Origin: a virus
Length of the DNA: 34,485 nt
Direction: 5' to 3' (one strand)
IMG/VR virus record: IMGVR_UViG_3300025009_000286
Span: 1 to 34,485 of that record
Shown here: piece after piece, positions 1 to 34,485 of the stretch
Layout of the letters: every line of letters starts with the position of its first letter
Numbering within the stretch: the first letter of the stretch is position 1
Made by a program: the position numbers and the translations under genes
Notes under the pieces: generated by a model
Told to the model about the DNA's origin: nothing
The model's input: the letters and a program-made list of their open reading frames with translations, nothing else
Databases searched by the model: none

Positions 1-111
1 GGTCGTCTCCGGGCGGCCCGGCGCGCGACAGTAGGCGTCGCCGCACTCGGGCTTGGGGTGCGTACTGATCCTCGCCGCGCAGTTGCCGCACTTCCTCTCT
101 TTGGGGGTCAT
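1..111 (-). CDS. Partial small Cys-rich protein, cut by window edge
   Basis: The first 37 codons of a leftward gene are visible before the window ends. The protein begins MTPKERKCGNC and has four cysteines (two as C-x2-C, then two further on), spaced as in a small zinc-binding knuckle. The ATG overlaps the stop of the upstream lytic transglycosylase gene (ATGA) and sits behind an AGGAGAAAG ribosome binding site that is tandemly duplicated. The function is unknown; the cysteine pattern resembles the other small metal-binding proteins of this operon. Confidence 0.6.
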   Translation of the reverse strand, partial: MTPKERKCGNCAARISTHPKPECGDAYCRAPGRPETT

Positions 112-431
112 TTCTTTCTCCTGCATATCTTTCTCCTGCATTCCTTGAATCCGTCGTTGCCCATACGCCAGCCGGCCCGCCAGCATCTGGGCTTTCCCGC
201 GCGATACGCTCGCCCTTGCCAATACGCCTTGGCCTCGATGCACGCGACGATGTTCAGCCACGGATTACGCAATTCGGCAGCGGTGAATCGGCTGTACTTT
301 GGCACAATCTGGCACAATCCGACCGCTCCACTCGCGCTCACGGCATCGACCACGCCGCCGCTCTCCTCGTGGATCAGGGCCGTGAGGGTCGCGGTCTCGA
401 CGGCGAGGGCAACGTAGAGCGCAGCGATCAT
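108..431 (-). CDS. Short lytic transglycosylase (SLT-like), candidate endolysin
   Basis: A 107-residue protein with the core of the soluble lytic transglycosylase family: ALIHEESGG near residues 18-26, with Glu23 as likely catalytic acid, then SASGAVGLCQIVP around residues 33-45 and an NP..NI..C segment. Such enzymes cleave peptidoglycan glycan strands. The N-terminal 20 residues are hydrophobic and could act as a signal or be the first helix of the domain. The C-terminus is short and ends in a basic, Cys-containing tail extended by a tandem repeat. The ATG overlaps the previous stop and lies just after GGAGG. It is placed among small early genes rather than beside the tail genes, so it may be the endolysin or a DNA-entry enzyme. 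Confidence 0.65.
   Translation of the reverse strand: MIAALYVALAVETATLTALIHEESGGVVDAVSASGAVGLCQIVPKYSRFTAAELRNPWLNIVACIEAKAYWQGRAYRAGKPRCWRAGWRMGNDGFKECRRKICRRKK
111..140 (-). repeat. Tandem 15-bp duplication carrying the Shine-Dalgarno
   Basis: Two adjacent 15-bp copies differ at one base. Each contains TGCAGGAGAAAGA on the minus strand. The copies encode the near-repeat CRRKI/CRRKK at the C-terminus of the lytic transglycosylase and also supply the ribosome binding site of the next gene. The duplication keeps the reading frame because it is 15 bp long. Confidence 0.8.
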
Positions 432-652
432 CCCGCCTCCTGCGTCACGCGGATGCACCCGTCCCCGTACGGGCACTTGCCGTCAGTGCGGCGGACGGGC
501 TCGAAATGCTGATCCTTCGCAAGCCGCCACTGCTCGAATCTACTGGCCACCCGGCAGTAGCCGCCATCCAGGTGCGCGCACTGGACCCGCGCGCTCGCCG
601 TCCACTTCTCTTCCCGGCATCGGCCGGGCGGGATCTCGAAGTGCTCAGTCAT
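428..652 (-). CDS. Small Cys-rich protein of unknown function
   Basis: A 74-residue protein starting MTEHFEIPPGRC. It has cysteines at the N-terminus, in a QCAHLDGGYC segment and in a CPYGDGC segment near the end, suggesting a small metal-binding or Cys-stabilised fold. It starts inside the stop of the upstream gene (ATGA) and ends in an ATGA with the lytic transglycosylase gene, so all are co-translated. I do not recognise a family. Confidence 0.6.
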   Translation of the reverse strand: MTEHFEIPPGRCREEKWTASARVQCAHLDGGYCRVASRFEQWRLAKDQHFEPVRRTDGKCPYGDGCIRVTQEAG

Positions 653-876
653 GGCTTCTCCTCCGGCAGCGGCGGTTGACTCGCCCATGTTCGCCGCAAT
701 CCACAGTGGCACCGTGGACCCTGGGCGTCCTTGCCGTCGTAGGCATGTGCTGTGTATGCCGCACATAGCTCTTCGTCCGACGGTTCCGGTGGGTCCGGCG
801 GCCCGGGACCGCACCAATCCCATTGCCGATCCCAGTAATCGTCGAGGTCGTCGAAATCGTGAAGGCCGGGCGTCAT
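649..876 (-). CDS. Small acidic protein of unknown function
   Basis: A 75-residue protein with a strongly acidic, Trp-rich N-terminal half (HDFDDLDDYWDRQWDW), a proline stretch, and a CHCG motif late in the sequence. A clear GGAGA ribosome binding site precedes the ATG, which overlaps the upstream stop codon. The acidic N-terminus is unlike its neighbours. Small acidic phage proteins sometimes mimic DNA, but nothing here shows that directly. Confidence 0.6.
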   Translation of the reverse strand: MTPGLHDFDDLDDYWDRQWDWCGPGPPDPPEPSDEELCAAYTAHAYDGKDAQGPRCHCGLRRTWASQPPLPEEKP

Positions 877-1127
877 GGTTTTTCTCCTGTTGGTGGACCG
901 TACTTGAGTGGAGCCATGTACTCCGCGTCGTACTCCCGCAGGGTCATCGGCGTGTCTGGTGCCTTACGGCGTCTGGCGAGCAACGCCTTAGTCTCGGCCA
1001 GCGCGGCCAGCAGCGCGGCGATGCAGTCCGTCTGATTGGCGTGATACGCCGCGCCCATCCCGTCGCTGGCTCGTGATTCCGTGGGCAGCATCGGCTGCCC
1101 ACAGTCTCGGCAGGTATCGCAGATCAT
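873..1127 (-). CDS. Small protein with N-terminal zinc knuckle
   Basis: An 84-residue protein starting MICDTCRDCGQPM, with a C-x2-C-x2-C cluster typical of a small zinc knuckle, followed by an alanine/leucine-rich helix (AALLAALAETKALLARR) and a Pro/Tyr-rich tail. The ATG overlaps the stop of the upstream gene and is preceded by GGAGGTGAAACC. The function is unknown. It is translationally coupled on both sides within the left operon. Confidence 0.6.
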   Translation of the reverse strand: MICDTCRDCGQPMLPTESRASDGMGAAYHANQTDCIAALLAALAETKALLARRRKAPDTPMTLREYDAEYMAPLKYGPPTGEKP

Positions 1128-1609
1128 GGTTTCACCTCCGGTGCCGCCGGCGGCGGGCCTTCGCGCCACTGCGACGGCTCTGGCTCGCAGCGAAAGCACC
1201 GGGGGCGGCCGGGCACCGTCATCGCCACGTAGCCCATCTGCCCGCCGCAGGTCGGGCATGGCGGCGGAGGCGGGAGCATGACGGCCAGGGGCGGCAAGGA
1301 GTATTCGTCGCCTTTTCGCCATCCCGACCACGCGTGCGCGGATATGCCATCGCACGGATCCGGCGTTGCAGGCGCGGGCTGTCCCTCCACGCACGGCTGC
1401 GTGGTCTTGCCGTCGCAGTCGTCGTCTAGCCACAAATCGGGTTTCTCGCGGCGGGACTCGTCTTCGGCGAACGACCGACTCACAATCCACGCGCCGGTCA
1501 TGCGCTCCGTCACGTCCCGCTCTCTGTCGAACCGGCGGAACACATAGGCCATGTCCGCCGGCGTGGGTGGTGCGCTTGAAAACCGGATGCTGTCGAGTCG
1601 GTCACTCAT
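1124..1609 (-). CDS. Hypothetical protein with C-terminal zinc ribbon
   Basis: A 161-residue protein. The N-terminal part is charged, with no recognised domain. A run of prolines (PPPPP) then leads to a zinc-ribbon-like CPTCGG...CFRC near residues 116-141, and the tail is Pro-rich. The start has a strong GGAGGACGGCG ribosome binding site and overlaps the end of the upstream coiled-coil gene by eight bases. Zinc ribbons like this are common in phage nucleic-acid-binding proteins, but the role here is not known. Confidence 0.65.
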   Translation of the reverse strand: MSDRLDSIRFSSAPPTPADMAYVFRRFDRERDVTERMTGAWIVSRSFAEDESRREKPDLWLDDDCDGKTTQPCVEGQPAPATPDPCDGISAHAWSGWRKGDEYSLPPLAVMLPPPPPCPTCGGQMGYVAMTVPGRPRCFRCEPEPSQWREGPPPAAPEVKP

Positions 1610-2195
1610 CGCCGTCCTCCTCGGCCACTGGCGCGGAGTCGCGAGCAGGTGGCGCGGGTTTCGTTTCCGGGTCGTCGAGGATCAGAACGCGGCCGACATA
1701 CTCACTTGGCAGACACCACACTTGATGTCGGCGCGACCAGACAAAGGCAATGCACCCCGTGGGGGCCTTGATCGCTGCCCACCCCTCAGTCCCCGCTGCG
1801 ATGCGGTCGCGGAGGGCGTCGCGCTCCGCCTCGGCCTTCTCCGCCCGGAGCAGTGCCGCGACTCGCTGGTCATCCGTTTCGGCCAGCGCGGCACGGAGTC
1901 GCTTGGCTTCCGCGCGCGCTTCGTCTCTTTCTTCCGTTCTCTCTTCCACGCGCGCTTCATGCGCGTGGTCTGCGTCACCACAGCAATGGCAGAGCGGGCA
2001 AGACTCTACTTCCGGCAGATTGTATCGACCGCCGGCCAGAGCCACGTCACGCTCAGCCTCCGCCTTGGCCAGCGCGGCGCGGAGCGACCGCACTTCCTCT
2101 CGCGCCAGAATGTGGTTGTGGGTGTCCCCGTCGTTGACCACCACGTCAAGCGCCAGCGGGTACTTTGCGGGACCGTCTACCGTCACGTCCTTCAC
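1602..2195 (-). CDS. Coiled-coil protein with Cys/His centre
   Basis: A 197-residue protein starting at GTG behind AAAGGAGAA. Two Ala/Glu/Arg-rich coiled-coil segments (around residues 36-56 and 85-135) flank a Cys/His cluster, CPLCHCCGDADH. The C-terminal region (AIKAPTGCIAFVWSRRHQVW) looks like a small beta domain. The GTG overlaps the stop of a short upstream frame (GTGA), which suggests translational coupling. It is not a family I can name. The architecture recalls phage structural or scaffold-like accessory proteins, but the operon context is early genes. Confidence 0.6.
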   Translation of the reverse strand: MKDVTVDGPAKYPLALDVVVNDGDTHNHILAREEVRSLRAALAKAEAERDVALAGGRYNLPEVESCPLCHCCGDADHAHEARVEERTEERDEARAEAKRLRAALAETDDQRVAALLRAEKAEAERDALRDRIAAGTEGWAAIKAPTGCIAFVWSRRHQVWCLPSEYVGRVLILDDPETKPAPPARDSAPVAEEDGDE

Positions 2196-2310
2196 GTCCC
2201 GTTCTCCTTTCCCACCGCGTCGAGGGTGGCAAGTGCCGCCACAATCGCGCGGCGACCATTCAGTGCGATCAACGCCCTCCGACTCGTGTCTCGTAGGCGC
2301 TCTCAGCCAT
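2192..2310 (-). pseudogene. Small gene apparently broken by a frameshift
   Basis: An ATG at 2310, with a strong GGGGAGGACGGCA ribosome binding site and overlapping the end of the upstream gene, opens only 13 codons (stop at 2269). The frame one base back stays open through a protein-like segment containing RRALIALNGRRAIVAALATL. It stops at 2192-2194 in a GTGA overlap with the next gene. The well-placed start and well-placed stop lie in different frames. A one-base deletion would explain this; a -1 ribosomal frameshift or TTG initiation inside are alternatives. The intact product would be about 37-39 residues. Confidence 0.45.
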
Positions 2311-2821
2311 TGCCGTCCTCCCCGGAATCCGGCAGCGCGATGCCGCCGCACTTCACCCGCTGGCTCCAGCATCGCAACGCACTCTCCTTTGACTTGCCCC
2401 ACCCGCCCTGTGCGGCGCACGAACGGCAGACGACGTAGTATGCCCACGCGTCCGGCTCACCGTCCTTGCAGCCGTCGCGCAGCACCCTCCGCATCGTGGC
2501 GTGTCCGCCGCAGAATGGGCAGTCCGTCCCGATTGCTTGCCAGCGCACGAATTCGGGCTCTTGCGACGGCACCGGCTCCGCCATGCCGAAACCCGACGCG
2601 GGGCACGGCAGACGCAGCTTCCCGTCGCAACCGTAGGCGGCCGTGGATACTTCGAGCGCGGCGCGGAGGCGAGCAAGCTCCGCGCACTGCTCTGCGAGGG
2701 CATCGCCCTGCGCGAGCAGCATGTCGGCGGCGGCGCGCAGCGTCGGTTGCAACAGCGCTTCCGGTGGCCGATAACCGCCCATCATGTCGCGCAGTCGCTC
2801 GGCCAGGTCGCTTGCTGTCAT
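2303..2821 (-). CDS. Lar-family-like zinc-ribbon protein (restriction alleviation type)
   Basis: A 172-residue protein. The N-terminal ~65 residues are helical and Ala/Leu/Glu-rich. The C-terminal half carries the Lar restriction-alleviation pattern: CPFCGGHATMRRV, then YYVVCRSCAAQGGW, and ending with a KSKESALRCWSQR helix. Two CxxC pairs form the zinc ribbon. Rac-prophage Lar modulates host type I restriction-modification, but many phage proteins with this ribbon have no tested role. The start is two bases after the upstream stop. The N-terminal extension is longer than in the short classical members. Confidence 0.6.
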   Translation of the reverse strand: MTASDLAERLRDMMGGYRPPEALLQPTLRAAADMLLAQGDALAEQCAELARLRAALEVSTAAYGCDGKLRLPCPASGFGMAEPVPSQEPEFVRWQAIGTDCPFCGGHATMRRVLRDGCKDGEPDAWAYYVVCRSCAAQGGWGKSKESALRCWSQRVKCGGIALPDSGEDGNG

Positions 2822-2823
2822 GT

Positions 2824-3141
2824 CTATTCCTCCAGCAGCTTGTGCCACTTCGCGGCAGCGGCTTGACACCAGACAGCCGCTTGGTCGGTGCCTGCTCTAT
2901 CCGTCAGCGCCCAGGCATCCAGTGCCTCGGCCGCTCGCGTCGCGGCTTCCCGTGTCTCCGGAGAATCGATAATATGTTTGACGGTCGGGCATTCGCAGTC
3001 GGCGGCGGCGTCGCCACACCAGACACAGCGGCCCGTGCGGCCTCCTCCAACATAGACGATTTCACCTACAATCCTGCACGTCTCCAGCGCGTTGAGGTGC
3101 GCGGCCATTGCTTCGGCGAATGTCGGCAACTTCCCGCTCAT
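2824..3141 (-). CDS. Hypothetical protein with Cys cluster
   Basis: A 105-residue protein starting MSGKLPTFAEAMAAHLNALE. The centre holds CVWCGDAAADCEC, a compact four-Cys cluster likely to bind zinc, followed by an alanine-rich helical C-terminus. It starts inside the stop of the clamp-like gene (ATGA). No family recognised. Confidence 0.6.
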   Translation of the reverse strand: MSGKLPTFAEAMAAHLNALETCRIVGEIVYVGGGRTGRCVWCGDAAADCECPTVKHIIDSPETREAATRAAEALDAWALTDRAGTDQAAVWCQAAAAKWHKLLEE

Positions 3142-3644
3142 GGCGCCACCTCGGTCAGTCCGTCCGCTTCGGCCCGGATCGGCATGATGAGCGCGATCCA
3201 CGTCTCACCGCGCATCCAGACCGGTCCCTCACCCTCGGCGCTCCACCCTACTTCACATGGCCCGTCCGGCACACAATCGAGAATGCGCGCGGCGAGCACG
3301 GCGTTGACGACGCGGCCGAGGAAGATCACCGGTCTCTCGGGAGCCGGCCAGAGGCGCCCTACCACTTGCCCGCAGCATGGACAGGGATCTCCCCATGCCG
3401 GAGACCCGAACCCTGCGCGCAGGTAGGCCACGGTAGACGGCGTGAAGGGTCCGGTCGTCTCCACCAGGATCTTGTGCACCGCGGGCGCGTCCGGCACGAT
3501 CTCTGCCGGCAGGTCCGAGCGGGCCAGCAGGCAGTACCCGTCCGTGGCGCAGCACCACGTCTTGCCGTCGTGCTCGACCGCAAAGGGCTTGCTGATGGTG
3601 GGCTGCCCGTGGTCACGAGAACAGAGCCGGCTCATATCGGTCAT
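3138..3644 (-). CDS. Mini sliding-clamp-like (DnaN-like) protein with zinc knuckle
   Basis: A 168-residue protein. Residues 26-41 (DGKTWCCATDGYCLLA) resemble the 'TDG..lA' edge strand of DNA polymerase III beta clamps. Residues 112-157 resemble the clamp's last domain: a VVNAVLAARIL helix, an acidic strand, then WIALIMPIR in place of the usual MPMR ending. Between them sits CPCCGQVVG (residues 88-96), an apparent zinc knuckle. Typical bacterial clamps are about 370 residues, so this would be a half-size version, as seen in some phage DnaN-like proteins. The ATG at 3644 has AGGTGGGG upstream and overlaps the preceding stop. The call rests on motif similarity only. Confidence 0.4.
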   Translation of the reverse strand: MTDMSRLCSRDHGQPTISKPFAVEHDGKTWCCATDGYCLLARSDLPAEIVPDAPAVHKILVETTGPFTPSTVAYLRAGFGSPAWGDPCPCCGQVVGRLWPAPERPVIFLGRVVNAVLAARILDCVPDGPCEVGWSAEGEGPVWMRGETWIALIMPIRAEADGLTEVAP

Positions 3645-3952
3645 AGTCCCCACCTTTTTCTCACATTCGCCACCGCCTCCGCCGGGGTGTCGTTCGCCGC
3701 GACCCGGCCCGCGACGGCGAATAGTGCGCGGATGATGATGTCGTTCGCCGTAGCGGGGTATTTGCATCGGTCCAGCGCTAAGTGCAACGAACACATGAAT
3801 ACTGCGACACCGGCAGCCACTCGACAGCCGCACTCCCGCGCGGACGGGCTCGTGCACTCCTGGCCATCGTCCGCCAGTCCGCATGTCGGGCAGTGGGATG
3901 GCGTCGGCGCTTCGACGGGCTGGCCGTCGGGGTCGTGCATGGTGGGCTTCAT
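3641..3952 (-). CDS. Small Cys-rich hypothetical protein
   Basis: A 103-residue protein with CPTCGLADDGQEC and ECGC clusters in its first 48 residues, then a helical C-terminal half (ANDIIIRALFAVAGRVAAND). It starts behind GGAGGTGGCGCC in an ATGA overlap with the HTH gene and ends in an ATGA with the clamp-like gene. The Cys cluster suggests metal binding. No known family. One of the window-wide GAATAGTGC motifs (3719-3727) falls in its coding sequence. Confidence 0.6.
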   Translation of the reverse strand: MKPTMHDPDGQPVEAPTPSHCPTCGLADDGQECTSPSARECGCRVAAGVAVFMCSLHLALDRCKYPATANDIIIRALFAVAGRVAANDTPAEAVANVRKRWGL

Positions 3953-4293
3953 GGCGCCACCTCCGGCGTTGCCGGCTTGCGCATGGCCCTGTTCTCCGCG
4001 TTGCGGCTCGCCTTGAGTGCCGCGCGCTGCTCCTTGCGCGTCAGCGGCTTCGGCCCTGGCGCGACGAGGCGCCGCATTCGACCGCGCACGGACTCGCGCT
4101 CGGCCACGGCCGCTTGCTTCGCGGCGGATGCGGAAAGCCATGCGAGGCACTCCGCGAGAACGAACTGCACCTTGCGGGCGCCCGGTGCTCGCAGGTGCGG
4201 CATCCCGGCGCGCATGTGTTTGCGCAGCGTGTGACGGTGCATCTTCAGCGCCGTCGCGGTCTCTCTCAGGGTCAGCAAGTTCGATATCGGCAT
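3949..4293 (-). CDS. Helix-turn-helix DNA-binding protein (MerR/excisionase-like)
   Basis: A 114-residue protein whose first 45 residues form a winged-helix or Xis-like DNA-binding domain: LLTLRETATALKMHRHTLRKHMRAG has the spacing of an HTH in the MerR/excisionase/Fis-like class. The C-terminal half is very basic (RGRMRRL, RKEQRAALKASR). It is the first gene behind the promoter at 4311-4339 and has GGAGGTTGAC upstream of its ATG, so it probably regulates the left operon. No integrase is visible nearby, so an excisionase role is less likely than a transcription factor. Confidence 0.65.
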   Translation of the reverse strand: MPISNLLTLRETATALKMHRHTLRKHMRAGMPHLRAPGARKVQFVLAECLAWLSASAAKQAAVAERESVRGRMRRLVAPGPKPLTRKEQRAALKASRNAENRAMRKPATPEVAP

Positions 4294-4310
4294 GTCAACC
4301 TCCGCGTACC

Positions 4311-4339
4311 ACGATATACCATCGTCGCCCGTCCGTCAA
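4311..4339 (-). promoter_or_regulatory. Sigma70-type promoter for the left operon
   Basis: On the minus strand a -35 TTGACG (4339-4334) and a -10 TATCGT (4316-4311) are separated by 17 bp. They lie in an 87-bp gap upstream of the HTH gene. The local AT-richness stands out from the surrounding GC-rich DNA. Confidence 0.65.
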
Positions 4340-4380
4340 GCGTTATTTTCTTTCCCGCACCCGGCGGGGTTGGCTTCCCG

Positions 4381-4503
4381 TCACCGGAAATACTGCGAGA
4401 CACGATTGAGCCGCTGATCCAGGGTTCCGCCCTGCCGCCAGTCCGTCGGCCACGCCTCCGTCACCATCCGCGATTGCGGACACGAGAAGCCATGCTCGAT
4501 CAT
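4381..4503 (-). CDS. Possible 40-residue protein
   Basis: A short frame starting MIEHGFSCPQSRM with Trp-rich centre. Its ATG overlaps the stop of a 16-codon frame upstream, and it is the last frame before the next promoter. No good ribosome binding site is visible, so it would depend on translational coupling. No family recognised. Confidence 0.35.
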   Translation of the reverse strand: MIEHGFSCPQSRMVTEAWPTDWRQGGTLDQRLNRVSQYFR

Positions 4504-4550
4504 GCGGAACGGGCGGGTTGTCGCGCCGTGCTCGCTCCCGTGGTCGTCAT
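4500..4550 (-). CDS. Possible 16-codon link frame
   Basis: A frame of 16 codons whose ATG overlaps the stop of the basic 48-residue gene (ATGA) and whose stop overlaps the next ATG. It may only pass ribosomes on by re-initiation. Its composition gives no functional hint. Confidence 0.2.
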   Translation of the reverse strand: MTTTGASTARQPARSA

Positions 4551-4693
4551 CGCGGTCCATCAGTAGCCTCCCTTTTTCGCTCCTTGTCGCGGCGGGTCTT
4601 GCCCGGCCGGCGGATCGGGTGCAGCGCCGTGCCGGGCTTGGCCTTTGGCTTGTGGCGGGGCGGTTCCACCGGTCGCTTGCGGTTTTGCTTCAT
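4547..4693 (-). CDS. Small highly basic protein
   Basis: A 48-residue protein starting MKQNRKRPVEPPRHKPKAK. About a third of its residues are Lys or Arg, with many prolines, so it probably binds nucleic acid as an unfolded peptide. It has a GAGGGAAGACC ribosome binding site and its ATG overlaps the stop of the Cys-rich protein downstream of mom (ATGA). Its place in the mom cluster suggests co-expression with Mom; no function is known. Confidence 0.55.
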   Translation of the reverse strand: MKQNRKRPVEPPRHKPKAKPGTALHPIRRPGKTRRDKERKREATDGPR

Positions 4694-4899
4694 GGTCTTC
4701 CCTCGCTGCGGGCGTCGTCGCTTGGCTCCGGCCCGACCTCGACACATCCGCACCCGGGCCAGTCCCCGCCGCAAACGTCGCAGCGGTATCGGCCGTCGCC
4801 GAGCCGGGTGCAGGCGGATAGGTCCATCATGGGCCGCGAGCACGCCCCGTCGCAGCCGGGCAGGTGGCAGATGCACAGGTGGGGCATGGTCAGCGGCAT
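4690..4899 (-). CDS. Cys-rich zinc protein following mom
   Basis: A 69-residue protein with nine cysteines: C-x-C near the start, a GCDGAC segment, then YRCDVCGGDW and a terminal GCGC. Two metal sites are plausible. Its start lies inside the last codons of mom, behind GGAAGGATGTGACGCC. Its first 11 coding bases (ATGCCGCTGAC) are identical to those of mom. In phage Mu a small zinc protein, Com, is needed for mom translation but precedes mom. This gene follows mom and does not resemble Com closely, so a Com-like role is only a possibility. Confidence 0.6.
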   Translation of the reverse strand: MPLTMPHLCICHLPGCDGACSRPMMDLSACTRLGDGRYRCDVCGGDWPGCGCVEVGPEPSDDARSEGRP

Positions 4900-5549
4900 G
4901 GCGTCACATCCTTCCACCCCAACCGAGGCCAAGTTACTATTCGCTCCAGGTTTTTCCGCTCTCTCCGATTGCCCGTCACGGTCCAATATCGATGCTTCGG
5001 TTTGCGTCGTACCCGCTCCGCTGTTGGCATGGACAGGTTGCGCGTGGTGTCTCGGGAGTGCTTCCCAGGCGTCACATAGTCGAAGCGAGGCGTCCTGCGG
5101 TCTGCGTCCGTCAACCCAGCATAGTGCCAGTTCAGCGCCCGGTAGATGTAGCCGACATGGCCGACCGCCGTGTCCGCGTAAGACACCAGAACGCGCGGAG
5201 GCAGAAGACGGAGGACGCGGGACACGAACCAACTCTCGGTGTTGCGCGGCATGGCGTCATCGACCCACAGGCGGTTGAACTCCAGCACCTTGTCCGGGTC
5301 CGAAGCGCACGCCGATATCATGAGGTGGCGACTCGGAGGTGTCCCGAACGTGGCAACGCCCAAGACTCGGCCCATGATCTCGGAATCCGAAAGCATGTAG
5401 GCATAAGAGGTCGGCGGAAGTCGATGCAGATAGTGTAAGCGCTGAAAGATGGTCCCGATGCTTGACAGCGCCACCGGGAGCACCCATAACGCCTGCGGCA
5501 TTGGCGCGCAGTTGGTGCACTGTGGGCATGTTGGCGTCGTCAGCGGCAT
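4890..5549 (-). CDS. mom: Mom-family DNA adenine modification protein
   Basis: A 219-residue protein, close to the 231 residues of Mu Mom. Recognisable blocks are LGVATFGTPPS (63-73), LEFNRLWVDDAMPRNTES (89-106), VSYADTAVGHVGYIYRALNW (122-141) and a KHRYW motif (185-189). Mom enzymes have an acetyltransferase-like fold and convert DNA adenine to N6-carbamoylmethyl adenine, shielding phage DNA from many restriction enzymes. The chosen ATG has a strong AAGGAGG at the right distance; an in-frame upstream ATG would overlap the preceding gene. The N-terminus carries CPQCTNC (8-14), an apparent zinc knuckle. It lies downstream of dnaB, in the replication operon rather than at the end of the tail genes as in Mu. 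Confidence 0.8.
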   Translation of the reverse strand: MPLTTPTCPQCTNCAPMPQALWVLPVALSSIGTIFQRLHYLHRLPPTSYAYMLSDSEIMGRVLGVATFGTPPSRHLMISACASDPDKVLEFNRLWVDDAMPRNTESWFVSRVLRLLPPRVLVSYADTAVGHVGYIYRALNWHYAGLTDADRRTPRFDYVTPGKHSRDTTRNLSMPTAERVRRKPKHRYWTVTGNRRERKNLERIVTWPRLGWKDVTPCR

Positions 5550-5577
5550 GGTCGCCTCCTTCCCGTTTCGCGGTAGC

Positions 5578-5838
5578 TCACACTGCGTCATGGTCGTCCT
5601 TTGCCGGGCTGAGCCCGCATGTCTTGTCGTCGCACGCCGGGCGGTAGTTGTCGCATCCGCCACTAGCCAGCGCCGCCTTCACCACGACTTGCTGCGCGCA
5701 GAGAAGGGCCGACATGGCCGCATCCACGGCGGGCGCCACTTCTAGCGGAAGCGTGTTGCCCGGCACGACTTCGATCCCAGCAATGGCGGATGCCAGCTTT
5801 CCAGACAAGGACCATAAGCGGCGTTCAGTGAGGTTCAT
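5578..5838 (-). CDS. Small hypothetical protein between dnaB and mom
   Basis: An 86-residue protein. The first 60 residues are helical and hydrophobic/Ala-rich (SGKLASAIAGIEV, DAAMSALLCAQQVVVKAALA). The tail has three cysteines in GGCDNYRPACDDKTC. It starts inside the last codons of dnaB (14-base overlap), so expression is coupled to the helicase. It lies 28 bases before the mom start. In Mu the gene before mom encodes the translational activator Com; this protein does not show Com's zinc-finger pattern clearly, so its role is open. Confidence 0.6.
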   Translation of the reverse strand: MNLTERRLWSLSGKLASAIAGIEVVPGNTLPLEVAPAVDAAMSALLCAQQVVVKAALASGGCDNYRPACDDKTCGLSPAKDDHDAV

Positions 5839-7183
5839 ATTCTTTTTCCTGAAATCGTGTAAGTGGCGCGTTGAACCACAGCGTCGTTTCTCCGGTCGGT
5901 CCCTGGCGCTGCTTCTCCACCGACACCGTGGCCCACCCTGACGTGCCCCGCCGAAGTCCCGACAGCAGGAGCACCGCGTCGGCGTCCTGCTCCAGTGATC
6001 CCGAGTCCCGCAAGTCGCTCAGACGTGGCTTGTCGGGTGTGGCGTCCTTGCCCTTGCCCCCGCCCGTGGCGCGCTGCTCCGGCCCTCGATTCAACTGGCA
6101 GCACACCAGCACCGGGCACCGCAACTCTGCGGCAAGCCCCTTGAGCGACGCGCTGATTGCCGATGTGGCCTGCTCCTTGGACTGCGCGCCGCAACGGATA
6201 AGCCCCAGGTAGTCAACGACGATGAGCGCCGGGCCGTCCGGGTCGGTGCGCGTCAACCGCCACTGGCGACACCGGCCCAAGACCTGCGACAGCGCCCGCG
6301 CCTCACCGGCACGGATGGTCATCGGCAAATTGCAGATCAAGCGGTGCGCCTCGCTGATGGTGTCCAGTTCCGTGTCGCGCAACCCGGACTGCGAGAGGCG
6401 ATGCACCGGTATGCCCGACATCATCGCCACGAGGCGGTCAAGAAGCATTGTCCCGCTCATCTCCAGACTCTCGATGCACACGGGCACGCCCTCGACTGCG
6501 GCATGGAGTGCGGCAGCGGTGGTAAGCGCGGACTTGCCCATGCTCGGACGCCCCGCGATGAGGTACAGCCACTCGTCCCACCACTGACCAAGCAGCGTGC
6601 CCTCGTTGCCGTCGATGCAGCAGGAGCGGAGTCTGCCCCACTCGATGGGCACACCCCGTCGTGGCGCACCGTCGAGTGACGCAACCCAGTCCTTCGCGGA
6701 TTCGGGACGCGCTCCCATCGCATCGGGCACCGCGGCGATGAGCGCCTGTTGCCCGCGTGCTGTGATCTCCGTGGCCTCGCTGCCGTTGGCCGTGCTGGCG
6801 ATGATCGTCTCCATCGCGGCCCGCACGGCCCGCAGTTGCGCGAGACGGCGCACTTCCCGCGCCAGGTACGGCACGACAGCGGGAATCGAAGCGATGCCAT
6901 GTAGCGCGGTCAGGCCGGGCATTCCGCCGACGTTGGTCATGCCACCGCCGGACACGAGCCGACCGTACACGAGCGCAGGCGTGAGCGGCGCGGACTCGTC
7001 CCACAGCCCCTTGAACACCGCCCACAGTGCGCGGGCGTCCGGCGCGTGGAAGGATTCAGTGCCAAGCAGCGGCACCACGTCTTCCATTCCCTGCCCACTC
7101 CAGGTGTAGAGCGTGGCGACGAGTTCCCGCTCGACGGCACAGGCGGCGTCGAGATAGCCAGCACTATCCGCTTGCTGCACCAT
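5825..7183 (-). CDS. Replicative DNA helicase, DnaB type
   Basis: A 452-residue, full-length DnaB-like helicase. The N-terminal primase-interacting helical domain spans about residues 10-120. The RecA-like ATPase domain has Walker A in GRPSMGKS (211-218), the characteristic SLEMS (239-243), a Walker B segment ending VVDYLGLI, and the C-terminal block LRDSGSLEQDAD. It unwinds the fork as a hexamer. Its ATG is preceded by GGAGGATCGCT and overlaps the end of the initiator gene by 20 bases, an arrangement like initiator plus DnaB helicase in P22-type phages. This indicates theta replication with a phage-encoded helicase. Confidence 0.92.
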   Translation of the reverse strand: MVQQADSAGYLDAACAVERELVATLYTWSGQGMEDVVPLLGTESFHAPDARALWAVFKGLWDESAPLTPALVYGRLVSGGGMTNVGGMPGLTALHGIASIPAVVPYLAREVRRLAQLRAVRAAMETIIASTANGSEATEITARGQQALIAAVPDAMGARPESAKDWVASLDGAPRRGVPIEWGRLRSCCIDGNEGTLLGQWWDEWLYLIAGRPSMGKSALTTAAALHAAVEGVPVCIESLEMSGTMLLDRLVAMMSGIPVHRLSQSGLRDTELDTISEAHRLICNLPMTIRAGEARALSQVLGRCRQWRLTRTDPDGPALIVVDYLGLIRCGAQSKEQATSAISASLKGLAAELRCPVLVCCQLNRGPEQRATGGGKGKDATPDKPRLSDLRDSGSLEQDADAVLLLSGLRRGTSGWATVSVEKQRQGPTGETTLWFNAPLTRFQEKEYEPH

Positions 7184-8159
7184 AGCGATCCTCCTCCATC
7201 GTCAACAAGGTTGCTGCCCGGTCCTTCACCGCATCCGGGTGCGGGTGCTGGCCACCGACCTCCATCAATTCCTGCGCCGCCTTTGCGTACCACTTCCGCC
7301 TGGCCTCCTCCCCGACACCGGCCTTCTGTCTCGCGCGCTCCGGGTCACCGAAAACGTGGCGAAGCGTCGTCCATCCCTTATCGGTCGCATACTCGTCCGC
7401 CCACGTCGCATAGACGGCGAGCCGGCAATCCCACGCTGTCATCCCGACGTTGCGCCCGAGACACCGCAAGAGCGGCTTCATGGCTTCCCGTGTTGGCTTG
7501 CCAGGGAGTTTGAAGACGACGGCATGGAGTTGGGCAACATCCAGGGCTGTCTCGTAGAACGGGTTGGCCTTGCGTGGGCGGGTGTCCTCCGCTTCCAGTT
7601 GCAGTGCCGTCCGTTCATCGTCGTCAAGTGCGTCAGGTGTCGCGACAGCGACGAGGGCATGCGAAGCATGTTCCGGATCGATCTCGGATCTCGGATCTCG
7701 GATCTCGGTTTCGGTTTGCGGTTCCCGCTGGTTCCCCGCCGGTTCCCCGCCGGTTCCCGGAACCTTACGACTCTCGTGTTTTCGCGGAGTTGCAAGGCCG
7801 GACTCCCACGCTTGCCTTTTTGCCGTGACAGGGTTCGTAGCGGTAGCCGTCATGAGGTGCACGCTACCATCGTCGTTGTTGCGCAGAAACCCATCGGCTC
7901 TAAAGGCATTCAGAACGCGCGTCACCCGGTCCTCGCGTTCCCCCCCGAGCACTCTGGCGATGGCACCAGCCGTGACGTGTTCCGCCGGGACAATGATAGG
8001 TTCCTTGCCGATTTTGCAGCCGTGCCGCTCCGCGATGAACACGATTGCGTGGTAGACGCCCAGACCGAGCGATCGGTGCGGGCGCAGTTTGCCGTGCTCG
8101 AACCAATTCAGCGGGCACAGCCACATGCCCGCGAAGTGAGTCAGGATGGATTCAGGCAT
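7164..8159 (-). CDS. Phage replication initiator with winged-helix domain
   Basis: A 331-residue protein. The N-terminal ~110 residues look like the winged-helix DNA-binding domain of phage replication initiators, with PAEHVTAGAIARVLGG as recognition-helix region and a DGFLRNNDDGSVHL wing. A low-complexity linker follows (about residues 120-165), encoded by the iteron-like array at 7676-7764. The C-terminal part (about 190-310, with GMTAWDCRLAVYATWADEY) is helical and could contact the DnaB helicase encoded immediately downstream. The start has GAGGGACC upstream and overlaps the stop of a 43-codon gene. The layout matches lambda O-like initiators, which also carry the origin inside their own gene. 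Confidence 0.7.
   Translation of the reverse strand: MPESILTHFAGMWLCPLNWFEHGKLRPHRSLGLGVYHAIVFIAERHGCKIGKEPIIVPAEHVTAGAIARVLGGEREDRVTRVLNAFRADGFLRNNDDGSVHLMTATATNPVTAKRQAWESGLATPRKHESRKVPGTGGEPAGNQREPQTETEIRDPRSEIDPEHASHALVAVATPDALDDDERTALQLEAEDTRPRKANPFYETALDVAQLHAVVFKLPGKPTREAMKPLLRCLGRNVGMTAWDCRLAVYATWADEYATDKGWTTLRHVFGDPERARQKAGVGEEARRKWYAKAAQELMEVGGQHPHPDAVKDRAATLLTMEEDRYGAASG
7676..7764. repeat. Iteron-like array inside the initiator gene, candidate replication origin
   Basis: Four perfect tandem heptamers ATCTCGG occupy 7681-7708. With the flanking bases they give five GATC sites at 7676, 7680, 7687, 7694 and 7701. About 12 bp further on, GGTTCCC occurs four times at 7720, 7730, 7741 and 7752, spaced 10-11 bp (one helical turn), three copies followed by GCTG or GCC. 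The last copy forms the palindrome GGTTCCCGGAACC. GATC heptamers beside phased repeats resemble the P1 oriR plan, and repeats in an initiator gene resemble lambda ori. Confidence 0.65.
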
Positions 8160-8283
8160 GGTCCCTCACCCCATCTGTTCCGGCCCCGAACACGGGCGCG
8201 TGCAAGGCGAGGCAGTCCGGTGGTTGGCCGAACCTCCCGACGCTCGGAACCGGAACGGATGCGATGAAGGTGGAAAGCGTCAT
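8152..8283 (-). CDS. Small protein (43 residues) leading the replication operon
   Basis: A 43-codon frame starting MTLSTFIASVPVPS, with a central FGQPPDCLALHAPVFGAG. Its ATG follows GCAAGGT, and its stop overlaps the start of the initiator gene (ATGCCTGA). It lies about 60 bp downstream of the promoter at 8350-8378, so it is the first frame of that transcript. It could be a real small protein or a translational leader for the initiator. No family recognised. Confidence 0.5.
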   Translation of the reverse strand: MTLSTFIASVPVPSVGRFGQPPDCLALHAPVFGAGTDGVRDHA

Positions 8284-8349
8284 ACCTTGCACGTCTCTGG
8301 TTTCGCCTCGGGAACCACCCGCGACGGCCCGGCGCTTGCCGGACGCCTC

Positions 8350-8378
8350 ACGCTACGGCCTCTCGCCCGCGCTGTCAA
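8350..8378 (-). promoter_or_regulatory. Promoter for the replication operon
   Basis: On the minus strand a perfect TTGACA (8378-8373) is followed after 17 bp by TAGCGT (8355-8350). It sits in the largest gap of this part of the genome, directly upstream of the 43-codon gene, initiator and dnaB. The -10 is weak against consensus but of a type common in GC-rich genomes. Confidence 0.55.
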
Positions 8379-8402
8379 GGGAATCCTCGGCGGCGAAGTC
8401 GT

Positions 8403-10583
8403 CTACACGAGCCCGAGCGCCAACTGCGACTGGGCGCGCCGACTGGCATCAACGAGATTCCGGGCTGCGGTCTTGGCATACAGGGGCTTCAACTCGCACC
8501 CGATGAACTTCCGCCCGAACCGCAACGACACCACACCCTCAGATCCGATACCGGCGAACGGCGATAACACCACGTCACCCCGGTTGCTCCACAGACGCAC
8601 GACGCGCTCGATGGTCCCGAGTTGGAGCGGGCAGATGTGCCGGTCGTCCTCGTCAGACCTTGCCTCATGCACGTTCATCGTGTCGCTCTCGCGGATTCCG
8701 TACCAGATCGGCCGAGCCCATTCGATCCACTCGTCATTGGACAGATCCGGCTGAATCACGTCCGCGGGTTCGCCGGGCTTGCGAAACACGAGGATGTAGT
8801 CGGCGAGCGCAGGCCGAATCCAGGAGGCATCCTTGCGCATCTGCACGAACAAGAGCCCCTTGCTGTGTGTGCGGATGGCCTGAGCCTGTGGATCTTTGTC
8901 GATGCACACCTCGCCGTGGTACGTCCAGCCGTTCGTCTCGCAGCAATCGATGGTGTGCCCCCGGAAGTCCTTAAGTCCGATATGCCCGTCCCTGACCAGA
9001 AGAGCCGGCACCTGCGAAACGTGAATGCAGCACAGCCGGCCGGGCTTGGTGACGCGCATGAGTTCGCGTGCGACGAAACCAAAGTGATCGAAGAATGCTC
9101 TCTCGTTGCTACTGTTGCCCACGTCGCGCTCCGTCGCGGAGTACGTGTAGAGGGAAATGAACGGCGGAGAGAACACGGACAGGTCAATGCTTTCGTCATC
9201 CAGTTGTCCCATCTCCTCGACACAATCTCCCTGGTAGATTGTCCATCCATCGCCCTCGTACTTGTCCCGCTCTATCGTTTCCGTGGTCGTGCCCTTGCCT
9301 AGTTCTTCCATTTCCGTGCTCCTTGCGGCTGCGATCATTGTCGTCACCATTGCCTTGTTCTCGGATTCCTTGCGTCTGACATTGGCCACGATGTCGGTCT
9401 CATGGTCTGTCACGACGATCCACGCCTTGACCGGTCTCTGTTGCCCGTAGCGCCAGCATCGCCGGATGCACTGGTAATAGGACTCGAACGAGTCTCCGAG
9501 CCCAAGGAACACCATCGTTGCCGCGTTCTGGAAGTTCATCCCAAAGCCGCCGATCTTCGGCTTGGTCACGAGCACGCGCGTCTCGCCGTTCACGAACGCC
9601 ATGATTGCACGCGTCTTGTCCTCGGTGGAGTCCGCACCCGATACGTTGACCGCACCTGGAATCGCTCGCTGAGCATCTGTTGCCTCGTCGTTGAGGCCGC
9701 ACCACACGATGATCTGGCCGGGTGTTTCGTTGACCAGCCGGGCAGCGGCCTCAACGCGAGCCGTGACGCTGCCCTTGCGCACCCGAGATCGATCTGTAAT
9801 GCCTTGGAGCTTGCCGGGGAACAGCTCGCCGTCGCGGCGCCACTCGGTCCGTACCACGATATCCTCCACCGACAAGGCCGGCAGGACGAACGCGGAGCCA
9901 TCGTAGCCGAGGTCATCGGGTGTACGCAACGCCATCGCCCAGGAGGACAGCCACCGATAGAACGCTGGCCCGGCGTGCCCACGCATCCGCCAGCCCTCAT
10001 CGTCGTGGACAAAGAAGGACGCCAGCATTTCCGAGCGAGTCATGAGCCCGAGGAACTCCGCATGATTCGCCAGTTCAGCAATGTCATTCGGGCATGGCGT
10101 GGCAGTGCAACAGAGCTTGGCGGGGACATGCTTGAACTCGGAAAGCAGGACACCCCGAGTCTTGCCGTCGATTGACTTGAGAATGCTGCTTTCGTCCAAC
10201 ACCAGCGCGTCAATCGGAGCGCCGATGAATCGATGGATGATCTCGTAATTGCCGATGTTGATGCCTGGCAGAAGTCCGTGTCCGTCGCGTGTGCGGTGAA
10301 CTTCGATGCCGAGATTGAGACCCTCTCGAATCGTCTGCTCGCCCACGGAGAGCGGCGCCAGAATGAGCGCGGTTCCACCCATGAGCCGCGCCCACTCAAG
10401 CTGCATCAACGTCTTGCCAAGGCCGCAATCTGCGAAGATTGCAGCCTTGCCCTTACGGCAAGCCCAACGCACGATGTCTGACTGGAAGTCGTACAGTATA
10501 GGATTCACCGCACTGTCGCCAACATCGCGGCCAGCGTCATGTACGATAGGACGCTTGCTGTCGAGGAACTCCGCATATGTCAT
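8403..10583 (-). CDS. Helicase / DNA methyltransferase fusion protein
   Basis: A 726-residue two-domain protein. Residues 1-430 form an SF2 (SNF2-like) helicase: Walker A ADCGLGKT (51-58), motif II as DESS (130-133) instead of DEAD/DEAH, TATP (160-163), motif V TKPKIGGFGMNFQ (340-352), and motif VI QCIRRCWRYGQ (371-381). Residues 440-726 form an amino-methyltransferase with catalytic SPPF (472-475) preceding the AdoMet motif FAGIGSEG (676-683), the beta-type permuted order. It would translocate on DNA and methylate adenine or cytosine amino groups. It has GGGAGGACAAACT before its ATG and overlaps the preceding stop. No specificity domain or nuclease is visible, so it is probably protective rather than restrictive. 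Confidence 0.82.
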   Translation of the reverse strand: MTYAEFLDSKRPIVHDAGRDVGDSAVNPILYDFQSDIVRWACRKGKAAIFADCGLGKTLMQLEWARLMGGTALILAPLSVGEQTIREGLNLGIEVHRTRDGHGLLPGINIGNYEIIHRFIGAPIDALVLDESSILKSIDGKTRGVLLSEFKHVPAKLCCTATPCPNDIAELANHAEFLGLMTRSEMLASFFVHDDEGWRMRGHAGPAFYRWLSSWAMALRTPDDLGYDGSAFVLPALSVEDIVVRTEWRRDGELFPGKLQGITDRSRVRKGSVTARVEAAARLVNETPGQIIVWCGLNDEATDAQRAIPGAVNVSGADSTEDKTRAIMAFVNGETRVLVTKPKIGGFGMNFQNAATMVFLGLGDSFESYYQCIRRCWRYGQQRPVKAWIVVTDHETDIVANVRRKESENKAMVTTMIAAARSTEMEELGKGTTTETIERDKYEGDGWTIYQGDCVEEMGQLDDESIDLSVFSPPFISLYTYSATERDVGNSSNERAFFDHFGFVARELMRVTKPGRLCCIHVSQVPALLVRDGHIGLKDFRGHTIDCCETNGWTYHGEVCIDKDPQAQAIRTHSKGLLFVQMRKDASWIRPALADYILVFRKPGEPADVIQPDLSNDEWIEWARPIWYGIRESDTMNVHEARSDEDDRHICPLQLGTIERVVRLWSNRGDVVLSPFAGIGSEGVVSLRFGRKFIGCELKPLYAKTAARNLVDASRRAQSQLALGLV

Positions 10584-10864
10584 AGTTTGTCCTCCCTCTC
10601 TTCAAACATCTCCGGGTGCACCCGCGCCCACCTCGCAAGCTCCTCACGCCACGCGGAGGCGTCCGCGCTGCCCATGCGGAACCCCTCCGCGCTCCAGCGG
10701 GCGCGGTTGCGCCGGCCTCGCGCGCAGCCCTTACACGGCTCCAGAGCCCGCCGCTGGTACTGCGTGAGTCGCGCGCCGCAGTTGCCGGCAAGGTAAGCCT
10801 CGTAGCACGCTGCGGTGGTCACGCGCTTGCCCGAGCCGTCGCAGTGGAGCGTGGTCAGGACCAT
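10580..10864 (-). CDS. Hypothetical protein with Cys motifs
   Basis: A 94-residue protein starting MVLTTLHCDGSG. Four or five cysteines (HC, ACYEAY, GNCGARL, PCKGC) in the first 50 residues suggest a zinc-binding fold, with LTQYQRRALEPCKGC resembling the basic part of a phage Cys-rich regulator. The C-terminal 40 residues are charged and Trp-rich. The start overlaps the stop of the HTH gene; the ribosome binding site is weak, so coupling is likely. The stop overlaps the start of the helicase-methyltransferase gene. No family named. Confidence 0.55.
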   Translation of the reverse strand: MVLTTLHCDGSGKRVTTAACYEAYLAGNCGARLTQYQRRALEPCKGCARGRRNRARWSAEGFRMGSADASAWREELARWARVHPEMFEEREDKL

Positions 10865-11154
10865 GCAGCGCCACAGGAGATCAGGTCTTCCATCGTGCAT
10901 TCCAGCGCCGCGCTTAGCGGGTCGATGTGCCACGGATGCAACAGTGCCTTTTTGTGAAATAACACGAGGAGGTATCCGCGGTCCATCGGCCAGCCGTATC
11001 GTCCACAACGGGTGGCGAGATGCGCCCAAGAGCAGTTTCGCCGTCGGCGCAGTTCGTCAATCCTGTCCCAGCGTATCCAGTATCGAGGATCCTCAATCAG
11101 AGTCACGTTATGCGCCATGCGATAAGCCAAATCTGATGGCGAGAAACGTTTCAC
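10855..11154 (-). CDS. HTH regulator-like protein
   Basis: A 99-residue protein with a GTG start that overlaps the stop of the small membrane protein (GTGA). The segment RRRRNCSWAHLATRCG has the spacing of a basic helix followed by a turn, and HPWHIDPLSAALECTMEDLI resembles the last helices of a lambda-repressor-like domain, where the 'cs.e.L' pattern is common. It may be a small DNA-binding regulator. Confidence in the fold is moderate because the recognition helix is not clear. Confidence 0.5.
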   Translation of the reverse strand: MKRFSPSDLAYRMAHNVTLIEDPRYWIRWDRIDELRRRRNCSWAHLATRCGRYGWPMDRGYLLVLFHKKALLHPWHIDPLSAALECTMEDLISCGAAWS

Positions 11155-11273
11155 GTCCGTCCTCGCGGAAACAGGAACAGCGCGCCGAGGGCCAGCAGCA
11201 CCGCGCCAGTGACCACAGCGAGCCAGAAGTCAGGACACGATCGCGCGCACAGGTGCTCGCCGATGCGCTGCAT
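11151..11273 (-). CDS. Small single-span membrane protein
   Basis: A 40-residue protein, MQRIGEHLC followed by a hydrophobic helix from about residue 16 to 36 (FWLAVVTGAVLLALGALFLF), ending in basic residues PRGRT. The charge pattern suggests an inner-membrane span. Its ATG overlaps the stop of the DUF1874-like gene (TGATG) and its stop overlaps the GTG of the next gene. Small spans of this type occur in superinfection-exclusion or holin-like proteins; its place in the early operon favours the first, but this is inference. Confidence 0.5.
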   Translation of the reverse strand: MQRIGEHLCARSCPDFWLAVVTGAVLLALGALFLFPRGRT

Positions 11274-11551
11274 CACGGCGTCACCTCCACGAGCGTCCAA
11301 GGGCCGTCACCGGGCGGACCGACGAGTACCCGGTCGCCGGGGCGGATCACGACCGAAAGCGGCAAGGGTCTGTAGGACACGCCGAGCACTTCCGAGAGGG
11401 CCGCGCAACCGAGATCGGACGTGAAGCGTAGCCCCTCCTCAGCCTCCGCTTGCTGCGCGGCAAGGCACGCCTCCCGCTCCGTCAGCGGCGTGAAACGCAC
11501 GCCGCAGGGGCGCGGGAACATGCGGTCGGTGAGTCCACGGGCGATCAACAT
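11273..11551 (-). CDS. DUF1874 / STIV B116-like protein, distant relative of AcrIII-1 ring nucleases
   Basis: A 92-residue protein. The family pattern is an N-terminal strand ending 'MF/ML', an acidic helix, a short 'aiGHeaT..Ls.llG' helix, and a strand 'v...pGD..lv'. Here these appear as LTDRMF (7-12), EREACLAAQQAEAEEG, SDLGCAALSEVLG (45-57), and LSVVIRPGDRVLV (65-77). AcrIII-1 members degrade cyclic tetra-adenylate to block type III CRISPR signalling, using a histidine in the GH motif. That position is Cys49 here, so activity is doubtful; it may bind without cleaving or have another role. GGAGG precedes the ATG. It follows recT and overlaps a small membrane protein gene. Confidence 0.55.
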   Translation of the reverse strand: MLIARGLTDRMFPRPCGVRFTPLTEREACLAAQQAEAEEGLRFTSDLGCAALSEVLGVSYRPLPLSVVIRPGDRVLVGPPGDGPWTLVEVTP

Positions 11552-11627
11552 GGTGCCTCCGAAAAGTCGCCTCCCCGCGCCAGGGGAGATTTGTGCGAGC
11601 CCGGCGCGGGGTGGGCGAGTCAGCGAT

Positions 11628-12524
11628 CTACTCGCGGCCTGCGCCCCACATGTCGCCCGTCTCTCCGGCGGGCGGCGCGGGCAGGTCGCCCGGGCTCTTG
11701 GGCTCCGGCTGTGCGGGTGCGGGCTGCGGCGCCGTGCGGGATTCCGCCTCCGCTCGCAGGGTGTCGATGAGCATGTCGGCCTGCGCCTCGGTCTCAGGGC
11801 CGGCCGGGAAGCCGAGCTTGTTCGACAGCGCCGAGACGGTCTGCGCGCCGAGGTGCTTGCCGAGCACGGCGAGAAGCGTCGTCTGTCTGTCCGTGACGGG
11901 TGGCTCGCTCTGCGCCTGGAGGATCGGGCGCTTCTCTGGCCGGAGCACCGGATCGGCCGCGACCTCGATGATGGCGCCTTGGGCGTCGGCCACCTCCTCT
12001 GGCGTGTAGAGCCCGGCGCCGACTTCCGGGTAGACGGCGCGGACCAGATCAGCACTGGCGCGTGCCCGGAGCATGGCGGCCGGGTAGTTTTTCCAGTTGT
12101 CCTTGTTGGCCAAGCCCGCCCGCTTCGCGTCGTCCATCGTCCAGGAGATGCGGACAGGCTTGGGCTGCCCACGCCGCGACGTCTCCCACGTGGCGCGGCC
12201 CGCGCTTCCATCCTCGATCATGCACAGATACTCGCAGTCCGGGTGCCGCATCGCCAGCGCCCGAAGCAAACTGGCGTCCATCGTGGTCCGCCCCTTGATC
12301 ACGTGGATCTGCCGGAGCGCCGTGATGCTGTCGATTCCGAGCGCGCGGCCGGTGAGCATGACGATCATGACGTCGGCCGGCTTGTCCCGGATCGACTCCG
12401 GGACGAGCGCGCTCTTGCAGAGCAACTGCGCGAATTTCATGGCCTCGCTCACCGTGCCGAAGTCCAGCGCGCCCGTCGTGTGTCGCGTCACCATCGTGGT
12501 GGTCTCTTTCTCTTCCTCTCCCAT
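11628..12524 (-). CDS. recT: RecT-family single-strand annealing protein
   Basis: A 298-residue protein of the RecT/Bet-like recombinase family. The N-terminal two-thirds carry the core: AMKFAQLLCKSALVPESIRDKPADVMIVMLTGRALGIDSITALRQIHVIKG, then DASLLRALAMRHPDCEYLC and the AMLRARASADLVRAVYPEV region. RecT anneals complementary strands in phage recombination and often helps concatemer formation. The C-terminal 60 residues are Pro/Glu-rich and probably unstructured. Its GGAGAGAGAA ribosome binding site supports the start at 12524. No exonuclease partner of the RecE, lambda Exo or YqaJ type is visible in the operon. Confidence 0.85.
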   Translation of the reverse strand: MGEEEKETTTMVTRHTTGALDFGTVSEAMKFAQLLCKSALVPESIRDKPADVMIVMLTGRALGIDSITALRQIHVIKGRTTMDASLLRALAMRHPDCEYLCMIEDGSAGRATWETSRRGQPKPVRISWTMDDAKRAGLANKDNWKNYPAAMLRARASADLVRAVYPEVGAGLYTPEEVADAQGAIIEVAADPVLRPEKRPILQAQSEPPVTDRQTTLLAVLGKHLGAQTVSALSNKLGFPAGPETEAQADMLIDTLRAEAESRTAPQPAPAQPEPKSPGDLPAPPAGETGDMWGAGRE

Positions 12525-12533
12525 TTCTCTCTC

Positions 12534-13364
12534 CTATGCCGCCCGCGCTGCCGGGGTGTTGTCGCTCCAGATCTTGACACCGGCAATTTGCACGGTGCCC
12601 TTGGTGGCCCGGACCACGGCGGAGATCCGCTGCGCGTCCGGGATCAGGTACTCGCGCGGGACGGCGCGGGGGTCGATCACCTCCGCGTGCCACGTCTCGC
12701 GGTACGAGATCCCCGCGAGCTTGATCGGCGCGGCGGCTTGCACGCGGTTGGCGGCCTTCGCCGCTTCCTCGCGCTTGACTACCTCCTGGTAGTCCGCCTC
12801 GCGCTGCCGGGCCTCGGCGGCCTTGCGCTCCGTCTCGACGGCATCGGCCGCGTCCTGGGCGGCGAACTCGGCCCCGATGCTGCCGGAGAGCGCGGCGTCA
12901 AGCTCGGCCTTGTCCGCCGCTGCCTTGACTGTGGCGAGCCGGAGCCGTTCCTCTTCCTCGCGTGCAACCCGCTCCAGCTCGGCCTGCTTCTGCCGCTCTG
13001 CCTCCTCCTCGCGCAGTCTCCGCCGCTCGATCTCGGCGCGGGCTTCGGCCTTGCGCTGCTCCTCGGCGGCGTAGTCCGCGAGCCCGCGCTTGACCGTGGC
13101 CTCTGCCCGGTCCAGGGCCTCGGTCGGGGCCCGGAAGAGGTCCATGACGGCCTTCTTGGCCGCGTCAAGGGGGGTCGTGATGCCCTTGCGGCGGTCGTCC
13201 AGCGCCTTGCCCGCGCTCTTGATGTCGCGGAGCAAGACGCCAGCGTGCGCGTACGTCTCTGTGTCGCGGACGATCAACGCCGCGCCGCGCTCGGCGAGAG
13301 CCGCGACCAGCGCGCGGTCGGGCTCGCTCAGTGCGGTAGGGACTGCGATCTGCTGCATCGCCAT
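12534..13364 (-). CDS. Coiled-coil protein that accompanies recT
   Basis: A 276-residue protein. The first 85 residues are helical. A very charged coiled coil follows (about 95-200) with runs of Glu/Arg/Ala, and then a C-terminal globular domain (AGISYRETWHAEVIDPRAVPREYLIPDAQRIS...GTVQIAGVKIW) of a type found in phage proteins encoded beside recT. GGAGG precedes several ATG codons; the one at 13364 has the best spacing and overlaps the previous stop. The function is not established; the location suggests a recombination accessory factor or a single-strand DNA partner. Confidence 0.6.
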   Translation of the reverse strand: MAMQQIAVPTALSEPDRALVAALAERGAALIVRDTETYAHAGVLLRDIKSAGKALDDRRKGITTPLDAAKKAVMDLFRAPTEALDRAEATVKRGLADYAAEEQRKAEARAEIERRRLREEEAERQKQAELERVAREEEERLRLATVKAAADKAELDAALSGSIGAEFAAQDAADAVETERKAAEARQREADYQEVVKREEAAKAANRVQAAAPIKLAGISYRETWHAEVIDPRAVPREYLIPDAQRISAVVRATKGTVQIAGVKIWSDNTPAARAA

Positions 13365-13600
13365 CATCCCCTCCGCGCGGCTTCTTCGGCCGCCTCGGCG
13401 AGGCCCAGCGGGGCGGTCTTGCCCTTGCGGGGCGTGCGCCGCACCGGCACGCACTCGCCCTCGAGCGCGTCCAGGGCCTCGTAGATGAGGCTCCAGACAT
13501 ACTGCTCGCGGGACTCCGAGGCGGGCGCTGGCAGATCGCCGAGCCGCTTTCGGATGGTGGCGCAGTGCGCCCCGATCCTCTCCCTGTCGCTGTTTTCCAT
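13364..13600 (-). CDS. Small hypothetical protein upstream of the recT pair
   Basis: A 78-residue protein starting MENSDRERIGAHCATIRKRL, mainly helical, with a basic RRTPRKGK stretch and an Ala/Glu-rich C-terminal helix. AGGAGGTAGGTTCC gives a strong start. Its stop overlaps the ATG cluster of the coiled-coil gene (GGATGATG). It may bind single-stranded DNA or assist the recombination proteins, but nothing in the sequence proves that. Confidence 0.6.
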   Translation of the reverse strand: MENSDRERIGAHCATIRKRLGDLPAPASESREQYVWSLIYEALDALEGECVPVRRTPRKGKTAPLGLAEAAEEAARRG

Positions 13601-13650
13601 GGAACCTACCTCCTGCGCGTGCTACGCTGCACGCATCCTCGTTCTCTCTG

Positions 13651-13673
13651 CCCCGCCGACACACGCGGCGGGG
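13651..13673. terminator. Perfect 8-bp hairpin in the gap after the XRE gene
   Basis: CCCCGCCG and CGGCGGGG are separated by 7 bases, just downstream of the regulator's stop (13676). There is no U-run, so it may be a Rho-dependent pause, an RNA stability element or a weak terminator rather than a classical one. Confidence 0.4.
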
Positions 13674-13675
13674 AT

Positions 13676-13897
13676 CTATGCCGCGACCTCCACGTAGAGG
13701 TCGTCGAGTTCGCACCCGATGGCCTCTGCGAGCCGCGCGAGGGTGTCGGCTCCCGGCACGTGCCCACCCTCTGCCTGGTCGAGGCACCACGCCTCGACCT
13801 GCTGCCGCCGCAGCCCGAGCCGGCGGGCCAGTTCAGCTTGCGTAATGGCCTTCCGGGCGAGTACCACCCGGAGGGCGCCTGCGCCGTATCTTCGCAC
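13676..13897 (-). CDS. XRE-family helix-turn-helix regulator
   Basis: A 73-residue protein consisting of one lambda-repressor-like HTH domain: GALRVVLARKAITQAELARRLGLRRQQVEAW (about 6-36) with AELARRLG as the scaffold helix, followed by PGADTLARLAEAIGCELDDLY, the classic end of XRE domains. A GTG start behind AGGAGGCAGAG is preferred to an upstream ATG because of its spacing. The single-domain size is Cro-like. It lies in the early operon close to the control region and is the best candidate for binding the inverted repeat there. Confidence 0.75.
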   Translation of the reverse strand: MRRYGAGALRVVLARKAITQAELARRLGLRRQQVEAWCLDQAEGGHVPGADTLARLAEAIGCELDDLYVEVAA

Positions 13898-13966
13898 CTC
13901 TGCCTCCTCTCGGGGCCGTGGCCCCGCGCTACGCTCTACTGCCGGGAGCACCCGCGCCCGGCTTGG

Positions 13967-14001
13967 CCCCCCGCTGCGCTCCCCGATGCGCGAGCGGGGG
14001 G
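13967..14001. terminator. GC-rich hairpin after the first early gene
   Basis: CCCCCCGCT (13967-13975) pairs with AGCGGGGGG (13993-14001), with a further CGC/GCG inside. It starts 8 bases downstream of the stop of the 77-residue gene. It lacks a U-tract on the transcript strand, so it may only partly stop transcription or stabilise the short mRNA before the XRE gene. Confidence 0.45.
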
Positions 14002-14008
14002 AAAGGAT

Positions 14009-14242
14009 TTACTGGCTCTTGCGTGCCGCCATGGACAGCGGCAGGGAGATTGGGCGGATTCCGGCTTCCTCGGAGGCCCGGACGGCGGCCCAGGTTTCCT
14101 CGGTCCACCTCTCCCGGCGAACTACGGTCGCAAGCGGAACCTCCCGCCGGTGAACTTGTGCCCGCTCCCGTGTGGTGGCGAGAGCAACTAGGCCGACATC
14201 TCGGCCGGAAATCCGAGCTACCACTCGATACCCATCTTTCAT
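14009..14242 (-). CDS. First gene of the early operon, hypothetical
   Basis: A 77-residue protein starting MKDGYRVVARISGRDVGLV, with a beta-rich first half, a basic middle (RERAQVHRREVPLATVVRRERW) and a helix WTEETWAAVRASEEAGI. It has GGAGAGACGCA before its ATG, directly after the two leader hairpins. As the first gene behind the main early promoter it could be an antitermination, anti-repressor or host-takeover factor, but I recognise no family and this role is inferred from position only. It is followed by a strong hairpin. Confidence 0.55.
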   Translation of the reverse strand: MKDGYRVVARISGRDVGLVALATTRERAQVHRREVPLATVVRRERWTEETWAAVRASEEAGIRPISLPLSMAARKSQ

Positions 14243-14254
14243 TGCGTCTCTCCT

Positions 14255-14299
14255 GCCCGCCGCAGCGGGCGCTCGCACCGTGGGGCCACCCGCCCCACG
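14255..14299 (-). promoter_or_regulatory. Two tandem hairpins at the 5' end of the early transcript
   Basis: CGTGGGG/CCCCACG (14279-14299, 7-bp stem) begins at the predicted start site, about 7 bases after the -10. GCCCGC/GCGGGC (14255-14270, 6-bp stem with a CGCA loop) ends just before the GGAGAG ribosome binding site. This paired arrangement resembles a processive-antitermination or translational control leader. No boxA or known put consensus was identified. Confidence 0.45.
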
Positions 14300-14305
14300 A
14301 TCAAG

Positions 14306-14334
14306 AGAATAACCCGCCGCCGCAGGGGTGTCAA
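14306..14334 (-). promoter_or_regulatory. Main early leftward promoter
   Basis: On the minus strand a perfect -35 TTGACA (14334-14329) and a -10 TATTCT (14311-14306), four of six to consensus, have an ideal 17-bp spacing. It lies in the longest intergenic region of the window and points to the early operon. It is the best promoter I see. Confidence 0.75.
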
Positions 14335-14372
14335 CAACGATTTACAAGTATCTGCAAAGGCTGAATCGTTGT
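14334..14372. promoter_or_regulatory. Operator-like 9-bp inverted repeat at the early promoter
   Basis: ACAACGATT (14334-14342) and AATCGTTGT (14364-14372) form a perfect inverted repeat with a 21-bp centre. The inner arm touches the -35 box. The half-site spacing of 30 bp centre to centre suits a regulator binding three helical turns apart, or an RNA hairpin if transcribed from further right. The XRE protein encoded at 13676-13897 is a candidate binder. Confidence 0.55.
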
Positions 14373-14420
14373 GCGTGGTTAGGTGCGTAACGGCGTGGTA
14401 CGTGCGCGGCACAAAGCAAC

Positions 14421-14509
14421 GAATAGTGCTACGACTGCGAGGAGGAATAGTGCGAAACCGAGAGCGCCATTCGTTCTGTGGCGCGCTATTGGGGACGGCC
14501 GAATAGTGC
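14421..14509 (+). repeat. Three direct GAATAGTGC repeats in the control region
   Basis: Exact copies start at 14421, 14445 and 14501; a near copy GAATAGTGA is at 14673. Four further exact copies occur elsewhere in the window (3719, 15938, 23119, 28369), all in the same orientation. The rest of the stretch from 14373 to 14568 shows no gene. The cluster may bind a regulator. Confidence 0.55.
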
Positions 14510-14568
14510 GAACCAGAGCAAACCCGCACCGCTCATCACTCAAGGATTGCGCACGCGCGAGGAGTAGG

Positions 14569-14772
14569 TCAGGCTGGAGTCGGCGCGGGCGGGCTGCCTG
14601 GGTCCGTGTGGTCTTCGCGCGGCTCCGCGAGCACGGCGCCAGCCCGATCTCTGATCACCACGCGCTTGCCGTGAATAGTGACAACCCGCGCATCATGGCG
14701 ATTGACGAGATATTCCGCGCCTGCGACGACAAGGTTCGCGACGAAGCGCACCCACCAGCTTGCGTCGGTCAT
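14569..14772 (-). CDS. Small hypothetical protein before the control region
   Basis: A 67-residue protein starting MTDASWWVRFVANLVVAGAEYLV. The first 23 residues are amphipathic or membrane-interacting, followed by a small beta segment (HDARVVTIHGKRVVIRDRAGAVL) and a Pro/Asp-rich tail. It is the last gene before the 326-bp control region. No family recognised. The ribosome binding site is modest (GAGA). A near GAATAGTGC motif lies within it. Confidence 0.5.
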   Translation of the reverse strand: MTDASWWVRFVANLVVAGAEYLVNRHDARVVTIHGKRVVIRDRAGAVLAEPREDHTDPGSPPAPTPA

Positions 14773-14808
14773 GGCTGGTCTCTCATGGCTGCTGTCGTTC
14801 GCGGCCTC

Positions 14809-14839
14809 GGTGTAGGTCCGAAACCCCGCCGGGTGTCAA
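14809..14839 (-). promoter_or_regulatory. Possible weak promoter
   Basis: A perfect TTGACA (14839-14834) is followed after 19 bp by TACACC (14814-14809) on the minus strand, upstream of the 67-residue gene. The spacing is longer than ideal and the -10 is poor, so this is tentative. Confidence 0.3.
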
Positions 14840-15096
14840 GGCCGACGCCTCGTTTCCTGTGCGCATTCGCGCAAGTGTTGATAGCAGAGCCTCGTCTCGT
14901 CCCTGCGTTGTCGCTCTTTAGGGGAAACGAACTTCCACGGGTTTATCAGCCTGTCTTCTTTCTCTAAATCGAATGGGGCTGGATGCGGTCGGTTGCATGT
15001 TCGCGCGCGATAACGCCTCCAAAGCCAGCGCTCGCGCCGCTGTTCCTTGTTCAAGACAGGCTTTCGGAGATGGTCTGGTGTTTCGTAGAGTTTCAC
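14836..15096 (-). CDS. Small highly charged protein
   Basis: An 86-residue protein with a GTG start overlapping the stop of a 17-codon frame (GTGA). It is rich in Arg, Lys and Glu (KEQRRERWLWRRYRARTC, SPKERQRRDETRL) with a CNRPHP segment, and probably binds nucleic acid. There is no clear ribosome binding site, so it depends on coupling to the small upstream frame. No family recognised. Confidence 0.45.
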   Translation of the reverse strand: MKLYETPDHLRKPVLNKEQRRERWLWRRYRARTCNRPHPAPFDLEKEDRLINPWKFVSPKERQRRDETRLCYQHLRECAQETRRRP

Positions 15097-15146
15097 GATT
15101 TCACACGCTCTGTGATGGTTTCGTGATGGTTGTGTCTCCGTTTCAT
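15093..15146 (-). CDS. Possible 17-codon peptide or leader
   Basis: A 17-codon frame starting MKRRHNHHETITE, with GGCGGGGACCATC upstream and a stop overlapping the next GTG. The DNA contains three imperfect copies of ACCATCAYGAAAC. It probably delivers ribosomes to the charged 86-residue gene. Confidence 0.3.
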   Translation of the reverse strand: MKRRHNHHETITERVKS

Positions 15147-15206
15147 GATGGTCCCCGCCAGACCATTAGCAAGCCACCCACCCTAAGGCCCGGCTTGCTC
15201 GACCGA

Positions 15207-15404
15207 TTACCGGCCGGCTTCCTCGCTCTGTCCCTGGCGCTGCGCGGTCTGAATCGGCAAGGGCTCGCGCGCGGAATGGAACGTCACGGGAAGATCGCCC
15301 ACGAAAGGCACGACGCAAGACATCGGCTGGTCAGGCCCTGTCCCCCACCTGGTCCACCGGGCCGTCGCTGCCGCGCGCCGTTTCTCCCAGCTTCCCAATC
15401 GCAT
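15207..15404 (-). CDS. Small hypothetical protein
   Basis: A 65-residue protein starting MRLGSWEKRRAAATARW, basic at the N-terminus, with a SCVVPFVGDLPVTFHS segment and a Gln/Glu-rich tail. GGGAGACAACACG precedes the ATG. It follows a ~78-bp gap after the zinc-ribbon gene. No family recognised; probably a small accessory (moron-like) gene between lysis and early regions. Confidence 0.45.
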   Translation of the reverse strand: MRLGSWEKRRAAATARWTRWGTGPDQPMSCVVPFVGDLPVTFHSAREPLPIQTAQRQGQSEEAGR

Positions 15405-15482
15405 CGTGTTGTCTCCCGTGAACTCCCGACTATTTCGTTGGCAGAGCCACCGCGACCGGGTACGCGGCAAGGACAGGATCGC

Positions 15483-15704
15483 CTATCGGATGTCTCGTGT
15501 CAAGCAAGCGGCCGTAGCGGCTCCGTGTGCGTCGCACGCGCGAGGCTCCCGGGCCAGCACCCGGAGGGCCACGCGGTCGCGAGCGGCGGCGTCGCAGGGC
15601 TCGCAGGCCAGGGTAGCGTCAGGCTGCCGAAGTAGGTCAGCGCCGCAGCGCGGGCAGCGAGCAATGTGGGCGGCCTCCAGGTCGCGCACCAGGACGCGCC
15701 TCAT
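15483..15704 (-). CDS. Small zinc-ribbon protein
   Basis: A 73-residue protein starting MRRVLVRDLEAAHIARCPRCG. CPRCG...LACEPC (17-37) makes a four-Cys zinc ribbon, followed by an Arg/Ala-rich helix and two more Cys. GGGAGCGAGCC precedes the ATG, which overlaps the stop of the lipoprotein gene. Small ribbons like this are frequent in phage late regions as DNA or RNA binders; no specific role is evident. Confidence 0.55.
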   Translation of the reverse strand: MRRVLVRDLEAAHIARCPRCGADLLRQPDATLACEPCDAAARDRVALRVLAREPRACDAHGAATAACLTRDIR

Positions 15705-15958
15705 GGCTCGCTCCCACACAGCCGCCAGAGCCGCTTGTCGTCGCAGTCGACATGCCAACAGTTCTCGCCCACGGGCCGGAGCGACCACCGGGAGCATGTC
15801 TGCGCGCCGACTACGAGCGCGCCGCAGAGCGCGGTCAGCCTCACGCCGCCGGCCGGGTCCGGCGCGGCGTCCAGCACAGCGTCCGCGCCGTCCGCGCAGT
15901 GGACCTCGGGACGGACAGCGGAGCAGGAGAGGAGTAGGAATAGTGCTATCGGGCGCAT
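15701..15958 (-). CDS. Predicted small lipoprotein (possible o-spanin-like)
   Basis: An 85-residue protein. The N-terminus MRPIALFLLLSCSAV has a short hydrophobic core ending in LLLSC, a good lipobox with Cys12 as lipidated residue. The mature part contains six more cysteines and no transmembrane span. Small lipoproteins near phage lysis genes can be outer-membrane spanin subunits (Rz1 type), but Rz1 proteins are usually Pro-rich and lack many Cys, so another exported role is possible. The GAATAGTGC motif at 15938-15946 falls in the signal-sequence codons. It lies downstream of the fibre genes. Confidence 0.5.
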   Translation of the reverse strand: MRPIALFLLLSCSAVRPEVHCADGADAVLDAAPDPAGGVRLTALCGALVVGAQTCSRWSLRPVGENCWHVDCDDKRLWRLCGSEP

Positions 15959-15970
15959 GATGCCACTTGC

Positions 15971-16030
15971 CTACTCCTGCTCCAGCTTGGCCAGCGCCGC
16001 CATACGGACGTCTCCGATTGTTCTATTCAT
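15971..16030 (-). CDS. 19-codon micro-ORF with strong ribosome binding site
   Basis: MNRTIGDVRMAALAKLEQE, preceded by AGGGAAGG at good spacing and overlapping the upstream gene's TAG region. It ends 12 bases before the lipoprotein gene. It is either a tiny protein or a leader coupling translation of the lipoprotein. Confidence 0.35.
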   Translation of the reverse strand: MNRTIGDVRMAALAKLEQE

Positions 16031-16031
16031 G

Positions 16032-17249
16032 CTACCTTCCCTGGACCGAAAGCAACGCGTAGTCGCCCGCCACCCAAGACAAGCTGCCTGCGCCGGTGCG
16101 CGGGATACGGATTACACCGCCCGTGATGGTCAGGAGCGCATGTGGAACATGCACATCATAAGACGACCACGTGGCTATATAGAATGTGAGAATATAACCA
16201 TCTATGATGGTAAAACCAGTGTCGATTACGATGGCCAGGCGGTCCACATCCTCTGCTGTGACGAGGCGACGAATCACCTGGGACTGAGAGACCAGAGGAG
16301 CAATGCCCGCCTCGGACGCAGGATTGCAACGCAATCGGGCTCCCGCGGTTGTCTCCGTAATGGCGAGCGTCGCCCCCGCCACGACCGCGCGAAGCTGGAT
16401 CGCGCGGTCTGCATCCGGGTTCGCCGCAACGAGCACAGCGCTCTGGTTGGCAGTGATGGCCGCCTTGAGGTTGACAGCGGAATCGGCGGCAGTCCCGCCG
16501 ATCACAACGGCAATGTTGCCAGGTAGCACTCCGCCGCCAGAGTCAAATTCGTAGGTGGCGGCGATGCCGCCAACTGTGATCGTACAGGCGTCCGCGTCAA
16601 GGGCGTTGACTTTGACGCGGAGGTGGTTCGTCGCCTTGCGGCCAAGGGGTGCCGTGCCAGCAACCGTTATCGGCGGGTTCCCCGCCGCGAGCGGCCCGCC
16701 TAATGCCGCGACGATTCCTGCCTGCTCCGCCGTCAGCAGCATCGGGCTCCAGACGGCAGCGCCAACAGCGGGCGAAACACACTGGAAGGCCCGTCCCGTT
16801 GCGGTGTTCAGCCAGAGCGATCCGGCGACGTAGCCGAGGCCCACTCCGCCCACGTTGTTGTCGTCGGTGGCTGTCGGGTCAACGCCCGCGCCCAGGTTGC
16901 TCTTGATCGCTGTGTACGTGCCCGCGCCCGTCTTGCGCAGAACGCCCTCGGCGGGCACGACGGCGGAGTGCTGGACTGCAGAAACTGCCGCCGAGGCTAT
17001 CGCCGCCGCTTGGGCGGCGGCGGCCTTCGCCTGTGCTCCCGCTGCGCTTTCGACGGTGGACGCGCCAACGCCGTGGGTGCCCGTGGTGAGCCCGGCATGG
17101 GTAGATAGTTGCGTCTCGGATGCGTCTGCGGCTGCGTTGGCGGCCAGTTCGTCGTCAGTCGCCATCGGATTTGTGCCGCTCGGCGAGGTCGCCCCATGAA
17201 TCGCGGCAAGCTCCGCCGCGCTGAGATTCTGGTTTGCTCGGTTGATCAT
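16032..17249 (-). CDS. Tail-fibre-like virion protein
   Basis: A 405-residue protein. The N-terminal half (1-105) is alanine-rich and coiled-coil-like (AAGAQAKAAAAQAAAIASAAV), typical of fibre or appendage stalks. The middle has AVWSPMLLTAEQ resembling the phage fibre segment that ends 'W..'. The rest is beta-rich with repeated G/A/V/T strands, ending with TGAGSLSWVAGDYALLSV, a lectin- or fibre-tip-like ending. It probably belongs to host recognition or virion decoration, but the family is not certain. It lies downstream of other tail proteins with small gaps. Confidence 0.55.
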   Translation of the reverse strand: MINRANQNLSAAELAAIHGATSPSGTNPMATDDELAANAAADASETQLSTHAGLTTGTHGVGASTVESAAGAQAKAAAAQAAAIASAAVSAVQHSAVVPAEGVLRKTGAGTYTAIKSNLGAGVDPTATDDNNVGGVGLGYVAGSLWLNTATGRAFQCVSPAVGAAVWSPMLLTAEQAGIVAALGGPLAAGNPPITVAGTAPLGRKATNHLRVKVNALDADACTITVGGIAATYEFDSGGGVLPGNIAVVIGGTAADSAVNLKAAITANQSAVLVAANPDADRAIQLRAVVAGATLAITETTAGARLRCNPASEAGIAPLVSQSQVIRRLVTAEDVDRLAIVIDTGFTIIDGYILTFYIATWSSYDVHVPHALLTITGGVIRIPRTGAGSLSWVAGDYALLSVQGR

Positions 17250-17259
17250 CTCTCGCCTT

Positions 17260-17619
17260 TCATGCCGCCGCGCGGTCGCCGGGATTCCAGGCTTCCACCG
17301 CGACCGTGATCGGAACCGCCGCGTAGTTCGTGACGACGAAAGAAATCGACACCGGGAAGCCCTCCGCCTCGGTCGTCCAGTTCGCCGCCTGTCCAGCGAC
17401 GAGCGTGTACGTGTCGCCCGCGCGCTGTAGCGCCGTCACCGTGATCGTGGTGCCGGCCCACGCGGCTGCGGCATTCAGCCGGATCTCGTGCGTCATCTTG
17501 CCCGGATGCACCGCGTAGGTCCACGTCCCATTGCCCGCGATCAGGCTGTGGACTTGCGTGGCCGGAACGGTCCAGCGCTCCGGTGCGAGATGCGAAAACG
17601 ATACATTCTCAGTTGCCAT
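17260..17619 (-). CDS. Small beta-rich virion-associated protein
   Basis: A 119-residue protein starting MATENVSFSHLAPERW. It is almost entirely short beta strands (TITVTALQRAGDTYTLV, FPVSISFVVTNYAAVPITV), like a small fibre-head or adhesin domain. Two adjacent ATG codons follow GGGAGCAG; the second has the better spacing. It overlaps the stop of the small membrane gene upstream and precedes a long fibre-like gene, so it is likely a tail-fibre accessory or head-fibre protein. Confidence 0.5.
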   Translation of the reverse strand: MATENVSFSHLAPERWTVPATQVHSLIAGNGTWTYAVHPGKMTHEIRLNAAAAWAGTTITVTALQRAGDTYTLVAGQAANWTTEAEGFPVSISFVVTNYAAVPITVAVEAWNPGDRAAA

Positions 17620-17864
17620 CATCTGCTCCCTTCCTCGCGGTGCAAGCGCGCCGCCTCCAGTTTCGCACGAACCGCCCGTCGCTCCAAGTCCGGCGCGATC
17701 AGCGCCTCCAGGAAGCGCACCAGTGCACCCACGAGCGTCTGGATCGCCACCGATGCCTCGGGCGTGACGGGCCACACCTGGGCCACGAGAATCGCCACGG
17801 CCCCACCCACGGTCAAGGCAATCGCGGTGCTGCCGCCATGCAGACTGCTCATGCTACGCCTCAT
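17619..17864 (-). CDS. Small membrane protein, holin candidate
   Basis: An 81-residue protein with one clear hydrophobic span (about residues 14-32, AIALTVGGAVAILVAQVW), a second moderately hydrophobic segment (ASVAIQTLVGALVRFLEALIA), and a charged, Arg/Glu-rich C-terminal tail. Two helices and a charged tail resemble a class II holin or a phage Mu-like holin, but homology is not seen. It is translationally coupled to the TM-coiled-coil gene upstream. The endolysin candidate of the window lies far away at 108-431. Confidence 0.5.
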   Translation of the reverse strand: MRRSMSSLHGGSTAIALTVGGAVAILVAQVWPVTPEASVAIQTLVGALVRFLEALIAPDLERRAVRAKLEAARLHREEGSR

Positions 17865-18175
17865 GCCGCACCTCCCGCCAGTCGTTCCAGCCTTGCGATC
17901 AGCTCATCGAAACGCGCGAAGCCGCCTTTGACGCGCTCACCTAGCAGAGCGACGCCGGCCTTGAGATCAGAGACCTCGACGGCGAGCGCATCGACTTTGC
18001 CTGCCAGCGACCGCAGTTCCTTCCCCTCCGCATCATGCCGCGAATCGCACACCGCAAGCGCCTGAAACCGCGCCTCGGTCCATGAGCGATGTGCCAGGAG
18101 TGCGCCGAGTGCCCCGACTGTGGCCCCGACGATCCCCGCCGCTGCTCCCACTATTGCCAACATTCCCGCATCCAT
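17861..18175 (-). CDS. N-terminal membrane anchor plus coiled coil
   Basis: A 104-residue protein. Residues 5-28 form a Gly/Ala-rich membrane helix (LAIVGAAAGIVGATVGALGALLA). From about 50 to 100 a heptad pattern runs through LRSLAGKVDALAVEVSDLKAGVALLGERV. An inner-membrane anchor with a periplasmic coiled coil is the layout of an i-spanin or of a holin-associated protein. Its start overlaps the previous stop (TGATG). It forms a pair with the small two-helix membrane protein just downstream. Confidence 0.5.
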   Translation of the reverse strand: MDAGMLAIVGAAAGIVGATVGALGALLAHRSWTEARFQALAVCDSRHDAEGKELRSLAGKVDALAVEVSDLKAGVALLGERVKGGFARFDELIARLERLAGGAA

Positions 18176-18894
18176 CAATAGCCTCTACTTGTGTTGATTG
18201 CTCGCACTATTGCAGCCTCGGTGTTGATCGCCCACTTCTGGCGGAACACCTCTTCGACGCGCCGAAGCAATGGCCAGCGAGGCTGCACTTTGACCGGCTG
18301 CGAGAAGAGGGAGTAGAGCAATTCCAGTCCAGTGCGCTCCCCTGCGTGTGGCTTCTTCCGTGTCCGGCTGAGCGCGTCGCCGCCGCCCTCTGGCCGAATC
18401 ACGCGCCGCCAGACGCCTTCCGCGCGCCCCGTCCGCAATCGGCCGAAGAACACGCGGCTGCTCTTTCCGAGCGCGCCCGGCCACTTTCGTTTCGGTGTCA
18501 TTGTCTGGATGGTCTCACGAGGAAGCCCGGTGCCGACCTGGGGAACCGCATACGTCTTGCCGTGATGCTTTCGGCCAAGGACATCCGTGACGCCTTCCGT
18601 CTGCTGGACCATGAATTCGTCGGCGCTGCCGACGAATGCCGTTGCATCTCCGGTGGCTCGCAGCTCGTTCTTGAACAAGCGTGCCTCCATTGCATTCTGT
18701 GGATAGATCGCTATTCCTTTGCCGACCCACTCGGAACGGATCGTGAAGTCGTGCTTGAGCGCAGAGCGAACGGCGGCCTGAGCCGCCGCGCAGGTCCGCA
18801 TCATGGCATTGCTGATCGCAAACGGGATGTCCCGCTCAAAGCCGATCATCCGGGCGCGGAACTCATCGAGGTCGACCTTGATCCGCAGTTCCAT
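18175..18894 (-). CDS. HK97 gp10-like or minor virion protein
   Basis: A 239-residue protein starting MELRIKVDLDEFRARMIGFERDIPFAISNAM, a start similar to HK97-gp10-like/tail-completion proteins, where 'a...aln....a' helices precede a beta core. The remainder is basic (KRKWPGALGKSSRVFFGRLRTG), with RPLLRRVEEVFRQKWAINTEAAIVRAIN at the end. Such proteins normally lie between head and tail genes. Here it is between the fibre and holin-like genes, so either it moved or it has another role, for instance in fibre assembly. GAGGAGCTG precedes the ATG. Confidence 0.45.
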   Translation of the reverse strand: MELRIKVDLDEFRARMIGFERDIPFAISNAMMRTCAAAQAAVRSALKHDFTIRSEWVGKGIAIYPQNAMEARLFKNELRATGDATAFVGSADEFMVQQTEGVTDVLGRKHHGKTYAVPQVGTGLPRETIQTMTPKRKWPGALGKSSRVFFGRLRTGRAEGVWRRVIRPEGGGDALSRTRKKPHAGERTGLELLYSLFSQPVKVQPRWPLLRRVEEVFRQKWAINTEAAIVRAINTSRGY

Positions 18895-18901
18895 CAGCTC
18901 C

Positions 18902-19999
18902 TCACGCCGGGTTGATCACGACATAGGAGATCGTGATGGCTGCGTTGTATGCAACTGCCGGGTCCGTGTTGCGCAGCTCAAAGGCGACTGTACCCACCCC
19001 AGGAATGACCTGGCCCTGAGCGAGTTGCTGTCCGCCCGGAGCCTGGAAAGACCAGAGGATTATCGACGTCGCTGCGACCTTTGCGTTGCCCCAGAGTCCC
19101 GTGTTGAACGTCGCATCAGGGCCGATGAACGTCACGCCGAGCGCGACGGTGTCGCTCACCTGGGCGCCGCCATTCGGCAGCACGATCCCGCCGTCGATGC
19201 CCGCCTTTCCTGTCGTGCCGTTGAGTCGGATCGTGTCCGTGCCGGCGTTGGGGTCGCCTGCGTGGAGGATGGTACCCCACCGATCTCCGGTGGCCGAGCT
19301 ATCTTTCCACTTGAGGTTCTGATTGGCCAAGGCGGCATTGACCGCGACGCCGCCGACACCCCCGGCCACGGTGTCGTTTTCAGTGCACTCCGCATGGTGA
19401 GACGCCAACAGGACGGAGCGATCTCCGGAGACGATTCCGTTGTCCGCACCGGCCACGACGCTGTGAGGGTTCAGCACCGTGGATTCCCCGGCTGCGGTCC
19501 CACTACAGGCCAAGAGAGCGGACGGGGATCCCACTGCTTCACAAAGACCAACGCACGCAGCGACGATGGAACGATCGCCCAGGGCGCGCGGATCCTCGCC
19601 CGGCACCGCCGTGTCAATCGATGCGACGACGGCAGATTCCATGCCCATTGCATAGCCACCGTCGCTGGCGATGACCGATGTATCTGCCGCTCCGGCCTGC
19701 GATTGCGTGGAGGCCACGAGTGACGCCACGTGGTGCGACGACTGGAGGCCGCCCATGGCCACGGCGGCCGACCGAACCGCCGCTGCGCCCTTGACCACTT
19801 CCGAGAACTGCGTCACGTCGGCCTTGTTCAGCGGCATGACGTGCTCGACCGTCAGGCAAATCGCCTCCTGGATCGAGTTGAAGAAGTCGCCACTCAGCGT
19901 CGTGACGGGTGGCACCTCGGTGAAAAAGCCGGCCACGCCAGGAGCGGCCGGGGCGGGCATGACCGCAACGGCGGTCGGAGTGTCAATGCGATGACTCAT
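18902..19999 (-). CDS. Tail fibre with repeated small-residue coils
   Basis: A 365-residue protein. The N-terminal third contains VTQFSEVVKGAAAVRSAAVAMG, a helical attachment region. From about residue 87 to 205 a short motif of the form S-x-V-[VIL]-A-[SGC] recurs roughly every 14-22 residues (SLVAS, SVIAS, AVVAS, SIVAAC, ALLAC, SVVAG, SVLLAS), suggesting a beta-helical or YadA-head-like trimeric shaft. The C-terminal part is beta-rich. It follows the gp48-like baseplate gene, the expected site of tail-fibre genes in Mu-like phages. Confidence 0.65.
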   Translation of the reverse strand: MSHRIDTPTAVAVMPAPAAPGVAGFFTEVPPVTTLSGDFFNSIQEAICLTVEHVMPLNKADVTQFSEVVKGAAAVRSAAVAMGGLQSSHHVASLVASTQSQAGAADTSVIASDGGYAMGMESAVVASIDTAVPGEDPRALGDRSIVAACVGLCEAVGSPSALLACSGTAAGESTVLNPHSVVAGADNGIVSGDRSVLLASHHAECTENDTVAGGVGGVAVNAALANQNLKWKDSSATGDRWGTILHAGDPNAGTDTIRLNGTTGKAGIDGGIVLPNGGAQVSDTVALGVTFIGPDATFNTGLWGNAKVAATSIILWSFQAPGGQQLAQGQVIPGVGTVAFELRNTDPAVAYNAAITISYVVINPA

Positions 20000-20002
20000 G
20001 CG

Positions 20003-20554
20003 TTATACCTCATGTGTCCAGTAAATAGCAGTATGCGCGGGCTTGTACTTTTCCCACGCCAGGACCATCGGCATGACCACCGACGAAAACGTGATCAGCG
20101 GCGAGTTGCACTCGTCATTGCAGTCCATGCGGTGAATCTGCGCCGGACACGAGGCCGTCCAGTAGAAGGTCCACGGCCCATCCTCGACATCGACCGCGAA
20201 TCCATAGAGCAGCGCGAACGCCTCCCAGTGCGGCTCACTCGCACCTCCGACGTTGCGGAGCTTGACGATGAGCACGCGGCGTCGATCCGCGATCAAGACC
20301 GGGAACACGCCGAACTCGGGCAGGCCGCACGCGCGCTCCCACTCGGCGATCAAGTTGGTCGTCGTCTGCGGGTCCGCCTCCTCGAAGCCGGTCGTCACGT
20401 AGTTGTGTGCGCGCACCACCTCATCAGCTATGCCTTGCAGGAGCAGCGTGAGCCGTCGATCCGGGTCGCGAGTCCAGATGACGCCCGGCGGAAGCAACTG
20501 CTGTAGCGTCAGCAGGTAGTCTGCATTGGTGGCTGTCCAGAGCTTGCTCGCCAC
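20003..20554 (-). CDS. Baseplate protein, Mu gp48-like (DUF2313)
   Basis: A 183-residue protein starting at a GTG just after the gp47-like stop. Typical features of DUF2313 are visible: YLLTLQQLLPPGVIWTRDPD at the N-terminus, NLIAEWERACGLPEFG in the middle, and a C-terminal wedge with LITFSSVVMPMV. Gp48 completes the baseplate wedge and links to the fibres. Gene order gp46-gp47-gp48 matches Mu-type contractile tails. The C-terminus contains a Cys pair (MDCNDECNS). Confidence 0.8.
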   Translation of the reverse strand: MASKLWTATNADYLLTLQQLLPPGVIWTRDPDRRLTLLLQGIADEVVRAHNYVTTGFEEADPQTTTNLIAEWERACGLPEFGVFPVLIADRRRVLIVKLRNVGGASEPHWEAFALLYGFAVDVEDGPWTFYWTASCPAQIHRMDCNDECNSPLITFSSVVMPMVLAWEKYKPAHTAIYWTHEV

Positions 20555-20556
20555 GT

Positions 20557-21708
20557 CTACACCCAGTTCTGCGTGATGCCGCCGATCACGATGGTCGGGT
20601 ACTCGTTTGCCCCGAGCGCAATGTCGTCCGTGCCCGCGCCGCCCTCCACTGCCGTGATCTCGAACCAGTCCACGCCGGCCGAGTTGCCGATCGCTTCTTG
20701 GAGATACGAATTGTAGAACGTGGACCCGGCCGGGTTGACCTCCGCTCGCTCGCGGAATGCGGACTCGATCTCCGCCAGGATCGCCGCGTAGGTGTCCGCT
20801 TGGCTCAGGCTCCCGTCGCCATGAACGGTTATGGAAATAGTGATAGCCTCCTGAATGACGCTGGGATTCGGTACGGACAATTCTGCGGTGACTGGCTTGC
20901 GCGCGGTGATGTAAGCAAGGACGGCTGCGATTGTCCCCGCGCCCGGAAGCACACCCGCGCCCGTACCCTCGACGACGAAGCGCACCGTCACCTGTCCGTG
21001 CGCCATGCCCGCCATCGGCCATGCTTGCACCCAGACTCGATCCACCGAAGCGTCAGCGGCTTGTGCCCACGCCTCGTAGTCGGCCGTCGCTCCGCCCTGC
21101 GGCGGGCTGCTCAGCCGCAATCGGATGCGCTCCTGTAGCTCGTCGTCACTTTCCTCGTCCGCGCCGCCAGTGAAGCCCACGGGGAGCGCCATCGGGCCAA
21201 GCGGCGCACTCGCCTGCACGCCGACGGGCGGAGACGAGAATGTGAGTTGCGCACCGACCGCGTACTCGTAGTTGCCCGCCGCGCCCGCGACCACGGCCCG
21301 CACCGTCACGTCCTTCTGCGATGACGGACCCGGCGCCCAGACGTAGGGGCCGCCCGTGACCTCGTATTCCGCGCCGCCGTCGCGAACGAGGAGCGTCCCG
21401 TCTATGATCGTCGATCCACCAATGGCCGTGGCAATCACCGTGCCTGTGGCTTTGCTCGCTGGCACCTTGCCGGCACCGAGAAAGAGCGTGGCCCATCGCA
21501 ACAGATAGTCGCCCGTCGCCGTGTCCGGGATCATCTGCGTCGAGAGGAACACCACCGTCTGATAGATTCCCCAGGCCACGCCGGCCAGCACATGCGCGAT
21601 GACCCACGCGAGGGACCGGACGACCAGCGCGTTGCTATTGCCCATGCGCGCGTTCAGGTCGCCTTTCACGCGCGTTATCAGTTCGGATAGTGTTGGCGTT
21701 ATCAGCAT
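20557..21708 (-). CDS. Baseplate wedge protein J, Mu gp47-like
   Basis: A 383-residue BaseplateJ-family protein. Recognisable parts are the N-terminal region with TATGDYLLRWATLFL, the central VTVRAVVAGAAGNYEYAVGAQLTF...GGADEESDDELQERIRLRLSS signature, and the DRVWVQAWPMAGMAHGQVTVRFVVEG segment. It forms the wedge of the contractile-tail baseplate. It follows the gp46-like gene by one base and precedes the gp48-like gene directly. Confidence 0.9.
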   Translation of the reverse strand: MLITPTLSELITRVKGDLNARMGNSNALVVRSLAWVIAHVLAGVAWGIYQTVVFLSTQMIPDTATGDYLLRWATLFLGAGKVPASKATGTVIATAIGGSTIIDGTLLVRDGGAEYEVTGGPYVWAPGPSSQKDVTVRAVVAGAAGNYEYAVGAQLTFSSPPVGVQASAPLGPMALPVGFTGGADEESDDELQERIRLRLSSPPQGGATADYEAWAQAADASVDRVWVQAWPMAGMAHGQVTVRFVVEGTGAGVLPGAGTIAAVLAYITARKPVTAELSVPNPSVIQEAITISITVHGDGSLSQADTYAAILAEIESAFRERAEVNPAGSTFYNSYLQEAIGNSAGVDWFEITAVEGGAGTDDIALGANEYPTIVIGGITQNWV

Positions 21709-21709
21709 G

Positions 21710-22531
21710 TCACAATCCTATCGCCGCCCAGAGGTCCGGGAAGCGCTCGACTATCGTATCACCATCCTGCTTGTACGCGGTCACCTGCACGGCCAGCCGG
21801 TTGCCGGCCTGCGCCTCCACGAGTACGTCGATGCGAGCGCACAGGCCATCGTCGATGAGCGGCTGCAAGGCTTCCTCGGCGAAGGATCGCGCCTCCTGTA
21901 GGGTCTCCTGTGTGAGTCCGCGAGCGCGACAGAGCCAGAGCTTGCTGCCGTAGCGGTCGCCGGAAGTCGGCAGGTACTGGTCTGCCCACCAGCCACCCTT
22001 GTACGGCAACGGGCCTCGGTCGTCCGGTAGCACGTCCTCAGCGCTGGCGCGGCGGTCGGAGAGCAACGAAATCCACATGGCCTCGCGGAGCGTGACATGC
22101 GACAGCGTTGGCGACCACGGCAAGAGCTCATAGAACGGCAACCCGAGCGAGTCCTCCATGTGGCCGCCGAGCGGGTCGGCGTAGAGGATGTCGCCGGACT
22201 CGACATGAGCAAGGCCGGGCGTCACATAGTCCGCCCAACGGCGCGCGGGGTCGATGACCTCGAGCGCAAGATTCGTGATCGTGCCCGGCGCGCGGACCTC
22301 GTAGATCCGATCCGGTGTCATGTCTGACGCAAGATGCAATACTGCTATCAGCCCGCTATAGGTGACGGACGCAATGACTGGCGTAGTCGCGGGCGGCACA
22401 TAGGCGATGGCTGGGTCATTCGTCCACGCCGCCGGGTTCGTCAAATCGGCGCCGATCATCGCCTCGTTGAACGTGACCTCCACGGTGTGCAGGCCGTTGG
22501 CGCGTGCCGATGCGACCCACGGAGCAGCCAC
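21710..22531 (-). CDS. Ig-like domain fused to Mu gp46-like baseplate protein
   Basis: A 273-residue protein with a GTG start overlapping the upstream stop (TAGTG). The N-terminal ~105 residues resemble a bacterial Ig-like (SbsA-type) domain: HTVEVTFNEAM at the front and IYEVRAP later. The C-terminal half matches the GP46 baseplate family: DDRGPLPYKGGWWADQYLP, GSKLWLCRARGLTQETLQEARSFAEEALQPLIDDG, then a strand RLAVQVTAYKQDG. Mu gp46 is about 146 residues, so the Ig-like domain is an addition, possibly exposed on the baseplate for carbohydrate binding. Confidence 0.75.
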   Translation of the reverse strand: MAAPWVASARANGLHTVEVTFNEAMIGADLTNPAAWTNDPAIAYVPPATTPVIASVTYSGLIAVLHLASDMTPDRIYEVRAPGTITNLALEVIDPARRWADYVTPGLAHVESGDILYADPLGGHMEDSLGLPFYELLPWSPTLSHVTLREAMWISLLSDRRASAEDVLPDDRGPLPYKGGWWADQYLPTSGDRYGSKLWLCRARGLTQETLQEARSFAEEALQPLIDDGLCARIDVLVEAQAGNRLAVQVTAYKQDGDTIVERFPDLWAAIGL

Positions 22532-23151
22532 TACACCACCCCCGTTATCAGGCCCTTGGAGTAGGTCACGGTCTGGCCAGCACCCGTGAGGAAAGAGCCT
22601 GTAGCGCCGGGCACGCCAGCGGCCTGGAATGCCGAGGTGGCGTTGATTGTGGGCGCGACAAGCGTGCCGCCGCTGCCGCCGATTCCGCCACCTCCCGAGA
22701 GCGACGTGAATCCGAGCGTACCGAACGTGCCCGCCGGAGCGGACATCGAAACCGTGGCCTGCAACGTGCCCGAAACGATGGTGTTGCCGCCCAGGTCAAT
22801 CGGTGTGCCCGTCGGGCTGCCAATCGAAACTTTCGTCGAGTCGAGCAAGATGCCGTAGCCGTCCGCGTGGTACATGGCCACGGCCCCGGATGCGAGGGTC
22901 GTCGGTCGGTAGCGGCGATCCGCGACGATGAGCGCGACGGCGTGATCCGAGGATGCGTTGACGTTGCCGACGAAGGCTTCGGCACCCACGAACGGGCGCG
23001 ATGTGAAGCCGTAGGGCTCGGCGTGCTCGACTTCCGAGCGCACGAGACCACCCATGCCCTTGATCTGGAGCTTGCGGAGCGCCGATCCTTCCGTCACGCC
23101 TACCACTTCGGCGCGGGTGAATAGTGCTATCATTCTGCGAGACAGATCCAT
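22531..23151 (-). CDS. Baseplate spike protein, Mu gp45-like
   Basis: A 206-residue protein. The N-terminal ~90 residues (MIALFTRAEVVGVTEGSALRKLQIKGMGG...VNASSDHAVALIVADRRYRP) match Mu gp45, the trimeric membrane-piercing spike, with the OB-fold start and the FVG...HAVALIVAD core. The following beta-helical stretch (GYGILLDSTKVSIGSP) continues that pattern. The C-terminal region is Gly/Ser/Thr-rich and fibre-like, with no His-x-His iron-binding tip motif. The ATG overlaps the stop of the gp44-like gene. GAATAGTGC at 23119-23127 lies near the start. Confidence 0.85.
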   Translation of the reverse strand: MDLSRRMIALFTRAEVVGVTEGSALRKLQIKGMGGLVRSEVEHAEPYGFTSRPFVGAEAFVGNVNASSDHAVALIVADRRYRPTTLASGAVAMYHADGYGILLDSTKVSIGSPTGTPIDLGGNTIVSGTLQATVSMSAPAGTFGTLGFTSLSGGGGIGGSGGTLVAPTINATSAFQAAGVPGATGSFLTGAGQTVTYSKGLITGVV

Positions 23152-24293
23152 CAGTCGAACCAATCCTCGTGCGGCGCGGCCGCCTTCTTGCCCTTGTTCG
23201 GTACGGCCTTGTCGAGCGTCGTCATCGCGCGATTCCACCAAGGCCGCCAGCCGTGCGTGATGGGCTTCTTGCGCTCCTCTGGCGGCTGTAGCTCAAAGGC
23301 ACCGGGCGGCATCAATGTCATCTCCGCGACGGTCCCACCGGAGTCGAGCCGTAGCGTCACCTCAGTGACAAGGAGTTCCGCCCACACGCCAAGATCGCTG
23401 TCTTCGACACGGCGCAGAACGTTCGGCGCATAGAGCACGCCGTCACCATCGCGCCAGCCAGGGACGGTGAGTGTCGCCACGGCCGACCGGCCCGCGCGCG
23501 TGACTGCCTCCCAAACGCCCCGGCGCTCGCAAGCGGCGATGTCCGCCTGCTGGTCTGCCATCACCACGAGCATCCGGTAGCGCTCGATTGCCGAGTCTTG
23601 GACGATTGCGACCGGCGTTGCGGCATCGGCGGCAAACACGGCGTCATCGCCGCGGCGCTGGCCATAGACCCGGTATTCCGAGTAGCGGTCTGCCGATGAG
23701 CACTTGACCGACATTTCCGGGCACGCCGCCGCATCAATCGCGGCAGCCGCGGTCATGCCCTTGACCGCGAGGATCAGATTTCCGGCTGCGTCGTCCGTGA
23801 CGAATGCTCCGGCGTCGTGGCACAGCCGCTCTAGTGCGCCTATCACGGTCTCTCCCGGCTCCGGCGCCCATCGGGCTAGCGGCTCCAAGGACACCACATC
23901 GGACGCGACAGAGAGCCCGTAGGGCGCGGCAAGGGCCGTCGCAATCGAGTCGAGGTATCCGCCGAGGAATTCCGAAGGTTCTCCGGTGCAGGAGCACATT
24001 GCATCGACGGCACGCGAGCGGCCGGAGACGGAGCGCAGACGCCCGGACTTGCCGCGGCTTTCCGTCACCTCCTCGGCGTAGCCCGTGAGGAGCAATTCCC
24101 GTCCGAGGTACACCTCGACGGGATCTCCGGTGGCAATGCCGAGCGGATTGATCGTGCCGGGCTGGCCAGCCGACATCGACACGGAGAACGCGGACGGAAA
24201 GGAATCGATGGACCGAGACAGAGAGAGCCCGGTCCAATTGCCGAACTCCTTGCCGCGAGCCCGTAGCGTCACCATTTCGCGCGTCTGTGCCAT
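23151..24293 (-). CDS. Baseplate hub protein, Mu gp44 (P)-like
   Basis: A 380-residue protein starting MAQTREMVTLRARGKEFGNWTGLSLSRSIDSFPSAFSVSMS, a common start for Mu P-like hub proteins. PVEVYLGRELLLTGYAEEV, RALSGRSRAVDAMCSC and GETVIGALERLCHDAGAFVTDDAAGNLIL are further typical blocks. It forms the trimeric hub under the tail tube. It follows the gpN-like gene with a one-base gap and overlaps the spike gene. The C-terminal 40 residues are an extra charged tail (KKPITHGWRPWW...KAAAPHEDWFD). Confidence 0.88.
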   Translation of the reverse strand: MAQTREMVTLRARGKEFGNWTGLSLSRSIDSFPSAFSVSMSAGQPGTINPLGIATGDPVEVYLGRELLLTGYAEEVTESRGKSGRLRSVSGRSRAVDAMCSCTGEPSEFLGGYLDSIATALAAPYGLSVASDVVSLEPLARWAPEPGETVIGALERLCHDAGAFVTDDAAGNLILAVKGMTAAAAIDAAACPEMSVKCSSADRYSEYRVYGQRRGDDAVFAADAATPVAIVQDSAIERYRMLVVMADQQADIAACERRGVWEAVTRAGRSAVATLTVPGWRDGDGVLYAPNVLRRVEDSDLGVWAELLVTEVTLRLDSGGTVAEMTLMPPGAFELQPPEERKKPITHGWRPWWNRAMTTLDKAVPNKGKKAAAPHEDWFD

Positions 24294-24294
24294 G

Positions 24295-25503
24295 CTACTC
24301 CGTCAGCACCACGATCTCGCCAGCGACCGCACCGGGATCGGCAATGCCATTGCGCAGCACTATCTCAGCCGCTCGCTCGGCATCGTCGTATAGCTCCGAT
24401 GCGAGCACGAGCGCCGGACGGCGGGATGACAAGATGATCGTTTGCTGATGCGGCAGGTCCATCGCCTCATGCAGGATCGCTTCCACCATCGACGCCCGGG
24501 CCTCTACCGCCGCGTTGTAGGCGGCCGGGTCCGTGAGATAGTGCTCGGCCAGGGCCATCTCGTCACCGAGCGCCTGTGCCGCGGCAACCGCCTCCTCGTA
24601 GGACGCGAACTGCTGCCCGGCCGTAAGTTCCGCGGCGCGGGCCACGGCGAGCGCGTAGAGCATCTGGTCAAGGATTGCCGCGTTGACGAGGATCTGTTGA
24701 TCGGTCGCCGTGTCGCCGCCCGCGGCAAGCGCGGCCTGCGTCTGGATGAGCCCGGCGGAAAGCGTCGTCGAGACACGCCGCGCATCGACGGGCTCGCTGA
24801 GTGACTGCGCGCCCGTATCCCACGTCGATGAGAGCGTGTCCGCGTCACCGCTCAGGGTTTCAGCGGTGTCCGCGATCACGCCCACCGCGTAGATGAACGC
24901 GTCCAGGTCCGTGCCGGTCAGGCTGCCCATGATCTCGAGCATGGCCGTCATGCGTTCTTCAATCGAGCCGGTGAGCAGTCGCTGGACCTTGCGATTCAAG
25001 GCCATGACCTGCGTGCGCATCGCGTAGAACTCCCGCGTGGTCTGGCGGAAGGACGCGGCGAGGGCCTGCATCTTGGACAGCTTCGATGCCGCGGCCTTGT
25101 AGACCGAGCCCGCATCGACAAAGCCAAGCTCGAATTCCACGTAGCTCTTGACGCTGGAATCCTCGCTCATCGAGCAGGTCTCACAAACGACGGACAGATT
25201 GCCAAGCTCGGGGTGGACCAGTGTGGCGATGCCGCCCATCTCGCAAGCGTTGACCAGGGCGACCTTCTGCACCGCCACATCGGAGCCCGTCACGAACGCC
25301 CGGATCTTGTAGCGTCGCGTGCTTCTGCGCATGTCCTCGACATAGGGCTCGTCACGCTGCCGGAACTCGTGCACCACCACGTCGCGCCCGGTGTCGAGGC
25401 CCACGTCGATACCGTCGAACTGCACTCCGCGATACTTGAAGCGCTGTCGCTTCTTCTCTCCGGGTGCGCCGAGCGCCGAGGCGACCTGTGCGAAGATTCC
25501 CAT
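24295..25503 (-). CDS. DNA circularisation / tail hub-linked protein, Mu gpN-like
   Basis: A 402-residue protein. The N-terminal half matches the DNA-circularisation (gpN) family: KRQRFKYRGVQFDGIDVGLDTGRDVVVHEFRQRDEPYVEDMRRSTRRYKIRAFVTG, then ACEMGGIATLVHPELGNLSVVC and the FELGFVDAG strand. The rest is helical. In Mu-like phages it joins the tape measure and hub. The ATG at 25503 overlaps the stop of the tape-measure gene (TAATG). Two Cys (CETCS) sit in the N-terminal domain. Confidence 0.85.
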   Translation of the reverse strand: MGIFAQVASALGAPGEKKRQRFKYRGVQFDGIDVGLDTGRDVVVHEFRQRDEPYVEDMRRSTRRYKIRAFVTGSDVAVQKVALVNACEMGGIATLVHPELGNLSVVCETCSMSEDSSVKSYVEFELGFVDAGSVYKAAASKLSKMQALAASFRQTTREFYAMRTQVMALNRKVQRLLTGSIEERMTAMLEIMGSLTGTDLDAFIYAVGVIADTAETLSGDADTLSSTWDTGAQSLSEPVDARRVSTTLSAGLIQTQAALAAGGDTATDQQILVNAAILDQMLYALAVARAAELTAGQQFASYEEAVAAAQALGDEMALAEHYLTDPAAYNAAVEARASMVEAILHEAMDLPHQQTIILSSRRPALVLASELYDDAERAAEIVLRNGIADPGAVAGEIVVLTE

Positions 25504-26924
25504 TATTGTGCAAATCCCCACATGCGCTTGAACTGCGTCAGTTGCACCGTCACGCCCGGCGGCGAGTCAGGAACCGATATGTTCGTTCCCGCCGGAAGGC
25601 CGCTGCCCTCCACTCGGATCACAAGCGGCTTGTCCATGAGCGAGGCCCATCCGGGTATGCCGGCCATGTTCGGCATACGGGAGAGGACCGCATTGCGGGC
25701 GGCCATGCGGCGTGCTCCTACGTCTGAGATGCGCGCTCGGGTTTCAAGCTCCTCTTGATCGATCTCCTTCATATCGGCAAGCGTCTCGCCGATGATTTCG
25801 CCAATCGGCTTCCCGATCTCATAGCCGATGATGGCGGGAAGCACTCGCGTCGTGATCTTCCCCAGTACTCCCATCTTCCCCGCACCAGGAATCGGCACAC
25901 CATTAGGCCCAAGCACCGGCGGCAGTCCGGGCACCCCACCTGCGCCCCACGCCTTCATCGCCGGACCGATCTTGCTGGCCAAGTCCAGGATGCTGTTGAG
26001 GCTGCCGACTACCTTGCCGAGCACGTTCACGCCCGCGACAACGAGGATAATGTTACGGATCGCCTTCCAATGATCGGCAACGAACTGGAGCAAACCGACG
26101 ACGGTTTGCAGGCCTTCGCGGATCTTCGTTCCGATGGCCTCTCGGTTGGCTTGCATCCACGCAATCGTCTGCTTGACCAGCGGCTCCAGAAGCGGCACAA
26201 GCTCCTTGCCCAAGACGTTTGCCACGCCGCGCAGCATGGACTTGAGCTTGCTCATGGTGTCGCCGAACTCCTCGGCGGCCTTCAGGTCGGCTTCGGTCTG
26301 GATGCCGTACAGGTGGGCTTCCTTGCGCAGATTCTTGAGCCCGTCCGCGCCCGCCTCCACCATGCGGATCATGTCTCCGCCGCCACGACCGAAAGCGGCT
26401 TGAGCGAGCGCGGCGCGACGGGTCGGATCTTCCAGATCGGATATGGCCTGCATCACGAGATCAAAGGCTTCTTCTGTGCCTTTCGCACCTTGCAGCATGG
26501 CGAGGCGGCCCGGCCCTACGTCCTTGAGCAGTGCGGCCAGCGGACCTTTGCCGGCCTTCAGTTGGCCCATCGTGCGACTGAAAATCTTGAGCGAGTTGTC
26601 CAGGGTGTCAACGCCGGTGTCGGTCTGCCCCGCCGCGAAGCGAAGCTCTTGCAGTGCCACGGCGTTGATGCCGAGTTGCCGGCTCAGATTGTATAGCTCG
26701 CTGCTTCGCTCCACGTAGTCATCGAGGAAGCGCGAGACGGCGTAGCCGGCAGCGGTCGCGCCCGCCGCGAGGATGCCGATGCCGCGGAGAGCCGAGCCCG
26801 CCGCCTTGCCGATGGTCTCGATGGGAGCAAGCGCGATCTTGGTCCGCGCCGCGAAGCCCTTGATCGCCGCGCTCGCCTTGTCCAGCGCGGTAATCTCTAC
26901 TTGGACTTTCGGTAGCTTCGGCAT
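25503..26924 (-). CDS. Tape measure protein
   Basis: A 473-residue helical protein with hydrophobic, Gly/Ala-rich segments (IRNIILVVAGVNVLGKVVG, SALRGIGILAAGATAAGYAVSRFL). MPKLPKVQVEITALDKASAAIKGFAARTK at the start and LYNLSRQLGINAVALQELRFAAGQTDTGVDTLDNSLKIFSRTMG in the first third are typical of tail tape-measure proteins of contractile tails. At 473 residues the tail would be short by the usual length rule of about 1.5 Angstrom per residue. It starts at the ATG overlapping the stop of the frameshifted chaperone. Confidence 0.9.
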   Translation of the reverse strand: MPKLPKVQVEITALDKASAAIKGFAARTKIALAPIETIGKAAGSALRGIGILAAGATAAGYAVSRFLDDYVERSSELYNLSRQLGINAVALQELRFAAGQTDTGVDTLDNSLKIFSRTMGQLKAGKGPLAALLKDVGPGRLAMLQGAKGTEEAFDLVMQAISDLEDPTRRAALAQAAFGRGGGDMIRMVEAGADGLKNLRKEAHLYGIQTEADLKAAEEFGDTMSKLKSMLRGVANVLGKELVPLLEPLVKQTIAWMQANREAIGTKIREGLQTVVGLLQFVADHWKAIRNIILVVAGVNVLGKVVGSLNSILDLASKIGPAMKAWGAGGVPGLPPVLGPNGVPIPGAGKMGVLGKITTRVLPAIIGYEIGKPIGEIIGETLADMKEIDQEELETRARISDVGARRMAARNAVLSRMPNMAGIPGWASLMDKPLVIRVEGSGLPAGTNISVPDSPPGVTVQLTQFKRMWGFAQ

Positions 26925-27336
26925 TACTTCGCACCCATCGCCAAGGTTTCATACCACCAAAGGAGATCGTCAATCGTGAGGGAGAGCAGGGCCTCGGGTG
27001 GCCAATGGACGGCTAGGGAGAGCTGTCCGAGGATTGGCCTCCACTCGGAGACTGACGACCACCCGGCAAGAAAGGGGTCATCGCTGCAACCACCTTTCCG
27101 AAGTCGTCCACGTCCAGGGAATCAATCGCATCCTGCGGCAACTCCGCGCCCTTCACCGTGCGGCCGAGCCGCTGAATGAGCACGGCCATCTGCGCCACGT
27201 CATGATCTTTCCCGGCCGTTTCGGCGGCCTTCATGTCGCCAAGGTTCGCGCGGCGCGAGAACACGAGCGTGGCCACGTCTTCGCCAAAGGAACGAAGCGG
27301 ACAATCGAGCACGACTTGCACCGGAGTGACCGCCAT
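26924..27336 (-). CDS. Frameshifted tail assembly chaperone (long form)
   Basis: The long product shares the first 89 codons with the short chaperone and then, after a -1 shift at 27070-27076, reads 48 new codons (LAGWSSVSEWRPILGQ...LLWWYETLAMGAK), ending at a TAA that overlaps the tape-measure start. The predicted length is 137 residues. This two-product arrangement is the rule for tape-measure chaperones (lambda G/GT, Mu 41/42). The new C-terminus is rich in Trp and Leu, fitting the part that binds tape measure and tube protein. Confidence 0.75.
27013..27336 (-). CDS. Tail assembly chaperone, short form (Mu gp41-like)
   Basis: A 107-residue protein starting MAVTPVQVVLDCPLRSFGEDVATLVFSRR, a common start for phage gp41-type chaperones, with AVLIQRLGRTV and LDVDDFGKVVAAMTPF following. 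Chaperones of this type bind the tape measure before tail-tube polymerisation. It is translated from an ATG overlapping the tube-gene stop (TGATG). The last residues (GGRQSPSGGQSSDSSP) are low-complexity, as expected of the unshifted tail of such genes. Confidence 0.8.
   Translation of the reverse strand: MAVTPVQVVLDCPLRSFGEDVATLVFSRRANLGDMKAAETAGKDHDVAQMAVLIQRLGRTVKGAELPQDAIDSLDVDDFGKVVAAMTPFLPGGRQSPSGGQSSDSSP
27070..27076 (-). other. -1 ribosomal frameshift site (slippery heptamer)
   Basis: On the minus strand the heptamer C CCT TTC (CCCTTTC) matches the X XXY YYZ rule, and in the zero frame reads CCT (codon 88) and TTC (codon 89). After slipping back one base, the frame is open for 48 codons. 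The 0-frame product ends 54 bases later. Confidence 0.75.
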
Positions 27337-27704
27337 CACTTCGTCTCGCTCGCGGCCTGGGCTTGCCACTCAAAGGAGCACGTGCCTTCGCCTGCGTCGT
27401 ACTCCGGCTGGTTCGAGCAGCACGCATGGGTGAACGTGTAGGCGAAGCCGCTGCCGATCTCGAATTCGATTGTGGAGTCGCTGATTGCGGCAAGGTCCGC
27501 GATCTTGTCCGCAGAGCCCACGACCACCGTCGCCGTGCCGTGCGGAGAGACCGGCGTCACCTTGATGCCGCCGGGGCCGCTCATGCTCTGCACGACTTCG
27601 CGTGTCGTCGTGCCGATGGACAGCGATACGCTGTTGACCTTCCAGAGCTTGCCGTCCACGCGCATCTTCGCGAGCCCGGCCGTGATCTGTCCTGCGGTAG
27701 CCAT
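27336..27704 (-). CDS. Tail tube protein, Mu gpM-like
   Basis: A 122-residue protein. ATAGQITAGLAKMRVDGKLWKVNSVSLSIGTTTREVVQSMSGPGGIKVTPVSPHGTATVVV and a VDSTIEFEIGSGF... ending fit Mu tail-tube proteins, which are about 118 residues, with typical GxxxV...G strands. It stacks in hexamers inside the sheath. It sits directly downstream of the sheath gene, the usual order. The ATG follows GAGGCCCGC, a weak ribosome binding site. Confidence 0.85.
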   Translation of the reverse strand: MATAGQITAGLAKMRVDGKLWKVNSVSLSIGTTTREVVQSMSGPGGIKVTPVSPHGTATVVVGSADKIADLAAISDSTIEFEIGSGFAYTFTHACCSNQPEYDAGEGTCSFEWQAQAASETK

Positions 27705-27713
27705 GCGGGCCTC

Positions 27714-29309
27714 CTATGCGGCGAGCGCCTTCTCGGCTGCCGTGTACGCGAGTCGCCACTGATTCTGGATGGCGAGTATCTGGCACTCGCCGATGAGTGC
27801 CGGCGGGAAGAAGACGTCCAGCCGGTTGGGATCAAGGGCGTTGCGCTCCACGATGACGAGCTTGCGGAACACGGCGCCGTTCTCTACGATACCGCGAAGC
27901 TCCCATCCGTCGTACATACCGAAGAGAATGCCGCGGACAGCGTTCGCCGTGGTGACGTTCGGTGCACTGGCAGCAAGCGTGCCGTCGTCGGCAAGGTTCT
28001 TGCCGTTCGTCGCAGCGACCAGGTTCGCCTGCATCTCGGTGTTGATGACGTCCACCTTGAACGTCGTCGTGATGTCGAGCCACTGGTCTTCCGCGCCTCC
28101 GGCCGGGTTCTCGAAGTAACTCGTGATTCCGCGCAGGATGTAGACCTCGCCGCTCGTCGAAACCAGCGGCACCGTGATGCCGTTGTCGAGCAGCGTCGAG
28201 CGCTCCAAGCGCGTGAACTGATCGATGGGGTGCGGCGCGCTGATGCCGATGAGCTTGAGTCCGTTCAAGGGCTTCGCCGGATTGGCGCGGAAGCTCACCG
28301 CAGCCGCGCCGGCAAAGGCCGCGCCGATTTCCCATGGAGGATTCGGACAGCCTTCCATGCCGAAGCACGAATAGTGCGGATCTTGCTGAAGCGTGCCGCC
28401 TGTGGCGAACGTGAACAGGTTGATGTAGCTCTCCAGCTTCGCGCCGAAGACGTGGCCGTAGGTCATCTGGTATGGTCCCCATCGACCATCCGCGCCATCG
28501 GCCCACTCGTTCTTGAAGGCGAGCAAGGAAGTCGCATCATCCCACGGATGCGAGACGAAGCTGTAACGCCGGTCGAGGATGTTGAGCATCGCGGTCGTGA
28601 GCACGGGCGCGAGCGTGCCAGCGACCGGCGCGGTGCCGCCAGTGCCGAGGAAAATCCGGTTGACGGTCGTCGTCGGAGCGGCCGGAATATCGGTCACGGC
28701 GATGCCCGCCGGATTCGTCTCTGCGGGCGCCCCGAGCTTGTTCAGTCGGATGTCGATCTGGTTGCCGAGCAAACCGGCGTGGCGCGCGGTGAGAATGACG
28801 GCGGCGAGAGCGCCAGCGCCGGTCACGGGCACGCGAGAGCCGAGCGCGAGCGCTGCGGCCTCGTTGATGCCCAGGGCGGCTCTGATTGCCGTCGCCACGT
28901 TGTCGGCCGTCTGACCGCTCACGACCGTGATCGGTACATGCTGATCGGCGATGTAGAGATGCAATGTGCCGCTTCCCGTCGCCGGCCCGGTGATGTTGAT
29001 CGTCGAGCTTGCGGCGACACCCGCCGGATCGGCCAGTGGCATGGCGTAGAGCGGGCGCGGGTTCGGGTCGTTCCGCAAGTAGGCCGCGCACGCCTGCGCG
29101 AGCATCGAACCGATCCCGAACTTGCTGTCGGCATCCGCCGCGTCGGCAACCAGCGTCAAGGTGTTCGCCAGAACCGTGCCGGAGGCAAGCCGCTGGCCGA
29201 AGATGAGCGAGGGTCGGTCTGCTTCGCCGGGCTGTGCGACCGGTAGATTTTCGATCAGGACGCCCGGGTGCTTGTCGCCGGACGCAATGACCTGGAAGGC
29301 AATCGACAT
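27714..29309 (-). CDS. Contractile tail sheath protein, Mu gpL-like
   Basis: A 531-residue protein of the Mu L sheath family. It starts MSIAFQVIASGDKHPGVLIEN, as Mu-type sheath proteins do ('PG' near the start), followed by QRLASGTVLANTLTLV, and it carries a Gly-rich middle and the conserved C-terminal ending LDVFFPPALIGECQILAIQNQWRLAY, which is the arm that links sheath subunits. It defines a contractile (myovirus-type) tail. An inserted domain around residues 110-240 contains repeated Ala/Val/Thr strands. Confidence 0.9.
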   Translation of the reverse strand: MSIAFQVIASGDKHPGVLIENLPVAQPGEADRPSLIFGQRLASGTVLANTLTLVADAADADSKFGIGSMLAQACAAYLRNDPNPRPLYAMPLADPAGVAASSTINITGPATGSGTLHLYIADQHVPITVVSGQTADNVATAIRAALGINEAAALALGSRVPVTGAGALAAVILTARHAGLLGNQIDIRLNKLGAPAETNPAGIAVTDIPAAPTTTVNRIFLGTGGTAPVAGTLAPVLTTAMLNILDRRYSFVSHPWDDATSLLAFKNEWADGADGRWGPYQMTYGHVFGAKLESYINLFTFATGGTLQQDPHYSCFGMEGCPNPPWEIGAAFAGAAAVSFRANPAKPLNGLKLIGISAPHPIDQFTRLERSTLLDNGITVPLVSTSGEVYILRGITSYFENPAGGAEDQWLDITTTFKVDVINTEMQANLVAATNGKNLADDGTLAASAPNVTTANAVRGILFGMYDGWELRGIVENGAVFRKLVIVERNALDPNRLDVFFPPALIGECQILAIQNQWRLAYTAAEKALAA

Positions 29310-29312
29310 GGC

Positions 29313-29501
29313 TTACTCCTTTGCCTTCGCCGGCTTTGCGATCTCCGTCACGACGATCACCGCGCCCTTGTTCGCGAGTCGCAGCCAGTAGTGGGACAGC
29401 GGAACGCGCTCGCCCTCGGGCGCGAGAGTCCGCCGCTCGGGGTGGGGCCACGGAACCCGCGTCCCGGGCACAGTCGGCTTGACGATCATGCTTCCCGTCA
29501 T
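29313..29501 (-). CDS. DUF2635 protein before the sheath gene
   Basis: A 62-residue protein. SMIVKPTVPGTRVPWPHPERRTLAPEGERVPLSHYWLRLANKGAVIVV is a close match to the DUF2635 pattern, in which a small protein encoded just before the Mu-like sheath gene carries 'V.P..G..V..P...'. Function is not established. The stop precedes the sheath ATG by three bases. It overlaps the tail-terminator gene by four bases (ATGA). Confidence 0.8.
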   Translation of the reverse strand: MTGSMIVKPTVPGTRVPWPHPERRTLAPEGERVPLSHYWLRLANKGAVIVVTEIAKPAKAKE

Positions 29502-30043
29502 GGCGGTGTCACCTCTATGATTCGTGGACTAAGGTCCGCGCCGTCGGGATCAATCGGCTGCACGGCAATGACGATCTTTTCCAGGCCGGTGAGCAAGGCG
29601 GCGGCAACGGGGAACTCCAGGCGGTACTTGAGTGTCAGAATAATGCTAACTCCGCCAACCCTGCGCTTGCTCGACAAATTGAGATTCTTCTGCACTTGAA
29701 TCGAGTAGTCCTGGAACGAGCCGCCCCAGACAGGATCGCCGATGATCGCCGCTTCGATTGCATCCTCAAGATCGTCCACGGCTTGCGCCAGCGCGGCGTT
29801 CGTCGTCGCCGTGCAGAGTCCGTAGATGCCGACCTTCTCTGTTCGCAAGAAGAGCATTGCATTGGTGGTCTGCTTGTCGAATGTCGGATCATCCGAGATT
29901 GCCGTCACGAGCGGCAAGTCGCCGGCTTCGGGATCGATCAACTCGGAATCGAAGACGTGGCCGGCACCACCCGCAACGCCGGCAGCGAGAAGCCGCGCAA
30001 CGATGTCCTGCCGGATTGCCGTCGCGGTGAGCGTCACTGCCAT
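29498..30043 (-). CDS. Tail terminator-like protein (Mu gp37-like)
   Basis: A 181-residue protein in the position of Mu gp37. Features of tail-terminator/tail-completion proteins are IRQDIVARLLAA near the N-terminus and QDYSIQVQKNLNLSSKRRVGGVSIILTLKYRLEF near the C-terminus, forming the ring that ends the tail tube. The ATG (30043) overlaps the stop of the upstream gene (TGATG) and an in-frame GTG lies immediately before it. Confidence 0.65.
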   Translation of the reverse strand: MAVTLTATAIRQDIVARLLAAGVAGGAGHVFDSELIDPEAGDLPLVTAISDDPTFDKQTTNAMLFLRTEKVGIYGLCTATTNAALAQAVDDLEDAIEAAIIGDPVWGGSFQDYSIQVQKNLNLSSKRRVGGVSIILTLKYRLEFPVAAALLTGLEKIVIAVQPIDPDGADLSPRIIEVTPP

Positions 30044-30369
30044 CACGACACCTGCGTCAAGAGCAAGCGCACCATGCCGCTGCCGTCTGGCTGCACGCTA
30101 TAGACCTCGTAGATTGCTGTGCCGATCTGGATCGTGTGGCCCGCGCTCGGCGTGATTCCGCCAGCCGCAAGGTCTGCAAGGCGCGGCTCGATCATGGGCC
30201 GGGTCGTCGAGAGATTCGGCCCGTCGCCGCCCTGCTCGACGACCTGATAGGCCTCATCGAACACGCCGACAAAGGCAAGAGCTACGCCGCCCGGATCATA
30301 GACCGCGGCCTGCGGGAAGGTATCCCGCACGACCTCGGTCCCATGATTCAGAGCCGCCGCCCAAGCCAT
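30043..30369 (-). CDS. Head-tail joining protein
   Basis: A 108-residue protein of the size and position of head-tail connectors (gpFII/ATP-binding sugar-transporter-like fold). GTEVVRDTFPQAAVYDPGG at the N-terminus and TPSAGHTIQIGTAIYEVYSVQPDGSGMVRLLL at the C-terminus match this family's short beta-barrel with a 'G....I.g..Y.V....pD..G...l.L' end. It lies 10 bases after the decoration protein and overlaps the tail-terminator gene. Confidence 0.7.
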   Translation of the reverse strand: MAWAAALNHGTEVVRDTFPQAAVYDPGGVALAFVGVFDEAYQVVEQGGDGPNLSTTRPMIEPRLADLAAGGITPSAGHTIQIGTAIYEVYSVQPDGSGMVRLLLTQVS

Positions 30370-30379
30370 TCATGCCTCA

Positions 30380-31813
30380 CTATGCGACGCGCAGGAAGGA
30401 CACGTAGACCTGGCTCTGGGTGTTGCCACCAGCGCCGAGGGTGAAGTCGGCGGTGAGCGTGCCGCCGCCAGCCACGCGGTGATTCGCGTCGTTGATGGTC
30501 GCCACGCGCACGACGGTCGTGTCCACGACATTGAGCACCATGATGTCACTGATCGCCGCGCCGCCGTTGAAGAGCTGCACGGTGTCACCCGCCGCACCGT
30601 TGCCCGCCGTCTTGACGGCCCAGGCATCGAGCACGCGGATGTCGAAGTTGGCCGGCAGCGTGAGCACGATGTCCACGGCGTCAGCCGCTTCCTTCGAGAA
30701 AACGAAGCAGCCCATCATGCCGACTGCCGTGGCGAGCACGGCCGCATTCGCGTTGTAGACCGCCGAGTCGGTGACGAGACGCTGCGATGCCTCCTGCGCC
30801 GTCAGGCGATCTTCGCCGATGGCGTCGAGGGCAACGAGGTTGTCCACGCCCGCGGCCACGAGGGCATTCGGCGCGAACTTCCCACCGGCGCCGGCCGCGA
30901 ACTCGGCGGCCGTGAACGCATCATCGGCGAGCAGATTTGCGAGATTCGGCTGATCGAGACAGTTGGGAGCGAACTTCCCGCCCGCGCCGGCCGCGAACTG
31001 AGCGGCGGTGAAAGCGTCGTCGGCAACGACGTTGGCGAGGGCCGTCGTATCGAAAGCACCGGGCGTGAACTTGCCACCGGCGCCAGCGACCATCTCGGCC
31101 GTGGTGAAGAAGTCGTCTGCGACCATTGCGCGGCCCTGAGGGTCAGCCGTGATCGGAGTTGCCGCGGCGGCCTGCGTGCGGTTCGCCCCACCGGACACGA
31201 TGATCAGGCCGGCCCCGGCGGCGGCACCAGCCATCGTGGGCACAGTGCCCGCGTCGATGGCCGAATCGTCGATGACGCGGTTGGCGCCCGTCGAGACCAT
31301 CACCCAGGGACCGCCAGCGGCGGCAGCCGCAACCTCGGTCACGATCTGCGTGGCGGCTGCGGCGGCGACGCCCGAGTCCTGGAGATCCCCGCCAGCGGTG
31401 AGGCCCGCGAGGTTGCCAGGAGCGGCGGGAACGACCTTGTTGGCCTTCGCGCTCACGTCGAGATTCGCGTCGGCCGCGACAGCGGCGAGCACGTTGACGC
31501 GGCAGGTCAACGGACCATTCGTCGCGGCTTCGGCGAAGTACCCGATCAGGTAGTTGTCCGCCGCGTCCGTGGTCTCGACGACGCCCGCGACCTGATCCCA
31601 GTAGGCACGCGCGCCAGCCGTCGCCGTGGTTGCCCCGAGCTTCGGCATCTCCCACACGCCGGACGTGTAGGCGGAGAAGGTGACGCCCACCAGCGCCGTG
31701 GTGATCGGCAGGCACACGGTCTGCTGGATCACTATCGGCACACCGCTCGTCACGCCTCCGACCGGAGCGACGAATTCCGTGGTCTTGCCGTCTCTGATGT
31801 AGTTGGTCGCCAT
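30380..31813 (-). CDS. DUF2190 capsid decoration protein with extra repeats
   Basis: A 477-residue protein. Residues 1-120 match DUF2190, the decoration family: GKTTEFVAPVGGVTSGVPIVIQ, followed by GVFSAYTSGVWEMPK-like strands. Usual members are about 110 residues. Here an Ala-rich middle section (to 230), three 32-residue tandem repeats (232-327), and a separate C-terminal beta domain (about 350-477, with DIRVLDAWAVKTAGN) are added. The ATG follows AGGAGGAAAATCGAC. It directly follows the capsid gene, as usual for decoration genes. The repeats could make a flexible fibre on the capsid surface. Confidence 0.75.
   Translation of the reverse strand: MATNYIRDGKTTEFVAPVGGVTSGVPIVIQQTVCLPITTALVGVTFSAYTSGVWEMPKLGATTATAGARAYWDQVAGVVETTDAADNYLIGYFAEAATNGPLTCRVNVLAAVAADANLDVSAKANKVVPAAPGNLAGLTAGGDLQDSGVAAAAATQIVTEVAAAAAGGPWVMVSTGANRVIDDSAIDAGTVPTMAGAAAGAGLIIVSGGANRTQAAAATPITADPQGRAMVADDFFTTAEMVAGAGGKFTPGAFDTTALANVVADDAFTAAQFAAGAGGKFAPNCLDQPNLANLLADDAFTAAEFAAGAGGKFAPNALVAAGVDNLVALDAIGEDRLTAQEASQRLVTDSAVYNANAAVLATAVGMMGCFVFSKEAADAVDIVLTLPANFDIRVLDAWAVKTAGNGAAGDTVQLFNGGAAISDIMVLNVVDTTVVRVATINDANHRVAGGGTLTADFTLGAGGNTQSQVYVSFLRVA
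30833..31120 (-). repeat. Three 96-bp tandem coding repeats
   Basis: Residues 232-263, 264-295 and 296-327 of the decoration protein each start ADD, contain TAA..AAGAGGKF.P and end near NV/NL/NL. The second and third copies are the most alike; the first differs more. The 32-residue length keeps the frame, so copy number can vary without breaking the gene. Confidence 0.8.
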
Positions 31814-31855
31814 GTCGATTTTCCTCCTGTTGTGTCAGGTCGCCGTAGCGGCCGA

Positions 31856-33799
31856 CTACACCGGGTTCTCGTACAGGCCGCGGTGATTCGTTACACCGCA
31901 GCCGAAGTCCAGGTCGATGCGCGCCTCTATTCCGCGCGTCGAGAAGTCGATCGCGCTGGAGAACTGCACCGACTCAGCACCTTCCAGGTAACCGTAGATC
32001 AGCGACAGGTACGAGGCCGCAGCCGCGTACCAGTGCGTCGTCGAGTTCGCGTCGAGGCGCGGCTCCACGATGACGCCGAGCGACCCGACGAAGCGCGGCA
32101 CGACAGCATTCGTGGCAGCCGGAGAGAAGCCACCCTGCGCGACCGGCGTGACGATCTGCTCGATGGTTGTTTCCAGGTTCGCCGGGATGATCAGGTGCGA
32201 CGGCTGGAGATTCAGCCGGCCGCCACCGAGCTCGGTCTGGAGGCGGAAGCTCTCGCGCATCGCGCCGAGCGTCGCCGGGCTCGGGGCGCCCACGTCGCCG
32301 CCCGCCGCGAGGTTCGCGTGGCCGGCCGCGAAGAGAGCCACGCCGTCAGCCATGTTCGCGTTCGCCGTGATCAGCGACCAGAACAGATCCAGCTTGAGCC
32401 GGGTCATGGCCGCGACCTGGAGCGCGGGCACGGACGAGAACGCGTCCATGTCGTCGTTGATCATCATCTCGCGGGTGTGTTTCCAGCCGATGCCGTAGCT
32501 GAACAGCCGCCATTGCTCGCGGCCTTCCGTGAGCGTGCCGAACTTGACCTCGGCGCCCTCCGGGATCAACTGCGGCGTGGTGAACGAGCCCATCTCGTAG
32601 TGGTTTGCCGTTTTGAAATCCGGCAGGTTCTTCTGCTTCGCGATGGGCAGGAAGTTCAGCACCTCGACCGCGATCTCCGCGCGAAGCGATTTGTTCATCG
32701 CGTCCGAGAGAATGAGCGGGAAATCGGAAGTCGAGTGCGCGCGCATCCCGCCCTCGTAGCCCATGGCCAGATCGAAGAGCGGAGCACCGTCCAGCCTCTC
32801 GACGTGCGAGCGACCGGCACGACGAAGGCACTCGCGGGCGATGCCAGCAAGCCGCATCCCCGCGAAGTCGCGCGAGGCGTCGGGCGGTGTGCCCTTGCCG
32901 CTGTGCGCCCGGAACACGAGAGCATCGGCCATCGCGGCGCGAACCTTCTCGCCTTCGCCCACACCGACCTGTATCTGCGAGTGCGTGGCGGTCGCATCGG
33001 CCCGGGCGGCAACGGCCTCCAAGAGCGTCAGCCGGGCGGAGTCCAGCGACGGGCCGCCAGCCACGAGCATCGGCCGCCAGGTCTCATCGGGCAGATGCAG
33101 GCGCGTGCCGAGCGCGGTGATGTCCGCTTGCCGCTGCGCTTCGATGCGCCCGCCTTCGACGCGAGCGGCCTGGATGTCGGCGGCCCTCTTCTCCTCGGCC
33201 TGCTTCTCGGCTGCGATCCGCGTGGCCTCGGCTGCGATCTCTTCTTTCGACGGCATGGGAACCTCCTGCTCGGGTTGCGACCTTGTGCCAGTGCCGCCAT
33301 CGGCAGGCACCGGAACGAAGCTGATTTCCTTGGCCAGGTGCGCGGCCCAAGTGCGGACCTCGACACCATCATCTTTCGTGACGACGGGCTCGCCGATGCG
33401 GGCGTAGCCGTAGGAGAGCTTGCGGATTATGCCATCTTTGATGTTGCCGACAATCTCCGCATGGCTCGGAGCATTCGACAGTTTGATCTTGGCTGAGGCT
33501 CTCCTCTTCTGCACCTTGACGGAATCGGGGACCACCGAGCCGATGATCGAGGCGAGGGAAGAGGCGTCGTGCGCGGCGAGAACGTGTGCACCGAGGTTGA
33601 GCTCGGACACGTCAAGACCGGAGAGCGGTAGGCGCTCCATCCAGCGCTCGCCCGTCCACGGATCAACGCGCATCACGTCAGCGCCCGTGGCGAAGACGAC
33701 CTCTATCGTGTTGTCTTTCTCGTTGTAGCTGGTCGGCAAGAGCGCGGATTCGCGGCGCTCCATGCCGTCGTCTTCGGTCGTATCTTGTCGAGTCACCAC
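31856..33799 (-). CDS. Prohead protease fused to major capsid protein
   Basis: A 647-residue protein combining two usually separate genes. The N-terminal ~190 residues are a prohead maturation protease of the HK97/S78 type: His77 in LAAHD, Ser129 in RKLSYGY and the KEISFVPVPAD strand after it. A charged coiled coil (about 205-265) links it to the capsid protein, whose N-arm begins around residue 350 (SDFPLILSDAMNKSLRAE) and whose shell domain ends at VTNHRGLYENPV. A GTG start behind GGAGGG gives a protease without an unusual extension. It lies 60 bases downstream of the portal gene. Confidence 0.85.
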   Translation of the reverse strand: MVTRQDTTEDDGMERRESALLPTSYNEKDNTIEVVFATGADVMRVDPWTGERWMERLPLSGLDVSELNLGAHVLAAHDASSLASIIGSVVPDSVKVQKRRASAKIKLSNAPSHAEIVGNIKDGIIRKLSYGYARIGEPVVTKDDGVEVRTWAAHLAKEISFVPVPADGGTGTRSQPEQEVPMPSKEEIAAEATRIAAEKQAEEKRAADIQAARVEGGRIEAQRQADITALGTRLHLPDETWRPMLVAGGPSLDSARLTLLEAVAARADATATHSQIQVGVGEGEKVRAAMADALVFRAHSGKGTPPDASRDFAGMRLAGIARECLRRAGRSHVERLDGAPLFDLAMGYEGGMRAHSTSDFPLILSDAMNKSLRAEIAVEVLNFLPIAKQKNLPDFKTANHYEMGSFTTPQLIPEGAEVKFGTLTEGREQWRLFSYGIGWKHTREMMINDDMDAFSSVPALQVAAMTRLKLDLFWSLITANANMADGVALFAAGHANLAAGGDVGAPSPATLGAMRESFRLQTELGGGRLNLQPSHLIIPANLETTIEQIVTPVAQGGFSPAATNAVVPRFVGSLGVIVEPRLDANSTTHWYAAAASYLSLIYGYLEGAESVQFSSAIDFSTRGIEARIDLDFGCGVTNHRGLYENPV

Positions 33800-33860
33800 G
33801 CGGTGCCCTCCACGCGAAAAGCGTGACACAGGATACTGGCGGACATGCAAGCCTGATCTT

Positions 33861-34485
33861 TCACAGCCCCTCCGCAACCGACTTGGCCGCGGCAACGAGA
33901 GGCGCCTGGAGTGCGCCCGAGAGCGTAGTTTGACTCGCGTCACCGTCGCTGATGATTCCGAGTTCTTCCCGCTTCCGCTTGTCTTTCGCGATCTCGGAAT
34001 CCACCGCGTCAGGGTCGCAGCCGGAAGCCCGGATGATCCCGGGCCGCGACTTCTTCCCGATTCGCATCTCTAACAGATCTGCCTTTACGTCCGCCTCGCG
34101 GTCCGCGCTTTCGATCTCGGGCTCGGACCACGACACGGCCGCAAGCTCCGGTATGTCCGGCAAGAGTCCGGCGGTCTGCGCCGAGTCCAGGAACCAGCGC
34201 CAGAGCGGCGCGCAGACGAACGGGATGAAAACCTGCTGGCGCAACGCGCGGATGAGCCTGTGTTGTTCGATGAGCCCGAGCTTGATCGAGGAGAAGTTGA
34301 CCTGCGACAAGTCGCCAGTCAGCACCTCGTAGCTGAGTCCCGTGCCGGCCGCGATCTCGTGCAGCGCCGCACGCACGTACTCGGGATAACCATCCGCCGT
34401 GCCGGGTTGATTGAATGTGATCTTCTTGCCGGCAGGCAGGTAGGCGATGAATCCCGGAAGGAACTGCTCCACCGAGTTGCCGCGA
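33861..34485 (-). CDS. Portal protein, lambda gpB type, cut by window edge
   Basis: The C-terminal ~207 residues of a portal protein; the gene continues past the right edge. The visible frame reads EQFLPGFIAYLPAGKKI, then YVRAALHEIAAGTGLSYEVLTGDLSQVNFSSIKLGLIEQHRLIRALRQQVFIPFVCAPLWRWFLDSAQTAGLLP, the conserved phage_portal_2 (lambda B) region. It forms the DNA entry ring of the head. The C-terminal tail (KDKRKREELGII...) is charged. The 60 bases between it and the protease-capsid gene show no other gene. Confidence 0.9.
   Translation of the reverse strand, partial: RGNSVEQFLPGFIAYLPAGKKITFNQPGTADGYPEYVRAALHEIAAGTGLSYEVLTGDLSQVNFSSIKLGLIEQHRLIRALRQQVFIPFVCAPLWRWFLDSAQTAGLLPDIPELAAVSWSEPEIESADREADVKADLLEMRIGKKSRPGIIRASGCDPDAVDSEIAKDKRKREELGIISDGDASQTTLSGALQAPLVAAAKSVAEGL

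Follow-up and report, generated by a model that had tools for sequence, protein, structure and literature searches.

Short-step and helically phased repeats within a putative initiator gene as the probable replication origin of a phage

The repeat arrays within the putative replication initiator gene of a virus (IMG/VR record IMGVR_UViG_3300025009_000286) are likely to be the replication origin of this phage, placed as in lambda in the linker segment of the initiator gene and combined with a G-rich short-step opening zone. The sequence analysed, hereafter the window, is the entire linear record of 34,485 nucleotides. An earlier note on this DNA had proposed that the origin lies inside the initiator gene and may be controlled by adenine methylation. 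The embedded origin gained support from a layout common to three initiator families and several named phages, from comparison with synonymous codons and from untranslated copies of the arrays, whereas methylation control did not. We found no published description of the two-part layout reported here in a search lying mostly outside the subscription literature, and an earlier description is possible.

Repeat arrays and the gene that contains them

The repeats claimed in the earlier note were all recovered at their exact positions (Table 1). Five GATC sites (7676, 7680, 7687, 7694, and 7701 on the + strand) lie within 29 bp, four perfect ATCTCGG copies (7681, 7688, 7695, and 7702) make up 28 bp, and GGTTCCC occurs at 7720, 7730, 7741, and 7752, in steps of 10, 11, and 11, with the last copy in the 13-bp palindrome. 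GG dinucleotides on the + strand fall at 7686, 7693, 7700, 7707, 7713, 7720, and then 7730, 7741, and 7752, so that the 7-nt GG ladder passes straight into the 10–11-bp iterons.

Table 1 Features of the arrays, the gene containing them and the adjacent helicase gene (positions in the window).
Feature	Position	Strand	Remarks
Short-step array	7676..7708	+	Five GATC and ATCTCGG x4 (7681-7708); unit GGATCTC, GG each 7 nt
Spacer TTTCGGTTTGC	7709..7719	+	GG ladder continues, GG at 7713
Helically phased repeats (iterons), GGTTCCC x4	7720..7758	+	GGGAACC on the coding strand
13-bp palindrome GGTTCCCGGAACC	7752..7764	.	Spans the last GGTTCCC repeat
Probable replication initiator gene	7164..8159	-	ORF of 331 aa containing the arrays; putative initiator role
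DnaB-like replicative helicase gene (dnaB)	5825..7183	-	PF03796, 1.3e-53; phrog_19, 2e-58

The array segment contains the longest perfect tracts of period 7 and of period 11 in the window, each 29 nt long, compared with maxima of 19 nt and 23 nt, respectively, in 200 first-order Markov sequences. The same control sequences contained at most two GGTTCCC within 40 bp, compared with four in the window. Furthermore, none of 20,000 synonymous recodings, which kept the encoded peptide and the codon usage of the window, matched the window in its period-7 tract, its period-11 tract, or its number of GGGAACC copies. A separate 96-bp direct repeat of 2.2 copies (30870-31084) lies in ORF 30380-31813(-) and probably reflects repetition within a virion protein.

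Some results count against the origin reading. There is no AT-rich stretch at 7676-7764, where the AT fraction (0.35) equals that of the window and no nearby 40-mer exceeds 0.53, and the GC-skew plot suggested in the earlier note shows no turn at the array site, the record being a linear and possibly incomplete contig. No DnaA box was found near the array at up to one mismatch, and Rfam and tRNA searches gave no matches.

The gene containing the arrays overlaps dnaB by 20 nt, and the arrays correspond to codons ~133–165. Searches of Pfam and PHROG with the 331-aa product gave no match, no homologues were found in viral_contigs, phages, plasmids, or the ORFs of the loci fetched, and there was no sequence match to solved structures. 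Comparison with the phrog_2149-type initiator profile by hhalign gave less than 1%, and no similarity to O families was seen at the sequence level. With the dnaB product as bait, nothing was found in viral_contigs and only distant matches in phages.

A single-sequence AF2 model of the putative initiator was weak (mean pLDDT 41). Residues 29–102 were modelled as helix-strand-helix-helix-strand-strand (pLDDT about 60–76), residues 120–165 as coil, and the C-terminal part as helical. The order of elements in residues 29–102 matches that of a confident winged helix in the model of a phrog_2149-type initiator. Foldseek searches with both models returned largely winged-helix proteins as best matches, none of them significant, and all winged-helix matches of the window model had E > 0.2. 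At low confidence, the model has the array segment separating an N-terminal part that resembles a winged helix from a helical C-terminal part, and the segment probably encodes a disordered linker. Since the profile searches gave no match, the model is weak, and the Foldseek matches are not significant, we infer the identity of the gene as a replication initiator from its position, layout, and architecture.

A two-part layout in initiator genes of other phages

Outside the window, the exact 22-mer GATCTCGGATCTCGGATCTCGG occurs in IMG/VR only in two near-identical contigs of one virus (L002 and L003), where it sits in the linker of a phrog_2447 replication initiator directly upstream of dnaB. 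We then scanned IMG/VR for four GATC sites at 7-bp steps, which gave at least 119 loci, and aligned 63 distinct ORFs bearing the array. Of these 63, at least 25 matched replication-initiator PHROGs (phrog_2149 by itself accounted for 25), and others had primosomal, O-like, or DnaD-like matches. The control pattern TCGANNN x4 gave equally many loci, yet only 3 of 77 ORFs matched initiators (Fisher p = 9e-8). A profile test on the array ORFs favours the family from which the profile was built, and the PHROG test is free of that bias. About 50 viral loci among L006-L119 (e.g., L011, L023, L044, and L082) carry heptamer arrays in non-coding or small-ORF DNA; their units, such as GATCAGT and GATCACT, show no tie to initiators and resemble short tandem repeats of bacterial chromosomes.

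Three initiator families were surveyed with queries made of the linker-free N-terminal domain only, yielding 140, 43, and 64 genes that are roughly non-redundant and derive from the best-scoring 75–80 loci per scan. All three families share one layout, in which the N-terminal domain is followed by initiator-specific repeats at 10–12-bp steps and then by a short-step array in which a GG motif recurs on one strand at intervals of 5 or 7 nt. The layout was also found in Vibrio phage 1.176.O, Gordonia phages SoilAssassin and Hans, Streptomyces phage Austintatious, Propionibacterium phage PFR1, E. coli phage Louie, and Bordetella phage IFTN4. The window has the same two parts within the gene, GGTTCCC at 10–11 bp and an adjoining array with GG every 7 nt; as its initiator is without detectable relatives, its putative membership in this class rests on layout. 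PHROG profiles connect the phrog_2149 type with the Louie/IFTN type, and both with O-like families, so the three families are not all independent.

In the phrog_2149 type (140 genes out of 160 loci in viral and bacterial contigs), TCG-N-CGA repeats at 10–11 bp (TCGCGAATCC, TCGCCGAACGG) precede coding-strand GGA at 5- or 7-nt steps. GGA spacings of 5 nt and 7 nt occurred 348 and 198 times, compared with 1 and 14 times in the N-terminal coding region. GGA pairs at 5 or 7 nt numbered 553 versus 72 ± 10 after synonymous recoding, and TCG pairs at 10 or 11 bp numbered 355 versus 67 ± 9. A GGA chain of at least four was present in 107 of the 140 genes, and many of the remaining genes had a related array (ACCTAGT, or GAATA in low-GC hosts). 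The Louie/IFTN type (43 genes) has GCAC/GTGC repeats at 10–11 bp followed by TGATTCC, which places TCC on the coding strand every 7 nt (80 versus 14 ± 4 after recoding). In the 64 genes of phrog_2447, repeats spaced about 11 bp apart (TAACGGTGTTAC, GTCACGCGTGAC) are followed by CCCGA, CCCGT, or TTCCA at 5 nt, and CCC pairs at 5 nt numbered 182 versus 56 ± 8. A DnaB- or DnaC-like gene lies within 2 kb downstream in at least 35 of 134, at least 32 of 71, and at least 6 of 74 loci of the three families, as detected with a small query set. In four phrog_2447 relatives (L507, L508, L510, and L513), the 5-nt array (TTCCA) lies ahead of the iterons, reversing the usual order, which is therefore not absolute.

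Two further phrog_2447 relatives, L506 (107 aa) and L548 (129 aa), have initiators that end right after the N-terminal domain, and in both the iterons and the 5-nt array are 3' of the stop codon and untranslated. Arrays resembling CCCGTCCCG also follow the stop codon in L534 and L535, and in phages Dori and Taheera a truncated gene is followed by repeats of a less clear type. The position of these arrays and iterons behind stop codons argues for a function as DNA.

These data bear on the possibility that the arrays are slippage repeats, a low-complexity or microsatellite linker tolerated by the protein and without function as DNA. Heptamer tandem repeats of many kinds do occur in viral ORFs and intergenic DNA, and the segment codes for a probably disordered linker. 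However, GATC-heptamer arrays are concentrated in initiators relative to the TCGA control, the excess over synonymous recoding is large in all three families, the phased repeats are a constant partner, and untranslated copies persist behind truncated initiators. We consider slippage an unlikely explanation.

The strand of the GG motif bears on two other explanations. It is mostly the non-coding strand in the Louie/IFTN type and phrog_2447, as in the window, and the coding strand in the phrog_2149 type. The arrays could serve regulation, as autoregulatory operators or as purine-rich pause or ribosome-binding-like sites in mRNA, and the GGA-rich sense strand of the phrog_2149 type does resemble Shine-Dalgarno motifs. 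But in the window and in two of three families the GG strand differs from the mRNA strand, copies follow stop codons, and no promoter-like site was found within 7100-8500, making regulation the least probable of the explanations weighed here. A G-quadruplex on one strand of the short-step array might instead hold the origin open. A three-tier motif is present on the non-coding strand in 48% of phrog_2447 linkers (21% after synonymous recoding) and on the coding strand in 12% of the phrog_2149 type (4% after recoding), whereas it occurs in none of the Louie/IFTN type. Most 7-nt arrays, including that of the window, offer only GG pairs with 5-nt loops, and in the phrog_2149 type, the largest family, GG is followed with strong preference by A. 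A quadruplex is thus possible in part of phrog_2447 and not general, and we regard it as very unlikely to be the explanation of the arrays.

GATC sites and adenine methylation

The P1 origin, oriR, combines a RepA initiator binding 19-bp iterons with tandem GATC heptamers and DnaA boxes. The likeness to P1 drawn in the earlier note holds for the tandem GATC-containing heptamers adjoining helically phased repeats. It fails for the remaining elements, as the window has no RepA-family match, no excess of DnaA boxes, and repeats of 11 bp instead of 19 bp, and GATC is not conserved among comparable arrays.

In a P1-like origin, hemimethylated GATC heptamers would gate opening through host Dam or the phage methyltransferase. 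The five GATC sites within 29 bp would suit such control, and the phage does encode, as had been claimed, a Mom-like protein and an N6/N4-type methyltransferase (Pfam and PHROG matches). The former (4890-5663, - strand, phrog_1384) is encoded downstream of dnaB, and the latter is part of a 726-aa fusion with an SNF2-type helicase (8403-10583, - strand) upstream of the initiator gene. GATC-bearing units are also over-represented in the phrog_2149-type survey, where they make up 100 of 188 seven-nt steps. Most 7-nt units of that survey have the form GGANCWN, with C at position 5 in 97%, and the GGATCTC of the window fits; GATC arises in this unit when position 4 is T. However, only 31 of the 107 array-bearing phrog_2149-type genes have two or more GATC in the array, and other units are GGACCAA, GGAACAG, GGACCTA, and GGAAG. 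The window has 225 GATC sites compared with 212 expected, which is no notable depletion or enrichment, and DnaA boxes are lacking near the array. As GATC is missing from most arrays, methylation is not their common principle. A gate of the P1 kind is highly improbable, although some role of methylation in GATC-rich members such as the window is conceivable.

Comparison with known origins and a possible opening mechanism

The closest parallel to the proposed origin is lambda, whose O protein binds iterons in gene O and also binds single strands of the adjacent tract that is required for unwinding (PMC7466680). In oriLambda (L402; PMC7466680), the iterons also lie in the initiator gene, between the N-terminal DNA-binding and C-terminal parts as the low-confidence model suggests for the window, and an opening tract that is strand-asymmetric comes after them within the gene. 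The window has iterons inside the initiator reading frame and a helicase gene next to it, but neither an AT-rich tract nor recognisable homology of its initiator to any known phage initiator family, O included. The iterons of lambda are 18 bp at steps of about 20–24 bp, whereas the repeats of the window step by 10–11 bp. The main difference is that the tract of lambda is AT-rich and the array of the window is G+C-rich with a 7-nt step.

TrfA of plasmid RK2 is a winged-helix Rep protein that binds one strand of short repeats beside its iterons (PMC4081077). The window may share with RK2 oriV a winged-helix initiator, as predicted from its modelled fold, and double-stranded iterons adjoining short repeats; the RK2 repeats are AT-rich 13-mers, in contrast to G-rich 5- or 7-nt units within the initiator gene. 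The DnaA-trio of bacterial oriC, as described by Richardson et al. 2016 (cited in PMC5043065), has 3-nt steps read by a filament of the AAA+ protein DnaA. From that description, it appears to share with the present arrays a one-strand short-step array beside double-stranded initiator sites, and to differ from them in that their steps are 5 or 7 nt and their initiators are not AAA+. In the mycobacteriophage prophages Miko, Rachaly, and Jeeves, repA plus short flanking sequence is enough for replication, and Wetzel et al. suspected that the origin lies within repA or immediately upstream of it (PMC7157519). An origin at the initiator gene is thus suspected there as well, but the authors reported finding no repeats (PMC7157519), and the initiators belong to a plasmid RepA group, outside the three families surveyed here.

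By analogy with lambda O and RK2 TrfA, we infer that the initiator of the window binds the iterons, that the short-step array opens, and that DnaB is loaded there. The initiator would bind the phased GGTTCCC/GGGAACC iterons and build a nucleoprotein array. The adjoining short-step array, with GGATCTC on the + strand and GG per 7 nt, may then act as the opening or single-strand zone and be read in register by the initiator or a helicase-loading complex, which would place DnaB, encoded by the next gene, at this array. Nucleation on iterons combined with strand-specific opening and loading is proposed from the same two systems. As the GG strand and sometimes the order of the parts differ between families, a single common reading mechanism is only a proposal.

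A broader idea, which we offer tentatively and would not call probable, is that tailed phages of many hosts share a previously undescribed origin element. It would consist of a G-rich one-strand array of GG or GGA at 5- or 7-nt steps beside initiator-specific phased iterons in the initiator gene, and would act as a register-specific single-strand loading site for the initiator or helicase. Such an element would be a phage counterpart of the DnaA-trio, replacing the AT-rich unwinding element and being retained as iterons and initiators diverge. Few phages have a mapped origin, and the two-part signature would allow origins to be called from the sequences of a very large number of phages and prophages. 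This signature also raises the questions of how a short-step array rich in G+C could take over the usual role of an AT-rich unwinding element and which factor reads the 5- or 7-nt step.

Low-GC relatives in Clostridia contigs (L384, L392, L394, L398, and L399) have an A-rich array, AGAATAGAAAAGAATA, after TTCGACGA-type iterons, perhaps an intermediate towards the purine-rich tract of lambda. In Pseudomonas phage vB_Pae_SG_WM_Sew_P27 (L407, 1801-2883), the initiator carries an inserted HNH endonuclease domain (residues ~117–192). The insertion point is the linker where relatives have origin arrays, and homing into the origin segment is conceivable. Extra sequence is present at the same linker position in p19 of Mx8 (L410).

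What the first reader, a model, noticed from the sequence alone, without database searches (positions are those of the whole stretch)
11273..11551. DUF1874-like protein with the ring-nuclease histidine replaced by cysteine
Seen: order and spacing of the DUF1874/STIV B116 pattern, with SDLGCAALSEVLG in the helix and an RPGDRVLV strand. Known: AcrIII-1 members of this family cleave cyclic tetra-adenylate and disarm type III CRISPR, and an active-site histidine follows the glycine. Inference: Cys49 occupies that position, so the protein either binds the signal without fast cleavage, uses different chemistry, or has diverged to another task. A natural cysteine variant next to recT and a tiny membrane protein appears unusual.
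Basis: partly seen in the sequence, partly recalled or inferred. Interest (0 to 1): 0.7.

Follow-up and report, generated by a model that had tools for sequence, protein, structure and literature searches.

The report
Lidless, active-site-stripped viral ring-nuclease relative
A small gene in an uncultured phage encodes a remote relative of a viral enzyme that shuts off a CRISPR alarm signal, but it lacks the enzyme's active-site residues and its lid, so it is probably a repurposed binding protein or a worn-out copy rather than a working enzyme.

Summary
The 92-aa gene is real, on the minus strand (11551..11273), between recT and a 40-aa membrane protein, and coding by codon usage. Pfam, NCBIfam, PHROGs and tblastn do not recognise it. 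Profile-profile comparison shows it to be a remote DUF1874/STIV B116 homologue: probability 90.6-94.8%, score 35.9-43.5, against at most 22.5 for 1,200 control ORFs and 19.8 for 700 shuffles. A model built with DUF1874 relatives reaches pLDDT 88.5 and matches B116 and AcrIII-1 at Z 10-11. The model made without relatives is poor, yet B116 is its top hit (Z 3.8).

Cys49 is the likeliest occupant of the histidine site (alignment confidence about 6/10; a 4-residue gap beside it makes this uncertain). The other pocket residues are gone too: N8 is Arg5, T50 is lost, R66 is Pro64, and the loop carrying R85 and E88 is deleted. So it fails the tests for a working AcrIII-1. Best reading: a retained DUF1874 fold turned into a non-catalytic binder in an early recombination operon. 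No relative was found outside one identical contig. New variant of a known kind; moderate interest.

The parts
11273..11551 (-). 92-aa DUF1874-fold protein (P0001), remote homologue of STIV B116 / AcrIII-1
   Evidence: ORF and ATG after GGAGG; coding score positive only in this frame; hhalign against DUF1874 profiles with nulls; predicted fold
11405..11410 (-). Gly48-Cys49 codons, the place of the family's Gly46-His47 (SIRV1 gp29 numbering)
   Evidence: hhalign pairs Cys49 with His at confidence about 6/10; MAFFT alternatively deletes the His
11537..11539 (-). Arg5 codon, in place of the conserved Asn8 (N in 133 of 140 members)
   Evidence: alignment A5, conservation
11360..11362 (-). Pro64 codon, in place of the conserved Arg66 (R in 141 of 142 members)
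11300..11320 (-). Gly78 to Pro84: short turn where the family has the beta4-beta5 lid with R85-L-x-E88-G; the lid is deleted
   Evidence: alignments A5 and A7, global hhalign
11628..12524 (-). RecT-like ssDNA annealing protein, upstream in the same operon
   Evidence: PHROG 561 E 3.8e-38
12534..13367 (-). exonuclease-like protein upstream of recT (start codon a guess at the first Met)
   Evidence: PHROG 10477 E 1.2e-18
11151..11273 (-). 40-aa protein with one hydrophobic stretch; its ATG overlaps the stop of P0001 (TGATG) and is preceded by GGAGG
   Evidence: sequence and translation
14306..14334 (-). sigma70-like promoter (TTGACA-17-TATTCT) ahead of the leftward operon
   Evidence: pattern scan, 2 found against 0.2 expected in the region; consensus match only

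Best explanation
P0001 is a phage-encoded descendant of the DUF1874 (STIV B116 / AcrIII-1) family that keeps the small alpha/beta fold (shown by profile comparison; supported by prediction). It has lost the catalytic histidine with its neighbouring threonine, the pocket asparagine and arginine, and the whole beta4-beta5 lid that carries the conserved Arg and Glu (shown by alignment). It therefore most likely does not cleave cyclic tetra-adenylate (inferred). The most probable role is a dimeric, lidless cradle used as a non-catalytic binding protein, made early with the phage recombination genes. Its ligand is unknown: a different anionic nucleotide, nucleic acid, or a protein partner (all inferred). 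Two arginines unmatched in the family (Arg5 and Arg10, at the Asn8 and Asn13 positions of the beta1-beta2 loop) are candidate new contacts (inferred).
For: Remote homology with nulls. Predicted fold pLDDT 88.5 and Z 10-11 to 2x4i, 2j85 and 6scf. B116 is rank 1 even for the poor model made without relatives. Among 143 members: His47 142/143, Thr50 142/143, Arg66 141/142, Arg85 140/141, Asn8 133/140, Glu88 132/141; P0001 keeps none of them. In AFV3-109 exactly these residues (Asn6, His45, Thr48, Arg64, Arg83, Glu86) line the pocket and hold the dimer, and the beta4-beta5 connection forms the vault (PMC1796864). Mutating the family histidine alone abolishes cA4 cleavage (H495A, PMC7293037). Start signal, coding bias and tight translational coupling argue for a gene in use. 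DUF1874 abuts recT in another virus: L146, where it overlaps the recT start.
Against: No ligand or binding data. The high-confidence model was given DUF1874 relatives as its alignment, so its fold is partly imposed; the model without them has pLDDT 45.8. No diverged relatives, so retention under selection cannot be measured. Net charge is slightly negative (9 R/K, 11 D/E), which does not favour nucleic-acid binding. Dimerisation is not tested.
Confidence: 0.5

Rival explanations
1. Decaying remnant: a former AcrIII-1 gene that has lost its function and persists because it sits in a tightly packed, translationally coupled operon.
For: All six conserved pocket positions lost at once plus two deletions. 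A degenerate tandem DUF1874 copy in L152 lost the same six positions beside an intact copy. No relatives found in viral or genome collections.
Against: Intact frame with a good Shine-Dalgarno sequence and clear coding bias. The hydrophobic core and strand pattern are kept. Both deletions fall cleanly at loop or helix ends.
Confidence: 0.23
2. One reading: a cA4-binding protein whose Cys49 replaces His47, giving binding without fast cleavage, or cysteine chemistry (cA4 sponge or slow ring nuclease).
For: hhalign pairs Cys49 with His in local, global and relaxed modes. A DUF1874 branch with an equally short Gly-to-Gly helix segment (GHADTAAVLG in L221, similar in L225 and others) shows that a shortened helix is compatible with keeping the residue after the glycine. 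Sponge and slow-nuclease behaviour is known in another cA4-binding family, Csx15 (PMC13148439).
Against: Arg66, Arg85, Glu88 and Asn8 are all missing and the lid is deleted. The same paper argues that sponging is ill suited to type III CRISPR because much more signal is made. Cys/His pairing is only about 6/10 confident.
Confidence: 0.1
3. Phage sponge or decoy for a different immune nucleotide signal (CBASS, Thoeris or Pycsar type), using the open cradle with new arginines. This is one specific form of the best explanation.
For: Viral sponges are common and can derive from other nucleotide-binding folds (Acb4, PMC11722364). Arg5 and Arg10 are unmatched in 143 family members at those positions. 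Early-operon position.
Against: No direct evidence for any nucleotide ligand; I know of no sponge with this fold; slightly acidic overall.
Confidence: 0.12
4. Not a DUF1874 homologue at all; the resemblance is chance.
For: No hit in Pfam at E up to 10; own-built HMM gives only 3.8 bits.
Against: hhalign scores far outside 1,200-ORF and shuffle nulls and covers 64-85 columns. The model made without relatives ranks B116 first. True members such as L221 and L222 also miss Pfam's cut-off.
Confidence: 0.05

Closest known systems
AcrIII-1 (SIRV1 gp29, THSA-485A DUF1874; PDB 6scf, 2x4i)
   Same: Predicted alpha/beta fold over the whole length, order of elements, FTS-x-x-G turn, L-S-x-x-L-G helix end, x-P-G-D-x-x-x-V strand, carried by a virus
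   Different: No His47, Thr50, Asn8, Arg66, Arg85 or Glu88; helix 4 residues shorter; lid deleted; no evidence of cA4 cleavage
STIV B116 and AFV3-109 (PDB 2j85, 2j6b)
   Same: Same fold (Z 11.0 and 10.1); B116 is also the top hit of the model made without relatives
   Different: Those have the long beta4-beta5 connection that vaults or walls the cavity, and the conserved pocket
Crn2 domain of Csx1-Crn2 (PDB 8y7f, 8y7g)
   Same: Same fold (Z 11.1)
   Different: Crn2 is a CRISPR-associated fusion with an active His495
Degenerate tandem DUF1874 in L152/L267 (IMGVR_UViG_3300031950_000001)
   Same: All six pocket positions lost
   Different: Keeps full helix and loop length, passes Pfam's cut-off (46.8 bits), lies next to an intact copy

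Membership tests
DUF1874 / STIV B116-like (PF08960), as a homology group | profile similarity above chance | tested here: met
   hhalign 90.6% and 94.8% probability; score 35.9 against at most 22.5 in 1,200 ORFs, 43.5 against at most 19.8 in 300 shuffles
DUF1874 / STIV B116-like (PF08960), as a homology group | Pfam gathering score of 26 bits | tested here: not met
   No match at E up to 10 or in the whole window. Not decisive: GHADTA-bearing relatives L221 and L222 score 24.3 and 23.4
DUF1874 / STIV B116-like (PF08960), as a homology group | B116 fold of the monomer | tested here: met
   Z 9-11 to the DUF1874 entries, next unrelated 2.3. Caveat: alignment held DUF1874 relatives; model without them is poor but B116 is rank 1 at Z 3.8
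AcrIII-1 / Crn2 ring nuclease | active-site His after the conserved Gly, and T three residues on | tested here: not met
   GCAALS instead of GHxxTA; His in 142/143 members
AcrIII-1 / Crn2 ring nuclease | Asn8 and Arg66 of the pocket | tested here: not met
   Arg5 and Pro64 at those columns. Arg61, three residues away, cannot be excluded as a substitute for Arg66
AcrIII-1 / Crn2 ring nuclease | beta4-beta5 lid with R-L-x-E-G (Arg85, Glu88) | tested here: not met
   Lid replaced by the short turn GPPGDGP
AcrIII-1 / Crn2 ring nuclease | dimer with a cA4 cleft | not testable with these tools
   Only monomers can be predicted
AcrIII-1 / Crn2 ring nuclease | cA4 cleavage and relief of type III CRISPR immunity | not testable with these tools
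   Needs an assay
Phage sponge proteins (Acb2, Acb4, Tad1, Tad2) | sequesters an immune nucleotide | not testable with these tools
   Needs a binding assay; Acb4 is described as dsRBD-like

The most novel reading that the evidence does not exclude
A phage has taken the AcrIII-1 ring-nuclease fold, removed its catalytic centre and lid, added new arginines to the cradle, and uses it as a non-catalytic sponge or decoy for an immune signal other than cA4, expressed early with its recombination genes.
Probability: 0.12. Interest if true: 0.75.

Novelty: new variant of a known kind. Interest (0 to 1): 0.4.

Why it matters
DUF1874 is known as the fold of the viral cA4 ring nuclease. A natural version without catalytic residues and lid would show that viruses reuse the scaffold for something else, and gives a minimal 92-aa form for asking what the bare cradle can bind. 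It also shows that current family models miss stripped-down relatives, so counts of DUF1874 in phages are probably low, while some remote hits will not be anti-CRISPRs.

Tried and rejected
Direct recognition failed: Pfam, NCBIfam, PHROGs, PADLOC and the PDB by sequence; the only PHROG and PDB hits were insignificant (E 0.27 and 0.73). tblastn in phages found nothing, and in plasmids only E >= 2 hits to Rhizobium and Paracoccus. Diverged relatives: peptide and degenerate DNA scans of IMG/VR returned only one contig, identical to the window over 13.4 kb; genome contigs returned none. 775 whole genomes from two phyla (those of genomes holding DUF1874) gave only noise, rejected because their hhalign probability to DUF1874 was about 1% or less. 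HMMER with my own DUF1874 profile gave 3.8 bits, inconclusive. Ungapped register (Ser45 at the His) was considered and set aside because three alignment modes and the FTS-x-x-G match favour Gly48=Gly. Erwinia jumbo phages suggested by the viral fold library gave no HMM hit. No selection test was possible: the second contig is identical. No known sponge protein was listed among the fold matches, which excludes nothing.

Full report
What is there. The window is a virus record of 34,485 bases from a contractile-tailed phage (sheath, baseplate, fused capsid-protease), about 65% G+C, with no near relative in the phage collection. The finding is a 92-codon gene on the minus strand, 11551..11273, with GGAGG four bases before ATG. 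Its codon usage scores +0.278 bits per codon in its own frame and negative in the five others. It lies in a leftward operon after an exonuclease-like gene and a RecT-like gene. Its stop overlaps the ATG of a 40-aa one-helix membrane protein (TGATG). A promoter-like site lies upstream of the operon at 14334..14306.

Is it DUF1874? Single-sequence methods say nothing, and searches for the Pfam model PF08960 in the window are empty. I collected real members: SIRV1 gp29, STIV B116, the THSA-485A protein and others, 80 loci from viral contigs and 47 from genomes. An alignment of the first ten gave hhalign probability 69%. A 73-sequence profile gave 90.6%, score 35.9, where 1,200 other ORFs reached at most 22.5 and 400 shuffles at most 19.4. 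A 49-sequence profile rich in bacterial and phage members gave 94.8%, score 43.5, against at most 19.8 for 300 shuffles, and aligned end to end in global mode. HMMER with the same family gave only 3.8 bits. Sequence homology is therefore remote but well supported.

Fold. AlphaFold2 without relatives gave a poor model (pLDDT 45.8), yet B116 was the best of 864 chains (Z 3.8, within 0.2 of the next row). That model carried no DUF1874 input, so this is weak but independent support. With 49 DUF1874 relatives the model reached pLDDT 88.5 and pTM 0.79, matched all listed DUF1874 structures at Z 9-11, and the next entry scored 2.3. Because those relatives were supplied, this shows the sequence is compatible with the fold rather than proving it.

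What is missing. In 143 family members His47, Thr50, Arg66 and Arg85 are 99% conserved, Asn8 95% and Glu88 94% (SIRV1 gp29 numbering; partly biased, since many members were fetched with GH patterns). AFV3-109's structure shows the equivalents lining the pocket and bridging the dimer, with the beta4-beta5 connection as vault (PMC1796864), and the histidine acts as general acid in AcrIII-1 (PMC7371418; H495A abolishes cleavage in Crn2, PMC7293037). P0001 has Arg5 for Asn8, Pro64 for Arg66, no Thr50, and a seven-residue turn in place of the lid with Arg85 and Glu88. Two arginines, Arg5 and Arg10, stand where none of the 143 members is listed with an arginine.

The cysteine. Gly48 aligns with the family glycine. 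The helix is 4 residues shorter than in most members, so the gap can fall before or after Cys49. hhalign puts Cys49 on His with confidence about 6/10; MAFFT deletes the His. In the model Cys49 is the second residue of helix 48-56. The pairing is likely but not certain, and it is only one of several losses.

How it most likely works. With acid, pocket and lid gone, fast cA4 cleavage is improbable. I commit to a non-catalytic binder built on the open cradle, at 0.5; a decaying remnant follows at 0.23. Shown: gene, operon, homology, losses. Inferred: dimer, binding, early expression. Precedents: in L146 an intact DUF1874 overlaps the start of recT, and in L152 a degenerate copy that lost the same six positions sits about 220 bases before an intact one.

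Known or new. No relative beyond one identical contig was found. I found no description of a lidless DUF1874 in the papers searched, which is a limited library. I file it as a remote DUF1874 homologue, not as an AcrIII-1: new variant of a known kind, interest 0.4.

Noticed in passing
L152 1469-1780 and 2001-2312 (= L267 3001-3312 and 3533-3844): Tandem DUF1874 pair in a 144-kb viral contig: one intact, one that lost all six conserved pocket positions (S, N, A, K, P, K). No close relative of the degenerate copy was found in viral contigs.
   Followed up: partly
L146 1914-2327: Intact DUF1874 gene whose end overlaps the start of a RecT gene, a precedent for DUF1874 beside recombination genes.
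   Followed up: partly
L221, L225, L227, L236, L237 (about 3001-3270 of each locus): Bacterial DUF1874 branch with a six-residue helix deletion but intact GHADTA and lid; L221 falls under Pfam's cut-off, so Pfam undercounts the family.
   Followed up: partly
L234, L235, L241, L244, L246: Aquificales DUF1874 members have Ser-His instead of Gly-His at the active site.
   Followed up: no
viral fold library: J7KCD4, A0A1B2IEJ3, A0A1B2IEC3, A0A1B2IEG6: Uncharacterised Erwinia jumbo-phage proteins (phiEaH2, Kwan) match the model by fold, several per genome; possible unannotated DUF1874-like paralogue family. A profile search of the two records found nothing.
   Followed up: partly
window 8403-10583 minus: 726-aa fusion of a SNF2/helicase-like N-terminal part and an N6/N4 DNA methyltransferase (Pfam N6_N4_Mtase 62 bits, Helicase_C 35 bits).
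   Followed up: no
window 16032-17249 minus and 7164-8159 minus: Proteins of 405 and 331 aa with no match in Pfam or PHROGs.
   Followed up: no
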